NCBI RefSeq assembly: GCF_019931215.1 | Contig: NZ_JAIOUB010000001.1 | Location: 1,085,955 to 1,149,954, forward strand | Source: Alcanivorax limicola | Lineage (GTDB): Bacteria > Pseudomonadota > Gammaproteobacteria > Pseudomonadales > Alcanivoracaceae | Reading direction: 5' to 3' | Length of the DNA stretch: 64,000 nucleotides | Shown: one piece after another, positions 1 through 64,000 of the stretch | How the letters are laid out: the number at the start of each line of letters is the position of its first letter | Position numbering within the stretch: the stretch's first letter is position 1 | Program-made: the position numbers and the translations under genes | The notes under the pieces: model-generated | What the model was told of the DNA's origin: nothing | Database searches by the model: none | Seen by the model: the letters and a program-made list of their open reading frames with translations, nothing else

Positions 1-37
1 CCAGCTCTTCGGCGAGCTGCGCTACGGTGTATGTCAC
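1..37 (-). CDS. lpxD: LpxD N-terminus (partial, runs off the left edge)
   Basis: Only the first 12 codons are inside the window. Reading the minus strand from a GTG at 37 gives (M)TYTVAQLAEEL, which matches the start of UDP-3-O-acylglucosamine N-acyltransferase, the lipid A enzyme that adds the second hydroxyacyl chain. A purine-rich GAAGAGAA lies just upstream as ribosome-binding site. Its position directly after skp is the standard bamA-skp-lpxD order. Identification rests on this short peptide plus synteny. Confidence 0.8.
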   Translation of the reverse strand, partial: MTYTVAQLAEEL

Positions 38-57
38 AGTCGTTCTCTTCAGGATAA

Positions 58-561
58 CTACTTCAGCTGCTGGTTGAGACGCTGCGTGACATCACGGGTA
101 ATATCCAGCTCCGGCTTCACATACACCATGGCCTGAGCACTGATCACCATATCCAGACCACGCGCCTGGGCCACTGCTTCAATGGCCTGCAGCAACTTGG
201 GCTCCATGCTCTCCAGCAGTTCCTGACGGTCATTGTTGACCCGGCGCTGCAAGCTCTGCTGCAGGGTCTGGAACTCAAGGCCCTTGGCCTCGCGATCGTC
301 GGTCAGCTTTTCCCGCTCCTGCCGCGACATGGTCATGCCATCACGCTGCATTTTCTCTTCGATCTTGCCGATCTCGTCCCGCAGCGTGCGCAAGCGGCGG
401 CTTTCGGTTTCCAGCGATGCCTCGAGTCGTGCATTCCGGCTTTTCACCTCTTCGGTTTCTACCAATGCCTGCATCGGGTCGATCACTGCGATTTTCTGGT
501 CTGCAACGGCCAGCAAAGGCAGCATCAGCAGGGCGAAGAGTGCGGTTCTCATTGTTGTCAT
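58..561 (-). CDS. skp: Periplasmic chaperone Skp/OmpH
   Basis: This is a 167-residue exported protein with a short hydrophobic signal peptide ending near AVADQ and then the family signature QKIAVIDPMQAL. A long charged coiled-coil follows (about residues 35-125), as in the tentacles of the Skp trimer, which holds unfolded outer-membrane proteins for BamA. Four candidate ATGs occur within 18 nt. The AGGAG motif abuts the first one at 567, so the third (561), six nt from the motif, is the best start. The gene begins 3 bp after the bamA stop, so the two are cotranscribed. Confidence 0.92.
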   Translation of the reverse strand: MTTMRTALFALLMLPLLAVADQKIAVIDPMQALVETEEVKSRNARLEASLETESRRLRTLRDEIGKIEEKMQRDGMTMSRQEREKLTDDREAKGLEFQTLQQSLQRRVNNDRQELLESMEPKLLQAIEAVAQARGLDMVISAQAMVYVKPELDITRDVTQRLNQQLK

Positions 562-570
562 CATCATCTC

Positions 571-2925
571 CTAAAAAACCTGGCCCAGCGAGAACTGGAA
601 GAATTCGGTGTCATCACCGCTCTGCTTGTTCAACGGCCGGGCAATATTGAAGCTGAGCGGTCCGATTGCCGTCAGCCATGTCAAGCCGATACCACCGGCG
701 TAACGTATTTCATCCACGTCGAAATCAGACCGCAGATTCTCGATTTCAGTTTCAAACACCTGGCCCCCGTCGACGAAGAAGAAGGTCCGGACATTTCTGC
801 TCTCCGGGGCAAAGGGCGTCGGGAAGATCAATTCCAGACTCCCCTCTACCAGCAAGTTACCACCCAGCGGATCCGGATCCGGGTCCACTACCGGCGGGTT
901 CTGCAACTCGAACACCGCTGCGGGCGAGCGCGGGCCAAGGGTACGTGAGCGATAACCCCGCACCGACCCTATGCCGCCGGCATAGAAGTTCTCGAAGAAT
1001 GGCAGCACTCGCTGATTGCCGTAGCCGTCACCATACCCCAGATCACCACGTGCCCGCAGCGTCCAGTCTCCACCAACGGGGAAGTAACGCTGCCCGTTCC
1101 AGGTCACCTTGTAGAACAGATAGTCACTACCCGGTACAGCGGCTTCAGCACCCAGCACTTGCGACCAGCCCCGGTCAGGCAAAATACCACGGTTCAGCGT
1201 GCTCTTCTGCCAGGACGCATTGGCCTTGAACAGATTGAACTCGTATCCCTTGGCCTCCAGGAACCGCAGGATGTCCACCGCAACGAAATTACCAACGGTC
1301 AGCTCGATATTGTCAAAACCGACACCAAAGTCCAGGCGCGAGGTTTCCGAGATCGGGTAACCATAGTTCACGGCGCCACCAAGACGGTCAGCCGCATAGG
1401 AGGCCACCGTGGCACGGCTGAAATCGATCTTCGAGTAATAGAGGCTGAAGCCACGGCTCACGCCATCGAGTGTGTAATAAGGATTGAAGTGGGAAAAACT
1501 GTAACTTTCCCGGATATCACTGCGGCTCAGCGCAAACGACACCCGGTTACCGGTGCCCATGAAATTGTTCTGGCTGATGCTGGCGCCGAAAATAAACCCG
1601 CTGGCCTCAGAATAACCCACGTTGGCACCAATGGATCCGGAGGGTTGCTCCTCGACGGTATAATCCACATCGACCAGATCCTCGGCACCCACCACGCGCG
1701 GTGTCTCGGCGTTGACCAGACCAAAATAGCCGAGCCGTTGCAGCCGCTGGCGAGACAGATCCACCAGGGCCGTGTTGGCCGGTGCGCCCTCGAACTGGCG
1801 CAATTCACGCCGCAGCACTTCGTCCTCGGTCTTGGCGTTACCGCTGAAATTCACCCGCCGCACATAGACCTTGCGACCCGGATCGACGAAAAAGGTAACG
1901 TCTACTGTCTCACCGTCTTCACTGACTTCAGGGAAATCATTCACCTCGGCAAAGGAATACCCCTCATTGCCCAGTCGGCGGGTCAGCAGATCCGCCGTGT
2001 AGGTAGACAGCTGCTGGGAAAATACCTGCCCCTCTTGCACCACCAGCAGTGGTTTCAGCTCTTCCTCATCAATCGGCAGGTCGCCCGCCAGCGTCACTTT
2101 GCCGACGCGATAGCGTTTGCCTTCATCCACATTGATGGTGATGTAGACATCCTTGCGATCTGGCGTCACACCCACCTGGGTGGATTCCATGGAGAAATTG
2201 ATATAGCCGCGATCAAGATAATAGGAGCGCAAGCGCTCCAGATCCCCGGACAAGCGCTCGCGCGAATAGCGGTGGCGGCTGCCGAAAGGCCACCAGGCGC
2301 GTCGCGGGCGTTGCTCGAAGATGCTGCGCAGTTCCTTGTCGGAGAACACCTCATTACCCACGATATTGATATCGCGAATGCGCGCCGGGTTACCTTCGTA
2401 GATGTCGATATTCAGCGCTACGCGGTTACGGGGCAGCGGCACGGACTCGGTTTCGATCTGGGCGTCGTAGCGCCCCTGGGACACATACTGACGCTGCAAT
2501 TCGCCGGCAATCATTTCCAGCGTGGAACGGCGAAAGACTTCCCCCTCGGCCAGCCCGGCATCCCGGAGCCCGGCGCGCAGGTTATCTTCATCAATGGAGC
2601 GGTTGCCCTTGATCTCCAGACGGGCAATGGAGGGGCGCTCGGACACGACGACAACCAGTTGATCGCCGTCGCGACCAATCTGCACGTCTTCAAAATCACC
2701 AGAGCCGTAAAGACGGCGGACTGCCTCTGCCACTTCACTGGTGCCAACCAGATCACCGGACTGGATAGGCAGGGCCGTGAATACCCGGTCAACGGGAAGG
2801 CGCTGCAGGCCCTCGACACGAATATCACTGACGCGGAACCGCTCGCTGGCCGCCGCCGTGGCCGCCCCGAAAGTCAATGTTGCCGCAAGCCAGGCGCTGG
2901 TCAGAATAACTAAAGCAAATCTCAT
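571..2925 (-). CDS. bamA: Outer membrane protein assembly factor BamA
   Basis: This 784-residue protein has a signal peptide (about residues 1-27) and five POTRA repeats starting at FRVSDIRVEGLQRLP near residue 30. The C-terminal 16-strand barrel carries the invariant VRGY motif of loop 6 at about residues 655-658 and ends in phenylalanine, the usual barrel signal. BamA inserts beta-barrel proteins into the outer membrane. The start ATG overlaps the rseP stop by 4 nt (ATGA), and skp follows after 3 bp, giving tight coupling of envelope genes. Length and motifs are normal for the family. Confidence 0.97.
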   Translation of the reverse strand: MRFALVILTSAWLAATLTFGAATAAASERFRVSDIRVEGLQRLPVDRVFTALPIQSGDLVGTSEVAEAVRRLYGSGDFEDVQIGRDGDQLVVVVSERPSIARLEIKGNRSIDEDNLRAGLRDAGLAEGEVFRRSTLEMIAGELQRQYVSQGRYDAQIETESVPLPRNRVALNIDIYEGNPARIRDINIVGNEVFSDKELRSIFEQRPRRAWWPFGSRHRYSRERLSGDLERLRSYYLDRGYINFSMESTQVGVTPDRKDVYITINVDEGKRYRVGKVTLAGDLPIDEEELKPLLVVQEGQVFSQQLSTYTADLLTRRLGNEGYSFAEVNDFPEVSEDGETVDVTFFVDPGRKVYVRRVNFSGNAKTEDEVLRRELRQFEGAPANTALVDLSRQRLQRLGYFGLVNAETPRVVGAEDLVDVDYTVEEQPSGSIGANVGYSEASGFIFGASISQNNFMGTGNRVSFALSRSDIRESYSFSHFNPYYTLDGVSRGFSLYYSKIDFSRATVASYAADRLGGAVNYGYPISETSRLDFGVGFDNIELTVGNFVAVDILRFLEAKGYEFNLFKANASWQKSTLNRGILPDRGWSQVLGAEAAVPGSDYLFYKVTWNGQRYFPVGGDWTLRARGDLGYGDGYGNQRVLPFFENFYAGGIGSVRGYRSRTLGPRSPAAVFELQNPPVVDPDPDPLGGNLLVEGSLELIFPTPFAPESRNVRTFFFVDGGQVFETEIENLRSDFDVDEIRYAGGIGLTWLTAIGPLSFNIARPLNKQSGDDTEFFQFSLGQVF

Positions 2926-4241
2926 GCAAACTGCCGCATCAGGTCGTTGTATATGGCGATGGACATGAGACCGAATACCAGCATCATGCCCACACCCTGC
3001 GCTGTAGCAAGAAAACGCTCCGACAGCGCCTTGCCCCGAATCATTTCCACCAGGGAAAATACAATCCAGCCGCCATCCAGCATCGGAATCGGCAGCAGAT
3101 TGATGATGCCCAGACTGACACTGAAAAATGCCAGGAACATCAGGAACGTCAACACACCGATGGCTGCAGTTTCACCTGCTGCCTGGGCAATGGTGATCGG
3201 CCCTCCCAGGGTTTTCACTGACAGATCGCCAGTAATCATTTTGCCTATCGCGCCGAGGATCATACTGGTCTGTTGGCCCAGACGCGAGAAAGCGGCAGGA
3301 ATTGCCTCCACCGGTCCGTAACGAATCTCTCGCAAGCCGCCAACCATGACACCGGCCCGCCCCAGCGTCTGGCCCTCTGCTTCCACAGCATCCGGGGTCA
3401 TCGCGATGCCGATGGTGCGACCACCACGCTGCACATCCAGCTGGAGCAGCTCGCCCGGTGCCTGACTGACGTGCTGTACCCACTCGCCCCAGGTTGCCAC
3501 CGGCTCGCCGTTCACCGCCGTGATGCGATCACCCTGCCGCAAACCTGCGCGATCCGCAGCACCGCCGCTGATCACCTCGCCCACCCGGGCCTGCAGTGCC
3601 TGCGGCGTGATGCCCAGCGCCGCCAACAGCGGCTGCTCCGGATCCCGCGCCCAGGCGGCGACCGGCAGGGCAACCTGACGGTCGCGGCCAGCAGCGTCTC
3701 GCACTGTCAGCGTCACATCCCGGTCATCGCCGACGTAGCCGAGCATGGCCATGCCGAACTGCTCCCAGGTCTTCACCTCACGAGTGCCAACACGGAGCAA
3801 TTCATCATCGGCCTGCAACCCGGCGCTGGCTGCGGCGGAATCCGGCGCGACATCGCCCACTACCGGCGCCATGCCAGTCTGACCGCCCATGAGGATGATC
3901 CAGTAGAGAAACACCGCGAGCACCAGATTCGCCGCCGGCCCGGCGGCGTAGGTCACGATGCGCTGCCAGGGCGGCTTGCCGGAAAACTCCTGATCTTCCT
4001 CACCCGGCGCTATGTCGCAATCACGACGATCCAGCGGCTTGACGTAGCCGCCCAATGGAATAGCACTCAGGATGAAATCAGTACCGGATTTGCTGCGCCA
4101 TGCCAGCAGGCGCGGACCGAACCCCACAGAGAATGTCAGCACCCGCACACCGAAGGCGCGCATGCTCAGATAATGACCATATTCGTGTATCGCCACGATA
4201 ATCACGATGGTGACCGCAAACGCCAGCAGCGTCATCAGCAT
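2922..4241 (-). CDS. rseP: Site-2 intramembrane metalloprotease RseP
   Basis: This 439-residue zinc protease cleaves anti-sigma factor RseA within the membrane to release sigma-E. The HExxH zinc motif is in the first membrane helix (HEYGH, residues 19-23; many homologues have HEFGH). Two PDZ domains fill the periplasmic middle (about residues 115-290). The second zinc-ligand motif LDGG is at about residue 388 in a late helix. The gene overlaps the dxr stop by 1 nt and the bamA start by 4 nt. Placement beside bamA and skp links the envelope-stress protease with its targets. Confidence 0.96.
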   Translation of the reverse strand: MLMTLLAFAVTIVIIVAIHEYGHYLSMRAFGVRVLTFSVGFGPRLLAWRSKSGTDFILSAIPLGGYVKPLDRRDCDIAPGEEDQEFSGKPPWQRIVTYAAGPAANLVLAVFLYWIILMGGQTGMAPVVGDVAPDSAAASAGLQADDELLRVGTREVKTWEQFGMAMLGYVGDDRDVTLTVRDAAGRDRQVALPVAAWARDPEQPLLAALGITPQALQARVGEVISGGAADRAGLRQGDRITAVNGEPVATWGEWVQHVSQAPGELLQLDVQRGGRTIGIAMTPDAVEAEGQTLGRAGVMVGGLREIRYGPVEAIPAAFSRLGQQTSMILGAIGKMITGDLSVKTLGGPITIAQAAGETAAIGVLTFLMFLAFFSVSLGIINLLPIPMLDGGWIVFSLVEMIRGKALSERFLATAQGVGMMLVFGLMSIAIYNDLMRQFA

Positions 4242-5488
4242 TACTGTGCCCTCTCAGAGACGTCTTTATGCTTCACCACTTTCGCCACCTTCACCGCGAT
4301 GTCGCGCGCCTGTCGCCGGGCCTGCGCATCCACCGCCATGACGGCCTCTACATCACTGCAGGCAGGCATCGCCGTGGTTGCCAGCGTCTGCTCGACCACC
4401 GCCGCAATGCCCGGAAAATCCAGGTGACCGGCCAGAAAGGCTGCCACGGCCACCTCGTTGGCGGCGTTAAGGACCGCCGTTGCCACACCGCCGGTATCCA
4501 TCGCTTCACGGGCCAGACGCAGGCACGGAAAGCAGGTCTCGTCCGGTGCCTCGAAATCCAGCCCGCCGAGGCGTGTGAAGTCCAGACGTTCGGCACCGGA
4601 GCGAATGCGCTCCGGCCATGCCAGAGCGCAGGCGATCGGCGTTTTCATGTCGGGCGAACCCAGCTGCGCGAGCACCGAACCGTCGTCATATTCGACCATG
4701 GAATGCAGCACGCTTTGCGGATGCACCACGACCTCTACCTGTGCGGGCGTCACCGCAAACAACCAGCACGCCTCGATCAATTCCAGCCCCTTGTTCATCA
4801 GGGTTGCGGAATCCACGGAAATTTTCGGCCCCATGCTCCAGTTCGGATGTCTGACCGCCTCGGCGGGCGTCACCCGGGCCAGTGCTTCAGCGTCCATACC
4901 CCGAAAAGGACCGCCGGATGCGGTCAGCAACAACTTGCTGACGCCACGCAACCGGTCACCCCCGGCCGGCAATCCCCAGGGCAGGCACTGGAAAATGGCA
5001 CTGTGCTCAGAGTCCACCGGGATCAATTCGGCACCACTGCGCCGCACCGCATCCATGAACAGCTGCCCGGTCACGACCAGGGCCTCTTTGTTTGCCAGCA
5101 AGATGCGTTTCCCCGCATCCACGGCGGCGAGCGTCGGATACACCCCGGCGGCGCCGACGATGGCGGCCACCACGGTATCCACGTCTGCGGCGGCGGCCAC
5201 CTGACACTGGGCTTGCGCCCCGGCCAGCACTTCGGTGTCTGACCCGAGGCCCCGGAGATGGTTCCTGAGGGCCTCAGCAGCCTGCTCATCCGCCAGCACG
5301 GCATAACGCGGCCGCCAACGCAGGCATTGCTCCGCCAGCGCTTCCCAGCGGTGGCCTGCGGTCAGGGCATAAACCTGATAGCGCTCCGGATGCAGCGCCA
5401 ATACGTCCAGCGTCTGCGTGCCGATACTGCCCGTAGCACCGAGAAGGGTAATCTGTTGCGGCCTGTTGCCCTTCGCCCCGGCACGCAT
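4241..5488 (-). CDS. dxr: 1-deoxy-D-xylulose 5-phosphate reductoisomerase
   Basis: This is the second enzyme of the MEP isoprenoid pathway, converting DXP to 2-C-methyl-D-erythritol 4-phosphate with NADPH. The 415-residue protein shows the nucleotide-binding GATGSIG motif (residues 17-23), the LLANKEALV block, the metal-binding [10 protein letters not shown] motif, and [17 protein letters not shown] with further active-site acidic residues. It overlaps the cdsA stop by 1 nt (TGATG) and the rseP start by 1 nt, so it sits in a translationally coupled operon. Its product feeds undecaprenyl phosphate synthesis by nearby uppS. Confidence 0.97.
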
Positions 5489-6309
5489 CAGAAGCCCCCG
5501 GGCAAGCCGAGCCAGCTGATCGCGGCCAACGCCACCGGCAGTGCCGCCGTCACACTGTCAATGCGATCCAGCATGCCGCCGTGGCCGGGCAGTATGGTGC
5601 CGCTGTCCTTAACGCCGCGCTGGCGCTTGACCATGCTCTCGAACAGGTCACCCAGTACGGAGGCCAGCACGGTCAGGGCCGCCGCGATGAGCAACAACGG
5701 CAGCGCGGCAGACACCGGCGCCCAGATCGGCACCAGCGCGGCAACGGCCAGCGCCAGGATCACGCCACCGACCAGCCCTTCCAGGGTCTTGCCGGGGCTG
5801 ACCGACGGCGCCAGCTTGTGCCGACCAAACGCCCGGCCGGCAAAATAGGCGCCGGTATCCGCCGCCCAGACCCAGACCAGGATGAACAGCAGCGCCCAGG
5901 CGCCCGGCAGCCCCAGCACCCCCGCGCTCTGGATATGCACCACTGCCGCCCAGGAGGGCACCAGCAGCAACCAGCCAAGCAGCATCATGACCGGCAGGCG
6001 CGCCCAGCGCGCGGCGGTCGCCGGATAGGTCACCACCATCACCAACGCCAGCAGCCACCACAACGGCAGCAGCGTGTAGAGCCACTGCGGACGAAGCCAT
6101 TCTGCAAGCAGGCACAGCAGCCCCAGACTCGCCACCCAGAGCAGTCGCGTCGGTGTCGCCAGACGCCCCATCAGCGCAGACCATTCCCAGCCCGCTATCA
6201 GGAAGAAAACACCCGCCACCCAGGCAAACGCGGTGCGCTCCAGCAGAAACAGGGCCGCCAGTACGATCGGCAGCAGTACCAATGCGGTGATCACGCGCAG
6301 TTTGAGCAT
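5488..6309 (-). CDS. cdsA: Phosphatidate cytidylyltransferase CdsA
   Basis: CdsA makes CDP-diacylglycerol from phosphatidic acid and CTP, the branch point of phospholipid synthesis, in the inner membrane. The 273-residue protein is almost entirely hydrophobic helices. It carries the C-terminal CDP-transferase signature [21 protein letters not shown], continuing to [10 protein letters not shown], at about residues 216-252. The start codon directly follows the uppS stop (TAGATG), and the stop overlaps the dxr start. Order and length are as in Pseudomonas. Confidence 0.96.
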
Positions 6310-7047
6310 CTATATATCCTCCACCCTGCCACCAAAGCGACGCTGGCGACCGGCATAATCCGTCAGTGCGGCGGTCAGGGCCTGATCATCGAAATCGGGC
6401 CACAGAACCGGTGTAAAACAGAGCTCGCTGTAAGCGGCCTGCCACAACAGGAAATTGCTGATGCGGCATTCGCCGCCGGTGCGGATCAGCAGATCCGGCG
6501 GCGGCAGGTCCGACAGGCTCAGTTGCGCCGCCATGGCGTCCTCGTCAATGGCCTCTGCGGCCAGACGCCCTGCAGCCACTTCCTCTGCGAGATGACGCGC
6601 GGCACGTGTGATGTCCCATTGTCCGCCATAATTCACGGCGATCGCGACTGTCATACCGCCGTTGGCGGCTGTCAGCGCCTCCGATTCCGCCATGCCCCGC
6701 TGGAGATCGTCGCTGAAGGCGCTGCGCTCGCCGATAAAGCGCAGGCGCACACCGTTCTCGTGCAGCTCAGCGACCCGCTCTCCCAGAGCATGCAGGAACA
6801 GGCGCATCAGATGCTGCACCTCGTCTTCCGGGCGGCGCCAGTTCTCGGAACTGAAGGCAAACAGCGTCAACACCTCGACACCCCGTTCAGCGCAACGCCG
6901 GATCACGCCCTGAACCGCTGCCTCGCCGGCCTTGTGCCCTTCTGCACCGGGCAGGCCCCGGGCCCGGGCCCAGCGATTGTTGCCATCCATGATGATGGCA
7001 ATATGGCGTGGCAGTGCGGCTGCCACCGGCTGCTTCTGCTGTGTCAT
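6310..7047 (-). CDS. uppS: Undecaprenyl diphosphate synthase UppS
   Basis: This cis-prenyltransferase builds the C55 lipid carrier for peptidoglycan and O-antigen from IPP and FPP. The catalytic aspartate lies in HIAIIMDGNNRWAR near residue 21. The basic diphosphate-binding motif LIRTGGECRISNFLLWQ lies near the C-terminus. The ATG at 7047 is chosen; a GTG immediately before it (7050) is equally close to a weak AGGT. The frr terminator lies upstream, so this gene probably heads the uppS-cdsA-dxr-rseP-bamA-skp-lpxD unit. Confidence 0.96.
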   Translation of the reverse strand: MTQQKQPVAAALPRHIAIIMDGNNRWARARGLPGAEGHKAGEAAVQGVIRRCAERGVEVLTLFAFSSENWRRPEDEVQHLMRLFLHALGERVAELHENGVRLRFIGERSAFSDDLQRGMAESEALTAANGGMTVAIAVNYGGQWDITRAARHLAEEVAAGRLAAEAIDEDAMAAQLSLSDLPPPDLLIRTGGECRISNFLLWQAAYSELCFTPVLWPDFDDQALTAALTDYAGRQRRFGGRVEDI

Positions 7048-7090
7048 CACGATCTACCTGAAGGCTGCAGCGCCGGCATCACCTGCCGGA

Positions 7091-7118
7091 AACAAAACCG
7101 GGCTGACATGCAGCCCGG
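7091..7118 (-). terminator. Rho-independent terminator after frr
   Basis: On the minus strand an 8-bp perfect stem (CCGGGCTG / CAGCCCGG, 7098-7105 with 7111-7118) closes a 5-nt loop and is followed by TTTTGTTT. It lies about 45 nt past the frr stop and before uppS, separating the pyrH-frr unit from the uppS unit. Confidence 0.8.
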
Positions 7119-7162
7119 CCACCCACTCTACCGACAGGCCCGTTTCCACGGACCCGTGCCGG

Positions 7163-7720
7163 TCAGATGGACATCAGTTCTTCTTCCTTGGTCTTGAGCG
7201 CTTTATCCGCCTCAGCCACCATTTTATCGGTCAGCTGCTGGATCTGCTCTTCACCGTGGCGTGCCTCGTCTTCGGAAATTTCTTTCTCTTTCAACAGCTC
7301 TTTCAGATCGCTGTTGGCATCGCGACGCACGTTACGCAGTGCCACGCGCGCATGCTCGCACTCGGCGCGCACGACCTTGACCAGATCACGGCGGGTTTCT
7401 TCCGTCAACGGCGGCAGCGGCAGGCGAATCACGGTGCCGGCAGTGGACGGGTTCAGACCCAGATCGGATTTCATGATTGCCTTTTCGATGTCCGGCACCA
7501 GCTGCTTGTCAAACGGCGACACGATCAGGGTGCGCCCTTCTTCCACGCCGATGTTGGCCAACTGGGACAATGGCGTATCAGCGCCATAATAGGACACCGA
7601 GATCGTATCCAGCAGGCTCGGGTGAGCGCGCCCGGTACGCACACGCCGCAACGCCGTTTCCAGCGCTTCCAGGCTCTTCTTCATGCGCGATTCGGCATCT
7701 TTCCTGATTTCATCGATCAC
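7163..7720 (-). CDS. frr: Ribosome recycling factor
   Basis: Frr, with EF-G, splits post-termination ribosomes. At 185 residues it has the family length and the expected start [20 protein letters not shown]. The central block [11 protein letters not shown] and the hinge segment INVxxY-like region ([19 protein letters not shown]) are present, and the C-terminal helix ends [10 protein letters not shown]. It lies 59 bp downstream of pyrH in the usual order and is followed by a strong terminator. Confidence 0.97.
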
Positions 7721-7779
7721 TTGCGAATCCTCTTCTCACTCGACTTTTTACTCGATTTCTCAATCAATCTGACCCAATC

Positions 7780-8532
7780 TTACCCGGTCTCTGCGCGGTC
7801 GGCTTCCACCAGGGTCCCTTCACTGCTCCCCAGCATCAGGCTCAACAACGCACCTTTCTTGTTCATGTTGAACACGCGCAACGGCATGCTGTGATCCTGG
7901 CACAGGCAGATGGCCGTAAGATCCATCACGCCCAGCTTCATTCTCAGCACATCATCATACGTCAGCCGGTCATAGCGTACCGCATCCGGATTCTTGACCG
8001 GATCGGAATCATACACACCGTCCACCTTGGTCGCCTTCAGCACCACATCGGCATTGATCTCGATCCCCCGCAGGCAAGCGGCAGAGTCGGTGGTAAAGAA
8101 GGGATTGCCGGTACCGGCGCAGAAAATCACCACTTCACCGTTCTTCAGATACCGGATCGCGTGGCGATGGTCATAGTGCTCCACCACCCCACTCATGGGA
8201 ATCGCGGACATCAGACGGGTACGAATATTCGAACGTTCCAGCGCATCGCGCAAGGCCAGGCCATTCATGACCGTGGCCAGCATGCCCATGTGGTCCCCGG
8301 CGACCCGATCCAGGCCGGCGGACTGCAATGCAGCACCGCGAAACAGGTTGCCGCCGCCGATGACCAGGCCGACCTGGACACCGATACCCACCAGCTGGCC
8401 GATCTCCAGGGACATGGCGTCCAGCACCTTGGGATCAATGCCGAAGCCTTCATCGCCAGCCAGCGCTTCCCCGCTCAGCTTCAGCAATATGCGGTTATAA
8501 CGCGGCGATCGGTCCTTGCTTGCACTGGGCAT
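7780..8532 (-). CDS. pyrH: UMP kinase PyrH
   Basis: PyrH phosphorylates UMP to UDP in pyrimidine synthesis; the bacterial enzyme is a hexamer of the amino-acid-kinase fold. The phosphate-binding [13 protein letters not shown] is near the N-terminus, with [10 protein letters not shown] and the uridylate-pocket motif [13 protein letters not shown] further in. The start at 8532 is preferred because GGAG lies 8 nt upstream. A longer reading from 8553 adds MSGGELD but that start has a poor ribosome-binding site. It is followed by frr. Confidence 0.96.
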
Positions 8533-8690
8533 ATCCAACTCTCCACCACTCATAAGATACCAGCCAACAGCTTGTGATTGCCTGATCAGACTTCGCTGGC
8601 GCCATGGTGTTCACCAGCGCCTGTGATGATGCGCTATTCGCCCGGTTATCGCCATCACTGTGACCTGTTTCCCGGGCGGAATGCACTTAC

Positions 8691-8727
8691 AAAAACGCCC
8701 TGCCGAACGGGGTCCGGCAAGGCGTTT
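8691..8727 (-). terminator. Rho-independent terminator of the rpsB-tsf operon
   Basis: An imperfect 12-13 bp stem (AAACGCCCTGCCG at 8693-8705 against CGGCAAGGCGTTT at 8715-8727) is followed on the minus strand by GTTTTTG. It lies 23 nt after the tsf stop and about 160 nt before the pyrH start, so pyrH probably has its own promoter in 8533-8690. I could not identify that promoter confidently. Confidence 0.85.
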
Positions 8728-8749
8728 GAGTTGACCGTCGCACGATGAA

Positions 8750-9631
8750 TCAGCCCTTGTTGACCTGGGCCATCACCTCAGCTGCGAAATCAGTCTCTTC
8801 TTTCTCGATACCTTCACCGACCACCAGACGCACAAAGCTCTGGATTTCGGCACCGGCGTCTTTCGCCAGCTTGCCAACGGTGGTGTTGGGATCTTTCACG
8901 AACGGCTGCTCGACCAGGCTGATTTCCTTGAGGAACTTCTGGATCCGGCCACCGAGCATCTTCTCGACGATTTCCGCCGGTTTGCCCGCCATATCAGGCT
9001 GTGCACGAATGATGTCTTTCTCGCGCTCCAGCTCCGCTTCCGGCACTTCGTTGGTGTTGACGACCATCGGGGCGACCGCTGCCACATGCATGGCCACGTC
9101 TTTGCCCAGCGCTTCATCACCACCTTTGAGGCCGACCAGCACACCGATCTTGCCGCCGTGTACATAAGCACCAATGGCCGTCTCGGCGGAGAGCAGCGCG
9201 CCGCGGCGAATCTGGATGTTCTCGCCGATCTTCTGGATCAGTGCCTCGCGGGCCTTTTCCACAGTGGCGCCATCTTCCAGCGTCAGCTCAGCGATTTTCG
9301 CTACGTCTGCCTCGCCTGCCGCCAGTGCAGCCGCAGCCACCTTGTTGGCAAAGCCCAGGAAGTTGTCGTCACGGGCAACAAAGTCGGTTTCGGAATTGAT
9401 TTCCACCATGATGGCGGTCTTGCCGTCATCACTGACCGCGACGGCGACAGCGCCTTCCGCAGCGGTGCGACCGGCCTTCTTGGCGGCCTTGGCCTGACCT
9501 GACTTGCGCAGGTCATCAATGGCGCGTTCGATATCGGCGTCGGCTTCGACCAGAGCCTTCTTGCACTCCATCATGCCCAGGCCGGTGCGTTCACGCAGTT
9601 CTTTCACCAGAGCAGCAGTTACAGCAGCCAT
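8750..9631 (-). CDS. tsf: Translation elongation factor Ts
   Basis: EF-Ts is the guanine-nucleotide exchange factor for EF-Tu. The 293-residue protein has the N-terminal UBA-like domain with [17 protein letters not shown] and the EF-Tu-contacting motif [12 protein letters not shown] near residue 80, followed by the core repeats. A GAGAGGTGA ribosome-binding site precedes ATG 9631. It follows rpsB with a 124-bp spacer that holds a GC-rich hairpin, a common arrangement for differential expression of the two products. Confidence 0.97.
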
Positions 9632-9686
9632 GATTCACCTCTCTCAGCGGCATCCGTTGGCGGGACACCGGGTATGAAATTTGGAT

Positions 9687-9705
9687 GCGGGGGCCAAGCC
9701 CCCGC
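9687..9705 (-). terminator. GC-rich hairpin in the rpsB-tsf spacer (attenuator-like)
   Basis: A perfect 8-bp stem, GCGGGGGC / GCCCCCGC, with a 3-nt loop sits between rpsB and tsf. No T-run follows on the minus strand, so it is more likely a partial attenuator or RNA-processing/stability element than a full terminator. A second palindrome, CTTTTCCGGAAAAG, lies at 9716-9729. Confidence 0.5.
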
Positions 9706-9755
9706 ACCGGTACCGCTTTTCCGGAAAAGTGCTTTCCGGAATACGCCTGGCCGGA

Positions 9756-10517
9756 TCAGCCGCGCGCTTCTTCAGCCGCCGCGTCCTGAACTTCAACGAA
9801 ACCATCGGTATCGCCGCCCGGCGCCTGTGTTGCGGCGTACTGGCGACCTTCGATGATGGCGTCAGCCACTGCACCCACGTACAGCTGGATGGCGCGAATC
9901 GCGTCATCGTTGCCAGGTACGATGTAGTCGACACCGTCCGGGTTGCTGTTGGTATCCACCACTGCGATAACCGGAATGCCCAGCTTGCGCGCTTCCTGTA
10001 CGGCGATGTCTTCGTGGTCCACGTCGATGATGAACAGTGCGTCCGGCAGGCCGCCCATGTCCTTGATACCGCCGATGGAGCGCTCCAGCTTCTCCATCTC
10101 ACGACGGCGCATCAGCGCTTCTTTCTTGGTCAGCTTGTCAAAGGTGCCATCAGCGGACTGGGCTTCCAGATCACGATAACGCTTGATGGACTGACGAATG
10201 GTCTTCCAGTTGGTGAGCATGCCGCCCAGCCAGCGGTGGTCCACATAGGGCATACCGCAGCGGGTCGCTTCATCCGCAACCGCCTTCTGTGCCGCACGCT
10301 TGGTGCCGACGAACAGAATCTTGTTGTTGCTGGAAGCCAGCTTGTTGACGAAGCTCAGCGCTTCGTTGAACAGTGGCAGGGTCTTTTCCAGATTCACGAT
10401 GTGAATCTTGTTGCGAGCGCCATAGATGAACGGCTTCATCTTCGGGTTCCAGTAACGTGTCTGGTGGCCGAAGTGAACGCCCGCCTTGAGCATGTCGCGC
10501 ATGGTGACGTTAGGCAT
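9756..10517 (-). CDS. rpsB: 30S ribosomal protein S2
   Basis: S2 binds late to the head/platform junction of the 30S subunit and recruits S1. The conserved N-terminus [27 protein letters not shown] is followed by the S2 signatures FVGTKRAAQ and [14 protein letters not shown], and by the helical hairpin rich in Lys/Glu. Start 10517 is chosen over an upstream in-frame ATG (10550) because GGAG lies 9 nt before it and the protein then begins exactly like its homologues (253 residues). The gene is divergent from map. Confidence 0.97.
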
Positions 10518-10694
10518 TTCAGTTTTCTCCGTTTCGGGTTGGGCCTCCATGCTCCCGCATCACCCAACCTCCCGGACTGTCTTCAGTAGTGACGGTCTGC
10601 GAGGGGCACCCAGGGCCATGTGACGGAGCATGTGTGGATTTCCCTTGGCGCGGTCCTCACAGGTACAATGCGTACCCCTGCGGGCCGGTCAGGG
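10518..10694 (-). ncRNA. Probable rpsB 5' leader
   Basis: A leader of about 175 nt separates the predicted rpsB transcription start from the rpsB ATG. In enterobacteria the map-rpsB region encodes a structured S2 leader (t44-like) through which S2 represses its own synthesis. The length and position fit such a leader. I did not establish a matching fold, so this is inference from context. Confidence 0.35.
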
Positions 10695-10700
10695 GCGCGC

Positions 10701-10729
10701 TTTATACCATGATCACGCCCCGACAACAA
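10701..10729 (-). promoter_or_regulatory. Candidate rpsB promoter with GC-rich discriminator
   Basis: Minus strand: -35 TTGTTG (10729-10724), a 17-bp spacer, and -10 TATAAA (10706-10701). The downstream discriminator GCGCGCCCC is GC-rich, the pattern of stringently controlled promoters of translation genes. Transcription would begin near 10694. Confidence 0.6.
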
Positions 10730-10816
10730 TCATCCGGTGTACTATAGAGGCCGTCGATTGTGCCCCGCACAACGGCCAACCCGGCGCCCAAGTCACTGAT
10801 CTGAATAGAGCATTCG

Positions 10817-11593
10817 ATGACCATCAGCCTGAAAAGCCCTGAAGATATCCTGGCCATGCGCGAGGCCGGTCGCCTCGCCGGCGAAGTCCTGGACATGATC
10901 GGCGAACACGTCCAGCCCGGCGTCACGACCGAGGAACTGGACCGCATCTGCCACGACTATATGGTCAACACCCAGCAGGTGATCCCGGCGTGTCTGGGCT
11001 ATCGGGGCTTCCCGAAGTCCGTCTGCACCTCGGTCAACCATGTCATCTGCCACGGCATCCCCAACGAGCGCAAGGCCCTGAAGAAGGGCGACATCATCAA
11101 TATCGACGTCACCGTCATCAAGGACGGCTGGCACGGCGACACCAGCAAGATGTTCTTCGTTGGCGAGCCCTCGGTGCTGGCGAAGCGCCTGGTGGAGGTG
11201 ACACGCGAGTGCATGATGAAGGGCATCGAGCTGGTCCGCCCCGGCACCCGGCTGGGCGATATCGGCCAGGCCATCCAGCAGCACGCCGAGCAGCACCGCT
11301 TCTCGGTGGTGCGTGAATATTGCGGGCACGGCATCGGCAAGATCTTCCACGAGGAACCGCAGGTGCTGCATTATGGCAAGGCCGGTACCGGCCTCGTGCT
11401 GGAAGAGGGCATGGTGTTCACCATTGAGCCGATGATCAATGCGGGCAAGGCCCAGACCAAACTGCTCCCGGACGGCTGGACCGTGGTGACCAAGGACCAC
11501 AAGCTTTCCGCGCAGTGGGAACACACCATTGCCGTCACCCGCGACGGATTCGAGGTACTGACCCGGCGACAGGAAGAAACCGATTTGGCCTGA
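10817..11593 (+). CDS. map: Methionine aminopeptidase, type I
   Basis: Map removes the initiator methionine from nascent proteins using two metal ions. The 258-residue protein has the five ligands in order: Asp in IINIDVTVIKDGWHGDTSKMF (two Asp), His in YCGHGIGKIFHEEP, Glu in FTIEPMINAG, and Glu in SAQWEHTIAVT. The length is typical of the E. coli-type enzyme without an N-terminal extension. No strong ribosome-binding site precedes the ATG. It is divergent from rpsB and followed by glnD after 59 bp. Confidence 0.96.
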   Translation: MTISLKSPEDILAMREAGRLAGEVLDMIGEHVQPGVTTEELDRICHDYMVNTQQVIPACLGYRGFPKSVCTSVNHVICHGIPNERKALKKGDIINIDVTVIKDGWHGDTSKMFFVGEPSVLAKRLVEVTRECMMKGIELVRPGTRLGDIGQAIQQHAEQHRFSVVREYCGHGIGKIFHEEPQVLHYGKAGTGLVLEEGMVFTIEPMINAGKAQTKLLPDGWTVVTKDHKLSAQWEHTIAVTRDGFEVLTRRQEETDLA

Positions 11594-11652
11594 CTGGCCT
11601 GGCCTGATCCGAGACTGGCCCGATAGTTGCGTGCCAACACCCCGATTCCCGA

Positions 11653-14382
11653 ATGCAGAGCCCGGACACCATGACCCTTGAGCCCGCCGCCACCCTGGCG
11701 CAGATCACTGACACCCTGAGGCAGAGCACATCGCCCGGTATGACCGCGCGCGACCTGCTGATGCAGGGGCAGCAGCGTCTGGACGCGGCCTTCCCGGCCA
11801 CGCCGATTCGCGAGCTGGTCAGCGGGCGCTCTGCCATGGTGGATCAGGTGCTCCAGGCCGCCTGGTCATTATTTGATCTCGACCACCCGTCCCCGCACGG
11901 CGACGATGATGGCCCTGCCCTGGCACTGGTTGCCGTCGGCGGCTACGGTCGTGGCGAACTGCACCCGCACTCCGATGTGGACGTGCTGATTCTGCTGGCC
12001 AACGCACCGGGAGACGCGCTGTGCAGCAAGCTGGAGCAATTCATCGCCCTGCTCTGGGATACCGGCCTGGAAATCGGCCACAGCGTGCGCACCATGGACG
12101 AATGCGTCGATCTGGCCCGGGAAGACATCACCGTCGCCACCAATATCATGGAATCCCGCACCCTGGCGGGTGACGACACCCTGCGCCAGCAGCTAGCCGC
12201 CCGCACCGGCCCGGACGTCATCTGGCCGACCGCGTCGTTCTTCGAAGCCAAGTGGCAGGAGCAGGTCGCCCGCCACAAGAAGCACAACGACACCGAATAC
12301 AATCTGGAGCCGGACACCAAGAATGCGCCCGGCGGCCTGCGCGACCTGCAGATGGTCGGCTGGGTGGCCAAACGGCACTTCGATGTGGATCGCCTCGAAC
12401 AACTGATCGATCTCGGCTTTCTCACAGAGCGCGAGTATTCCATGCTGCAGCGCTGCCAGGAGATCCTGTTCCAGATCCGCTGGGCCCTGCACAACGTCAG
12501 CGGCCGTAATGAAAACCGGCTGCTGTTTGATCACCAGCGCCAGGTCGCCGCCCTGCTCGGGCACGAAGACTCCAGCTCGAATCTGGCCGTAGAAGTGTTC
12601 ATGAAGCGCTTCTATCGCGTCTCGCTCGCCCTGTCAGTGCTCAACGAAATGCTGCTGCAGCTGTTTGACGAAGCGATCCTGCAGCACGACAAGCCGCAGC
12701 GGGTACTGCCGCTGAACCGCCGCTTCCAGATTCACAACGACTACCTGGAAATCACCGCGCCCGATGTGTTTGCCCGGCAGCCCTCGGCCCTGATGGAAAT
12801 GTTCGTGGTGCTGGCCCAGCACCCGGACCTCAAGGGCGTGCGCGCCAGCACCATTCGTCATGCCATTGAGCAACGCAAACTGATCGATGACGATTTCCGC
12901 AACGACCCGCGCAATACAGCGCTGTTCATGCAACTGTTGCGCTCCCCCCATGCACTGTTCACGCAACTGCGGCGCATGAAACGCTACGGCATCCTCGGCC
13001 AGTACCTGCCGGAGTTCGGCAACATCATCGGCATGATGCAATACGACCTGTTTCATATTTATACCGTTGACGCCCATACACTGCTGGTGGTCAAGAACAT
13101 GCGCCGCCTGCGCCATGAAGAAACCCGCGAGCACTTCCCGCTGGCCTGCGACGTCTTTTACCGGCTGCCGAAGCCGGAGTTGTTATATGTCGCCGGCCTG
13201 TATCACGACATTGCCAAGGGCCGCGGCGGCGACCACTCCGAGCTGGGTGCCGATGATGCCATCGCGTTCTGCAAGCGGCATGGCCTGTCCACCTGGGACG
13301 CCAAACTGGTCGCCTGGCTGGTGCGCAGCCACCTGGTCATGTCGGTGACCGCACAGCGCAAGGATATTGCCGATCCGGAAGTGGTGTATGAATTTGCCCG
13401 GCAAGTCGGCGATCTGGTGCATCTGGATTATCTGTACCTGCTGACCGTGTCGGATATCAACGCGACCAATCCGGCGCTGTGGAATTCCTGGCGTGATTCG
13501 CTGCTGCGGCAGCTGTATATCGAAACCAAGCGCGCCCTGCGCCGGGGCCTCAACAACCCGGTGGACAAGCAGGACTGGATCGACGAAACCCGCGATGAAG
13601 CCCTGCGCATTCTGGAACAGCGCCAGCTACCGGCGGACAAGGTGGAGCACTTGTGGGCCAGCATTGGTGACGAGTATTTCCTGCGCGAAAACGCGGTGGA
13701 TATCGCCTGGCATACAGAAGCCATGCTGACCCGTGACAACACCGATCAGCCGCTGGTGCTGATTCGCGACACCAGCAGCGCCCAGCATGACGGCGGCACG
13801 CAGATATTCGTCTACACACCGGACACGGAAAATCTTTTCGCGGCCACCGTGAACGCACTGGATCAATTGAACCTGACCATCATGGACGCGCGCATCATCA
13901 CCTCCGGTGACGGCTTCAGCCTGGACAGTTATGTCGTCCTGGATGAACACGGCACACCGATTGGCAACGACCATGCCCGGCTGGATGTCATTCGCGACAC
14001 ACTGACCCGCGCACTGGCCGACCCCAGTGGGTTCCGCGCCATCGTGCAACGCCGCATGCCACGGCGGCACAAGCATTTCAGCGTGCCAACGCGCGTTATC
14101 ATCAGCAACGATCTGGTGCATGACCACACGGTGGTGGATATCCACACGCTCGATCGCCCCGGCCTGCTGGCCCGCATCGGGCGACTGTTCATGGAATTCG
14201 GCCTGTTGTTGCAGAACGCACGCATTGCCACACTGGGCGAGCGCGCAGAAGACGTTTTCTTCGTGACACAGAAAGACGGCAGCCCGATTTCCGATCCGGA
14301 CCTGTGTGAGCGTCTGCAACAGCGTATCAAGGAAGAACTCGATGACGTCAACGACGCCACACCGGCGTCACTGACCTTTTAA
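11653..14382 (+). CDS. glnD: Bifunctional PII uridylyltransferase/uridylyl-removing enzyme
   Basis: GlnD senses glutamine and uridylylates or deuridylylates PII proteins. Domains in order: nucleotidyltransferase with GGYGRGELHPHSDVDVLIL from about residue 96, the linker/helical region, an HD hydrolase domain with YHDIAKGRGGDHSELG near residue 517, and two C-terminal ACT domains (from about 716 and 828). The 909-residue length is normal. The ATG at 11653 is used; a second ATG six codons later is possible. Next to map and dapC, as in Pseudomonas. Confidence 0.96.
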   Translation: MQSPDTMTLEPAATLAQITDTLRQSTSPGMTARDLLMQGQQRLDAAFPATPIRELVSGRSAMVDQVLQAAWSLFDLDHPSPHGDDDGPALALVAVGGYGRGELHPHSDVDVLILLANAPGDALCSKLEQFIALLWDTGLEIGHSVRTMDECVDLAREDITVATNIMESRTLAGDDTLRQQLAARTGPDVIWPTASFFEAKWQEQVARHKKHNDTEYNLEPDTKNAPGGLRDLQMVGWVAKRHFDVDRLEQLIDLGFLTEREYSMLQRCQEILFQIRWALHNVSGRNENRLLFDHQRQVAALLGHEDSSSNLAVEVFMKRFYRVSLALSVLNEMLLQLFDEAILQHDKPQRVLPLNRRFQIHNDYLEITAPDVFARQPSALMEMFVVLAQHPDLKGVRASTIRHAIEQRKLIDDDFRNDPRNTALFMQLLRSPHALFTQLRRMKRYGILGQYLPEFGNIIGMMQYDLFHIYTVDAHTLLVVKNMRRLRHEETREHFPLACDVFYRLPKPELLYVAGLYHDIAKGRGGDHSELGADDAIAFCKRHGLSTWDAKLVAWLVRSHLVMSVTAQRKDIADPEVVYEFARQVGDLVHLDYLYLLTVSDINATNPALWNSWRDSLLRQLYIETKRALRRGLNNPVDKQDWIDETRDEALRILEQRQLPADKVEHLWASIGDEYFLRENAVDIAWHTEAMLTRDNTDQPLVLIRDTSSAQHDGGTQIFVYTPDTENLFAATVNALDQLNLTIMDARIITSGDGFSLDSYVVLDEHGTPIGNDHARLDVIRDTLTRALADPSGFRAIVQRRMPRRHKHFSVPTRVIISNDLVHDHTVVDIHTLDRPGLLARIGRLFMEFGLLLQNARIATLGERAEDVFFVTQKDGSPISDPDLCERLQQRIKEELDDVNDATPASLTF

Positions 14383-14404
14383 CACCAGAACAAACAGGAT
14401 ACCG

Positions 14405-15583
14405 ATGAATCCCGATCTCGATCTGCTGCACCCTTATCCGTTCGAGAAGCTCGCGCAATTGTTCGCCGGGCTGGAAACACCGACGCTTTCGCCCATCGCC
14501 CTGTCTATCGGCGAACCACAACACCCGGCACCCGCCCTGGTCCGGGAGGCCCTGCGGCAACACGCCGCCGAACTGTGTCGCTACCCCACCACCGCCGGCA
14601 TCCCCGCACTCAGAGACACCATCGTCGACTGGTTGTGCCGCCGTTATCCGCTGCGCCAACTGAGCGCGGATAATGTGCTGCCCGTAACCGGCACGCGGGA
14701 AGCCCTGTTCGCGTTCGCCCAGGCGGTGCTGGATCGCAGCCGCGCACCGCTGGTGCTGATGCCCAATCCCTTCTATCAGATCTACGAAGGCGCTGCGCTG
14801 TTGGCAGGCGGCACACCGGTGTACCTGCCCTGCACGGGCGAAACCGGCCTGCAACCGGACTTCGATGCGGTCAGCGATGACACCTGGGCCCGGTGCCAGC
14901 TGCTTTATCTCTGCTCGCCCGGCAACCCCACCGGGGCCCTGCTGGACATTGCGACCATGCAGCGTCTGATCCGCCTGGCGGACGAGCACGATTTCATCAT
15001 TGCCTCGGACGAGTGCTACTCGGAAATCTACAACCAGACGCCGCCGCCGGGCCTGCTGGAAGCCTGCGCGGACATGGGGCGCCACGATTACGCCCGCTGC
15101 ACGGTGTTCCACTCATTGTCCAAGCGCTCGAACCTGCCCGGCCTGCGCTCCGGCTTCGTCGCCGGAGACGCCGCGCTACTGAAACAGTTCCTGCGCTATC
15201 GCACCTACCATGGCTGCGCCATGCCGCCGCACCATCAGCTGGCCAGCATCGCCGCCTGGAACGATGAAGCACACGTCGATGAAAACCGGCGCCTGTATCG
15301 GGAAAAATTTGCTGCCGTGCTGGATATACTCGGTGACACCCTGCCGGTCAGTGCACCGGAGGCCGGGTTTTATCTGTGGCCCGAAACGCCCATGGATGAC
15401 CAAGCCTTTGCACGGGAACTGAAACGCACACAGAACGTTACGGTATTGCCCGGCAGCTATCTGTCCCGCGAAGTCGACGGGGTGAACCCGGGCGCCGGAC
15501 GCGTGCGCATGGCGCTGGTGGCAACGCTTGATGAGTGCACCGAAGGTGCCGAACGTATCCGCACTTTTTTGCGAGGGAGATAA
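14405..15583 (+). CDS. dapC: N-succinyldiaminopimelate aminotransferase
   Basis: This PLP class-I/II aminotransferase makes N-succinyl-L,L-diaminopimelate in lysine and cell-wall synthesis. The 392-residue protein shows CSPGNPTGALLD, the aspartate in ASDECYSEIY, the Schiff-base lysine in HSLSKRSNLPGLRSGF (about residue 239), and a late RVRMALV arginine. AGGA lies 7 nt before the ATG. The DapC assignment rests on position between glnD and dapD, since the fold alone does not fix the substrate. Confidence 0.88.
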   Translation: MNPDLDLLHPYPFEKLAQLFAGLETPTLSPIALSIGEPQHPAPALVREALRQHAAELCRYPTTAGIPALRDTIVDWLCRRYPLRQLSADNVLPVTGTREALFAFAQAVLDRSRAPLVLMPNPFYQIYEGAALLAGGTPVYLPCTGETGLQPDFDAVSDDTWARCQLLYLCSPGNPTGALLDIATMQRLIRLADEHDFIIASDECYSEIYNQTPPPGLLEACADMGRHDYARCTVFHSLSKRSNLPGLRSGFVAGDAALLKQFLRYRTYHGCAMPPHHQLASIAAWNDEAHVDENRRLYREKFAAVLDILGDTLPVSAPEAGFYLWPETPMDDQAFARELKRTQNVTVLPGSYLSREVDGVNPGAGRVRMALVATLDECTEGAERIRTFLRGR

Positions 15584-15589
15584 CCGCCA

Positions 15590-15937
15590 ATGACGCTTAC
15601 CGTTTACGGCATCAAGGCCTGCGACACCATGAAGAAGGCCTTTACCTGGCTGGACCAGCACGGCATTGCCTACGCATTTCATGACTACAAGAAAGCCGGC
15701 GCGCCGGAAAAGAAATTGCCCGCCTGGATCACGGCAAAAGGTCGGGACACCATCATCAACCGGCGCGGCACCAGCTGGCGCAAATTGCCACAGGCGGAAC
15801 GTGATGCCATGGACGACACCTCCGCCGTCGCCGCCGCTGTCGCCAACCCCTCACTGATCAAGCGCCCGATCGTCGAGTACCCCGGCGGCATTCTGGTGGG
15901 CTTCGACCCGGCCGCCTGGGCCGAGGCGCTGCGCTGA
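15590..15937 (+). CDS. ArsC/Spx-family YffB-like protein
   Basis: This 115-residue thioredoxin-fold protein of the ArsC/Spx superfamily has the N-terminal YGIKACDTMKKA motif, with a single active-site cysteine and downstream lysines, as in YffB. True glutaredoxin-type arsenate reductases have NPRCSKSR instead, so arsenate reduction is unlikely. Its biochemical role is not known; glutathione-linked reductase activity has been suggested for the family. It starts 7 bp after dapC and precedes dapD, a conserved arrangement in pseudomonads. Confidence 0.85.
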   Translation: MTLTVYGIKACDTMKKAFTWLDQHGIAYAFHDYKKAGAPEKKLPAWITAKGRDTIINRRGTSWRKLPQAERDAMDDTSAVAAAVANPSLIKRPIVEYPGGILVGFDPAAWAEALR

Positions 15938-16040
15938 TTTTCCTGGCACGGCGCCACTGAGCCTCTGGGCCACTGAAATGCACCGCAAGGTCGGGCATAA
16001 TGTCCGCTCGATCACCGACAGACAGAAATAAGGGATTCTC

Positions 16041-18318
<2,278 letters not shown>

Positions 18319-18387
18319 GCGCTCTCACACAACAGCGATGCGCTCATGCTATGCTGATGGGTCACGTCACGATGTCTGAATCGCGCC

Positions 18388-18717
18388 ATGGCCAAGGATC
18401 TGTCATACAAAGCCCAGCAGCGGGAAGCCCTGCGCCGCAAGATAGATGACTATCTGTCCCATGGCGGGCGCATCAAGGAAGTCGCTCCCGGCGTCTCCGG
18501 CGCCCACCATGGCGGAGACTGGCGCCGTCACCCTTCAGGGGAACAGAAGCCGCCGCCCCAGGAGCGCATCCCGCTCAACCACGTCATTGCCGCCATCGAA
18601 GCACGCAAGCAGGCGCGTCGCAGCAGCAGCCGCGTGACCCTGCGCCGCAAACCCCGCCGCAAGCTCATCTATGACGATTTCGGTGAACCCCTGCGCTGGC
18701 AATGGGTGGATGAATAG
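18388..18717 (+). CDS. Small basic conserved hypothetical protein
   Basis: A 109-residue cytosolic protein, strongly basic (many Arg/Lys clusters such as KQARRSSSR and RRKPRRK). Its N-terminal helix KIDDYLSHGGRIKEVAPGVSG resembles a short motif (ID.YL..GG.I..V..GVSG) that I recall from several small proteobacterial proteins of unknown function. There is no signal peptide or membrane segment. It stands alone after dapE. Nucleic-acid binding is a guess from charge only. Confidence 0.7.
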   Translation: MAKDLSYKAQQREALRRKIDDYLSHGGRIKEVAPGVSGAHHGGDWRRHPSGEQKPPPQERIPLNHVIAAIEARKQARRSSSRVTLRRKPRRKLIYDDFGEPLRWQWVDE

Positions 18718-18816
18718 CCGATTGCGACGGGCGTACACTTGTGTTCCCATTTTAGCTTTCGCACGTGCTGCCATTCACACATGGCACCCATCTACCAATA
18801 ACCAAGGACCCGAGCC

Positions 18817-20415
18817 ATGAACGCTGCCGCGCCCGACGCCCGCATGGTGGAGGATGTGAATCCTGCCACCGGTCACGCCTTCTTCAGCATTGCCGAGACC
18901 GACCTTTCCCGCATGCCTGCCATGATGGCGGATGCCCGCCAGGCGCAGCGCCTCTGGGCGGCGAAGTCCTTCAAGGAGCGGGCTACACATATCCAGCGCA
19001 TGCGCCGGTATATTGTCGAGCACGCCGAGCAGCTCGCGTTGACCGTGAGCCAGAGCAACGGCAAGACCCGCACCGACGCCCTGGCCACCGAAGTCCTGCC
19101 CTGCGCGCTGGCCTGTAACTGGTACGCGAAGCACGCCGCCAGCGTGCTCAAGCCGCGCATGCGCCCTGCGGGCACCCTGCTGTTCATCAACAAGCGCACG
19201 CAAATGCAGCATGTGCCGCTGGGCGTCGTTGGCATCATCAGCCCCTGGAACTACCCCCTGTCGATCCCCTTCGGTGAGATCGTCATGGCCTTGATGGCCG
19301 GCAATGCCGTGTTGCTGAAAGTCGCCGCCGCCACGCCCGCCGTGGGCCGCGCCATCGAAGACATCATCGCTGCCGGCGATCTGCCCCCCGGCCTGTTCCA
19401 GCACGTCGTCGGCTCTGGCAGCAAGGTCGCCACCGCGTTTTTCGATAACGGCATCAACAAGCTGTTCTTCACCGGTTCGGTCAATGCCGGCAAGCAACTG
19501 ATGGCTCAGGCTGCCGCGACCCTGACCCCGGTATCCCTGGAACTGGGCGGCAATGACCCGATGATCGTGCTGGAAGATGCGGACCTGGAACGCGCCGCCA
19601 ATGGCGCCGCCTGGGCGGGCTATCAGAATGCCGGCCAGTCCTGTGGCGGCGTCGAGCGCATCTATGTGGTGGCCCCGGTGTACGACGCCTTCGTACAGTT
19701 GCTGGCCGCCAAGACCCGCGCCATGCGCCACGGCGCCGGGCATGACAACTTCGACGTGGAGATGGGCAGCATCACCACCCCGGGGCAGCTGCGCACCGTG
19801 CAGCAGCATGTCGAGGATGCGCTCGGCAAGGGCGCCACTATCGCAGCCCAGTCGCAACCCACGGGCAGCGCCACGGATGCAGGACTGTTCTATCCCGCCA
19901 CACTGCTGACCGATGTGTCTGACGACATGATCACCGTCTGTGACGAAACCTTTGGCCCGGTCATCGCCGTGGCGCGGGTTGCTGATGAAGAGGAAGCCAT
20001 CCGTCGCGCCAATGCCTCCAATCTGGCACTGACCTCGTCAGTCTGGACGCGCAGCAACAAGCGCGGCCGTGCTATCGGTGCGCGCCTCGAGTCCGGGGTG
20101 ACGACCGTCAACGACCATCTTTATACCCACGGGCTGTCCGAAACCCCCTGGGGCGGCTGGAAGGAGTCCGGCATCGGTCGTACCCATGGGCCGGAAGGCT
20201 TGCTGGAGATGACCCAGGCCAAGGCGATCAACTGGGACATGCTGCCCAGCAAACGCAACCTCTGGTGGTACCCCTTTGACGAGACGACCTACAAGGCCCT
20301 GCTCAACGCCCTGCGTTTTGTCTTCCCGCGCTCTGCCGGCGAATGGTTACGCAGCAGCCTGGCGCTGACCCCCTTCCTGGTGAAGAAGATGTTCACCGGC
20401 TGGAAGACGGACTGA
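18817..20415 (+). CDS. NAD(P)-dependent aldehyde dehydrogenase
   Basis: This 532-residue ALDH-superfamily enzyme has the proton-abstracting Glu in SLELGGNDPMIV (residue 242) and the catalytic Cys in NAGQSCGGVERIYV (residue 276), 34 apart as is typical. The cofactor segment IISPWNYPLSIPF and FFTGSVNAGKQL are also present. The C-terminus extends about 40 residues beyond the core, ending with hydrophobic and basic segments, so membrane association is possible. In an organism of this type it could oxidise long-chain fatty aldehydes from alkanes, but the substrate is inference. Confidence 0.9.
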   Translation: MNAAAPDARMVEDVNPATGHAFFSIAETDLSRMPAMMADARQAQRLWAAKSFKERATHIQRMRRYIVEHAEQLALTVSQSNGKTRTDALATEVLPCALACNWYAKHAASVLKPRMRPAGTLLFINKRTQMQHVPLGVVGIISPWNYPLSIPFGEIVMALMAGNAVLLKVAAATPAVGRAIEDIIAAGDLPPGLFQHVVGSGSKVATAFFDNGINKLFFTGSVNAGKQLMAQAAATLTPVSLELGGNDPMIVLEDADLERAANGAAWAGYQNAGQSCGGVERIYVVAPVYDAFVQLLAAKTRAMRHGAGHDNFDVEMGSITTPGQLRTVQQHVEDALGKGATIAAQSQPTGSATDAGLFYPATLLTDVSDDMITVCDETFGPVIAVARVADEEEAIRRANASNLALTSSVWTRSNKRGRAIGARLESGVTTVNDHLYTHGLSETPWGGWKESGIGRTHGPEGLLEMTQAKAINWDMLPSKRNLWWYPFDETTYKALLNALRFVFPRSAGEWLRSSLALTPFLVKKMFTGWKTD

Positions 20416-20787
20416 CCAGGCAGTCATAACGAACACACGTCTCAACTTATTGATAACTATCATTTTTTTATAGTCATTTTCGGAAAAATCTGCATTATTT
20501 CAGGGCATCGCGCACCAATGTTACTCAAAGTAACACTTGGTGCGCTCCCGCCCTGACACCCTCCTCCGCCTCGCCAGATCAGAAAAAATCCCTATAAAAC
20601 AATCACTCACATTCGCGTGATGGCAAAGTGAAATCACTGGCACACAACCTGCTCTCTCCCCGCTGCGGCCACGTAATGGATTGGCCATGCACAAACCGTA
20701 TGGAGGCAATTCAACTTCGCCACATCCTGCTGCTTCCGGCCTGAAGGCCGGTGTATGGCATGTGGCTTCGTATCGGGAACGCAGAAA
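20416..20787 (+). promoter_or_regulatory. Gene-free AT-rich intergenic region upstream of the amidase
   Basis: No credible gene lies in these 372 bases. The left part is AT-rich (run of seven T near 20463) and contains TGATAACTATCATTT (20451-20465), which weakly resembles a Fur box. A large inverted repeat occupies 20510-20545. The rest probably carries the amidase promoter, which I could not place. Confidence 0.5.
20510..20545. repeat. Long inverted repeat, operator or terminator candidate
   Basis: Arms GCGCACCAATGTTACT and AGTAACA-C-TTGGTGCGC pair over 16 bp with one bulged C and a 3-nt loop. No T-run follows on either strand, so it does not look like a classic terminator. The inner TGTTACT-CAA-AGTAACA is shaped like a regulator-binding dyad. 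Confidence 0.6.
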
Positions 20788-22485
20788 ATGCTGAATACCA
20801 GACTGATCATTGGCACCGCCCTGTGTGCCACAGCGCTTGCCGGCTGCGGGGGCTCCAGCAGCAACAGCGCATCACCCGCACCGTTTTCCTTTGTCGAAGC
20901 AACCGTCGCCAGCGTGCACGAGGCCATCGCTTCCGGCGAAAAAACCTGCGAAGACATCATTCAAGGCTACCTGGATCGCATCGAAGCCTATGACTTCGAC
21001 ATCTCGGGCCCGGAGCTTCGCTCTGTCGTGCGTACCAACCCGGACGCCCTCAATCAGGCCATCGAAAAAGACCTGAACTTCGCCGTCACCGGCATCGATT
21101 CGCCTCTGTACTGTATTCCGGTATTGCCGAAGGACAATATCAATACCGCTGAAATGCCCACCTCCGGCGGCATCACCGCATTCGAGTTCAACCAGCCCAC
21201 CGAAGACGCCTATGTCATCGAACGGCTGCGCGATGCCGGCGCCATCATCATCGGCAAAGCCAACCAGGACGAACTGGCCTTTGGCTTCCGTGGTGAAAGC
21301 TCCATTCGCGGTCTGACCAAAAACGCCTACGATCACTCCCGCGGCGCGGGTGGCTCCTCCTCCGGCAGCGGCACCAGCATCGGTGCCAGCCTGGCCATCT
21401 TCGCGCTGGGCTCCGACACCGGCGGCTCTATTCGCGTGCCGTCATCGGTCGCTGGTCTGGTGGGCATTCGCCCGAGCATGAGACTGGTCAGCCAGGATGG
21501 GGTCATGCCGCTCTCCAGCTGGCAGGACACCGCGGGGCCGATGTGCCGCACCGTGCAGGATTGTGCGCTGGCCATGGATGCACTGGTCGGGTTTGATACC
21601 TCGCCCTACGCCAACCAGCGTTCCGCCTTCGCCATTGACGCGCCGCTGATCAGTTCAGCCGGTGAGTACCAGAGCGTCACGCGCATCCCCGCAAGCTACA
21701 CTGCATTTCTCGAACCTGACGGCCTGAAAGGCGCACGGATCGGTGTGGTGCGCGCGCTGTTCGGTAACGGCAATGGCCAGAATGCGATCGTTCAGACCGT
21801 GCTCGATGACGCCATCGCAAAAATGCGCGCTGCCGGTGCGGTGGTCGAGGATGTCGTGGTGCCTGACCTGAGCACGATCCTGAGCCGCTATTCCAGCCTC
21901 TCCAATCAGGAATTTGCCCGGGACATGGAGATTTATCTGCAAAGCTGGACCAGCGATATGGACGGCCACCTGCGCACCTATCAGGCCATGCAGGACAGCG
22001 GTGGTTATCTGGATCGCAACGCCAACACCATCGCCTCCCGTAACAACATCGGCGAAGACCTGTCGCAGAATGAAAGCTACATTCGCAACACCGTGGAGCG
22101 CCCCGGTTTTGTGCGCCCGCGCCTGATGGCTGCGCTGGACAACATTGATGCGACGGGTCGCCCGGCCGGCCCCGCCTACGATGTGCTGCTCTACCCGACC
22201 CTGCAGGGCCTGGCCGGTTCACTCGGCGGCAGCCCCAGCGCAGGCAGCGCCAACCGCATGAGTCCCTTCTCCGGCTTCCCGGCATTGAGCATGCCCGCAG
22301 GTATGGCAGGCGAAGAGTACGACATCGACCCGGCACTGCCGGTGGGCATGGAATTGCTGGCACGGGAATTCGACGAAGCCACACTGATCCGCATTGCCTA
22401 TGCTTTCCAGGAAACCGTCAAGCCCCGCGCCACACCGGTGCACTACCCGGACCTGGTGGCTGACGCAGGCGGTGAGCTCCCGTAA
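20788..22485 (+). CDS. Amidase-signature-family lipoprotein
   Basis: A lipid-anchored hydrolase of about 565 residues. Starting at 20788 (GGGA about 9 nt upstream) gives a lipoprotein signal peptide with the lipobox LAGC, then a Ser-rich linker. The amidase-signature core shows the catalytic Lys in VLPKDN and the Gly/Ser-rich GGSSSGSG plus SDTGGSIRVPSS that supply the cis-Ser and nucleophilic Ser. Family members hydrolyse amides, including fatty acid amides; the substrate here is unknown. An upstream in-frame ATG at 20755 would bury the signal peptide. A terminator follows. Confidence 0.88.
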   Translation: MLNTRLIIGTALCATALAGCGGSSSNSASPAPFSFVEATVASVHEAIASGEKTCEDIIQGYLDRIEAYDFDISGPELRSVVRTNPDALNQAIEKDLNFAVTGIDSPLYCIPVLPKDNINTAEMPTSGGITAFEFNQPTEDAYVIERLRDAGAIIIGKANQDELAFGFRGESSIRGLTKNAYDHSRGAGGSSSGSGTSIGASLAIFALGSDTGGSIRVPSSVAGLVGIRPSMRLVSQDGVMPLSSWQDTAGPMCRTVQDCALAMDALVGFDTSPYANQRSAFAIDAPLISSAGEYQSVTRIPASYTAFLEPDGLKGARIGVVRALFGNGNGQNAIVQTVLDDAIAKMRAAGAVVEDVVVPDLSTILSRYSSLSNQEFARDMEIYLQSWTSDMDGHLRTYQAMQDSGGYLDRNANTIASRNNIGEDLSQNESYIRNTVERPGFVRPRLMAALDNIDATGRPAGPAYDVLLYPTLQGLAGSLGGSPSAGSANRMSPFSGFPALSMPAGMAGEEYDIDPALPVGMELLAREFDEATLIRIAYAFQETVKPRATPVHYPDLVADAGGELP

Positions 22486-22523
22486 CCGAGTTGATCGTCG
22501 CGCGCCCGAGGCGCAACCGACAA

Positions 22524-22551
22524 CGGCGCACCAATCGGGTGCGCCGTTTTT
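22524..22551 (+). terminator. Rho-independent terminator after the amidase gene
   Basis: A perfect 9-bp stem, CGGCGCACC / GGTGCGCCG (22524-22532 with 22538-22546), is followed by TTTTT, 38 nt after the amidase stop. Confidence 0.9.
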
Positions 22552-22635
22552 GTCGTGCTACATGACGATGCACTGCTACGGCCGCCCCTCTCGACTCAGA
22601 CATTATGCTCAGGGGCTTTGGCGGGAATGTGATGC

Positions 22636-22650
22636 TGGCACGGTTTCTGC
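22636..22650 (+). promoter_or_regulatory. Sigma-54 (RpoN) -24/-12 promoter
   Basis: TGGCACGGTTTCTGC matches the RpoN consensus TGGCACG-N4-TTGC at all but one position. The essential GG (22637-22638) and GC (22649-22650) are exactly 10 nt apart. Transcription would start near 22662, about 95 nt upstream of the gene at 22757. Confidence 0.7.
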
Positions 22651-22756
22651 GTGTAACTCAGTGCATCCACCAAGACAGGGATGCAGGCCCACCGCCTGTG
22701 TAGGTGTCCATGCTGTTGCAAACAGCTGAAGCGTACAGACTTGCGAGCGCAGACCT

Positions 22757-23179
22757 ATGAGTAACGGGACAGATACCAACTGGCTGATGCAATACCGGCT
22801 GCTGCGCCTGGTAAACCAGTGCCGCAGACTGATCCAGTCCGAATTCGGCGTGCGCCTTACCCTGACCGATGAAAACCTGCGCGTTGAGCTTGCCGCTTAC
22901 GCGGGCAGAACACGCACCCAGGCCCTGCAACGGGTGTATGCAGAATTGCGCCTGGCGCTGATTGAATTTGAAGGCCCGGACCCCTTACTGGTCACCCCCG
23001 TGGCGACGCCCAGCCAGCGCCGCTATCGTGGCCAGGTGATGCACACCGAAGAGGAACAAACAGAGGAAGACGGCCTGCCCTCCCTGGCACCGGTTGCCGA
23101 ACTGGCTGGCGCTGCCCAGGCCCAACACAACAAGGCCCACTACAAGCGCATGTATCGCGGCCGCGTCGTCGAGGATTAA
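22757..23179 (+). CDS. Hypothetical protein behind a sigma-54 promoter
   Basis: A 140-residue cytosolic protein I do not recognise. The N-terminal half is helical and moderately basic (NWLMQYRLLRLVNQCRRLIQSEFGVRL), the centre contains VELAAYAGRTRTQALQRVYAELRLAL, and the C-terminal part is acidic (TEEEQTEEDG) before a basic tail. No signal peptide or membrane helix. It follows a good RpoN promoter and converges on DUF2058. Its regulation suggests a nitrogen-, motility- or surface-linked condition, but function is unknown. Confidence 0.7.
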   Translation: MSNGTDTNWLMQYRLLRLVNQCRRLIQSEFGVRLTLTDENLRVELAAYAGRTRTQALQRVYAELRLALIEFEGPDPLLVTPVATPSQRRYRGQVMHTEEEQTEEDGLPSLAPVAELAGAAQAQHNKAHYKRMYRGRVVED

Positions 23180-23199
23180 TTCAGGCGGGCCACTGGCGA

Positions 23200-23751
23200 C
23201 TACCACATCAGGTCGTCGGGCACCTGGTAGGCTGCGTAAGGATCGTCTTCCTCGGCTGGTGCGTTGTTCGGGTTGTTACCCGCAGCGTCGTGAAGCACGA
23301 CCACGACGGCCTCGTCGCGTTCGCGCAGCCGCTTGCCGATCTCCGCAGGCACCACTTCATAACCGCGCCCCTGCCGCACCACTGCCATCTGGCCACGGGC
23401 CAGTGGCTCCACCATCGCCGCAGTGACGTAAATCTTCTGGACCTTGCGTTGATCGGCGAACTGATAGGCCGCTTCGCCACCGCGCCGGTCCAGCTTGTGC
23501 GTATCAATCAGCTGGCTGATCTCGGCGGCCAGCGCGCGGCGCCGGGCCTCTTCCTCACGCTGCTGATTGAGTGCCTTCGAACGCTGCGACTGCTCCTCAC
23601 GCAATGCCTTGGCCCGCGCAGCAACATCTTCTACCGGCTTGCCCTTGGCCTTGCTGGTGCTTTCCTGGCGCTTTTCATGCTCCGCCCGCCTTGCGCGTTT
23701 CTTGTCCGCGAGGCCGGCCTTGAGCAACTGGTCTTTCAATGATCCTGCCAT
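23200..23751 (-). CDS. DUF2058 (YaiL-type) nucleoprotein-like protein
   Basis: A 183-residue highly charged protein matching the DUF2058/YaiL family. It begins MAGSLKDQLLKAGLADKKRARRAEHEKR with a basic coiled-coil N-terminal half, then FADQRKVQKIYV and LARGQMAVVRQGRGYEVVP in a C-terminal globular half. Homologues are annotated as nucleoprotein/polynucleotide-associated, with little experimental basis. It starts 4 bp after the Dyp peroxidase stop, so the two are cotranscribed. Confidence 0.85.
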   Translation of the reverse strand: MAGSLKDQLLKAGLADKKRARRAEHEKRQESTSKAKGKPVEDVAARAKALREEQSQRSKALNQQREEEARRRALAAEISQLIDTHKLDRRGGEAAYQFADQRKVQKIYVTAAMVEPLARGQMAVVRQGRGYEVVPAEIGKRLRERDEAVVVVLHDAAGNNPNNAPAEEDDPYAAYQVPDDLMW

Positions 23752-23755
23752 GACG

Positions 23756-24649
23756 CTATTCCGGACTGGAGAGGGATTTCAGGAATGTCGTAGTCGGCGC
23801 ATACCACCAGGAACTCATCACCGGTGACGAGAAAGTGGTCAGCCTGTCGCGCACGCCATCCTCAATCATGCCGTACATACGCCGCAACAAATAATCGAAG
23901 CGATCCAGCTCGCAACTGAAGGCCACAAAATAACTGCCATGCTCCGTGGTATTGCCATAGGGCACACCGCGACGCCAGATCTTCTGCGGCACACCGTCGC
24001 GGGCGACATCTGTGCGGCCCACATGGGCGTCCGCCGGCATGTCTTCATCAGAGAACTCTACCGCATCTGCCTTGGTGCGGCCGATCACGCGCTCTTGCTC
24101 CGGCACGGACAGCGCATCGAACGCATCCAGATCATGAATCCATTTTTGTGTCAGCACGAAGCTGCCACCGGCACCGGGATGTCCTTCCGCGACCAGCGCC
24201 GCCTTGCGCGCCTGCGCCCCCTCCGGGTTGCCAATGCCATCAACAAAACCAGTCAGGTCGCGCATGTCATGATACACAAAGGCATTGATATCCAGCTGCG
24301 TGCTGAAACGATCGCCGAGCGCACGATGTACCGCCAGCGCTGCGTCAAAACCGTGACTGCGATCCGGTGTCTGGACCCAGACCAGCAAATCGCCCTGGGT
24401 CGCCGGCACCTGGCCTTCCAGCGAAAACGGCGGGAAATCAAAGCGCCCACCCAACATCGCCCACAGCTGCGGGCCGAAGGCCAACGTGATCAGGACATCA
24501 TCGCCGCCCAGCGCCAGCACCGCAGACAACGCCTCGCGCACATCCGCCTCGGCTACTCCGCGGGCCAGTGCATATTCGAGAAAGACCTGATCGCCAAAAC
24601 GCTTGTCGAAAATTCCGGGCTGAAACACCCCTGTTTGAACATCTGTCAC
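23756..24649 (-). CDS. Dyp-type heme peroxidase
   Basis: This dye-decolorising peroxidase uses H2O2 through a heme. The diagnostic GFVDGIGNPEG (GxxDG motif with the distal Asp) is in the middle of the protein, and a C-terminal segment contains the histidine-rich heme pocket region around EHGSYFVAFSCELDRF. A GTG at 24649 is chosen because AGGGGAG lies 9 nt upstream; it gives 297 residues beginning (M)TDVQTGVFQPGIFDK, as in homologues. No signal peptide, so the enzyme is cytosolic or encapsulin-loaded; no encapsulin gene is nearby. Confidence 0.9.
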   Translation of the reverse strand: MTDVQTGVFQPGIFDKRFGDQVFLEYALARGVAEADVREALSAVLALGGDDVLITLAFGPQLWAMLGGRFDFPPFSLEGQVPATQGDLLVWVQTPDRSHGFDAALAVHRALGDRFSTQLDINAFVYHDMRDLTGFVDGIGNPEGAQARKAALVAEGHPGAGGSFVLTQKWIHDLDAFDALSVPEQERVIGRTKADAVEFSDEDMPADAHVGRTDVARDGVPQKIWRRGVPYGNTTEHGSYFVAFSCELDRFDYLLRRMYGMIEDGVRDRLTTFSSPVMSSWWYAPTTTFLKSLSSPE

Positions 24650-24735
24650 GCTGATTGGCTCCCCTGATGTAATGCCCCTGTCGGGGCGGCTATACCATAG
24701 CAATCAGGCCCGGACACTGCCAGCAGCAGCATGAA

Positions 24736-24754
24736 CTGCCGGTGAACCCGGCAG
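24736..24754 (-). terminator. Weak hairpin after aidB
   Basis: CTGCCGG / CCGGCAG form a 7-bp stem with a 5-nt loop, 44 nt past the aidB stop. No T-run follows on the minus strand, so termination strength is doubtful. Confidence 0.35.
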
Positions 24755-24797
24755 CCCGTTTGCGCTCGGTTGCCGGGCACGGTTGCGAGGAGCCGCA

Positions 24798-26540
24798 TCA
24801 GGCAATACGCGGGTCCGCACGCTCAAGAATGGCCGCAATATCCAGCCCCGTGGGCAAGGTGCCATAGTTGCGATCACCCTGGCTGCCCAGACGGGACGCG
24901 ATGAACGCCTCCGCCACCGCATCATTGCCCGCGCGCACCAACAGACTGGCCTGCATGGTCAGGGAAAGCTGATCCACCAGCTGCCGCGCCCGGTACTCGA
25001 TCTGATCCGGCGCCTTGTGCAACCCGGCGAAGGTTTGCTGCAATCCGTGAACCGCCTGATCCAGCCTCTTGCTGGCGCCGGTCGTGGTGGCCATCTCGGC
25101 AAACCAGGTATCGAGCACCGCCGGTGTTTTTGCCAGCGCGCGCAACATATCCAGCGCCTGCACATTGCCGGAGCCTTCCCAGATCGCATTGATCGGCGCC
25201 TCGCGATACAAGCGCGCCATGATGAAATCTTCCGTCACACCGTTACCGCCCAGGCACTCCATCGCCTCATAGGCATGAAACGGCGTGCGTTTGCAGATCC
25301 AGTATTTGCCCGCCGGCAGGCCCAGTCGCAGCAGCAGCTTTTCGTGCTGACTGTCGTGCTGACTGCCCGGCACTGCGGCGCTCTTGTCCAATGCTTCCGC
25401 CATACGCATGGCAATCGCCAGCGAGCCTTCCACTTCCAACTGCAAATCCGCCAGCACATTCCGCATCAACGGCTGATCAATCAGCGTCTGCCCGAACGCA
25501 CTGCGCCCGGCAGCATGATTGACAGCCTGCGCCACCGCCTGACGCTGCCCCGCCGCCGAACCGATCATGCAATCAAAACGGGTCATGGCCACCATCTCGA
25601 TAATCGCCGGCACACCACGCCCTTCCTCGCCGACCATCCAGCCGAGCGCACCGCGCATTTCGATTTCGGAGGAGGCGTTGGACACGTTGCCCATCTTGTT
25701 CTTCAGACGCTGCACCTGAATCGGATTCTTGCTGCCATCCGGACGCCAGCGCGGCACCAGAAAACAGCTCAACCCGCCCGCAGATTGCCCCAGCACCAGA
25801 AAACCGTCGCACATGGGCGCAGAGGTGAACCACTTGTGCCCGACCAGCTCATAGGCCTCCCCCGGCCCCGTCGCCGCCAGGGGCACAGCCGTCGTCGTGT
25901 TGGCGCGCACATCCGAGCCACCCTGCTTCTCGGTCATGCCCATGCCGATCGTCAGCGCCTGCTTTTCGGTATGCGGCACATTACGCGGGTCATAGGCATT
26001 GTTGAGCACCTTCGGCAGCCATTGCTCGGCAATAGACGGCGTCAATTTCAGCGACGGCACCGAAGCGAACGTCATGGTCAACGGACACCCGTGCCCCGCC
26101 TCCGCCTGGGCCTGCAGATAACACATGGCCGCCCGTGCCACATGCGCACCCGGTCGGGGATCGGTCCAGGGCGACGAATGCACGCCGGCTTCCAGCCCCA
26201 GTTTCATCAGCCGGTGGTAGGCATCGTGATAGCGCACCAGATCCACCCGGTAGCCCTGCCGATCATGGGAATGAAACTGCGGCTTGAACTCGTTGGCCAG
26301 AAACCCCCACTCGATCACCTCGGCACTGCCCGTGCGCGCACCGTGGGCAGACAAGCGCGCTTGCGCCCACCCGCCCCCGTGGCGCTGCACGGCCTCACGC
26401 AGTGCCGTATCTGTGTCATAGGCGTTGTAGTCCTGCAACGGCGGCGCCTGATTGAACACCTCATGGGTATTGGCCAGCGGCGCCGCGTTGGCCGCCTGCT
26501 TCAGGGCCATCTCATCGTGCTGTGATGTGGGCTTGTTCAT
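24798..26540 (-). CDS. aidB: AidB-like acyl-CoA dehydrogenase
   Basis: A 580-residue flavoprotein of the AidB branch. The N-terminal THEVFNQAPPLQDYNAY corresponds to the AidB arm, GMGMTEKQGGSDVRANTT to the flavin-binding region, GLSCFLVPRWRPDG and KMGNVSNASSEIEM to the core, and AMECLGGNGVTED to the C-terminal helical domain. E. coli AidB binds DNA and is part of the alkylation response; other members act as acyl-CoA dehydrogenases. ATG 26540 is set by AGGAG 6 nt upstream. It overlaps the preceding tetR gene by 29 bp, so both share a transcript. Confidence 0.88.
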   Translation of the reverse strand: MNKPTSQHDEMALKQAANAAPLANTHEVFNQAPPLQDYNAYDTDTALREAVQRHGGGWAQARLSAHGARTGSAEVIEWGFLANEFKPQFHSHDRQGYRVDLVRYHDAYHRLMKLGLEAGVHSSPWTDPRPGAHVARAAMCYLQAQAEAGHGCPLTMTFASVPSLKLTPSIAEQWLPKVLNNAYDPRNVPHTEKQALTIGMGMTEKQGGSDVRANTTTAVPLAATGPGEAYELVGHKWFTSAPMCDGFLVLGQSAGGLSCFLVPRWRPDGSKNPIQVQRLKNKMGNVSNASSEIEMRGALGWMVGEEGRGVPAIIEMVAMTRFDCMIGSAAGQRQAVAQAVNHAAGRSAFGQTLIDQPLMRNVLADLQLEVEGSLAIAMRMAEALDKSAAVPGSQHDSQHEKLLLRLGLPAGKYWICKRTPFHAYEAMECLGGNGVTEDFIMARLYREAPINAIWEGSGNVQALDMLRALAKTPAVLDTWFAEMATTTGASKRLDQAVHGLQQTFAGLHKAPDQIEYRARQLVDQLSLTMQASLLVRAGNDAVAEAFIASRLGSQGDRNYGTLPTGLDIAAILERADPRIA

Positions 26541-27162
26541 GACGGTCTCCTTCATGTTCTGTGGTGTCGGGCAGGCCTGTCGCACGCAGGCAAAACGTCG
26601 TGATATCGGCAATCAGCTCATCGTTACCGGCGTCGGCAGCCAGCGGACCGATCAACGCTTCCGCCAGTGCTCCGACCAGCGCCGCCGCCACAAGCTGCGA
26701 GGGCTGTGGCGGCAACTCACCGGTACGAATGCCTTGTTCGATCAGCGCCTGAAAGGCATCGCGGTAGGCGGCCCGGTATATCAACCGGGCCTCATCCACC
26801 GCCGGGTCCACGGGTTCGGCAATCAACGCCCAGGCCAGCCTCGGTGCGCGCAGTGCGCGCAGGCTGAACACGCGAATCGCCGCCACCAAGCGGCTCGCCA
26901 CGGCGCCGTCACCCTCAAGCGCGGTGCGAACTGCCGCGACCTCACGCTCGGTCGCCACGCGGAATACTTCTGCGGCCAGTTGGTCCTTGGCATCGAAGTA
27001 GCGATAAACGGTCCCTACGCCGACCTCGGCACGCAGCGCCAGCGCCTGCACGGTCAGGGCGGCAAATCCGCCCTCACGCACCAGGGCTTCTGCGGCCCCC
27101 AACAGCGCCTGCCGCTGTGCAGCCTTGCGTTCGCGTACCCGCAGGGTTTCTCGGTAGGCCAT
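26512..27162 (-). CDS. TetR/AcrR-family transcriptional regulator
   Basis: A 216-residue repressor-type protein. The N-terminal helix-turn-helix (about residues 14-60) reads LLGAAEALVREGGFAALTVQALALRAEVGVGTVYRYFDAKDQL in full family form; the remaining helical part would bind the inducer. The stop lies 29 bp inside aidB, so it probably controls aidB and itself. A nested inverted repeat just upstream of its start is the likely operator. Confidence 0.92.
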   Translation of the reverse strand: MAYRETLRVRERKAAQRQALLGAAEALVREGGFAALTVQALALRAEVGVGTVYRYFDAKDQLAAEVFRVATEREVAAVRTALEGDGAVASRLVAAIRVFSLRALRAPRLAWALIAEPVDPAVDEARLIYRAAYRDAFQALIEQGIRTGELPPQPSQLVAAALVGALAEALIGPLAADAGNDELIADITTFCLRATGLPDTTEHEGDRHEQAHITAR

Positions 27163-27166
27163 AGTC

Positions 27167-27209
27167 GGAATCTCTATTCACTCTTTTAACAAGTGAATCA
27201 CTGTTCCGA
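27167..27209. promoter_or_regulatory. Nested dyad upstream of tetR-aidB (operator candidate)
   Basis: ATTCACT (27176-27182) and AGTGAAT (27192-27198) form an inverted repeat with a 9-nt spacer. It lies inside a wider dyad CGGAA (27167) / TTCCG (27205). The dyad ends within 10-40 nt of the tetR ATG, the usual position of an autoregulatory TetR operator. Confidence 0.5.
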
Positions 27210-27275
27210 CCTTTGTGCAAGTCCAGAGCAGCTCGTTTCGGGTGTTTGCCATTCTTTGTTGGTGTTGGTGGTTGT

Positions 27276-27393
27276 GGCCCTCGGGGGGCGGGGATGTATT
27301 TTCAGGACCCGCCGTAAATACGTCCCTGTAGGCTTGTGTTCGACATCCCTGTCTCACACAGTCCTGAAAATACATCCCCGCCCCCCGAGGGCC
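27276..27393. repeat. Perfect 33-bp inverted repeat, left module
   Basis: The left arm (27276-27308, from GGCCCTCGGGGGG to TTTTCAGGAC) and the right arm (27361-27393) are exact reverse complements flanking a 52-nt loop. The transcript on either strand would fold into a very stable stem. Confidence 0.95.
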
Positions 27394-27488
27394 GTCATGC
27401 GCAGCCTGACTAACAAACTCGAAGCCAACTGCCGGTTTTGTTCCTCCAGAAAGTTGAGACAAACCACCAGACTTGGAATCTCCTGCCA

Positions 27489-27599
27489 GCGTTGAGCCGG
27501 GGTATGCCCTGTAGGGACCTCTTTGGCCATGGATGGCCAAAGCGCGAGCGCCCAGGGACGGCTTGAGCGGTCCCGGAAGGGCATACCCCGGCTCAACGC
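27489..27599. repeat. 22-bp inverted repeat, right module
   Basis: Arms at 27489-27510 and 27578-27599 (core GTTGAGCCGGGGTATGCCCT) pair perfectly. Inner pairs GGGACC/GGTCCC (27513, 27569) and the 20-nt palindrome at 27522-27541 extend the folded structure. Confidence 0.9.
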
Positions 27600-27895
27600 G
27601 TACTCTCTGGAGGGTGACCAGTCCCGCCGGAGGACCGTCGCTCGCCGACCGTTAAGGCGTGTCCTGAAAACCTTTCCTTCCGCCGAGGGCCACAACCATC
27701 AACACCAACAAAGAATGGAAAGCCCCACCAGTTCACGCACTACCCAACAACGAAGCCAAAATGAAAATTTAGTAAAAACAAACACTTGGAGAAAATTTCC
27801 CCACGCACGCTGTGACATACTGACTATCACCAATACCCCAAGACACGCTGCGCCCCCCACACCGCAGCCACCAGAACCGGATCAGGAGAACAATC

Positions 27896-28246
27896 ATGCC
27901 CCAGGGGATACTGCGCCACCGCCTGCTTAATGCACTGCTGATCTTCATGTTGATCGGCGTCACCGCACCAGCCGCCCACGCCGGTATTGTCGGCACGGAT
28001 TACCTGCTCCACGAGCAAGCGGTAAGCGAGGAACGGCAACGACTGGCAACCTTGCTGGAACGGGATGATGTGCAAGCCGCGTTGATGGCCCATGGCGTCA
28101 GCGCCGGGGACGCCGCCGAGCGGGTGGCGAGCCTCAGTGAGCAGGAATTGCAGGCCTTCGGTGCGCAGATGGATGAGCTGCCTGCCGGCGCCGGTGCGGT
28201 GACCATCCTGCTGGTGCTGATTCTGCTGATCCTGATTCTGCGCTAG
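27896..28246 (+). CDS. PA2779-family small exported protein
   Basis: A 116-residue protein with an N-terminal signal peptide ending near AAHA|GIVGTD, a helical acidic middle (EERQRLATLLERDDVQAALMAHGV..GDAAERVASLSEQELQAF), and a C-terminal hydrophobic segment (VTILLVLILLILILR) that would anchor it in the membrane. The pattern matches the PA2779 family. It precedes the PA2778-like cysteine peptidase by 19 bp, the conserved partner. The molecular role is unknown. Confidence 0.85.
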   Translation: MPQGILRHRLLNALLIFMLIGVTAPAAHAGIVGTDYLLHEQAVSEERQRLATLLERDDVQAALMAHGVSAGDAAERVASLSEQELQAFGAQMDELPAGAGAVTILLVLILLILILR

Positions 28247-28265
28247 GCAAGGCGTAACGGCGGAC

Positions 28266-29282
28266 ATGATCTCTGTTGCGCGGACAGCCGCGCGAACGGC
28301 GTGCGCCCGCACGGTCTGCCTGCTGGTCCTGGCGCTGCTTCTCGGCGCCTGCGCCAGCCGCACGCCTCTCACCGATGATCTCTCGCGGCACGGTTTCTCA
28401 GAGCATGGCTCAGCAGAGAACGGCTCAGCAGGGCCATCCGTCATTGAGCTGACGGACGTGCCCTTCCATCCCCAGCGTCGCTACCAGTGCGGTCCTGCCG
28501 CGCTCGCCACCGTGTTGGAGTATGCCGGGCATCCGGCGGATGTCGCGCAGCTGCGGGACCGGGTTTACGTGCCGGCGCGGCGCGGTAGTCTGCAGCCTGA
28601 GATGCGCGCGGCGGTGCGTGATTATGGTCTGCTGCCATTGGCGCACCCGGCGGATATGCGGATGCTGGCCAGCAATCTCGCGCAGGGTTATCCGGTGCTG
28701 GTGATGCAGAATCTGGGATTCGAGCGCTTGCCGATCTGGCATTACGCGGTGGTGGTGGGCATTGATCTCGAGGCGGGCAACGTCATTTTGCGTTCGGGGA
28801 CGCAACAGCGCGAAACGCTGTCGCTGAAGCGGTTCGAGCGGAGTTGGGCGCGCGCCGCGCACTGGGGAATGACCTTGCACGCGCCGGATGCGGTGCCCGC
28901 GCATGCCACGGAGCAAACCTGGCTACAGGCCGCTGCGCCATTTGAGCAGACCGGGTCGCCGGGGGTGGCGGAAGTCGCTTACTCAGCTGCGCTTGAGCGT
29001 TGGCCGCAAAGTTTTCATGCGCAGATGGGGCTGGGCAACGTGCAGTATCAGCGCGGTCGGTTTGACGATGCAGAGGTCGCGTTCCGGCGCGCGACGACGC
29101 TCGATGCGGCGCACCCTGCCGGTTGGCACAATCTTGCCTGGGCCTTGATCCGGCAACAGCGCTTCAGTGATGCTGAAGCGCCCGCGCGGCAGGCGGCGGC
29201 GATGGCTGCTGATGAGAGCAGCCGCTATCGCAGTGCGCTGGAGGCACTGCAAGCGCAGCACCCTTCTGCTGGCAATGAATGA
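28266..29282 (+). CDS. PA2778-family cysteine peptidase lipoprotein with TPR repeats
   Basis: A 338-residue lipoprotein (lipobox LGAC near residue 28). A C39-like papain-fold domain follows, with the catalytic Cys in YQCGPAALATVLEYAG and His in IWHYAVVVGI. The C-terminal third has tetratricopeptide-like repeats (GVAEVAYSAALERWPQ, FDDAEVAFRRATTLDAAHPAGWHNLAWAL). A short degenerate repeat (HGSAENGSAG-like) lies in the linker. Codons are richer in G/T-ending forms than in neighbouring plus-strand genes. It is paired with the PA2779-like gene; the substrate is unknown. Confidence 0.87.
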   Translation: MISVARTAARTACARTVCLLVLALLLGACASRTPLTDDLSRHGFSEHGSAENGSAGPSVIELTDVPFHPQRRYQCGPAALATVLEYAGHPADVAQLRDRVYVPARRGSLQPEMRAAVRDYGLLPLAHPADMRMLASNLAQGYPVLVMQNLGFERLPIWHYAVVVGIDLEAGNVILRSGTQQRETLSLKRFERSWARAAHWGMTLHAPDAVPAHATEQTWLQAAAPFEQTGSPGVAEVAYSAALERWPQSFHAQMGLGNVQYQRGRFDDAEVAFRRATTLDAAHPAGWHNLAWALIRQQRFSDAEAPARQAAAMAADESSRYRSALEALQAQHPSAGNE

Positions 29283-29298
29283 CCCGCTTCGACGTGCT

Positions 29299-30090
29299 TT
29301 ATTCGTTCAGCGACCAGTCGTAATCCAGATAGCGCACGCTGAAATTACCGCGTCGTAATTGCGCCTGCACCGCCTCGTCATCACTGAACAACACCGCGTA
29401 ACCCGCAAGCCATTTCTTCAGGCTGCCGGCAGCCTTGTCAAAATCTTCGCTGTACCAGCGAAAAATGCTCGATACCGCCAGGCGTTCGCGGTCGGCTTCC
29501 CAGCGATTGCGCGTGCGGTCCCGCAGAAAACGTTCCGTGGCATCCTCGAGTTGCGCGTCCAGCTGTTCGGCAACGTAAGGCTCGTCGCGTAGCGCCGGGC
29601 AACCCACTGACGCGCAGTTGACCGCAAAGTGAATGCGCGGCTCGTCATAGCGACCGGGCTCGCGAATAATCTCATGCTCCAGCTGATCCAGGTGCATGGA
29701 CTCACCCAGCAGTTCGAAGAAACGCATTTTCCAGGGGTTTTCCCAGAAGCGGCCAATGTTGCGGATGGATGCCAGCGGATAATTATCGAGTATCAGCTTC
29801 AACGTGAACGCGTTATAGGCGTTGATCAGGAAGGCCAGTTGCTGCTCTGCCTGCCACGCATCAAAGTCGTCTGCGGGCACGGCCGACAGTTGATCGAGGT
29901 AGCGCTGCAAGGACGCCGCGTCCTGCTTCAGCGCGGCATAGTCTACCGTCGAGGCGGTGCCGTCATCCTGCCAGGTGACATGCGCGGCAAGGACGTCGCC
30001 AAACAAGGCATGGCTGTGGTCGAAGCTACGGTCAGCGCCCTGCGCCAGTGGCGCGAGCAGCAGCAATGTTATCAAAAGCAGGCGTTTCAT
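29299..30090 (-). CDS. DUF547 domain protein, secreted
   Basis: A 263-residue protein with a clear signal peptide (MKRLLLITLLLLAPLAQGAD). The DUF547 core shows FLINAYNAFTLKLIL and HFAVNCASVGCPALRDEPY. Start 30090 overlaps the upstream oxidoreductase stop by 1 nt (TGATG), so translation is coupled; an upstream in-frame start would place residues before the signal peptide. DUF547 proteins often occur near redox and arsenic-methylation genes. Enzymatic activity is not established. Confidence 0.87.
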   Translation of the reverse strand: MKRLLLITLLLLAPLAQGADRSFDHSHALFGDVLAAHVTWQDDGTASTVDYAALKQDAASLQRYLDQLSAVPADDFDAWQAEQQLAFLINAYNAFTLKLILDNYPLASIRNIGRFWENPWKMRFFELLGESMHLDQLEHEIIREPGRYDEPRIHFAVNCASVGCPALRDEPYVAEQLDAQLEDATERFLRDRTRNRWEADRERLAVSSIFRWYSEDFDKAAGSLKKWLAGYAVLFSDDEAVQAQLRRGNFSVRYLDYDWSLNE

Positions 30091-32237
30091 CACGAGCGAC
30101 TCCATCGGTGAAAGCGTTCTACCCAGCGCAGCAGGCCTTGCGGCGCATGGGCTTTTTTCCATTCGCCAGCGGCAAACTTGTTCGCCTCGGCCAGCGTCGG
30201 GTAAATATGAATGGTACCCAGAATCTTGTTCAGGCCCAGGCCGTGGCGCATGGCCAGCACATACTCGGCAATCAGGTCCCCGGCATGTTCTCCGACAATG
30301 GTGACGCCCAGAATGCGATCTGTACCCTGCCGGGTCAGCACTTTGACAAAACCCTCATCCGTACCGTCGGCAATGGCACGATCCAGATCATCAATGCCGT
30401 AGCGTGTGACTTCGAAGGCCACGCCCTGCGCTGTCGCTTCCGCTTCGCTGAGCCCCACCCGGGCGACTTCGGGGGAGGTAAAGGTGCACCAGGGAATCAC
30501 GGAATAATCGACCTTGAATTTTTTCAGCCGGCCGAACAGGGCATTCACCGCCACATACCAGGCCTGGTGTGCGGCCACATGGGTAAATTGATACGGCCCG
30601 GCGACATCACCACAGGCATAGATATTGGGATAGCGTGTGCGCAGGTATTCGTCCACCGCCACGGTGCCGGTCTCGCTGAGTTCGATGCCCAGTGTTTCCA
30701 GCCCCAGCCCTTGCGTGCGGGCACGACGCCCCAGCGCCACCAGCACCTGGTCAAAGGCAATATCCCGCGCCCCACTATCACCCTCTACTGTAGCCCATTG
30801 CTCCGTACCCTCGCGGCGGAACCGCACCGCCTTGAAGCCGGTCAGCACCTGCACGCCATCGGCGGCCAGGCCTGCGGTCACTGCCGCAGCTGCATCTTCG
30901 TCTTCTTTCAATAACAGGCGTGGCGCCATTTCCACCAGCGTGACCTCGGACCCCAATCCGGCGAAGCTCTGCGCCAGCTCACAGCCAATCGGGCCACCGC
31001 CCAGCACCAGCAAACGTTGCGGCCGGCTCTGCAAAGACCAGAGGCTGTCCGACGTCAGGTAGTCCATATCCGTCAGGCCCGGAATCGGCGGCACCGCGGG
31101 TTCGCCGCCAGAGGCGATAACAATGTTTTTTGCGGTAATGCGTTGGGTCTTGCCCGCATGAGTGACATCAATTTCCCAGGGCGAGATGATCGTTGCCTGT
31201 CCCTGACGACAATCCACACCCAGTTCCGAATAACGCTCAACGGAATCGTGGGGCGCGATCTTGCTGATAACGCGCTGCACCCGCTGCATGACGGCAGCAA
31301 AATCCACCTGCCCTGCCTCGGTGGTGATGCCGTACTTGCCAGCCCCGGCGATGGTCTTCTGCACCCGGGCGCTCTTGATCAATGTTTTCGATGGCACGCA
31401 GCCGGTATTCAGGCAATCACCGCCCATGCGGTCACGTTCCACCAGCACCACCTTCGCCTTGACTGCGGCGCCGATATAGGCCGTGACCAGACCGGCGGAG
31501 CCTGCGCCTATTACGGCGATATTGGCATCAAACTTTTCCGGCTTTTTCCAGCCGGCATAGACTCTCATCGCCTGCACCCGGCCCATGATGCCCCGGGCGA
31601 TCCAGGGGAAAAGACCGAGCAGCACAAAAGCACCGATCAGCCCCGGCGACAACAGATCACCGGGGGATTCAATCACGGCCAACTGCGTGCCGGCATTTAC
31701 ATACACCAGCGTGCCTGCGAGCATGCCGACCTGGCTGACCCAATAGAAGGTCCAGGTCCGAATGGGCGTCAGCCCCATCACAAGGTTGATCACAAAAAAC
31801 GGAAACGCCGGCACCAGCCGCAGCGTAAAGAGATAAAAAGCGCCGTCCTTGCGCACGCCCTCATTGATCGGTTTCAGCCGCTCGCCGAAGCGTCGCTGCA
31901 CGCTATCCTGCAACAACAGGCGCGATACCAGAAACGCGATGGTGGCACCCAGGCTGGAGGCAAACGACACCAGCAACGTGCCCACCACCAGCCCGAAGAA
32001 GGCCCCCGCCGCCAGCGTCATGATGGCCGCACCCGGCAACGACAACCCGGTCACCGCCACATATATGACGAAGAACACCACCAGTGTCAGCACGCGATGT
32101 TCGCTGTACAGGGTCTGGAACCCGTCCAGGCTGCTGCGCAGATATTCCAGCGTGAGAAAACGCCCGAGGTCGAACCAGAAAAATACCGCCAGTGCCGCCA
32201 CGATCAGCGCCAGAATCAGGGCCTTCTGCCTGTTCAT
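30090..32237 (-). CDS. TVP38/SNARE-associated membrane domain fused to dithiol FAD oxidoreductase
   Basis: A 715-residue fusion. The first about 230 residues are a TVP38/TMEM64 (SNARE-assoc) membrane domain with several helices (for example LPGAAIMTLAAGAFFGLVVGTLL and RLVPAFPFFVINLVMGLTPI). The rest is a class-I pyridine-nucleotide disulfide oxidoreductase with FAD motif VIGAGSAGLVTAY, redox pair Cys275/Cys280 in GGDCLNTGCVPSKT, NAD motif VLGGGPIGCELAQ and a C-terminal dimer domain. Such fusions are often labelled mercuric reductase, but the C-terminal Cys pair of MerA is absent. It lies 13 bp after the radical SAM gene and overlaps DUF547. Confidence 0.9.
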   Translation of the reverse strand: MNRQKALILALIVAALAVFFWFDLGRFLTLEYLRSSLDGFQTLYSEHRVLTLVVFFVIYVAVTGLSLPGAAIMTLAAGAFFGLVVGTLLVSFASSLGATIAFLVSRLLLQDSVQRRFGERLKPINEGVRKDGAFYLFTLRLVPAFPFFVINLVMGLTPIRTWTFYWVSQVGMLAGTLVYVNAGTQLAVIESPGDLLSPGLIGAFVLLGLFPWIARGIMGRVQAMRVYAGWKKPEKFDANIAVIGAGSAGLVTAYIGAAVKAKVVLVERDRMGGDCLNTGCVPSKTLIKSARVQKTIAGAGKYGITTEAGQVDFAAVMQRVQRVISKIAPHDSVERYSELGVDCRQGQATIISPWEIDVTHAGKTQRITAKNIVIASGGEPAVPPIPGLTDMDYLTSDSLWSLQSRPQRLLVLGGGPIGCELAQSFAGLGSEVTLVEMAPRLLLKEDEDAAAAVTAGLAADGVQVLTGFKAVRFRREGTEQWATVEGDSGARDIAFDQVLVALGRRARTQGLGLETLGIELSETGTVAVDEYLRTRYPNIYACGDVAGPYQFTHVAAHQAWYVAVNALFGRLKKFKVDYSVIPWCTFTSPEVARVGLSEAEATAQGVAFEVTRYGIDDLDRAIADGTDEGFVKVLTRQGTDRILGVTIVGEHAGDLIAEYVLAMRHGLGLNKILGTIHIYPTLAEANKFAAGEWKKAHAPQGLLRWVERFHRWSRS

Positions 32238-32250
32238 AGTCGATTCCTTT

Positions 32251-33165
32251 TTATAACTCGCTGCAGGACGAACCAAACCGGAAGCAACTGTAACACCGGT
32301 GATGGCGCATCATGATGCGCTCATCGAGACTTTCCCGCAGTGTACTGCCGAGATCGTAGTGCGGATCGTCGTCAACCAGCGTACAGGCGTACACCCGCAT
32401 GCGACCCTTGTCCTTGACCACCATGCGGCTGAAGGCACACATGAACTGCGCGCGCGTTGCCTCGCTCTGGTAGGTCGTCATGCAGTGTTCGGTAATGTGC
32501 GGCGTTTCGCGCTCGGTGCCCGGGGGTGCGAAATCGGGAAACGACACCAGATGCGTGTCGTCCGGGAGGCCGTATTGGCGAAACAGCGCGCGATAGGCCG
32601 CCTCTTCCTTCTCGGTGTCTTCGTCTTCCGACCACTGGCGTGCCAGTGACACATGGAAACCCAGATCATGCAGCGCACGCATGGCACGAAACGATTCATC
32701 GAACGTGCCAACGCCCCGGCCCGCTTCATGGCGCGCAACGTCCGGGTAGTCGATGCTGATGCGGAACGACACCGGATGCGGCGCTTGCGCCAGGTGAGCG
32801 ATCTGATCCAGACGTCGCAACAATGGCCGTGTGCCGTTGGTCAGCACCAGGCAGGGACGGCGGGCGCTGGCATATTCGAGAATCTGCGGGAACTGCTTCG
32901 CCACAAACGGCTCGCCGCCAGTGAAGGAAAATTGCGCCACACCCAGCTCACAGGCCTCGTCGATCAACGGCTGTACATCTGCCAGCGTGGTCAGCCCCAG
33001 ACGGTCATCGCCGGGCTTCGAGCCCTCCAGGCAGAAAGGACACGCCAGATTGCAGGCCGTGCCCGTGTGGAACCACAGCTCTCGCAGGGCCGGCGCTTCG
33101 ATGTAACCGCGCGGCTCACCCCCGGGTGTGCGAAACCAGTCTTGCGTCTTGATCAATTGCATCAT
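32251..33165 (-). CDS. Radical SAM protein with C-terminal cysteine-rich region
   Basis: A 304-residue enzyme with the 4Fe-4S motif CNLACPFC (Cys38, Cys42, Cys45), the SAM-binding FSFTGGEPF, and barrel strands LVLTNGT and VSFRISIDYPD. The C-terminal part contains further cysteines (FMCAFS, YACTL, HRCYSCFRFGSSC) that could hold an auxiliary cluster. It is not the ArsS type, which has a CNQSCxHCH-like motif. The context between arsM and a dithiol oxidoreductase suggests an arsenic-related substrate, which is inference. The leader contains a tandem duplication of the ribosome-binding site. Confidence 0.87.
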   Translation of the reverse strand: MMQLIKTQDWFRTPGGEPRGYIEAPALRELWFHTGTACNLACPFCLEGSKPGDDRLGLTTLADVQPLIDEACELGVAQFSFTGGEPFVAKQFPQILEYASARRPCLVLTNGTRPLLRRLDQIAHLAQAPHPVSFRISIDYPDVARHEAGRGVGTFDESFRAMRALHDLGFHVSLARQWSEDEDTEKEEAAYRALFRQYGLPDDTHLVSFPDFAPPGTERETPHITEHCMTTYQSEATRAQFMCAFSRMVVKDKGRMRVYACTLVDDDPHYDLGSTLRESLDERIMMRHHRCYSCFRFGSSCSEL

Positions 33166-33199
33166 TCAACCTTTACACACAATTCAACCTTTACAACAG
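33164..33199 (-). repeat. 18-bp tandem duplication carrying the radical SAM ribosome-binding site
   Basis: ATTCAACCTTTACA occurs at 33164-33177 and 33182-33195, an 18-bp period. On the minus strand each copy reads TGTAAAGGTTGAAT, which contains the AAGG used by the radical SAM ATG at 33165. The copies fill the 38-bp gap after arsM. Confidence 0.85.
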
Positions 33200-33203
33200 T
33201 CGC

Positions 33204-34271
33204 TCAACAACAGGCCGCTGCTGCACCGTCACGTTGCGCACCGTCGTTGAAGGGCAGCGCGGTACCACATCCCTCGAAGATGCCGTAGTGGGTGTCAAAA
33301 TTACCCACGAACTCGAAGTGCTCGGCAAAGCGGGTGGCCTTGAGCATATGCCAGGTGTTGCCGCAGACCGGAAACACCTTGCCACGTTCGATCTGGTGAT
33401 GTGCATCCAGGTGAAACACCTGCGGCGAGCGCGCCACCGTGCCCCGGTAGATCACCGCCTGACCGTAGTCCTCGCAAGCCGGCTCGAGCTGGTCCAGCTT
33501 GAACAGCCGCCAGGTGGCAGAGTAGAACCGGGCCGGCGCCAGCTTCCCGGCGATGGCCGGATTCTCGATGGTGATGGGCCGGTCTTCCACCAGTCGTGGA
33601 TCGCCAAATCCTGCGGTTTTGGCCAGGTTCAGGAAATCGTTCCAGTAGAGCGCCCCGGACAGACACTCGCCATACAGCACCGGGTCCTGCATCAGTGGTT
33701 CCGGGATACGGCGGTCGGCATACACATCAGAGAAATACATCTCGCCACCGGGCTTGAGCACCCGGTGCACCTCACGCAGCACCTGCGCCTTGTCCGGGCT
33801 GAGGTTGATGACGCAGTTGGACACGACGATATCGAAGTAGTCATCCGGCAGCCCCAGCGCGTCGAGCTGCTCGATATAGCCCTGCCGGAACGACACATTG
33901 CTGCTGGCGTGGCCGAACTGCTGACGATGGTAGTCCTTGTGACGTTCGGCCACCTCAAGCTGTTCGACGGTCATGTCCACACCAACCACCTCGCCCTGCT
34001 CGCCCACCAGCGCGGAGAGCACGTAAACATCCCGGCCACTGCCACAGCCGAGATCCAGTATCCGCATGCCTTCCAGCTGCTGCGGCGCCACCAGCCCACA
34101 GCCGTAATAGCGGGTGATCACCTCGTCATGCAGCTGCGCCAGCACCGGCTTGAGCCAGTCAGGCGGTATCTGATCACAGCAGGCATTGGTTTGCAGATCG
34201 TCGCTGGATTGCAGCGTCTGGCCGTAGTATTCACGTACTTCATCGCGCATTGCGGGGTCGCTCCTGCTCAA
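33204..34271 (-). CDS. arsM: Arsenite S-adenosylmethionine methyltransferase ArsM
   Basis: This 355-residue methyltransferase transfers methyl groups from SAM to arsenite. Motif I is ILDLGCGSGRDVYVL (about 71-85). The diagnostic blocks are YYGQTLQSSDDLQTNACC with Cys31/Cys32, SNCVINLSPDK with Cys153, and LYGECLSGALYWNDF with Cys203. Cys153 and Cys203 are 50 apart, the spacing of the two core As-binding cysteines in characterised ArsM. The C-terminal domain FPVCGNTWHML and HYGIFEGCGT is also typical. It ends in Cys-Cys and heads the four-gene operon. Confidence 0.95.
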   Translation of the reverse strand: MSRSDPAMRDEVREYYGQTLQSSDDLQTNACCDQIPPDWLKPVLAQLHDEVITRYYGCGLVAPQQLEGMRILDLGCGSGRDVYVLSALVGEQGEVVGVDMTVEQLEVAERHKDYHRQQFGHASSNVSFRQGYIEQLDALGLPDDYFDIVVSNCVINLSPDKAQVLREVHRVLKPGGEMYFSDVYADRRIPEPLMQDPVLYGECLSGALYWNDFLNLAKTAGFGDPRLVEDRPITIENPAIAGKLAPARFYSATWRLFKLDQLEPACEDYGQAVIYRGTVARSPQVFHLDAHHQIERGKVFPVCGNTWHMLKATRFAEHFEFVGNFDTHYGIFEGCGTALPFNDGAQRDGAAAACC

Positions 34272-34365
34272 TCATCGTTCTTGCTGTTGCCATGGGGACT
34301 CGTACAGAGATGCATCATGTCACGATTTGTGGCATCTGAAGACAGTGTGAACGACAGAATGAAGA

Positions 34366-34402
34366 GGCGCTGTGAAGACAGCGCCAGCATACGTGCTGGC
34401 GC
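34366..34402 (-). terminator. Two overlapping hairpins downstream of desB
   Basis: GGCGCTGT/ACAGCGCC (34366-34373 with 34378-34385) and GCGCCAGCA/TGCTGGCGC (34381-34389 with 34394-34402) share GCGCC and cannot form together. They lie between the desB stop and the arsM start. No T-run follows on the minus strand, so this could be a terminator variant or an arsM leader switch. Confidence 0.45.
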
Positions 34403-34454
34403 AAGAGGGAATGACGGACAGGGCCACCCGCTGGCGGGCGACCCGAGGGGTATC

Positions 34455-35642
34455 TCAGGCGGGCTGTCGGCTGCCCGGATCCGTGCCGCCGCCGGGGAAG
34501 GACAAGCGGAAGATCTTCCAGGTCGTGGTCCCGAACTGACGGGCCAGTGAACCCTCGTTGTAGGGAATGCCATAACGGGCCGCCAGCGCCTTGACCCGTG
34601 GCGCGACCTCCGGATACCGGTTACTGCACATGTCCGGGTACAGGTGATGCTCGATCTGATGGCTCAGATTGCCGGACAGGATATGGAACAGCCGACCACC
34701 GCGGATATTGCAGGACCCCAGCATCTGCCGCAGATACCAGTGCGCCCGCGTCTCCCCTTCCACCTGCTCCACGGTGAAATTGTGTGACCCGGCCGGGAAA
34801 TGACCACAGAAGATAATGGTGAAGGTCCAGATATTACGGATGATATTGGCGATAAAATTGGCACCTGCCACCAGTGCAAACACCAGCCAGGGCGACTGCG
34901 GCACCACGAATGACAAGGGCACCGCCACGAGCAACGCCGCACCCGGCCACATCACGTAATCCTTGATGACCTGGCCGCGCACCTTGCGGCCGATATGTTT
35001 CAGCGTCGGCAGTACCTCCCGGAGTGTCTTCTTACCCTTGAGGTGATCATCAATGGCCTGCTCATGCAGCGCTACGCCTTCTTCGAAAAACAGCATCAAC
35101 AGCACAAAATACAGCGATTGAAACAGATACATCGGATGCCATTTCTGCAACGGCGTCACACGCATGATGCCGTAGCCCACATCCAGATCCTTGCCCACCA
35201 CATTGGTCCAGGTGTGATGCACCACGTTATGTGACTGCATCCAGCGATCCGATGGGCTCATGGTGTCCCACTCCCAGGTATTGGACTGCACCTCCGGGTC
35301 TTTCATCCAGTCCCACTGGCCGTGCAACACATTGTGGGCGATTTCCATGTTCTCCAGGATTTTTGCCAGCCCGAGCATCAGCGTGCCCACACCCATGACC
35401 AGCAGACAGGGCCACCAGCCCGCCAGCGCGTGCCCCCAGGCGGGCAACAGGAACAGTGACAGGTAAATGATGATACGCCCCAGCACCGCCATGCTGCGTT
35501 GTGTCTTGATCAATCGCAGGATGTACTTGCGGTCGCGCTCGCCACGCGATGCCATTACTTCCTCGCGAATCGCATCCAGCTCGCGGCCCAGTTCGGCGAT
35601 CTGGGCGTCGGTCAGATTCACAGGCAATTTTGCAGTTGTCAT
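34455..35642 (-). CDS. desB: Fatty acid (acyl-CoA) desaturase, DesB-like
   Basis: A 395-residue integral membrane desaturase with three histidine boxes of the diiron centre: NVLHGQWDW, SHNVVHHTWTN and HQIEHHLYPD. Hydrophobic helices occupy LGRIIIYLSLFLLPAW and later segments. It follows a ferredoxin-reductase gene by 26 bp, the desC-desB arrangement of Pseudomonas, where DesB inserts a delta-9 double bond into acyl-CoA. The DesB assignment is by architecture and context; an acyl-lipid desaturase of another regiospecificity is possible. Confidence 0.85.
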   Translation of the reverse strand: MTTAKLPVNLTDAQIAELGRELDAIREEVMASRGERDRKYILRLIKTQRSMAVLGRIIIYLSLFLLPAWGHALAGWWPCLLVMGVGTLMLGLAKILENMEIAHNVLHGQWDWMKDPEVQSNTWEWDTMSPSDRWMQSHNVVHHTWTNVVGKDLDVGYGIMRVTPLQKWHPMYLFQSLYFVLLMLFFEEGVALHEQAIDDHLKGKKTLREVLPTLKHIGRKVRGQVIKDYVMWPGAALLVAVPLSFVVPQSPWLVFALVAGANFIANIIRNIWTFTIIFCGHFPAGSHNFTVEQVEGETRAHWYLRQMLGSCNIRGGRLFHILSGNLSHQIEHHLYPDMCSNRYPEVAPRVKALAARYGIPYNEGSLARQFGTTTWKIFRLSFPGGGTDPGSRQPA

Positions 35643-35668
35643 GCGGTTATTCCTCTAACAGATCAGGC

Positions 35669-36811
35669 TCACAGATCCAGCTCGCAATCGCCGGCCGCCG
35701 CACATACACACGTTTGTACCGTGGCACCCACCTCGTTGATGACGGCGCCATTACGCAAGTCCCGCACACAGCCGGACAGCAATGTCGTATTACAGGTATG
35801 ACAGATACCCATACGGCACCCGTGCGGCGGGTTCATACCGGCATCCTCCGCCACGCGCAGCAGGCTGGTATTACTGTCCGCCTCAACCTCGGCACTGCTT
35901 TTGGCAAAGCGCACCCTGCCACCCACCGCATCCACAGGCACCCGGGCAAATTCCGCCCGGAAGCGCTCGATGTGCAGATGCGCGCCACGCCCGGCTTCCT
36001 CGAAATGTTCTGTCAGGGCAGCCAGCAGTGCCGGTGGTCCGCAGGCATACACCTCACGCTCACGCCAGTCAGGACACGAGGCCGCCAACTGCGCCGCGCT
36101 GAAGTAGCCCGCCCCTGCCTGCGCGGCATCCGGCACCTCATCAATATCCCGGGTGAATTGCATGAGCAAATTGTATCGCTCGTGTTTTGCCGCCAGTTGC
36201 TCCAGCTCCTTGCCAAACACCACATCAAATCTGTGTGGCGCATAATGCAAATGCACGGTGTCCGGCAGGCGCTGCTGTGCAATCAGGCTGCGCAACATGC
36301 TCATGGCCGGCGTGATGCCGCTGCCAGCGGTAATGAACAAGGGCAACACCGGCTGCGCATCCGGCAGGTAAAAATCGCCCTGGGGTAACCCTACCGGCAG
36401 GTAGTCGCCCACTTTCAGGTTGCGCACGATATGGTGGGAAATACGCCCCCCGTCAATCGCCTTGACGGTAATCGTGAAACAGCCGTCATCGCGTTCCGGC
36501 GGAGAGGAAATGGTGTAGGTGCGGGTGTAATGCTTGCCCTCCACCGGCACACCGACTCGCACATGCTGCCCGGCCCGGTGGCCCCGCCAGTTCAATCCGG
36601 GGCGCAGTGTTACCGTGCGGGCGTCACGAGTTTCATCCCAGACTGCCTCGACCCGCGCCTGCAGCTTGTGCGTACTCCATAACGGGTTGACCAGTTCAAC
36701 GTAATGCGACGTGCGCAACGGGAAAGCGAACATATCCGTCACGGTTGTCAGCCAGTGCCAGGGCGACCGGGCGGGACGTTCCGGCGGTGGCATAGCGGGA
36801 GCAGGTGCCAT
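35669..36811 (-). CDS. desC: Ferredoxin reductase electron donor for the desaturase, DesC-like
   Basis: A 380-residue flavo-iron-sulfur protein. The FAD-binding domain has HYTRTYTISSPPERD, the NAD(P) domain FITAGSGITPAMSMLR, and the C-terminal plant-type 2Fe-2S domain has CRMGICHTCNTTL with the fourth cysteine in VQTCVCAA. ATG 36811 has AGGAG 8 nt upstream. It passes electrons from NADPH to the adjacent desaturase. A TTGACA promoter lies just upstream. Confidence 0.9.
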   Translation of the reverse strand: MAPAPAMPPPERPARSPWHWLTTVTDMFAFPLRTSHYVELVNPLWSTHKLQARVEAVWDETRDARTVTLRPGLNWRGHRAGQHVRVGVPVEGKHYTRTYTISSPPERDDGCFTITVKAIDGGRISHHIVRNLKVGDYLPVGLPQGDFYLPDAQPVLPLFITAGSGITPAMSMLRSLIAQQRLPDTVHLHYAPHRFDVVFGKELEQLAAKHERYNLLMQFTRDIDEVPDAAQAGAGYFSAAQLAASCPDWREREVYACGPPALLAALTEHFEEAGRGAHLHIERFRAEFARVPVDAVGGRVRFAKSSAEVEADSNTSLLRVAEDAGMNPPHGCRMGICHTCNTTLLSGCVRDLRNGAVINEVGATVQTCVCAAAGDCELDL

Positions 36812-37117
36812 TGTTTTCTCCTTTTATTGTTCTTGACTGCATATTCCGAACTCCATAGTGGTCAGGAGCACCGGATGCTGTCAAAAGATAAATGCCCGCT
36901 TTACATAGCGTTACCCGCGCTGACAAATCCCACGCTGTCCTGTAAAGACAAAATTCAGACAGTGGCGATCGGTTGCGCCACAACATTCACTTGAAAAAAG
37001 AAAATATCACGCGTCATTATCACGTCAAAAAATGGTTACTTATTGTTATTAAAGAAGAATTTTAAATATTACGTAAAAACCTGTAGTCTGGTTTCAAATA
37101 CTGATCGGGTGAAAATA
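36812..37117. promoter_or_regulatory. Divergent desC / mltF control region
   Basis: No gene is seen in these 306 bases, which are markedly AT-rich toward mltF. Minus strand: TTGACA (36884-36879), 18-bp spacer, CACTAT (36860-36855) as desC promoter. Plus strand: TTGAAA (36991-36996), 18-bp spacer, CATTAT (37015-37020) as a weaker mltF promoter. A distant CTTTACA...TGTAAAG dyad (about 36899 and 36940) may bind a desC regulator. Confidence 0.5.
36855..36884 (-). promoter_or_regulatory. Candidate desCB promoter
   Basis: A perfect -35 TTGACA and CACTAT -10 with an 18-bp spacer on the minus strand put the transcription start near 36848, about 37 nt before the desC ATG. Confidence 0.55.
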
Positions 37118-38497
37118 ATGAAATTTCTTCAGCATCTATCCCTTACCTCGGCGGTTACCTCCTCGTTTGTCCCGGCTGCCGCATTGTTACTGAGCGCCTG
37201 CGGCGACACCCCGCGCGAAGCCGCCACTCTCTCGTCGCTGGAAGAAGATGGCGTTCTCAAGGTTGCCACACGTAACGGTTCAACGACCTATTACCTGGAT
37301 CGTCACGAGCGCGCCATCGGCCCGGAGTACGATCTTGTTTCCGCCTTTGCCCGGGATCATGACTGGGAAGTGGAATGGCTCATGCTGGACTCCACCGCAG
37401 ACGTTCTGCAGGCCCTGGAGCAAGGCACCGTCCACCTGGCTGCAGCGGGACTCACGCACGGGTCTGCCCGCGACGCGCGCTTCGTGCAAGGCCCGGCCCA
37501 TACAGAGATCAAACAACAACTGGTCTGCAACCGCGAGCTCCGCCCCATTCCTCGCAGCGCTGCGGATCTGCCGCGACTGAACACCCACGTCACTGCCGGC
37601 TCAAGCTATGCCGACACACTGAAAACACTGCAAGAAGCCGACAGCAGCATCACCTTTACCGAGAGCACCCGTCACAGCACCGAAATCCTGCTCTCCCAGG
37701 TGGCCAACGGCCGCATCGACTGCACTGTCGCCGATTCCAACATCGTGCAGGTCACCCGCCGGTACTGGCCTGCGCTGGAAATCATTGCTGACCTGTCAGA
37801 AGGTCAGAATCTGGGCTGGTATCTGCCACAGGGCAATGACAGCCTCGCCACGACCGCCCACGGCTGGATGAAAAGCGGCGCCGGAGATGCCGCAATCGCC
37901 GCCATGGAAAGCCGTTACTACGCCTATATCAGCGACTTCGACTTCGTTGATCTGCGTGCCCTGAACCGTCGTCTGGGCGACCGCCTGCCCAATTTCCGCC
38001 GCCACTTCACCCGCGCTGAGGAAAACACCGGCATGCCCGCCGAACTGCTGGCATCCCTGGCCTACCAGGAGTCACACTGGGACCCGGAAGCCCGCTCCGC
38101 CACCGGCGTACGCGGGCTGATGATGCTGACCCAACGCACCGCAGAATCCCTCGGTGTTGACCGCCTTGACCCACCCCAGGCCATCGACGGCGGCGCCCGC
38201 TACCTTGCAGACCTGCACGCGCGCCTGCCCGACACCATCCCGGAACCCGATCGCACCTACCTGGCCCTGGCCAGCTACAACATCGGTCGCGGCCACCTGC
38301 TGGACGCCCGCCAGCTGGCCCGCAACCTGGGCAAGAACCCGGATTCCTGGGAAGACATGCGCGAAGTCCTGCCGCTGAAAGCCGACCCGCGCTACTACCC
38401 GCAAACTCGCTACGGCTACGCCCGGGGCTACGAGCCCGTGCATTACGTGCAACGTATTCGCAACTACCAGGATGTGATTGCGACCGGCTTTGAATAG
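37118..38497 (+). CDS. mltF: Membrane-bound lytic murein transglycosylase F
   Basis: A 459-residue peptidoglycan lyase. Starting at ATG 37118 (GGGTGA upstream) gives a lipoprotein signal peptide with lipobox LSAC. Residues about 40-260 form a periplasmic solute-binding-like domain (VLKVATRNGSTTYYL, EYDLVSAFARDHDW), and about 290-440 the SLT catalytic domain with the catalytic Glu318 in LAYQESHWDPEARSATGVRGLMML. Both domains are complete. MltF cleaves glycan strands to 1,6-anhydro ends at the outer membrane. Confidence 0.93.
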   Translation: MKFLQHLSLTSAVTSSFVPAAALLLSACGDTPREAATLSSLEEDGVLKVATRNGSTTYYLDRHERAIGPEYDLVSAFARDHDWEVEWLMLDSTADVLQALEQGTVHLAAAGLTHGSARDARFVQGPAHTEIKQQLVCNRELRPIPRSAADLPRLNTHVTAGSSYADTLKTLQEADSSITFTESTRHSTEILLSQVANGRIDCTVADSNIVQVTRRYWPALEIIADLSEGQNLGWYLPQGNDSLATTAHGWMKSGAGDAAIAAMESRYYAYISDFDFVDLRALNRRLGDRLPNFRRHFTRAEENTGMPAELLASLAYQESHWDPEARSATGVRGLMMLTQRTAESLGVDRLDPPQAIDGGARYLADLHARLPDTIPEPDRTYLALASYNIGRGHLLDARQLARNLGKNPDSWEDMREVLPLKADPRYYPQTRYGYARGYEPVHYVQRIRNYQDVIATGFE

Positions 38498-38511
38498 TTA
38501 ACCAGGCTTAG

Positions 38512-38564
38512 CGTGACGGCCCTCGGGGGGCGAGGGCCACAACCACCACGCCAACAAAGAATGG
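38512..38564. repeat. Short derivative of the dispersed palindromic repeat
   Basis: The left 20 bases (GCGTGACGGCCCTCGGGGGG) match, with one change, the outer flank of the 33-bp arm near 27380-27400 read on the other strand. The right part ends CCAACAAAGAATGG like the element end at 27718. The 110-base centre is missing, leaving only a GGCCCTCG/CGAGGGCC hairpin (38518-38538). It sits 14 nt after the mltF stop. Confidence 0.8.
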
Positions 38565-38571
38565 CCCCCTG

Positions 38572-38946
38572 TCAGGGCACAAGAATCCGGGCAGTATCCA
38601 GATAGACAGCACCAGACTCCAATACGGCGTCGGTGTCCGCCGTCTCCGAGGCCACATGCACCGCCTCGAGCACATCAGCCAACTCGACCACTTCAGCGCG
38701 TATTTTCGCCAACGCATTTTCCAGCGTGTACGTCAGCTGATGTACGTTGTGCATGTCCTGCGGGCTGAGCGCACCCTGCGCCAGAATCGCCGCCAGCTGC
38801 TTGTTGTACTCGGACATGTTGGCCACCGCGTCCGCCAGCGTATCCGCTGGCTTGCCTTCAAAGTGATCGGCTCTGTCTGCCAACACTGCCGGGCTGGCTA
38901 CCAACAGCACCAGACCGACCACACGCATACCCCATACCTTGTTCAT
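38572..38946 (-). CDS. DUF6746 family secreted protein, Fur-box upstream
   Basis: A 124-residue protein with a signal peptide (MNKVWGMRVVGLVLLVASPAVLA). The mature part is helical with the DUF6746 pattern ADHFEGKPADTLADAVANMSEYN and VHQLTYTLENALAKIR. ATG 38946 has GGAGG 5 nt upstream; a longer in-frame start at 39000 would precede the signal peptide. A strong Fur-like box lies 39 nt before the ATG, so iron-responsive expression is likely. Some relatives resemble cytochrome b562-like four-helix bundles, but no heme motif is evident here. Confidence 0.85.
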   Translation of the reverse strand: MNKVWGMRVVGLVLLVASPAVLADRADHFEGKPADTLADAVANMSEYNKQLAAILAQGALSPQDMHNVHQLTYTLENALAKIRAEVVELADVLEAVHVASETADTDAVLESGAVYLDTARILVP

Positions 38947-38984
38947 CGTGCCTCCACACAAACGGGCCCGGAATGGGCACTTCC

Positions 38985-39003
38985 GATAATGATAATGCAT
39001 ATC
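38985..39003 (-). promoter_or_regulatory. Fur box
   Basis: GATAATGATAATGCATATC matches the 19-bp Fur consensus at 16 positions. It sits 39-57 nt upstream of the DUF6746 ATG, where a repressor would overlap the promoter. Confidence 0.65.
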
Positions 39004-39051
39004 ACTACCGTTTAGAAAGGTGCCGCACCAGGCAAGGCAAGACGACGCAGC

Positions 39052-39225
39052 TCAGTCGGTCTGTTCCAGCGCTTTCAGTCGGGCATAGATCGCCTCTGCT
39101 TCCTCGGTCATCAGGGAATAACCGCGAATGTCGCCGTTGCGCTGCAACGTCATCGCCTGCTGGAGTTTTGCCTCATAGGCTTTCTGCAGCTTCTTTTTCG
39201 GATCAGTACGAAGAAATCCCAACAT
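39052..39225 (-). CDS. DUF6435 family small protein (57 residues)
   Basis: Minus-strand ATG at 39225 with AGGAG 6 nt upstream, stop TGA at 39052. The product begins MLGFLRTDPKKKLQKAYEAK, continues with LQRNGDIRGYSLMTEEAEAIYARL and ends EQTD. This is the DUF6435 pattern: a short basic N-terminal segment, then a charged helix with RNGDIRGYS. Function unknown. It lies about 105 bp upstream of the Fur box and DUF6746, in the same direction. Confidence 0.85.
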   Translation of the reverse strand: MLGFLRTDPKKKLQKAYEAKLQQAMTLQRNGDIRGYSLMTEEAEAIYARLKALEQTD

Positions 39226-39256
39226 TGTCGGCTCCTGATGCGGTGACGTCTGAGCA

Positions 39257-39279
39257 TTCCATTGATGGGCTCAATGGAA
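39257..39279. promoter_or_regulatory. Perfect 9-bp inverted repeat upstream of DUF6435
   Basis: TTCCATTGA (39257-39265) and TCAATGGAA (39271-39279) are exact inverted copies around a 5-nt centre. They lie 32-54 nt upstream of the DUF6435 ATG in the divergent region shared with the STAND gene. An operator is likely. Confidence 0.5.
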
Positions 39280-39382
39280 ACCACACCATAGGAACAGATA
39301 GTGCGTGCCACCGCCGTGAAATCCCGCCGCAGCGGATGGCCGGTAGCAGGCTCGGCAACGTGCGCTGGTACTGCTCAGGCCA

Positions 39383-39398
39383 CTTGCATTCATGCAAG
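39383..39398. promoter_or_regulatory. Palindrome upstream of the STAND regulator gene
   Basis: CTTGCAT-TC-ATGCAAG, a perfect 7-bp dyad, lies 38 nt before the ATG at 39437. Candidate autoregulatory or second-regulator site. Confidence 0.45.
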
Positions 39399-39436
39399 AA
39401 TATCCACGTACCTCAGGGTGAACGGGATCAAGGACC

Positions 39437-41473
39437 ATGGTGCCACGCACGATCAGGGAAGAGCTGGAGCTCGCCCGCGCCCACATGTTTGTGGGCCGCG
39501 AAAAACAACTGCACCATTTCAACACGCTGATTGCGCCCGACAGCGCACTGCGCGTGTTGTATATCTATGCGCCCGGCGGCACGGGCAAAAGCCAGTTGCT
39601 GGCCGAATACCAGCGCCAGGCACAGCAACAGGGCGTGCAGGCCTGCTATTTCGATGCGCAGAACCTGCCCGGCACACCCGACGACCTGGACCGGACATTG
39701 CGGCGCCCGCTCAACACTGGCGATGAGGACAAGCCAGCGGTGTTGCTACTGGATACCTTCGAGCGCATTGCCATGCTGGAAGGCTGGTTGCGTGATCAGT
39801 TTCTGCCGTCCTTGCCCACCCATGTCCGTACCGTCATCGCCAGCCGCAACCCGCCTTCGCCGGAATGGTGTGCCGACTGTGGCTGGGCGCAATTGATGCG
39901 CACGGAAGCGCTGCCGGATTTTGACGACGAGGAAACCCGACATTTTCTGCTGCGGCGCCAGCTGCCCGTGGCACTGCATGATCGTGCCCGCGAACTGGCC
40001 CATGGCAATGCCCTGGCACTGGCACTGACCGCCGATCTGCTGCTGCGGGACCCGCATCTGCAACTCACGGACGACGCCCGGGAGCCCCTGCAAGCCCAAC
40101 TGATTTCACGGCTGCTGCGCGACATCGATGTGCCCGCGCAGCGTCTGGCGATACAGGCCACCGCGCTGGTGCGTGCGCTCAACGAACCCATGCTGGCTGC
40201 CATGACCGAGCGCGAAGACGCGCCCGCCCTGTTCGACTGGCTCCGACGGCAATCGTTTATTCGCCAGGGCGAGCGTGGGCTGATGCCGCACGATCTGGTG
40301 CGCAATGCGATCATCAGCGATCTGCGGCAACGCAATCCGCAACGTTACGAGACCCTGATTGCCCGCGCCTACGGTGAAACCATTCGCCAGATTGCCAGTG
40401 GTCTGCTCACCGACCACGAACAGTGCGCGCTGGATCTGTTCTATATCCAGCGCGATACCTTTCTGGTCAGCCAGGCCTATCGCCTGGATCAGGAACAGGT
40501 GTGCTACTGCGACCGCGCCACCGAGGCGGACTGGCCACTGATCTGCGCCATGGTGGAGCGCCATGAAGGCGCTGAGGCGCGCCAGCATCTGGAGCACTGG
40601 CATGCCCAGCAGCCCGAGGGGCTGGTGGCCGTGCGCGATCGCAATCTGTCACTGGTCGGCTTTCTGTTCAGCCTGGATGTGACGCGCGTCGATCCCGACG
40701 CGGCGCGCACTGATCCGGTGTTGCAGCCAGTGCTGGACTTTCTCGCGGCGCAACCGGACCTGCCGCCACACCATGCGGCGCTGTTGACCCGCTTCTGGAT
40801 GTCAGCACAGGAATATCAGGCCATCTCCCCCGTACAGACGCGCATCTGTGCCTACCTGTTGTTCCGCACCCTGACGACCCGCAACCTGGCCTACATGTTC
40901 CACCTGCAACCGGCGCACCCCGCCTGGGAAAAAATTTCCGAACAGGGGCGGCATCAACCCCTGCCCGGTGGGCGCCTGGACATTGCCGGCCACCAGCGCC
41001 AGCTGTACGTGCATGATTGCCTGGCCATCCCGCCGCTGGTCTGGATACACAGCCTGCACGAACGGTTGCGCGCACTACCCGCCCAGCTGGATACGCCGCC
41101 GCTGCTGGATCAGAACGGATTTCAGGAAGCGGTCAGGCAGGCGTTGCGCGCCTATCATGCCCCGGACAAGCTGCGCAGCAATCCCCTGCTGGGCAGCCGC
41201 CTGGTCACGCACGCGGCCGAGCAGAGCTGCGACCCGGCATGCCGGGCAGAAGCCTTGCGCAATCTGCTGGCACAGACCTGCACACAACTCACGCGGGAAG
41301 GCGGCAACGGCCATCACGAAAAGATTCTCCAGCGCACCTATCTGCACCCCGCCGCCAACCAGCAACTGGCCGCCGAGGCACTGTCGATGTCCGAACGCAG
41401 CTATCGTCGCCATCTGGCCCAGGCGCTGACCCGCTTGAGCCACGCTCTGTGGCAGCGCGAACAGAAACTTTAG
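39437..41473 (+). CDS. STAND-type ATPase regulator with C-terminal helix-turn-helix
   Basis: A 678-residue cytosolic protein. The P-loop is GGTGKS (residues 47-52), a Walker B-like PAVLLLDTFERI lies near residue 105, and SRNPP is in the sensor position, as in MalT/STAND NTPases. A long helical middle may bind a signal or partner. The last 40 residues, LAAEALSMSERSYRRHLAQALTRLSHALW, look like a sigma-region-4-type DNA-binding helix-turn-helix. No known family name. Two paralogous barrel-protein genes follow 118 bp downstream and are plausible targets. Confidence 0.8.
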   Translation: MVPRTIREELELARAHMFVGREKQLHHFNTLIAPDSALRVLYIYAPGGTGKSQLLAEYQRQAQQQGVQACYFDAQNLPGTPDDLDRTLRRPLNTGDEDKPAVLLLDTFERIAMLEGWLRDQFLPSLPTHVRTVIASRNPPSPEWCADCGWAQLMRTEALPDFDDEETRHFLLRRQLPVALHDRARELAHGNALALALTADLLLRDPHLQLTDDAREPLQAQLISRLLRDIDVPAQRLAIQATALVRALNEPMLAAMTEREDAPALFDWLRRQSFIRQGERGLMPHDLVRNAIISDLRQRNPQRYETLIARAYGETIRQIASGLLTDHEQCALDLFYIQRDTFLVSQAYRLDQEQVCYCDRATEADWPLICAMVERHEGAEARQHLEHWHAQQPEGLVAVRDRNLSLVGFLFSLDVTRVDPDAARTDPVLQPVLDFLAAQPDLPPHHAALLTRFWMSAQEYQAISPVQTRICAYLLFRTLTTRNLAYMFHLQPAHPAWEKISEQGRHQPLPGGRLDIAGHQRQLYVHDCLAIPPLVWIHSLHERLRALPAQLDTPPLLDQNGFQEAVRQALRAYHAPDKLRSNPLLGSRLVTHAAEQSCDPACRAEALRNLLAQTCTQLTREGGNGHHEKILQRTYLHPAANQQLAAEALSMSERSYRRHLAQALTRLSHALWQREQKL

Positions 41474-41591
41474 TACCAGAAACAACGCCGAAAAATCGTA
41501 CAGAAATGGCCGGAATCTGGCCTGTGCCGTGGCCGCTTCAGCGTCTTCAATAGCAGGAGGTTACGACGCTCACTCTGACAAGGATTTCTCC

Positions 41592-42281
41592 ATGCCAAAC
41601 CAGACTCTGGTTCACACTCCGTCCCTGCTTGCTTACACCGATCAATGGCGACCGATCGCCCTGGCCCTGGCCGCCGCCGGGCTGTTGCATGCCGGCACAG
41701 CCCGTGCGGATATCAGTTATGATTTTGTTCAGCTGGACTACCTCGTTGATGCCGAGATCAGTGGCGGCTCGGACGATCTTGATTACAGCGGCTTCGGCAT
41801 AGAAGTCATGGCGGAAGTCGTACCGCAGTTTTTTGTTGCCGCACGTGCCACCAGCGCCGAAGTCGAGCTATCCGGGGCACCCGGCGTCAATCTGGACTTT
41901 TTCTCTTTCGGTGGCGGCGGCTACCTGCCGCTGATGCAAGGCAACGACAGCCGTCTCGACGCGTATGGCTCCCTCACGTATGAAGAATTTTCCCTGGCGG
42001 AGTTCAAGAGCTCCGGCGGCTACGGCATAACCGCGGGGCTGCGCTGGTTTCCGACTCATCAGATTGAAATCAATCCGTCGGTGGCCATGGTGGACTATGG
42101 CAGCCTCGATACCGGTGGCGGCAAGCTGGACGTCGACGGGTTGCGCTATGGCGTGCGCGGCCTCTTTCACGTCACTACCACGCTGGCCTTAGGGCTGGGT
42201 TTCCATTTTGAACGTCTGGATGCCGATGCCGATGATCTGGACATTGACGAGATCCGCCTCGGGGTGCGCTGGCACTATTGA
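41592..42281 (+). CDS. Outer membrane beta-barrel protein, paralogue 1
   Basis: A 229-residue exported protein. From ATG 41592 (AAGGA 8 nt upstream) the N-terminus has a hydrophobic segment and cleavage site near ARA|DISYDF. The mature protein alternates polar and hydrophobic residues in beta-strand fashion (ISYDFVQLDYLVDAEIS, FFVAARATSAEVELS), has a glycine-rich turn FGGGGYLPL, and ends LGVRWHY with a C-terminal aromatic residue. It resembles small 8-strand barrels. The next gene is a close paralogue. Confidence 0.8.
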   Translation: MPNQTLVHTPSLLAYTDQWRPIALALAAAGLLHAGTARADISYDFVQLDYLVDAEISGGSDDLDYSGFGIEVMAEVVPQFFVAARATSAEVELSGAPGVNLDFFSFGGGGYLPLMQGNDSRLDAYGSLTYEEFSLAEFKSSGGYGITAGLRWFPTHQIEINPSVAMVDYGSLDTGGGKLDVDGLRYGVRGLFHVTTTLALGLGFHFERLDADADDLDIDEIRLGVRWHY

Positions 42282-42361
42282 GCACATCCCGTGCAACTGG
42301 ATCCCGTACGATCCATGCGCCAGCTGACCCCACAGGCTGGCGCCCTGACGAGGATGTCACT

Positions 42362-43027
42362 ATGACGAAGCCTATCCACACCAATACATGGCGCCCAGTC
42401 ACCTTGGCGCTGGCCTCCGTCGGGCTGCTGCATGTCGGCACAGCCCATGCGGATATCAGCTATAGTTTTGTCCAGCTGGACTATCTCGTTGACGGTGAGA
42501 TCAGTGCCGGCCCGGACGACCTTGATTACCGCGGCTTCAGCCTGGAAGCCATGGCAGAGGTCGCACCGCAGTTCTTTGTTACTGCCCGCGCCACCAGCGC
42601 CGAGGTCGACGTCTCAGGGGGGACGGACCCCACCCTTGGCGCCTTCTCCTTCGGCGGCGGCGGCTATCTGCCGCTGATGCAGAATAACGGTAGCCGTCTG
42701 GACGCCTATGGCACCCTGACCTATGAAGAATTCATCCTCGCTGATTTCAAAACCTCCGGAGGCTACGGCATTACCGCCGGGCTGCGCTGGATGCCGCTGC
42801 CCCAGCTCGAGATCAACCCCGCCATAGGATTCGTGGACTACGGCAGCTTCGATTTTGGTGGCGGCAACAAAGTAGATCTCGACGGGTTGCGCTACGCCGT
42901 GCGTGGCCTGTACCACGCCACGCCCCAGTTCGCCGTGGCGCTGGATTTCCGCTTTGAACGTCTGGATGCCGATGGTGATGATCTGGACACGGACGAGATC
43001 CGCCTCGGGGTTCGCTGGAGTTTCTAA
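42362..43027 (+). CDS. Outer membrane beta-barrel protein, paralogue 2
   Basis: A 221-residue paralogue of the preceding gene, aligned along its whole length: ADISYSFVQLDYLVDGEIS, FGGGGYLPLMQ, GLRW, and DTDEIRLGVRWSF at the end, finishing in phenylalanine. ATG 42362 is chosen because AGGA lies upstream and the signal peptide (ending near AHA|DISYS) starts there. The 80-bp spacing suggests cotranscription after tandem duplication. Confidence 0.82.
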   Translation: MTKPIHTNTWRPVTLALASVGLLHVGTAHADISYSFVQLDYLVDGEISAGPDDLDYRGFSLEAMAEVAPQFFVTARATSAEVDVSGGTDPTLGAFSFGGGGYLPLMQNNGSRLDAYGTLTYEEFILADFKTSGGYGITAGLRWMPLPQLEINPAIGFVDYGSFDFGGGNKVDLDGLRYAVRGLYHATPQFAVALDFRFERLDADGDDLDTDEIRLGVRWSF

Positions 43028-43070
43028 CGCGATACACGGCAGGAGACAGGTCCCCGTCCCCGGCGAAACA

Positions 43071-43096
43071 GGCGCCCGCTGAGCTCAGCGGGCGCC
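43071..43096. terminator. Bidirectional hairpin between convergent genes
   Basis: GGCGCCCGCTGAG / CTCAGCGGGCGCC is a perfect 26-bp palindrome between the barrel-protein gene (plus) and the AraC gene (minus). T-runs are short, but position and stability fit a shared terminator. Confidence 0.7.
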
Positions 43097-43101
43097 TCGC
43101 C

Positions 43102-44136
43102 TTACTGCTGACGAAACTGCCGCGGGGACATACCCGCCCAGCGCCGGAAAGCGCGGCCGAAATTGGAGGGATCGCTGTAGCCCAGCTCGCTGGCAATATC
43201 CTCGACCGAGCGCGTCCTGTCGCGCAACAGATCCACCGCCAGCTCATGACGCAGCACATCAGACAACGCCTTGTAGGTGGTATTGGCGCGCGCCAGATGA
43301 CGGCGCAACGTACGCACGCTGATATGCATGGCATCTGCCACACACTGCTGCGCGTTGTCCTCTCGCAGAAAACGGCGGGCGAGCTGCCGCACCTGAATAA
43401 TCACGTCATCTGCGCCACCGGCCAGGCGTAACTCTTCCTCACAGCGGGCGGCGGCAAGCATGGCCAGCTGCGGGTCCGCCGTATCCAGCGGCGCCGCCAT
43501 CCATTGCGCCGGGAAACGGATCACCAGCGCGCTGGCACCCAAATGCAGCTGCCCGAAGTGCAATTGAAAGTCACTGTGCTCTCGCCAGCGTTGGTGGTGC
43601 GGTGCTTCGCCGTAAGGCAACAGCAGGTGCACCCGGTGCGCCGGTATCACCCGGAACATCTGCTCGCCGATACTCAGTATCGAGGTCACCAGCGCATCAC
43701 ACACCAGCGGCAGCAAATCATCCAGCGCATGGCGCGCATCAAAGCGCACCACGGTCATGTCGCCGTCCTGCAGCATCTGGATATCGAACAGCCCGGCGCG
43801 GGTACGGATATAGCGCACGGCCAGTTCAAACGCCTGCCCCAATGTGCTGCTGGAAATCGCGGCATAACCCAGAAAACCATGGCTGCCGAAATTCAGTGGC
43901 TGACCCAGCCGCATGCCCAGATCCGGAGCAGGGTCCAGTTGCCGGGCATTGCGCAGCAGGCGCCGGGTGGCGGTCATGCTGAGGCGGTAACCCGGCTCGC
44001 TGAACAGGTCACGACTGAGGCCGGTGCCCGCCAGTAATGCCGACACGGGGTGCGCCTGCCCCATGAACTGACAGAGCATCTCGGCATATTCGCCCAGCAG
44101 TACGCCTGCTGCGGGTTCCGATGCGTGTTCGTTCAA
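43102..44136 (-). CDS. AraC-family transcriptional regulator (OruR-like)
   Basis: A 344-residue regulator with an N-terminal arabinose-binding-type domain (PF12625-like: LGMRLGQPLNFGSHGFLGYAAISSSTLGQAFELAVRYIRTR) and a C-terminal double helix-turn-helix. The last motif reads VEDIASELGYSDPSNFGRAFRRWAGMSPRQFRQQ. OruR/ArgR-like members often control catabolic or fatty-acid genes. It is divergent from the diiron protein at 44287, which is a likely target. Tandem 14-bp repeats lie just upstream of its start. Confidence 0.92.
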   Translation of the reverse strand: MNEHASEPAAGVLLGEYAEMLCQFMGQAHPVSALLAGTGLSRDLFSEPGYRLSMTATRRLLRNARQLDPAPDLGMRLGQPLNFGSHGFLGYAAISSSTLGQAFELAVRYIRTRAGLFDIQMLQDGDMTVVRFDARHALDDLLPLVCDALVTSILSIGEQMFRVIPAHRVHLLLPYGEAPHHQRWREHSDFQLHFGQLHLGASALVIRFPAQWMAAPLDTADPQLAMLAAARCEEELRLAGGADDVIIQVRQLARRFLREDNAQQCVADAMHISVRTLRRHLARANTTYKALSDVLRHELAVDLLRDRTRSVEDIASELGYSDPSNFGRAFRRWAGMSPRQFRQQ

Positions 44137-44150
44137 TACATGTCCCTTTA

Positions 44151-44178
44151 TAGACGGCCCTTAATAGACGGCCCCTAA
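44151..44178. promoter_or_regulatory. 14-bp tandem direct repeat, AraC-site candidate
   Basis: TAGACGGCCCTTAA (44151-44164) is followed at once by TAGACGGCCCCTAA (44165-44178), 13 of 14 identical. AraC proteins bind tandem direct half-sites, and this pair is 15-42 nt before the araC ATG in the divergent promoter region. Confidence 0.5.
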
Positions 44179-44286
44179 TGACCGATTTATGGAGAAAGAT
44201 AACCTTCCGCCGTTCTGCCACACAAGTACCATCAGAAAAGCATCAACACAGACATCACAGACTGTCACGGTTTGCGAGGAGGTAAC

Positions 44287-45168
44287 ATGACCGGAACATC
44301 CGCCAGCACACCAAAACCGCCAAAGGGGGGCGCCAGCGTCGGTATCCCCCCGCGCCCGGTGCACTTTGCGCTGCCCGATGACGCGCCCCGCTACGTCTAC
44401 GATGACAACGCCACCATGACCCTGTTTCTGGCCGTGCTGTCCGGCTTCTTCCCGCCCGGCGAACGCTTTTTTGTGGAGTCGGTGCGGCATTACCGCGACC
44501 AGGTCACCGACCCGGTGCTGAAGGCCCAGGTGGCCGGCTTTATTGGCCAGGAAGCGATCCACGCCCGCGAACACGAGCGCCTGAATGACCTGCTGCAAAC
44601 CCAGGGCATCAACACCCGCGTCCCGGAACTGGCCGTGGCCACGGCCCTGCGCCTGCTGGAAAAACTGCCACCCAGTCAGCAACTGGCCTGCACGACCTTC
44701 ATGGAACACTTCACCGCACTGCTCGGCGAGCAACTGCTGACCGACGAGCGCTTTCGCAGCCGCGCCGAGCCGCGCATGCTGCAAATGTGGCTCTGGCACG
44801 CCATGGAAGAACTGGAACACAAATCCGTCGCTTACGACGTGTATGAACTGATCGGTAACCGTCGCCGGGAACGTATCCTGGCGTTCCCGCTGGTGGCCAC
44901 TGTCATGATTCCGGCAATCGCCTTCAGCTGGGGATATCTGATTATCAAGGAGCGCGCCTGGCGGCGTCCGGGTGATCTGGCACGAGGCGCCGGCATCCTG
45001 TTCGGACGACGCGGGTTTGTGACCCGCATCCTGCGCAAGATGCCGTTATTTGCCCGCCGGGATTTCCATCCCGCAAAACATGACACCCGGGCACTGGAAG
45101 CCGAATGGCAACAGAAGCTGTTCGGCAATGACGGCAGCATGCAGCACATGCTCAAGGCCAGGCATTAA
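44287..45168 (+). CDS. Metal-dependent hydrolase-like ferritin-fold protein (PF10118 type)
   Basis: A 293-residue protein with an arrangement of carboxylate/histidine motifs typical of a four-helix diiron centre: FFVESVRHYRD, GQEAIHAREHERLN, FMEHFTALL and WHAMEELEHKSVAYD. It matches the family named putative metal-dependent hydrolase (PF10118). One membrane helix (ILAFPLVATVMIPAIAFSWGYLII) follows, then a basic tail. ATG 44287 has GGAGG 5 nt upstream. The partner gene starts 18 bp later. An oxygenase or desaturase-like activity is possible. Confidence 0.8.
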   Translation: MTGTSASTPKPPKGGASVGIPPRPVHFALPDDAPRYVYDDNATMTLFLAVLSGFFPPGERFFVESVRHYRDQVTDPVLKAQVAGFIGQEAIHAREHERLNDLLQTQGINTRVPELAVATALRLLEKLPPSQQLACTTFMEHFTALLGEQLLTDERFRSRAEPRMLQMWLWHAMEELEHKSVAYDVYELIGNRRRERILAFPLVATVMIPAIAFSWGYLIIKERAWRRPGDLARGAGILFGRRGFVTRILRKMPLFARRDFHPAKHDTRALEAEWQQKLFGNDGSMQHMLKARH

Positions 45169-45186
45169 CTCAAGACGAGAGCTGAT

Positions 45187-45909
45187 ATGACACCCCAAAC
45201 CCTCCCCCCTGCCGCCATGACCGCGTCGGTGCGCACCCCGCTGGCCGCGCACATCCCGGCACAACTGGATGCGCTGGTGCTGCGTGCCAATGGCCGGCTG
45301 ACCGATCAGGACAAGGCGCAGGGCATTGATCTGCTGGTGGACGCCTACTGCGACATCATTGATACCACCCTGATCACGCTGCTGGATGACATCGGCACAC
45401 AGTACGACGTGAAAGCCCTGCAGGACGCCCGGCGCATTGCCGATGATGTGAAAGACAAGGCACGTCACTACGTCGGCTGGGCCGGTGGCCGCATTGCCAG
45501 CCGTCGCCTGCCGCCGGTGATTCGCCATTTTCACGCCCTGGTGCATCCGGCCCCGGCCGACGCCGCGCACAGCCACCAGTTGCAGTTACCGATCTCGCCA
45601 GCGCTGGCGCACCGGGGTGAAGAGATCATCCTGACCCTGCAGCACGGCACCGCGACGAATCTCGACGAGGGCATTGCCCTGCTCAACCGCATTGTCGAGG
45701 AACTGATGGTGCCGCTGGCAACAGAGCCCAAGAACCTGCTGAACTTCAACTTTGTCATCAGCAAGCCTCTGGATGGCGCCATCGCCATGATCCGCGCGCT
45801 GATCCAGCGCATGCTGGTGCGCTTCGGGCAACAGATCACCCCGCCGCTGTACCCGCTTGTCGGCAACCATCTCAGCAGCTTCCTGATCAGTCACCGCCCC
45901 CAGCGCTGA
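45187..45909 (+). CDS. Conserved hypothetical protein paired with the diiron protein
   Basis: A 240-residue protein that I do not recognise. It is mostly helical, with a polar N-terminus, a middle segment LLVDAYCDIIDTTLITLLDDI, a basic stretch with GWAGGRIASRRLPP, and the amphipathic KPLDGAIAMIRALIQRMLVRFG near the end. No signal peptide or strong membrane helix. The 18-bp spacing from the diiron gene suggests one operon under the divergent AraC regulator. Confidence 0.7.
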   Translation: MTPQTLPPAAMTASVRTPLAAHIPAQLDALVLRANGRLTDQDKAQGIDLLVDAYCDIIDTTLITLLDDIGTQYDVKALQDARRIADDVKDKARHYVGWAGGRIASRRLPPVIRHFHALVHPAPADAAHSHQLQLPISPALAHRGEEIILTLQHGTATNLDEGIALLNRIVEELMVPLATEPKNLLNFNFVISKPLDGAIAMIRALIQRMLVRFGQQITPPLYPLVGNHLSSFLISHRPQR

Positions 45910-45942
45910 CGCCCGTCTCCCGCAACTTCGGCGCCGGTGTAA

Positions 45943-45968
45943 GCGCCGGCTGACATGGCAGCCGGCGC
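45943..45968. terminator. Perfect 10-bp hairpin upstream of recQ
   Basis: GCGCCGGCTG / CAGCCGGCGC with a 6-nt loop, 34 nt after the preceding stop. There is no T-run, so intrinsic termination is uncertain. Confidence 0.5.
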
Positions 45969-45999
45969 ATCTCCTACAGGCAAGCCGCAGCCAAGGCTG

Positions 46000-46005
46000 T
46001 ATACT
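46000..46005 (+). promoter_or_regulatory. -10 element immediately before recQ (possible leaderless mRNA)
   Basis: TATACT ends 8 nt before the ATG at 46014, and no ribosome-binding site is visible. If used, transcription would start at or next to the start codon. No good -35 is seen. Confidence 0.3.
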
Positions 46006-46013
46006 TGCGCCCC

Positions 46014-47849
46014 ATGACAGACACGCTACTCACAAGCACACCGCTCTCAGACACGCCACTGGCTGTACTCGAACGCGTCTTCGGCTATCACAGCTTCCGG
46101 GGCCACCAGCAGGCCGTCATCGATGCCCTGGTGGCCGGCGACGACGCGCTGGTACTGATGCCCACCGGCGGCGGCAAATCCCTGTGCTATCAGTTACCCG
46201 CCCTGTTACGTCCTGGCGCGGGTATCGTGATTTCCCCCCTGATCGCCCTGATGCAGGATCAGGTCGATGCCCTGCATGAGCTGGGTGTCCGGGCCGGCTT
46301 TCTCAATTCGACCCTCTCCGGTGCCGAGGTCGCGGCCACGGAACAGGCGCTGCTGGACGGCACCATCGACCTGCTCTACGTGGCCCCGGAACGTCTGACC
46401 CAGGCACGCACCCTTGATCTGCTGCATCGCTGCCCGATTGCGCTGTTCGCCATCGACGAGGCCCACTGCGTGTCCCAGTGGGGCCACGATTTCCGCGCCG
46501 ACTATCTGCAACTGGGGCTGTTGCATGCCCAGTTCCCGGATGTGCCGCGCATAGCGCTGACCGCCACGGCAGACCCGCGCACCCGCCAGGAAATTGCCGA
46601 GCGTCTGAACCTGGTACAGGCGCAGCATTTCGTCAGCAGCTTTGACCGACCGAATATCCAGTACCGCATCACCCAGAAACAGAATGCACGGCAGCAACTG
46701 CTGCGGTTTCTGCGCAACGAACATCCCGGTGATGCCGGCATCGTCTATTGCCTGTCTCGCAACAAGGTCGATACCACCGCCGCCTGGTTACAACAGCAAG
46801 GGTTCAATGCCCTGCCCTATCACGCCGGCCTGCCTGCCGAGACCCGTCGCCGCAACCAGCAACGTTTTCTGCGTGAAGACGGCATCATCATGGTGGCCAC
46901 CATTGCCTTCGGCATGGGCATCGACAAGCCCGACGTGCGCTTTGTCGCGCATCTGGATCTGCCGAAAAGTGTGGAAGGGTATTATCAGGAAACCGGCCGC
47001 GCAGGCCGCGACGGCGAGCCCGCCACGGCCTGGCTGGTCTATGGCGTCGAGGATGTCATCAAGTTGCGGCAGATGCTGGAAGGCTCTACCGGCTCCGAGA
47101 TGCACAAGCGCAGTGAACGCCACAAGCTCGATGCCATGCTCGGGCTGTGCGAAATCACCAGCTGCCGACGGCATGCCTTGTTGCATTATTTCGGAGAGGA
47201 CTCCACCGAGCATTGCGGCAACTGTGATGCCTGCCTGAATCCTCCCACCACCTGGGATGCCACCGACGCCGTGCGCAAGGCCATGTCCTGCGTCTATCGC
47301 ACCGGTCAGCGATTCGGCGTCAACCATCTGGTGGATGTGCTGCGCGGTGCGGATACCGAAAAAATTCGTCAGTTCGGCCACCAGAACCTGTCCACCTATG
47401 CCATCGGCAGCGATCTGGACACCAATACCTGGCGCAGTATTTTTCGCCAGCTGGTGGCGCGCGGCCTGTTGCAAGTGGACGTGGAAGGCTTCGGCGCGCT
47501 GCATCTGACGGATGCCTGCCGGCCCATACTGCGCGGCGAACGCGACATCGCCCTGCGCAAGGATGTCAGCGAGGCACCTGCCAAACGCGCTCGCGCGTCA
47601 GCCCCGGTGTTGCCCGAGGAAGACCAGCCACTATGGGATGCGCTGCGCAATCTGCGCCGCCGTCTCGCCGATGAGCATGGCGTGCCGCCCTATGTCATTT
47701 TCAACGATCGAACGCTGATGGAAATGGTGGAACGTCGGCCGCTCAAGGACAACGAGCTGCTCAGTGTGACCGGCGTGGGCGAAACAAAACTGGAACGCTT
47801 CGGGGCGGACTTTCTTGACCTGATTCGCGAGCACGAATACCGGGCGTAG
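46014..47849 (+). CDS. recQ: ATP-dependent DNA helicase RecQ
   Basis: A 611-residue 3'-5' SF2 helicase for recombination and fork repair. Motifs in order: motif 0 [11 protein letters not shown], Walker [20 protein letters not shown] box [17 protein letters not shown], motif [12 protein letters not shown], the zinc-binding cysteines ([11 protein letters not shown]...CGNCDACL), a winged helix and a C-terminal HRDC domain ([29 protein letters not shown]). ATG 46014 is used; a TTG three codons earlier is less likely. Confidence 0.96.
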
Positions 47850-47887
47850 TGCGCACCTCGCAACACATATTTCACACAAGTTCACGG

Positions 47888-47911
47888 GCGCGGGATTTCA
47901 TTTTCCCGCGC
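47888..47911 (+). terminator. Hairpin after recQ
   Basis: GCGCGGGA / TCCCGCGC form an 8-bp stem with an AT-rich 8-nt loop, 38 nt past the recQ stop. It lacks a trailing T-run. It argues that the amidoligase gene starts downstream of it. Confidence 0.5.
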
Positions 47912-47971
47912 ATCTGTGCTTTCCTGTATGCATTATCCCGTACCCGATCCATCAACCAGGAGCACTGTTCC

Positions 47972-48976
47972 TTGGGAAAGACGCATGCATCCCTGCAACA
48001 GCCCACAAGGCTGCAGACAGAAGACGGCACGCCACGGCGCGTGGGTGTTGAAATCGAACTCTCCGGCCTCCCCTTTGACACGCTTGTGTCACATGTTGCT
48101 GATTTCTTCAGTGCCAACGCCACCGAGGAAAGCCGCTACGTTCACGCCATCGAATCTGATTACGGCCTCTTCAAAGTGGAACTCGATTCCGATCCGGTCA
48201 AGGATTTCGAGATCGACACCGGCGCCCTGCCCGATACGCTTGCCGAGGTCGCCGATGCCGCCCTGGAGTTGATGGACGCTACCGCAGAAAAAATCGTGCC
48301 GCTGGAAATCGTCGGCCCGCCAATCGCTTTCACAGACCTTGGCGACATCGAAGCGCTGTGCGTTTACCTGCGCGAACTGGGCGCCAAAGGCAGCCGCCAC
48401 GCATTGCACTACGCCTTCGGCCTGCAACTCAATCCGGAATTGCCCGCGCTGGATGCCCGCACCCTGCTGGGCTACATGCGCGCGTTCTCCCTCAGCTATG
48501 CATGGCTGAAGGCGCGCCAGCAGGTGGATATCAGCCGCAAGTTCACCACCTATATTGGCCCCTGGCCGGATGAGTATGTCCTGCTCATCAACGACCCTGA
48601 TTATCAGCCGGACATCGACCAGCTGATCGCTGATTACATCCAGCACAACCCCACCCGTAACCGGGCGCTGGACATGATGCCGCTGTTTGCCCACCTGCGC
48701 GGCGCACTGATTGAGGACAAGATCGGCGACCCCCGCATCAAGGCCCGACCGACGCTGCACTACCGGCTGCCGGATTGCGACATCGACAACCCGGATTGGT
48801 CCTTTGCACACGTCTGGAATGACTGGGTACTGATTGATGATCTGGCCGCCGATGACAGTCGCCTGGCGGCCATGGCCGACGCCTGGCAGGCGCACCAACG
48901 TCGGGATATGGACAAGCTGTTATCTCGCTGGGAAAAGGAAAGCGCACAATGGTTGATGTCGCCGACAAGCCCCTGA
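47972..48976 (+). CDS. Amidoligase-family protein
   Basis: A predicted COOH-NH2 ligase of the glutamine-synthetase-like amidoligase family (PF12224 type). The core starts at RRVGVEIELSGLPFDTLVSHV and includes HALHYAFGLQLNPELP, SRKFTTYIGPWPDEYVLLI and a C-terminal charged helix. A TTG at 47972 with AGGAG 10 nt upstream is preferred (334 residues). A GTG at 47849 overlapping the recQ stop would add about 41 unconserved-looking residues spanning a hairpin. It overlaps the class-I amidotransferase gene by 28 bp, the standard partner. Substrates are unknown. Confidence 0.85.
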   Translation: MGKTHASLQQPTRLQTEDGTPRRVGVEIELSGLPFDTLVSHVADFFSANATEESRYVHAIESDYGLFKVELDSDPVKDFEIDTGALPDTLAEVADAALELMDATAEKIVPLEIVGPPIAFTDLGDIEALCVYLRELGAKGSRHALHYAFGLQLNPELPALDARTLLGYMRAFSLSYAWLKARQQVDISRKFTTYIGPWPDEYVLLINDPDYQPDIDQLIADYIQHNPTRNRALDMMPLFAHLRGALIEDKIGDPRIKARPTLHYRLPDCDIDNPDWSFAHVWNDWVLIDDLAADDSRLAAMADAWQAHQRRDMDKLLSRWEKESAQWLMSPTSP

Positions 48977-49674
48977 TCGGCGTTGCCGGCCCGACACGGC
49001 ACCTGTTCGATATACGCCTGATCCGCCTGGCACTGCACGCCCTGGGCGCAGACAGCGTGCATCTTCATCCTGGTATGGACCGGCCGCCCGCGCCCCCTGC
49101 GCGACAGATCGACGGCTTGGTGATTGCCGGGGGCGATCACGTTCACCCGCGCCATTATCAGCAATTGCCCCAGGTGAAAGCTGCCTATAATCCGGGCCGC
49201 GACACGCTGGAGCTGGCCTTGCTGGACGAGGCGCGCGAGCGCAGCCTGCCCGTCATGGGCATCTGTCGTGGCGCCCAGTTGCTCAACGTACATCGCGGCG
49301 GCGACCTGCATCAGAACATTACCCCCATGCGCCGTCACACCCGCCCGCGACGTTTGATCACTGCAGCACAACCCGTGCGTCTGGTGCCGCGTTCACGCCT
49401 GTCACGGGTACTGCGCCGCCGACGCCTGGGCGCCAACCGCATGCACAGCCAATCGATTCGTGAACTGGGGGAAGGTTTGCGCGTGGCAGCGCGGGATGCG
49501 GATCATTTTGTCCAGGCCATCGAAAACGAAGGGCCGGGACAATGGCAGCTGGGCGTACAGTGGCACCCGGAGTATCTGCTCTACCACCCGGCTCATCGAC
49601 AACTGTTCCGGGCCCTGGTGGAGGCTGCGCGACGCCGCAAGACACAAGGGAAAGTGGATCTTACGCGACGTTAA
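48949..49674 (+). CDS. Peptidase C26 / gamma-glutamyl-type glutamine amidotransferase
   Basis: A 241-residue class-I amidotransferase-fold hydrolase like PuuD. The nucleophile Cys106 lies in VMGICRGAQLLN and the His206/Glu208 pair in GVQWHPEYL; GLVIAGGDHVHP corresponds to the oxyanion region. The C-terminal tail is basic. The 28-bp overlap with the amidoligase gene implies a joint pathway that forms and cleaves gamma-glutamyl-like amide bonds. Confidence 0.9.
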   Translation: MVDVADKPLIGVAGPTRHLFDIRLIRLALHALGADSVHLHPGMDRPPAPPARQIDGLVIAGGDHVHPRHYQQLPQVKAAYNPGRDTLELALLDEARERSLPVMGICRGAQLLNVHRGGDLHQNITPMRRHTRPRRLITAAQPVRLVPRSRLSRVLRRRRLGANRMHSQSIRELGEGLRVAARDADHFVQAIENEGPGQWQLGVQWHPEYLLYHPAHRQLFRALVEAARRRKTQGKVDLTRR

Positions 49675-49697
49675 TCTGGCGCGGCGCTAATCCAGCG

Positions 49698-50546
49698 TCA
49701 GAATAACCCGCCTTCCTGCGGACAGCTTTGCGCCACGAGATTCTGTGAGAGCACAAACCGGTCAGCATCCTGGCGCGCTTCAATGTCGGCCACCATGAGA
49801 TAGGTCATGCGCCAGTACTGCGGATTCTCATTGAAACGCATTTCAATCGGCAGATCGCCCCGCGGCAACTGAGCTTCTCGCGCGATAATGGTCAGCGTCC
49901 GGCCAGACTGGGAAATGCGATATCCCTTGTTGGGATACGCCAGCTCGACACACGCCAGGAAGGTTTTCAATGTGGTCTGCGACGGCTGGCCGATACTGTG
50001 AGCAACAGGCTTGTCTTCGTATTCCGACAACTTGTCGTAAATCGTCGTTGTGCGAATGCGTTCCGCCAGGGCAGCGCGGCGTTCGGCCTGCTTTTCTTCC
50101 GCCTGCGCCAGCTGCGCACGTAACAGCTCCGCTTCCTGCCGCTGTTGCTCCGCCTCGCGCCATTCCCGTTCGCGACTGCGGCGCTGGGCAACCTGTGCTT
50201 CCACCACCGCCCATTCCCGCGCCATGAACACGGCGATTTCACGTCGCTCGGCTTCTTCTCGCTCTTGCCGCGCCTTTTCACGGGCGCTCTCGATCATCTG
50301 CTCACAGGCCGGTAGCAACCGCTCTGTCATTTCCGTCGCGTCAACGCGACGCCCCTGGCGCCGCATATCCTGCAAATGCGCACAGGTACCGCGCAGCGCG
50401 CCGAGCTGCTGTATCTCTTCATAGGTCAACCCCGCCACCGTCTGCGGCGCCGTGCTGCCACCAAAGCCGCCCATCTCCAGCGGCAGCGATGCGCAGCCCG
50501 CCATCAGCAAGGCAGGCAACAGCGTCCACACACGCGCATGTGACAT
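49698..50546 (-). CDS. Hypothetical coiled-coil lipoprotein
   Basis: A 282-residue exported protein with a lipobox (LMAGC) and a long charged coiled-coil (about residues 80-180, rich in Arg/Glu/Gln: REREWREAEQQRQEAELLRAQLAQAEEKQAERR). The C-terminal globular part contains FLACVELAYPNKGYRISQSGRTLTII. No known family. ATG 50546 gives a normal signal peptide but has no ribosome-binding site and lies inside a palindrome. A TTG at 50603 with GAGG upstream would add 19 residues. It lies 91 bp before the fumarase stop on the same strand side. Confidence 0.75.
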   Translation of the reverse strand: MSHARVWTLLPALLMAGCASLPLEMGGFGGSTAPQTVAGLTYEEIQQLGALRGTCAHLQDMRRQGRRVDATEMTERLLPACEQMIESAREKARQEREEAERREIAVFMAREWAVVEAQVAQRRSREREWREAEQQRQEAELLRAQLAQAEEKQAERRAALAERIRTTTIYDKLSEYEDKPVAHSIGQPSQTTLKTFLACVELAYPNKGYRISQSGRTLTIIAREAQLPRGDLPIEMRFNENPQYWRMTYLMVADIEARQDADRFVLSQNLVAQSCPQEGGLF

Positions 50547-50551
50547 GCGCG
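50533..50551. repeat. Palindrome covering the lipoprotein start codon
   Basis: CGCGCATGT-G-ACATGCGCG is a perfect 9-bp dyad whose arm contains the ATG at 50546-50544. In RNA it could hide the start codon. Confidence 0.6.
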
Positions 50552-50637
50552 CGGCGCAAAGAACACAAAAAAAATGACGCAGTCGATCCGGACGTTGCGA
50601 CAAAACAGCCTCGATTGTCGTTGGAATAAAACTCGGA

Positions 50638-52158
50638 TCAGGCTTCCTCAGTCACCGGAATCTTGCCGATTTTCGCCTGCCATATCTTCGGACCCGTACG
50701 GTGAACGGAAGTGCCCTCACTGTCCACCGCCACGGTCACCGGCATGTCTTCCACCTCGAATTCATAGATGGCTTCCATACCCAGGTCTTCGAATGCCACC
50801 ACCCGGGAAGCGCGAATGGCCTTGGACACCAGATACGCCGCGCCGCCCACCGCCATCAGGTATACCGCCTTGTTGTCGCGAATGGCGTCAATGGCGGTCT
50901 GCCCGCGCTCGGCCTTGCCGACCATGCCGATCAGGCCGGTCTGTTCCAGCATGGTGCGGGTGAATTTATCCATCCGCGTCGCGGTGGTGGGGCCCGCCGG
51001 GCCAACGACTTCTTCACGCACCGGGTCTACCGGGCCGACGTAGTAGATAAAGCGATTGGTGAAGTCCACCGGCAACGTCTCGCCCTTGGCCAGCATATCC
51101 ACCATGCGCTTGTGCGCGGCATCCCGGCCGGTCAGCAACTTGCCGGACAACAGCAGGGTGTCACCGGATTTCCAGGTGCGCACTTCTTCCGGGGTAATGC
51201 CGTCCAGATTGACACGCTTCGACTGGCCATCATCGCCCCAGGCGATGTCCGGCCAGGCATTGATGTCCGGCGCCTTCAGGTCGGCCGGGCCGCTGCCATC
51301 CAGCACGAAATGCGCATGCCGGGTGGCTGCACAGTTGGGAATGATAGCCACCGGCTTGTTGGCGGCATGGGTGGGATAATCCACCACCTTCACATCCAGC
51401 ACCGTGGTCAGGCCACCCAGCCCCTGGGCACCGATGCCCAGCGCGTTGACCTTCTCGAACAGCTCCAGGCGCAATTCCTCGGCGCGGTTCTGCGGGCCAC
51501 GGGCCTGAAGCTCATGGATGTCGATCGGGTCCATCAGAGATTCTTTCGCCAGCACCATGGCCTTCTCGGCAGTACCGCCGATGCCGATGCCCAGCATGCC
51601 CGGCGGACACCAGCCGGCGCCCATCTTCGGCACCTGCTCCAGCACCCAGTCCACCACCGAGTCGGACGGGTTGAGCATGGCAAACTTGGACTTGGCTTCA
51701 CTGCCGCCGCCCTTGGCCGCGACCTGAATATCCACAGTGTTGCCCGGCACGATGTCATAGTGAATCACCGCCGGGGTGTTGTCTTTGGTGTTGGCCCGCT
51801 TGCCATCCGGGTCTGACAGCACAGACGCGCGCAGCACATTGTCCGGATGGTTGTAGGCGCGGCGCACGCCCTCGTTGATCATGTCAGTCAGGCTCAAGTC
51901 GCCTTCAAACGTGACCTGCATGCCCACTTTGCAGAATACCGTGACGATCCCGGTGTCCTGACAGATCGGACGGTGCCCGGTGGCGGCCATGCGGGAGTTC
52001 ACCAGAATCTGGGCCATGGCATCCTTGGCAGCGGGGTTTTCCTCACGCTCATAGGCTTCATGCACGGCCTGAATGAAATCTACCGGATGGTAGTAAGAGA
52101 TGTACTGCAGGGCATCAGCCACGCTCTGGATCACATCGTCCTGGCGAATCACCGTCAT
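50638..52158 (-). CDS. fumA: Fumarate hydratase, class I
   Basis: This 4Fe-4S hydro-lyase interconverts fumarate and malate in the TCA cycle. The 506-residue protein carries the cluster cysteines in RPICQDTGIV, GWCPPGMLG and IPNCAATRHAHF, and the C-terminal swivel domain ending with AYLVSKAIRASRVVAFEDLGMEAIYEFEVEDMPV. The N- and C-terminal domains are fused in one chain, as in FumA/FumB and Pseudomonas FumA. It appears to be a single-gene unit. Confidence 0.95.
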   Translation of the reverse strand: MTVIRQDDVIQSVADALQYISYYHPVDFIQAVHEAYEREENPAAKDAMAQILVNSRMAATGHRPICQDTGIVTVFCKVGMQVTFEGDLSLTDMINEGVRRAYNHPDNVLRASVLSDPDGKRANTKDNTPAVIHYDIVPGNTVDIQVAAKGGGSEAKSKFAMLNPSDSVVDWVLEQVPKMGAGWCPPGMLGIGIGGTAEKAMVLAKESLMDPIDIHELQARGPQNRAEELRLELFEKVNALGIGAQGLGGLTTVLDVKVVDYPTHAANKPVAIIPNCAATRHAHFVLDGSGPADLKAPDINAWPDIAWGDDGQSKRVNLDGITPEEVRTWKSGDTLLLSGKLLTGRDAAHKRMVDMLAKGETLPVDFTNRFIYYVGPVDPVREEVVGPAGPTTATRMDKFTRTMLEQTGLIGMVGKAERGQTAIDAIRDNKAVYLMAVGGAAYLVSKAIRASRVVAFEDLGMEAIYEFEVEDMPVTVAVDSEGTSVHRTGPKIWQAKIGKIPVTEEA

Positions 52159-52265
52159 CGGTCACTCCAGCTGGGTTCTCGGGGGCGCGCATTATAGCAG
52201 AGATGCGCGCGCCAGGAGGACAGCTGCTTGTTTCCGGGAGAACGCGGGCAGGCCAAGTCGCGAAT

Positions 52266-52550
52266 TTACGCTCGAACCTCGAAGTCGTTGTTGTCCGGCA
52301 CCTCGGCGGGTGCTTTCTGCAGCGTATCGACCCGCGCCCGCGCAGGGCCCTGCGCCATCCAGGCCAACATCGCGTCAAGCGCAGCCTGCTCGCCGCACAA
52401 CAGTGCCTCGACGCTGCCGTCATCACAGTTGCGCACCCAACCGCGCAGCCCCAGCTGATGCGCCTGCTGCTGTGTGCTGGCGCGATAGAACACACCCTGC
52501 ACCCGGCCTTGCACCCGAACATGCCAGGCTTTCAGTGTTGTCTCGGCCAT
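52266..52550 (-). CDS. acyP: Acylphosphatase
   Basis: A 94-residue enzyme hydrolysing acyl phosphates. The phosphate-cradle motif with catalytic Arg is GRVQGVFYRAST, and the catalytic Asn lies in GWVRNCDDGSVEALL. The start at 52550 (GGGAGAAGG upstream) gives the normal family length; the longer open frame upstream is not supported. It is divergent from ppiC. Confidence 0.94.
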   Translation of the reverse strand: MAETTLKAWHVRVQGRVQGVFYRASTQQQAHQLGLRGWVRNCDDGSVEALLCGEQAALDAMLAWMAQGPARARVDTLQKAPAEVPDNNDFEVRA

Positions 52551-52693
52551 GCGCCTTCTCCCGCTGTCAGCATACCTGTCAGCATAATTGTCGCCTGCAA
52601 TGATGTTAATATGCCGCAGCAACCCTGGCAGTACCCCTTGCAACACCCTTACAGAACCCTCAACACATGCCCTCGCAGGGCAAGGAGACAAGC

Positions 52694-52975
52694 ATGGCCA
52701 AGGCATCAGCCCGGCATATTCTGGTGGACAGCGAAAGCGCCTGTAATGAACTGAAGGCAAAAATCGAGGCCGGTGAAGACTTCGCCGCACTGGCAAAGGC
52801 ACATTCCTCCTGCCCGTCAGGCCGCGACGGCGGCAACCTGGGTTCCTTCGGCCCCGGCCAGATGGTGCGTGAATTCGATCAGGTCGTCTTCAGCGCACCG
52901 GTGAACACCGTACAAGGCCCGGTGAAGACCCAGTTCGGCTACCATCTGCTGGAAGTCACCAGCCGCCAGGACTGA
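52694..52975 (+). CDS. ppiC: Parvulin-type peptidyl-prolyl isomerase PpiC
   Basis: A 93-residue cytosolic prolyl isomerase made of a single parvulin domain: ASARHILVDSESACNELKAKIEAGEDFAALAKAHSSCPSG, then GGNLGSFGPGQMVREFDQVVFSAP and TQFGYHLLEV. AAGGAG lies 6 nt before the ATG. The length equals E. coli PpiC. No signal peptide, so it works on cytosolic proteins. Confidence 0.96.
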   Translation: MAKASARHILVDSESACNELKAKIEAGEDFAALAKAHSSCPSGRDGGNLGSFGPGQMVREFDQVVFSAPVNTVQGPVKTQFGYHLLEVTSRQD

Positions 52976-53019
52976 CAGAGCGCTTCGGGCACCGCGAGTG
53001 CCGTTCAGACTGACTGAAC

Positions 53020-53910
53020 TTAGACTGAACAGGCACTCGGGCTGCTCGCCAGGTGGCTCAGCAGCAGATCATTGATGCGCCCGGGACGCTCCAGATGCAG
53101 GAAGTGCCCGGCGCCGGATATCTGCTCCACGCGGAGGCCCGCCGGGAAGTCCCGTTCGTTGACCGTGTGGTCCAGCAAGCGCGGGCTCATGCAGCCGTCC
53201 TTGCGGCCGACCATGACCAGCGTCGGCACGGTGATCGGGCTGGCCATCCAGGTGCGGGCGTCGCGATGGGCGCTGGTCCAGACCTTGGGCAGGTGCCGGT
53301 ACCAGCCGAGTGCAGCGCGCATCACGCCGGGTTGGCTGAGGGTCAGTTTGGCCAGTTCCAGCGCTTCGCCGGGCTCCCAGTCCGGTGACCAGCGCCGCCA
53401 CAACCACTCAATGCCAGCCAGATCGTTTCGGCCCAGTGTCCACTCCGGCACCAGCGGCAACTGAAAGAAATCCATATAGGCGCTGAGCAGCAGCTGCTCG
53501 GGCACCCGCAACAAGGCCCCGGGCAGACGCCGCACCGGCGGTATCGCCAGGGTTGTCAGCGAGCTGAAATGCTCCGGCGAACGCGCCGCAGCAAGATAGC
53601 CCACCACCGCGCCCCAATCGTGCCCTACCAGATGCACACAGCCGCCGAGCTGACTGGCAAAGGCACAGACATCATCCACTGCCGCGCGCAGGGAATAATC
53701 ACCATCCGAGGGCTGGCAGCCGGGCGCGTAGCCACGCAACGCAGGCGCCACGGCAAGATAGCCGGCATCCGCCAGCGCACTGACCTGATGCTGCCAGTTC
53801 TGGTAACTGTCGGGGAAGCCGTGCAGGAGAATGACCGGCTCACCATCACCGGACATGAGCGCCGGAAAGCGCAATGCATCATGGACCAGTTCAACCTGTT
53901 TCACGTACAC
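53020..53910 (-). CDS. Alpha/beta hydrolase, epoxide-hydrolase-like
   Basis: A 296-residue alpha/beta hydrolase. The oxyanion motif HGFPDSYQNW is at residues 30-39. The nucleophile elbow GHDWGA places an aspartate (Asp98) where serine hydrolases have Ser, which points to the epoxide hydrolase/haloalkane dehalogenase group. A cap domain rich in Trp (EWLWRRWSPDW) follows, and the catalytic His is in ISGAGHFLHLERP. No signal peptide. The natural substrate is unknown. Confidence 0.87.
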   Translation of the reverse strand: MYVKQVELVHDALRFPALMSGDGEPVILLHGFPDSYQNWQHQVSALADAGYLAVAPALRGYAPGCQPSDGDYSLRAAVDDVCAFASQLGGCVHLVGHDWGAVVGYLAAARSPEHFSSLTTLAIPPVRRLPGALLRVPEQLLLSAYMDFFQLPLVPEWTLGRNDLAGIEWLWRRWSPDWEPGEALELAKLTLSQPGVMRAALGWYRHLPKVWTSAHRDARTWMASPITVPTLVMVGRKDGCMSPRLLDHTVNERDFPAGLRVEQISGAGHFLHLERPGRINDLLLSHLASSPSACSV

Positions 53911-53947
53911 CCCTCAGATTTTGTGAACATCCGCCCCGGCGGACACC

Positions 53948-55291
53948 TCAGTCCTTGTCCGGCACGCTGACCAGCTGTTCGCGTTCGCTTTCGTCCTTTT
54001 CGCTCAGGAACAGATCTTCCAGGGACAGCGACAGTGGTGCCGCAAGCCCCTCGCGCGCGGCCTGGCAGCGGTTTTCCAGCACCGCTTCCCAGGGGCGCGT
54101 CTGCTGCGCGCCGGTTTGCAGCTGTACTGCCGCGGGCCAGGGCGTCATCTGCACCAGATCGGCAACGCTCAGCGTGCGCAGATCGCGAGTCAGCACATAG
54201 CCGCCCTCGTCGGTGCGCCGCACCAGAGCGAGATCAATCAGCAGGTTGCGGAACTCATCCCAGCGGGTGGCCCCGGCCGCCTGCAACGTGCGGCGCAACA
54301 CAGCGGGCCGCAAGACACGGCCACGCTGCTGCTTGTGCCAGAGCACCTCGATCACCCGCAAGAGTGCCTGCAAACGCGGTGCATCGCGGCGATATTCGGT
54401 AAACACAACCTGGGTCCGCACCAGCTGCGCGCCCGCCAGCACGATGACCCAGGACACGTAGATCCACAACAGGAACAGGGGCACCGCCGCAAATGCGCCG
54501 TAAACCACCTCATAGCTGGGCGCAAAGCGGATGAACAATGCAAAGCCGCCTTTCGCCAATTCGAACAGCACCGCCGCAATGAAGCCGCCCAGCAGCCCCT
54601 GCCGCAGCGGCACATGACAATTGGGCACCACCACGTAGAGCAATGTCAGCAGGCCCGTCGTAAACAGCACGGGCAGGATCGCCAGCCACAGGCGCATGCC
54701 ACCAAAAAGGGCCACGGTATCCGTAACGAACGACGTGGAGGTGACATAGGAGCTGATGCCCAGCCCGGCGCCCAGCAACAACGGGCCAAGACTCAACACC
54801 GCCCAGTACATCAGCAGGCTGGTCACCCCCCGCCGCCGCTGGTTGACCATCCAGATGCGATTCATGGCATTTTCGATGGTACGCAGCAGCAGGATGGAGG
54901 TGACAAACAGAAATACCGCACCGATCACGGTAAGATTGGTCGCCTGACGGGTAAACTCGCCCAGATATTCTTGCACCTGGGCGCTGGCATCCGGCACAAA
55001 ATAATCCAGCACCCAGGACTGGATCGTATCACCGCGCTCCTGCAACGCCGGAATAGCTGCCAGAATCGAATAGGTCACGGTCAGTATCGGCACGATGGCG
55101 AACAGCGTGGTATAGGTCAGCGCCGCCGCACTTTGTGGCAGGCCGTCCTTTTTGAATTGCGCAGCCAGCAGTCGCACGAAGGTCACCGCCGCCTCCGCGC
55201 GCCCACTCACCCGTTGCCAATGCTGCTGCAGACGATCCGGCAGACGTTGCTGGAGACGCTGCTGCAACGTCTTCGCTGGTGATTCGCTCAT
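53948..55291 (-). CDS. YihY/BrkB-family inner membrane protein
   Basis: A 447-residue integral membrane protein of the YihY/BrkB (formerly ribonuclease BN) family. The family start LPQSAAALTYTTLFAIVPILTVTYSIL is near residue 50, and about six helices follow (for example LLMYWAVLSLGPLLLGAGLG and GAFAAVPLFLLWIYVSWVIVLAGAQL). A long cytosolic C-terminal domain of about 150 residues contains a winged-helix-like region. The N-terminus has QRLQQRL-type repeats. The function remains unsettled. Confidence 0.92.
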   Translation of the reverse strand: MSESPAKTLQQRLQQRLPDRLQQHWQRVSGRAEAAVTFVRLLAAQFKKDGLPQSAAALTYTTLFAIVPILTVTYSILAAIPALQERGDTIQSWVLDYFVPDASAQVQEYLGEFTRQATNLTVIGAVFLFVTSILLLRTIENAMNRIWMVNQRRRGVTSLLMYWAVLSLGPLLLGAGLGISSYVTSTSFVTDTVALFGGMRLWLAILPVLFTTGLLTLLYVVVPNCHVPLRQGLLGGFIAAVLFELAKGGFALFIRFAPSYEVVYGAFAAVPLFLLWIYVSWVIVLAGAQLVRTQVVFTEYRRDAPRLQALLRVIEVLWHKQQRGRVLRPAVLRRTLQAAGATRWDEFRNLLIDLALVRRTDEGGYVLTRDLRTLSVADLVQMTPWPAAVQLQTGAQQTRPWEAVLENRCQAAREGLAAPLSLSLEDLFLSEKDESEREQLVSVPDKD

Positions 55292-55389
55292 ACTTCCGTT
55301 ACCCGTGCGTCGACTGTACCCGATGGACTAGAATACCGGCACATCACCTGATTTACCCCACCATCAATTGCCATTGACGCAGAGGGACC

Positions 55390-55743
55390 ATGGCCGGATA
55401 TACGATCTATCATAATCCACGCTGCTCGAAATCCCGCCAGACACTGGCGCTGCTTGAGGAAAAAGGTATCAGCCCTGACGTGATACTGTATCTGCAAACG
55501 CCGCCGGATGCCGCCACACTCAAGCGTCTTGTTCAACAACTGGGCCTGACACACCCGCTGGAGATGGTGCGCAACAAGGAAGCGGAGTACCGCAGCGCAG
55601 GATTACAGGCTGACAGTAGCGCGGCTGACGTCATAGATGCCATGGTGCAATACCCGAAGCTGATTGAACGACCCATCGTCGTGCACGGCAAACGGGCTGT
55701 CTTCGGGCGGCCTCCCGAGAATGTACTGACGCTGCTGGACTGA
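55390..55743 (+). CDS. arsC: Arsenate reductase, glutaredoxin-dependent (ArsC)
   Basis: A 117-residue ArsC. The active-site Cys lies in YHNPRCSKSRQTLALL (near residue 12), and the arginines that hold arsenate lie in the RNKEAEYR region and in LIERPIVVHGKRAVFGRPPE. It reduces arsenate to arsenite using glutathione/glutaredoxin, producing the substrate of ArsM encoded at 33204. It is followed by wrbA after 6 bp, an order also found in Pseudomonas, so it may be housekeeping rather than part of an ars resistance operon. Confidence 0.9.
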   Translation: MAGYTIYHNPRCSKSRQTLALLEEKGISPDVILYLQTPPDAATLKRLVQQLGLTHPLEMVRNKEAEYRSAGLQADSSAADVIDAMVQYPKLIERPIVVHGKRAVFGRPPENVLTLLD

Positions 55744-56732
<989 letters not shown>

Positions 56733-56765
56733 CAGACAACCACGGCGTTACAACGGGGGGGCGTT

Positions 56766-57479
56766 GTGATTGATGACCGGCAATACATAGTGACACCCGA
56801 AGGGGTGCCTCTGGTGCTGACACTGGCCGGGCCGATCCCCCGCGCTGTGGCGTATCTGATCGATTTCTGCATTCGGCTGGTCGTGTATCTGGTCGCAGCC
56901 CTTTTTCTCGGCCCTCTGGGCGGCGTGGGCATGGGCCTGCTGCTGATTCTTTTTTTTCTGCTCGAATGGGGCTACCCCATTCTTTTTGAAGTCCTGCGCC
57001 ATGGTCAGACGCCGGGCAAAAAAGCACTGCATCTGACCGTCGTCAAAGAAGACGCCACACCGGTGGACCTGAACGCCAGCCTGATACGCAATCTGCTGCG
57101 CACCGCCGACCTGTTTCCCACCTTTTATCTGGCCGGTCTGATCACCATGCTGATCGACCGTCGTTTCCGCCGCCTGGGCGATCTGGCCGCCGGCACCCTG
57201 GTGGTGCATGTTACACCGCCGCCGGACAGCACCCCGCACAACGGCGATACCCCGTTAGCGCCGGACTGGGCCGTGACCATCAGCGACCGTCAGCTGCTGC
57301 TGAATTTTCTCGAACGCAGCCCGCAGCTCTCCTCCGGCCGCCGCGCGGAGCTGGCCCAACTGGCCTTCCCGGAACTCCCGCCTGACGCCGCAGCGCAACG
57401 CCTGCGTCACGTTGCGCTGTACATGCAAGGCGCAGCACAAGGCTCAGTACAGGGCCCGGCAGAAGGAAAGGCGCCGTGA
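56766..57479 (+). CDS. RDD-family membrane protein
   Basis: A 237-residue protein with an RDD-type membrane domain: PRAVAYLIDFCIRLVVYLVAALF, a second helix pair, and the family block GQTPGKKALHLTVVKEDATPVDLNASLIRNLLR followed by DRRFRRLGDLAAGTLVVH. The C-terminal cytosolic tail ends in a Gly/Ala/Gln-rich repeat (AAQGSVQGPAEG). It opens the RDD-SpoIIM-DUF4129-DUF4350-MoxR-DUF58 operon and overlaps the next gene by 4 nt. Confidence 0.9.
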   Translation: MIDDRQYIVTPEGVPLVLTLAGPIPRAVAYLIDFCIRLVVYLVAALFLGPLGGVGMGLLLILFFLLEWGYPILFEVLRHGQTPGKKALHLTVVKEDATPVDLNASLIRNLLRTADLFPTFYLAGLITMLIDRRFRRLGDLAAGTLVVHVTPPPDSTPHNGDTPLAPDWAVTISDRQLLLNFLERSPQLSSGRRAELAQLAFPELPPDAAAQRLRHVALYMQGAAQGSVQGPAEGKAP

Positions 57480-58555
57480 AGCAGCAGCAATTCGAAACGC
57501 GCTACGCGCCCTTCTGGGACGCCCTGACCCGGACCCTGACGCAACTGGAGCAACCGCCGCGCCGTCGCTGGCGCCGCCGCGCCACACGTGTGGCAGACGC
57601 AGTGACGGACGCGCCTTCAAGCACAACATCGGAGGAGTCCGGGGACTCTCTCAGGGACTCTCTCAGGGACTCTCTCGGAGACTTTCCCGCCGACTACCGG
57701 CGGCTGTGCCACCACCTGGCGCTGGCACGCCAGCGCGGCTATAGCCCGAATCTGGTCAATCGGCTCAATGCGCTGGTATTGCGCGGGCATCGCCAGCTTT
57801 ATCAGCACCGTCCACCGCTGCTGCCGCGCCTCAGCGAATTCTTGCGCGCCGATTTTCCCCGCGCCGTGCGCAGCCAGTGGCGCTGGCATGTCGCCAGTGC
57901 CATGAGCTTTATTCTCGCCATGGCGCTGATCTGGGGCTTGCTGGCGGTACAGCCCGAGCGCGTTCACAGCGTGCTCAGCGGCGAGATGATTGCCAACATC
58001 GAAGCCATGTACGCCAGTGATACGCGTCTCAGCGACGGGCGCGGCAGCGATGATGATGTGATGATGTTCGGCTACTACATCTACAACAATATCAGCGTGG
58101 CGTTCCGCAGCTTTGCCGGCGGCCTGTTCTTTGGTGTCGGCGCGCTGTTCATCATGATTTTCAATGGCGGCTTCTTTGGCGCTGTCGCCGGTCATCTGAC
58201 CAACGTGGGCGCCGGGGAGCCCTTGTTCACCTTTGTGATTGCCCATGGCGCACCGGAGATCACCGCGATCATCCTCGCCGGCGGTGCCGGTCTGCGCCTG
58301 GGCGCCGCCTTGCTGTCCCCGGGGCAACTGACCCGCCTCGCCGCCCTGCGCGCCGCCGCCCGCAGCGGGCTGCCGGTGATTTACGGCGTCTTCCTGTTGC
58401 TGATACTGGCCGCCTTTATCGAGGCCTTCTGGTCGCCCCGGGATCTGCCAGCACAGACCAAGTATCTGGTTGGCGGCCTCTGCTGGGCCTTGCTCACCGT
58501 GTATCTGCTCTTCGCCGGCCGCACCGCCACGGGGGATGACGATGTCCCACGCTGA
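57476..58555 (+). CDS. SpoIIM/DUF95 family membrane protein
   Basis: A 359-residue stage II sporulation M-like protein in a non-sporulating organism. The cytosolic N-terminus contains a DSLR repeat. Five to six helices follow, with signatures VMMFGYYIYNNISVAFRSFAGGLFFGVGALFIMIFNGGFFG and FVIAHGAPEITAIILAGGAGLRLG. Operon context with MoxR and DUF58 is conserved widely. The role, possibly in membrane-protein assembly or envelope stress, is not established. Confidence 0.92.
   Translation: MKQQQFETRYAPFWDALTRTLTQLEQPPRRRWRRRATRVADAVTDAPSSTTSEESGDSLRDSLRDSLGDFPADYRRLCHHLALARQRGYSPNLVNRLNALVLRGHRQLYQHRPPLLPRLSEFLRADFPRAVRSQWRWHVASAMSFILAMALIWGLLAVQPERVHSVLSGEMIANIEAMYASDTRLSDGRGSDDDVMMFGYYIYNNISVAFRSFAGGLFFGVGALFIMIFNGGFFGAVAGHLTNVGAGEPLFTFVIAHGAPEITAIILAGGAGLRLGAALLSPGQLTRLAALRAAARSGLPVIYGVFLLLILAAFIEAFWSPRDLPAQTKYLVGGLCWALLTVYLLFAGRTATGDDDVPR
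57642..57677 (+). repeat. 12-bp in-frame tandem repeat inside spoIIM
   Basis: GGGACTCTCTCA is present three times (third copy ends in G), encoding repeated DSLR in the cytosolic linker. The unit is a multiple of three, so copy-number change would preserve the frame. Confidence 0.9.
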
Positions 58556-60104
58556 ACAGCCATCCCGCCAGGCGCGCATCCAGGCACGCATGGCACCGCG
58601 CAATGCCTGGCAGGCCATGGACCTGGGCACGCAGCTGTTTCGCCACTGGTGGCGGCCGCTGGTGACGCTCTGGCTGCTCACCACCCTGCCCGCCATGGCA
58701 CTGATCCTGTTGCTGTGCGGCGGCAATCTGTTCTGGGCCGGTCTGTTGTTCTGGTGGCTCAAGCCGGTATGGGAAAGACCGCTGCTGGAATTCAATGCCC
58801 GCGCACTGTTCGGCAACCCGCCAACGCTGCGGCAATTGCTGCGGGATTTTCCTGCCTATGCCCGGCCGTATCTGTTCAGCAGCCTCACCTGGCGACGCCT
58901 GAGCCCATCGCGCAGCTTCAATGCACCGGTATATCAGCTGGAGCGCCCGGCGCGGGACAGCCTGCAACGCCGCATGGACGTGCTGCATGCCGAGCCGCAC
59001 CAACACGCAGGCACGCTGACCGTGCTGCTGCTGCATGTGGAGCAGTTTGTCCTGTTTGCACTGCTGTCGCTGCTGTATGTGCTGATGCCGTGGCAGTTCG
59101 ATCTGAGCCTGATCCACTGGCTCACAGGCGAGGAGGTGCGCGGCGCCGGCTGGATGTTTGCCTGCTGGTATCTCGCCATGACGCTGACGCAACCCTTGTA
59201 TGTCAGCAGCGGTTTCGCCCTGTACCTGAACAAACGCACCTGGCTGGAAGGCTGGGATCTGGAGCAGGGCCTGCGTGCCATTCGCCAGCGCCGCAGCCGA
59301 CACAACAAGGCCCGCGCCGGCAGCACTGCTACACTGTTGCTGCTGGTGCTTGTCGCGCTGCCCTGGAGCGATGCCCTGCATGCCGGGGCTGCGCCGCATG
59401 CCGCCATTGGCGCGCCCGCCGAGGCCGATACGCTGCGTGAGGAAGCCATTCAGATCCTCGCTGGCGATGACCTGATGCCAATGAGCACACACCGCACCTG
59501 GCGCCTGCGTCCGAACGATGAGCGCGACGGCGACCTGCTGAGCCGCCTGCTCCAGTGGCTGTTTGGCGACCGACAGAGCGAGCGCAGCGACGGCAGCCTG
59601 CACCTGCCCTGGCTCAGTGACGGCTTGCGCATCCTGCTGTGGACACTGGCGCTCGTTGTGGTGGTGTGGCTGCTCTGGTCCGGGCGACATCTGCTCAACA
59701 ACCGCACGACGCCGGGGCGCGGCACCGCACCGGCCAACACCCGCATCGCGGGGCTGGATATCGCCCGGGAAAGCCTGCCGGACGATCCCGCCAGCGCCGT
59801 GCACGCGGCACTGGCTGCTGGCGATTACCGGCTGGCCCTGAGCCTGCTGTATCGCCTGAACGTCCGGGACCTGCACCTGCGGCTGGCGATTGTGTTGCCA
59901 GAGGGTGCCACCGAAGGCGAACTGCTGACCCTGCTGCGGCGGCAACATGGCAACGACCGGGGGGTGGATTTTCTCTCGGCGCTGACGCCAGTCTGGCTGC
60001 GCACCGCCTGGGGCCACCGGCCGGTCAGCCACGAGGAAGTGGCCGCACTGACAGCACGGTGGTTCTCACGCGACACGGGTGACGACACCGGGAGGCCCGC
60101 ATGA
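58542..60104 (+). CDS. DUF4129-type membrane protein
   Basis: A 520-residue membrane protein with an N-terminal cytosolic segment, several helices (LVTLWLLTTLPAMALILLLCGG, ILLWTLALVVVVWLLW) and the C-terminal DUF4129 pattern RESLPDDPASAVHAALAAGDYRLALSLLYR. ATG 58542 has GGGGGA upstream and overlaps the SpoIIM stop by 14 nt. It overlaps the DUF4350 gene by 4 nt. Function unknown; it is a conserved member of the MoxR/DUF58 operon. Confidence 0.85.
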   Translation: MSHAEQPSRQARIQARMAPRNAWQAMDLGTQLFRHWWRPLVTLWLLTTLPAMALILLLCGGNLFWAGLLFWWLKPVWERPLLEFNARALFGNPPTLRQLLRDFPAYARPYLFSSLTWRRLSPSRSFNAPVYQLERPARDSLQRRMDVLHAEPHQHAGTLTVLLLHVEQFVLFALLSLLYVLMPWQFDLSLIHWLTGEEVRGAGWMFACWYLAMTLTQPLYVSSGFALYLNKRTWLEGWDLEQGLRAIRQRRSRHNKARAGSTATLLLLVLVALPWSDALHAGAAPHAAIGAPAEADTLREEAIQILAGDDLMPMSTHRTWRLRPNDERDGDLLSRLLQWLFGDRQSERSDGSLHLPWLSDGLRILLWTLALVVVVWLLWSGRHLLNNRTTPGRGTAPANTRIAGLDIARESLPDDPASAVHAALAAGDYRLALSLLYRLNVRDLHLRLAIVLPEGATEGELLTLLRRQHGNDRGVDFLSALTPVWLRTAWGHRPVSHEEVAALTARWFSRDTGDDTGRPA

Positions 60105-61516
60105 CGGCCACGACGGACACCCGCGGGCGTGGGCTGCTCCCCGGCGTACTGCTGGGCATCACGCTGATACTGATGACGGCCCTGCTGCTCAGCCGTTGCG
60201 AACGCTACAGCTATGTGCAGCACGATGCGCCACCGGCCAAGGTGCTCAGCAACCCCTTCTACGCCGCTGGCATCCTGCTGCATCAGCGTGGCCGCCCGGC
60301 GCGCACGCTGCACGGCAACGCCACGCTGTTTCCCCTGCCCCCCACCGATACACTGCTGATTCTGGATCAGGCGCGCAGTGGTCTGGACGAAGGGCGTGCC
60401 AGCGCGCTGCGCGGTTGGGTCGCCGACGGCGGCCAGTTGGTGGTGGCCAGCGGGCCCGCCCCCGACCTGTCCCGCGACCTGTCTCACACCCCGTCCCGCA
60501 ATCTTGCGTCGGACGACCATCATGACCCTCTGCTCTCGCCGCTGGGCATTGTTGTCGCGCGCAGTGATGTGGCCGTCACCGGCGACGACCCGGGCCCCTT
60601 CGCGGACCAGCTGCTCGGCATGGAAGGCTTGTTCCACCGCTTCTGCCTGTACGCGGGCGAAGACCGTGGCAGCGAATGCGAACGCGCCATGTGTGGCCGC
60701 CGGCGCACCCTTTACGACACGCCGGTCTATCCGCGCGATACGACGCAACCCCACGACAACACACCGCGACGCGTGGGCTTCGATGCGCGTATCGACCTGC
60801 GCCACGCGGATCTGCTGCGCGTCGATCACGACGACACGCCGATCAACGGGATGACGCTGTCTACTGCGCCTGTGCTGACCGGCGTGGCCGGCAACGCCGC
60901 CGGCACGCAGCTGATCCAGCTGGAATACGGCGCCGGTCGCATTACCGTGGTGACGGACCTTGCACCCTGGCACAACACGCAACTGCATTATCTGGACCAC
61001 GCCTGGATGCTGGATCATCTCAGCGCGGAAAGTCGCCAGGTCTGGTTCGTCCAGGGCCTGACCCTGCCGCCGCTGCATCACTGGCTATGGCGAACCGCCG
61101 CGCCCCTGATACTCACGCTGGCACTGTTGCTGGTGCTGTTCATCTGGCGCCATCTGCCCCGCCGGGGCGCCTTGCTGGAGGATGCGGGCACCCGGCCCGG
61201 TGATTTCCTCGACCACCTGCTGGCCAGCGGCCGACTGCTGTGGCGCACTGGCCAACAGGCAACGCTGGTGGCAGGCTTGCGCGAACAAGTCCGGTTACGG
61301 CTGCGCCACCATGGCGACGATGAGGCAGCACAAGTGGCGGCCGCTGCCAGACTCAGCGGCCTGCCCGCAGAGCGCATCGCCCGCGCCCTCAACGAACACC
61401 CCGGCACTCGCCCGCACGGCGCAGCGGCCAGTGAGTCAATCAAACACGACACCTTCAAACACGACACCTTGTTAAGCGACATTGAGACGCTGCACACACT
61501 GAGGCGCTGCCTATGA
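60101..61516 (+). CDS. DUF4350-type membrane protein
   Basis: A 471-residue protein with an N-terminal membrane helix (LLPGVLLGITLILMTALLLSRC), a periplasmic DUF4350 region (DTLLILDQARSGLDEGRASALRGWVADGGQLVVASG) resembling a glutamine-amidotransferase-like fold without an evident nucleophile, and a second helix near LILTLALLLVLFIW. The C-terminus has an in-frame repeat KHDTFKHDTL. It overlaps both neighbours by 4 nt. Confidence 0.85.
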   Translation: MTATTDTRGRGLLPGVLLGITLILMTALLLSRCERYSYVQHDAPPAKVLSNPFYAAGILLHQRGRPARTLHGNATLFPLPPTDTLLILDQARSGLDEGRASALRGWVADGGQLVVASGPAPDLSRDLSHTPSRNLASDDHHDPLLSPLGIVVARSDVAVTGDDPGPFADQLLGMEGLFHRFCLYAGEDRGSECERAMCGRRRTLYDTPVYPRDTTQPHDNTPRRVGFDARIDLRHADLLRVDHDDTPINGMTLSTAPVLTGVAGNAAGTQLIQLEYGAGRITVVTDLAPWHNTQLHYLDHAWMLDHLSAESRQVWFVQGLTLPPLHHWLWRTAAPLILTLALLLVLFIWRHLPRRGALLEDAGTRPGDFLDHLLASGRLLWRTGQQATLVAGLREQVRLRLRHHGDDEAAQVAAAARLSGLPAERIARALNEHPGTRPHGAAASESIKHDTFKHDTLLSDIETLHTLRRCL

Positions 61517-62598
61517 GCGAGATACACGACACTCTTACCACAACGGGCCAGACTAACGATCAGCCACGCGACCAGACAAGCGACCAGACAGCCGACAATA
61601 GTCAGGCCGCCGACCACCCGCCAGCGGACACCGCAAGCACGGCTGTTGTCGCTGCCGGCGACACCGCCCGGCGCATCGAAAGCAGCCTCAACCAGGTCCT
61701 GGTCGGCCAGCATCAGGTGGTGCGCGATATCCTCGTCGCCCTGGTCACCAGTGGCCATGTGCTGATCGAAGGGGTGCCCGGGCTGGGCAAGACGTTGCTG
61801 GTGCGCGCACTGTCCCGCTGCCTGGCACTGGACGCCGCGCGCATCCAGTTCACACCGGACCTGATGCCCACCGACATTACCGGCCACGCCATTTACGACC
61901 CCAAAAGCGAAAGCTTCCGCATTCGCAAAGGGCCCGCCTTTACCCAACTGCTGCTGGCCGATGAAATCAACCGCGCCCCGGCCAAAACCCAGGCCGCGCT
62001 GCTGGAAGTCATGCAGGAGCAACAGATCACCATCGAGGGCAAGGCGTTTCATCTGCCTGCGCCATTCATGGTGCTGGCCACCCAGAACCCCATTGATCAG
62101 GAAGGCACCTACCCGCTGCCGGAAGCCGAACTGGATCGCTTCCTGTTCAAGGTCCTGATCGACTACCCCGGCATCGATGATGAAAACCGCCTGGTGCGCA
62201 TGGTGCTCGACGGCACCATCGGCGATGCCCTGGATGTCAGCAGCCTCAGCGCCATCACCGACCGCGACGGCGTACTCGCCATGCAGGACGCCGCCCGGCA
62301 GATCACCCTGGACGCCGCCGTCCTCGACTACGCCGTGCGCCTGGTGCGCGAAACGCGGGACTACGCCGGCCTGTCCCGTGGCGCCAGCCCCCGCGCCAGC
62401 ATCGCGCTGACTCGCGCCGCCCGCGCCCATGCCTTGATGGAAGGCCGCGACTTCGTGGTGCCGGATGACATCAAGGCCGTCGCCCGCCCGGTACTGCGCC
62501 ACCGCCTGTGCCTGAGCGCCGACGCCGAAATCGAAGGCGTGCAGATGGAAGACCTGCTGAGCCGGCTGCTGGAACAGGTCCCGGCGCCGCGCCAATGA
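61513..62598 (+). CDS. MoxR-type AAA+ ATPase
   Basis: A 361-residue AAA+ chaperone-like ATPase. A low-complexity Thr/Asp/Gln N-terminus of about 45 residues precedes the core: Walker A GVPGLGKTLLVRA near residue 87, Walker B LLLADEINRAPAKTQAALLEVMQEQQ, sensor 1 LATQNPIDQEGTYPLPEAELDRF, and the sensor 2 region SPRASIALTRAARA. MoxR proteins work with DUF58 and VWA partners in maturation or stress; the DUF58 gene overlaps by 4 nt, but no VWA gene is in the window. Confidence 0.94.
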   Translation: MSEIHDTLTTTGQTNDQPRDQTSDQTADNSQAADHPPADTASTAVVAAGDTARRIESSLNQVLVGQHQVVRDILVALVTSGHVLIEGVPGLGKTLLVRALSRCLALDAARIQFTPDLMPTDITGHAIYDPKSESFRIRKGPAFTQLLLADEINRAPAKTQAALLEVMQEQQITIEGKAFHLPAPFMVLATQNPIDQEGTYPLPEAELDRFLFKVLIDYPGIDDENRLVRMVLDGTIGDALDVSSLSAITDRDGVLAMQDAARQITLDAAVLDYAVRLVRETRDYAGLSRGASPRASIALTRAARAHALMEGRDFVVPDDIKAVARPVLRHRLCLSADAEIEGVQMEDLLSRLLEQVPAPRQ

Positions 62599-63944
62599 TT
62601 CCTGAGAAACGGCTGTTCCAGGCGGTAGTCATACTGGCATTGCTGGCCGCAGGCCTGATCGTGCTGGGCGCGCAACTGCCCGCCTGGCGCAGCAGCGCCC
62701 TGCTGCTCTGGTCACTGCTTGCCGCCCTGCTGCTGGTGACTGCCGCCGTGGACGCCTGGCGCGCCTGGCGGCAACCGCCGCCCGAAGGCAGCCGCCGCTT
62801 GCCCGCCGCATTTTCCGCCGGCCTGCCCGGCACCGTGCAGCTGCGCTTCAACAGCGCCACCCTGCCCGATGAATGCCTGCTCAGCGACCAGCACCCCGCC
62901 GATGACAGCCACACCGGCCTGCCACTGGTGTTGCGCCGCGCCGACCAGGCGCTGACGCTGGTGGACTATCCCTATCGCCCCAGCCGACGCGGCCGGGCTC
63001 ATTTCGGCGCCGTCGAACTCTGGTGCCCCAGCCCCTGGCGCCTGTGGCAACTGCGCCGACGCATCGGCGCCCCCGTCGATGTGCCGGTCTATCCGGACTT
63101 TTCCTGGCTGCGCAATGCCCCGCTGGCGCAGAGCAACACCCCGCCGCAACGCCAGGGCCGACAAGTGAAACGCCAGGCCGGTGACGGCCAGGAATTCCAC
63201 CAGCTGCGCGAATATCGCCCCGGCGACACCATGCGGCAGATCGACTGGCGCGCCACAGCCCGGCGCGGTGAACTGATCAGCCGCGAATACCGCGACGAGC
63301 AGAACCGCCACATCATCATGCTGCTGGACGGCGGCCAGCGGCTGGCAACCCCGGTGGGCCAGCGCACGCTGTTTGATCATGCGCTGGACGCCGCCCTGCT
63401 GCTGTCCGCCAGCGCGCTGGATGAGGGTGACCGCCCGGGCCTGATGCTGTTCTCGAACCCCGAGCCGCTGTGGGTGCCGCCGCTGCGCAACCGCAGTGCG
63501 CTACACCATCTGCTCCATCAGGTTTATCCACTGCAGCCCGGCGCCCTCACCGCCGTAACCGAGGGCCAGACCAGCGACTACAGCAGCGCCGCCACGGCAT
63601 TGTTGCAACGCTGGCGCCGGCAGGCGCTGGTGGTGTTGATCACGCGGTTGCAGCCGGATGATTGTGAGGATCTGCTCGATGCGGTGCGTTTGTTGCGGGG
63701 GCGTTGCCGCATCATGATCGGGGATATTCAGTTGCCGGATCAGGTGGCGTTGCAGCGGTGCGATATCGACAGTGCGGACGATGCGTTGCGGGTGGCGGCG
63801 GATGCGTTGTATCAGCGGGATCGGGATGCGTTGCATGGGCGGTTGCGGCATGCGGGGGTGGTGGTCAGTCAGGGCACGCCGGAGGCGTTGCCTCAGCGAT
63901 TGAATCAGGCTTATCAGGCGTTGCGGCGGGCTGGGCGGCTTTAG
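62595..63944 (+). CDS. DUF58 domain protein
   Basis: A 449-residue protein with two N-terminal membrane helices (LFQAVVILALLAAGLIVLGA, ALLLWSLLAALLLVTAAVDAW) and the DUF58 signature FHQLREYRPGDTMRQIDWRATARRGELISREYRDEQ, then a VWA-like stretch IIMLLDGGQR. It starts at ATG 62595, overlapping the moxR stop. Codons change from C-ending to G/T-ending forms after about 63630, near the C-terminus. The dispersed repeat lies 24 nt after the stop. Confidence 0.92.
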   Translation: MIPEKRLFQAVVILALLAAGLIVLGAQLPAWRSSALLLWSLLAALLLVTAAVDAWRAWRQPPPEGSRRLPAAFSAGLPGTVQLRFNSATLPDECLLSDQHPADDSHTGLPLVLRRADQALTLVDYPYRPSRRGRAHFGAVELWCPSPWRLWQLRRRIGAPVDVPVYPDFSWLRNAPLAQSNTPPQRQGRQVKRQAGDGQEFHQLREYRPGDTMRQIDWRATARRGELISREYRDEQNRHIIMLLDGGQRLATPVGQRTLFDHALDAALLLSASALDEGDRPGLMLFSNPEPLWVPPLRNRSALHHLLHQVYPLQPGALTAVTEGQTSDYSSAATALLQRWRRQALVVLITRLQPDDCEDLLDAVRLLRGRCRIMIGDIQLPDQVALQRCDIDSADDALRVAADALYQRDRDALHGRLRHAGVVVSQGTPEALPQRLNQAYQALRRAGRL

Positions 63945-63967
63945 TGTCTTGTTTGTGGGTTTTTTCT

Positions 63968-64000
63968 ATTCTTTGTTGGTTTGGGGGTTGTGGCCCTCGG
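63968..64000 (+). repeat. Left end of a further repeat-element copy (cut by the window edge)
   Basis: ATTCTTTGTTGG, a short variable stretch, then GGTTGTGGCCCTCGG: the same end sequence and orientation as 27251-27284. It begins 24 nt after the DUF58 stop and continues beyond the window. Confidence 0.8.

Follow-up and report, generated by a model that had tools for sequence, protein, structure and literature searches.

Introduction

Few enzymes are known to join carbon to arsenic. A passage of PMC12159101 describes methyltransferases, the radical SAM protein ArsS of arsenosugar synthesis and the radical SAM protein ArsL of arsinothricin synthesis. ArsS is an arsenic adenosylase (same source, citing Cheng 2021). 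ArsL belongs to the arsQML cluster, whose core is an arsM-radical SAM pair and in which a GntP-type transporter is a further partner (excerpts of PMC8552651).

Alcanivorax limicola is a marine bacterium that degrades oil. We analyzed a 64,000-nucleotide stretch of its genome (the window) that contains arsM next to the gene of a different radical SAM protein, called rSAM here. We conclude, with a probability of roughly 0.7, that arsM and rSAM make up the opening half of an arsenosugar-type pathway, with an unrecognized radical SAM family replacing ArsS. Among the matches listed in searches of the open-licence literature, no title dealt with a non-ArsS arsenosugar radical SAM protein, and TVP38 and DUF547, domains encoded beside rSAM, were absent from the first 12 of 111 matches of one such search.

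Results

A four-gene operon containing arsM and rSAM

Four minus-strand open reading frames called in the window fill positions 29299-34271. As originally predicted, they are tightly packed, with spacings of 38 bp and 13 bp followed by a 1-nt overlap (TGATG). This spacing suggests that the four genes are cotranscribed. Their ATG starts are, in our reading, the likely starts. The features are:

33204..34250, minus strand: arsM, homologue of arsenite methyltransferase, in a long form whose C-terminal extension ends in Cys-Cys (Methyltransf_31, 5e-37)
32251..33165, minus strand: rSAM, radical SAM protein of 304 residues, proposed ArsS substitute (Radical_SAM, PF04055, 4e-19)
33031..33054, minus strand: CX3CX2C motif of rSAM, residues 38-45 (cysteines invariant in 20/20)
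32263..32295, minus strand: C-terminal CX2CX6C motif of rSAM, residues 291-301 (pattern resembles ArsS and the sister family)
30090..32237, minus strand: TVP38/VTT membrane domain fused to an FAD pyridine nucleotide-disulphide oxidoreductase (TVP38-FAD), 715 residues (VTT_dom 3e-23, Pyr_redox_2 5e-64)
31686..32027, minus strand: VTT (TVP38) domain (PF09335)
31398..31415, minus strand: CX4C pair (CLNTGC) of the oxidoreductase (both cysteines invariant in 11/11 fused proteins)
29299..30090, minus strand: DUF547 protein, 263 residues, with an N-terminal hydrophobic stretch that looks signal-like by eye (PF04784, 5e-27)

The window ArsM scores below the cut-offs of NF008823 (173.4 bits, cut-off 263) and AsSugarArsM (99.5 bits, cut-off 400). 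Cys24, Cys146 and Cys196 are conserved in all 12 aligned sequences. We take them, in role and in numbering, to be the three arsenic-binding cysteines of published ArsM.

TVP38-FAD resembles the mercuric reductase/lipoamide dehydrogenase family in its FAD oxidoreductase domain and in its CX4C pair, which is presumably redox-active as in that family. Unlike these enzymes, it has a fused VTT membrane domain and lacks a cysteine near the C-terminus, where MerA has a cysteine pair. It scores below the family cut-offs of NF004991 (517.9 bits, cut-off 620), TIGR01350 (402, cut-off 408.8) and the MerA model TIGR02053 (394, cut-off 454.45), and an assignment as MerA was rejected on the last score. The fused protein is found in 26/29 same-class genomes that have these genes versus 7/41 controls, and also in genomes without arsenic genes. 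The window DUF547 gene is the only DUF547 match in the whole genome. The original prediction was of a four-gene operon. That the four genes are one conserved unit does not hold: among seven genomes of the genus, the full set was seen only in A. limicola and one other (G001), and TVP38-FAD and DUF547 also occur away from arsenic genes. The TVP38-FAD/DUF547 half is a separate, promiscuous module.

rSAM is distinct from ArsS and shares features with it

The window rSAM scores 42.1 bits against the ArsS model TIGR04167 (cut-off 300), compared to 476.5 bits for a true ArsS. PF04055 is its sole Pfam match at E ≤ 0.001; DUF3641 (PF12345), matched by the same ArsS at 3.6e-59, was not found. In a phylogenetic tree, ArsS (22 rows) and window-type rSAM (29 rows) form separate groups with SH-aLRT values of 99 and 100. 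The tree was built by a quick method, its long branches join and its outgroup consists of seven proteins that are mostly MoaA-like by eye, so that it speaks to the separateness of the families and not to their branching order. It places the window rSAM outside the ArsS clade, consistent with the earlier claim that the two are distinct.

Several features are nevertheless shared with ArsS. Both have the CX3CX2C core, and the alignment of the rSAM profile spans the full length with 3/3 ArsS targets, compared to the core only with 8/8 other radical SAM proteins. Window-type proteins have ten invariant cysteines across 20 sequences. A C-terminal CX2-3CX6-7C pattern, searched as a regular expression, is present in 28/28 window-type, 13/13 sister-family and 17/20 ArsS sequences and in 0/7 other proteins. 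The expression MC..C..CxxC..C, whose spacings are too narrow for the window type, matches 20/20 ArsS, 1/28 window-type and 0/13 sister sequences, and we give it no weight. When the sister-family profile is aligned with ArsS, just the core is covered (148 columns), which counts against our conclusion.

So does the observation that by core sequence rSAM is closer to the Rv1681 family (NF049973, 95 bits) than to ArsS. NF049973 is the best NCBIfam model for the core of the window rSAM, and also for 7/7 relatives. The cut-off of this model is 380, and the match is limited to residues 29-207. The AlphaFold model of rSAM has a pLDDT of 78.5, falling below 50 at residues 211-231 and 292-304; this poorly modeled C-terminal part is a further point against our conclusion. 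The model resembles BlsE, SkfB, SuiB and MoaA, both in Foldseek and in structural comparison (Z 17.0-19.4); none of the best 50 matches has ArsS in its title. These matches to a predicted model give the fold, not the substrate.

Neighborhoods of the rSAM orthologues

We surveyed 31 window-type rSAM loci for partners within 6 kb at a threshold of 70 bits, which undercounts distant glycosyltransferases. ArsM and/or the glycosyltransferases TIGR04282/TIGR04283 are encoded in 26/31 loci, supporting a tie to arsenosugar-type chemistry. The individual counts are 15 for arsM, 16 for TIGR04282, 15 for TIGR04283 (three of them weak, 78-89 bits) and 5 for MTAP. An FAD oxidoreductase (>900 bits) is present in 17, a count that leaves out L031 (95 bits, TVP38 part only) and L035 (72 bits, opposite strand). 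The FAD matches in 9/20 ArsS loci and 4/13 sister loci include TVP38-only matches. In five of the 31 loci both arsM and the glycosyltransferases are missing, and two of these also lack the FAD oxidoreductase, which again counts against our conclusion.

Cassettes ordered TIGR04282-TVP38-FAD-TIGR04283-rSAM, with rSAM last, occur in metagenome-assembled genomes (MAGs) titled Rhodospirillaceae or Gammaproteobacteria. Other orthologues are located in TIGR04282-arsM-rSAM-MTAP arrays. The rSAM proteins of these cassettes and arrays are about 53-67% identical to the window rSAM. Three genomes of one genus carry FAD-rSAM-SSF-c123, compared to ArsS-SSF-c123-FAD in G249, and the SSF proteins are 59-60% identical. 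The partners of rSAM (arsM, TIGR04282, TIGR04283, TVP38-FAD, SSF and MTAP) are of the same kinds as those of ArsS. An unannotated rSAM match, in two tblastn pieces and probably interrupted, was also seen on the Marinobacter adhaerens plasmid pHP-187, upstream of a sodium:solute symporter.

Mutual exclusion with ArsS

Across 397 genomes of the phylum, window-type rSAM is found in 8, the sister family in 35 and ArsS in 83. The four panel searches were taken to cover the same 397 genomes, as their counts and genome labels agree. The thresholds were 1e-40 for the window rSAM profile, 1e-50 for ArsS (all over the cut-off) and 1e-35 for TIGR04283 (122 of 133 genomes over the cut-off). A gap in bit score separates window type from sister (464-558 versus 164-222). 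Only the best 5 to 7 candidates per genome were scored, so misses are possible.

ArsS never shares a genome with window-type or sister rSAM (43 genomes). TIGR04283 at E ≤ 1e-35 accompanies all three: 7/8 window-type genomes (6/8 over the curated cut-off), 34/35 sister genomes (28/35) and 81/83 ArsS genomes (77/83). The 133 TIGR04283 genomes comprise 81 with ArsS, 41 with window type or sister, none with both and 11 with neither. The last group counts against our conclusion, as the glycosyltransferases may have another role as well. In Fisher tests of exclusion among these 133 genomes, uncorrected for kinship, window type and sister together give p = 2e-24 and window type alone gives p = 0.001. 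The panel does not consist of independent genomes; many of the ArsS rows come from a single family (f60).

Long-form ArsM (score >400 bits; 39 of 68 matched panel genomes) is found in 5/8 window-type and 14/35 sister genomes versus 39/397 overall, and 38 of these 39 carry ArsS or a window-type/sister rSAM. The original prediction took rSAM homologues usually occurring without arsM as its refutation. Here the picture is mixed, both in these genome counts and in the 15/31 window-type loci with arsM nearby. Some of the data speak against our conclusion. Long-form ArsM is absent from 3/8 window-type genomes, all of one genus. The sister gene is mostly unlinked: gene coordinates place TIGR04283 within 6 kb of it in 6/35 genomes and long-form ArsM in 4/35.

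In the A. limicola genome itself, a profile search found no ArsS over the cut-off; the best match is the window rSAM, at 38 bits. The original prediction noted no glycosyltransferase nearby. This is correct locally, but the same contig carries TIGR04282 (145 bits) and TIGR04283 (245 bits), both over their cut-offs and adjoining each other, about 148 kb from the operon. The MTAP of this genome is under its cut-off (260 versus 274.85), and 'arsenosugar' in the names of TIGR04282 and TIGR04283 is NCBI's label; both count against our conclusion.

Discussion

The genomic context lends good support to a new enzyme family acting in a pathway of a known kind. We infer every catalytic step, including adenosylation of arsenic, as follows. 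ArsM would methylate As(III), yielding a dimethylarsenous (or monomethylarsenous) species. The [4Fe-4S] cluster held by the CX3CX2C motif of rSAM would cleave SAM, and the resulting 5'-deoxyadenosyl radical would be added to the methylated As(III). The C-terminal cysteines may hold an auxiliary cluster or the arsenical. Adenine would be removed by a nucleoside phosphorylase, and the final glycoside would be built by the TIGR04282/TIGR04283 glycosyltransferases encoded elsewhere in the genome. TVP38-FAD and DUF547 may be an accessory thiol-redox/membrane module that joined the operon in some lineages. The new organoarsenic product of the original prediction is unsupported, since the context fits a known kind of route with another enzyme.

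The position of rSAM outside ArsS by score, domain and tree would also be expected if it carried out a different or later step in arsenosugar gene sets, making for instance a modified arsenosugar or the head group of an arsenolipid, with adenosylation done otherwise. ArsS exceeds its cut-off in 0/43 window-type or sister genomes, so the adenosylation step would then be without a known enzyme. We consider this unlikely. An even smaller chance is given to an ArsL-like reaction, in which arsenic would receive the 3-amino-3-carboxypropyl group of SAM to yield an arsinothricin-like amino acid. Like ArsL in arsQML, rSAM adjoins arsM and is predicted here to form a C-As bond. However, in the excerpts of PMC8552651, BgArsL has 428 residues and three conserved cysteines, compared to 304 residues and ten invariant cysteines, and on these grounds ArsL was rejected as the identity of rSAM. 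No ArsL model is among the best 25 of 36 NCBIfam matches, which is weak evidence. The rSAM partners are glycosyltransferases, plus MTAP in 5/31 loci, which fits a 5'-substituted adenosine better than an amino acid.

The four genes may instead not be jointly directed at arsenic, with TIGR04283, TVP38-FAD and DUF547 serving another function and the arsM-rSAM pair a chance neighbor. Two genomes (L173, L181) do carry TVP38-FAD together with DUF547 and lack TIGR04283 and both rSAM kinds, and TIGR04283 and TVP38-FAD lie beside what appears by eye to be an ABC transporter, with neither rSAM kind, in L164, L165 and L167. On the other hand, arsM recurs within 6 kb of rSAM in about half of the loci, which supports the predicted arsenic function of the pair. 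The near-constant presence of an rSAM kind or ArsS in long-form ArsM genomes and the partners common to rSAM and ArsS also argue against chance, which we regard as very improbable. Replacement of ArsS by rSAM in an arsenosugar-type pathway remains our preferred interpretation.

A broader proposal is more tentative, and we hold it to be less probable than its negation. A second radical SAM lineage of two subfamilies, separate from ArsS in origin or recruitment, may form the C-As bond and serve 41 of the 122 TIGR04283-bearing gene sets with a recognizable rSAM in the sampled genomes (about a third). Its product may be unlike the classic oxo-arsenosugars.

If our interpretation is correct, the handling of arsenic by radical SAM proteins could be tested on a second enzyme, rSAM. 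An arsenosugar-type route missed by the curated ArsS model would also be present in many Pseudomonadota, MAGs titled Rhodospirillaceae among them, and this would bear on the sources of arsenosugars in seawater and food webs.

The operon and its surroundings

Domain searches confirmed the identity of each of the four operon genes, which are packed as first described. The flanking genes they identified are not known arsenic genes.

29299-34271, minus strand: arsM, then the radical SAM (rSAM) gene, the TVP38-FAD oxidoreductase gene and the DUF547 gene, with gaps of 38 bp and 13 bp and then a 1-nt overlap
Upstream of the operon: fatty-acid desaturase and FAD/2Fe-2S reductase
Downstream of the operon, opposite strand: PA2778/PA2779-family genes
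27241-27726, intergenic: possible small repeat element, consisting of inverted repeats whose arms measure 33 nt (100% complementarity), 34 nt (88%) and 60 nt (82%)

The genome (G000) is 3.55 Mb. The nearest named relative of the locus is an Alcanivorax record (L022), in which the rSAM is 95% identical.

The radical SAM enzyme is not ArsS

The original suspicion of a different rSAM beside arsM led to a non-ArsS family. The window protein is not a member of ArsS: it reached 42 bits with the ArsS model, whose cut-off is 300, DUF3641 is not matched, and it falls in its own clade. Window-type rSAM and ArsS form separate clades in the tree (SH-aLRT 99 and 100, respectively). The best NCBIfam model for the window protein is Rv1681 (95 bits). 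Rv1681 is also best in 7/7 relatives tested, four window-type and three from a weaker-scoring sister family, where the ArsS model gives 44-60 bits.

Nevertheless, the alignment of the window-type profile to ArsS is full-length and takes in the last cysteines (3/3 targets, 261-272 columns), whereas with other rSAM proteins it covers the core only (8/8 targets, 130-158 columns). A final CX2-3CX6-7C motif is found in 28/28 window-type, 13/13 sister and 17/20 ArsS proteins, and in 0/7 others. However, the sister-family profile reaches no more than the core of ArsS (148 columns).

Mutual exclusion with ArsS

Profile searches covered a panel of 397 genomes from the phylum. With the window-type profile we found 8 strong members (464-558 bits) in six families, and the sister family in 35 genomes (164-222 bits) from 14 families. 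ArsS is over its cut-off in 83 genomes. None carries ArsS together with either of the other types. The glycosyltransferase TIGR04283 is matched in 133 genomes, 122 over its cut-off, and accompanies the window type in 7/8, the sister in 34/35 and ArsS in 81/83 (6, 28 and 77 over its cut-off). The 133 genomes divide into 81 with ArsS, 41 with window type or sister and 11 with neither. Within them the exclusion has a Fisher p of 2e-24, or 0.001 when the window type is taken by itself, with kinship ignored.

Long-form ArsM like the window's (>400 bits) is present in 39 genomes, and 38 of these have one of the rSAM kinds (window type 5, sister 14, ArsS 19). The three window-type genomes without it belong to one genus. 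By coordinates, the sister gene is mostly unlinked, with TIGR04283 within 6 kb in 6/35 and long-form ArsM in 4/35. Two sister-family matches contain one in-frame stop, G340:C1:532262-533161 (TAA) and G330:C1:978245-979138 (TAG).

Gene company

Partners were counted within 6 kb of 31 window-type loci, the window included, taken as one per genome. For TIGR04282 and TIGR04283 we took NCBI's name, 'arsenosugar biosynthesis glycosyltransferase', as given. We found arsM at 15 loci, TIGR04282 at 16 and TIGR04283 at 15 (three weak), with at least one of these at 26/31. The FAD oxidoreductase (>900 bits) is found at 17, MTAP at 5 and DUF547 at 4; 2/31 have none of these six partners. The rSAM gene comes last in the order TIGR04282-TVP38-FAD-TIGR04283-rSAM in MAGs titled Rhodospirillaceae or Gammaproteobacteria, some loci lacking one member. 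Paraglaciecola and others have TIGR04282-arsM-rSAM-MTAP. In the window genome, TIGR04282 and TIGR04283, both over cut-off, are adjacent about 148 kb from the operon.

An unannotated window-type match lies on plasmid pHP-187 of Marinobacter adhaerens HP15 (L182, 9001-9880), upstream of a sodium:solute symporter (SSF). It is in two tblastn pieces at 57% identity, and this copy is probably interrupted.

Some partners are common to both rSAM kinds. Three genomes of the genus that supplies the window-type members without long-form ArsM have the order FAD-rSAM-SSF-c123, and an ArsS genome (G249) has ArsS-SSF-c123-FAD, with SSF proteins 59-60% identical to those beside window-type rSAM. Such sharing would be expected had one rSAM taken the other's place within a common set of partners. 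The c123 protein (316-325 aa) recurs beside either kind (loci L126, L128, L129, L147, L153), in 4/5 of them also beside SSF. The L126 copy had no Pfam match.

The TVP38-FAD module

The fused protein keeps a CX4C pair and does not reach the cut-off of either MerA or lipoamide dehydrogenase. Full-length matches occur in 7/8 window-type, 13/15 same-class ArsS (one split by an in-frame stop) and 6/6 same-class TIGR04283-only genomes, an enrichment of 26/29 versus 7/41 controls (p 8e-10; same-class 5/27, others 2/14). Sister-type genomes have 1/10. Six genomes of the window genus carry the rSAM; the arsM-rSAM pair has the fused gene next to it in 4/6 and DUF547 at the locus in 2/6 (the window's own and G001).

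TVP38-FAD pairs with DUF547 at loci L173 and L181, in genomes without TIGR04283 or either rSAM. At L164, L165 and L167, three loci from genomes that have TIGR04283 but no rSAM of either kind, the TIGR04283 gene and TVP38-FAD adjoin what by eye looks like a three-part ABC transporter, perhaps YnjBCD-like. These sets may belong to another pathway, or they may hold a third enzyme. The module travels with the arsenosugar-type genes, but its occurrence with DUF547 or the transporter in genomes without either rSAM indicates that it is not tied to arsenic.

A proposed pathway

A passage of PMC12159101, citing Cheng 2021, describes addition of a 5'-deoxyadenosyl group to methylated As(III) by ArsS, and one in PMC8552651, citing Xue 2019, places ArsM and ArsS at the first steps in Synechocystis. 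In the window organism, ArsM would produce a methylated As(III) species, to which the rSAM may add the 5'-deoxyadenosyl group as ArsS does. Adenine would be removed by MTAP or a relative (the genome has one MTAP match, 260 bits, under the 274.85 cut-off), and the glycosyltransferases would complete the molecule. At the membrane, the oxidoreductase would maintain the reduced state of thiols or of the arsenical. Our evidence is genetic, and each reaction is inferred. A new organoarsenic product, as first proposed for the operon, is not supported. The new variant is instead in the enzyme: the genomic context supports well a non-ArsS radical SAM family standing where ArsS stands.
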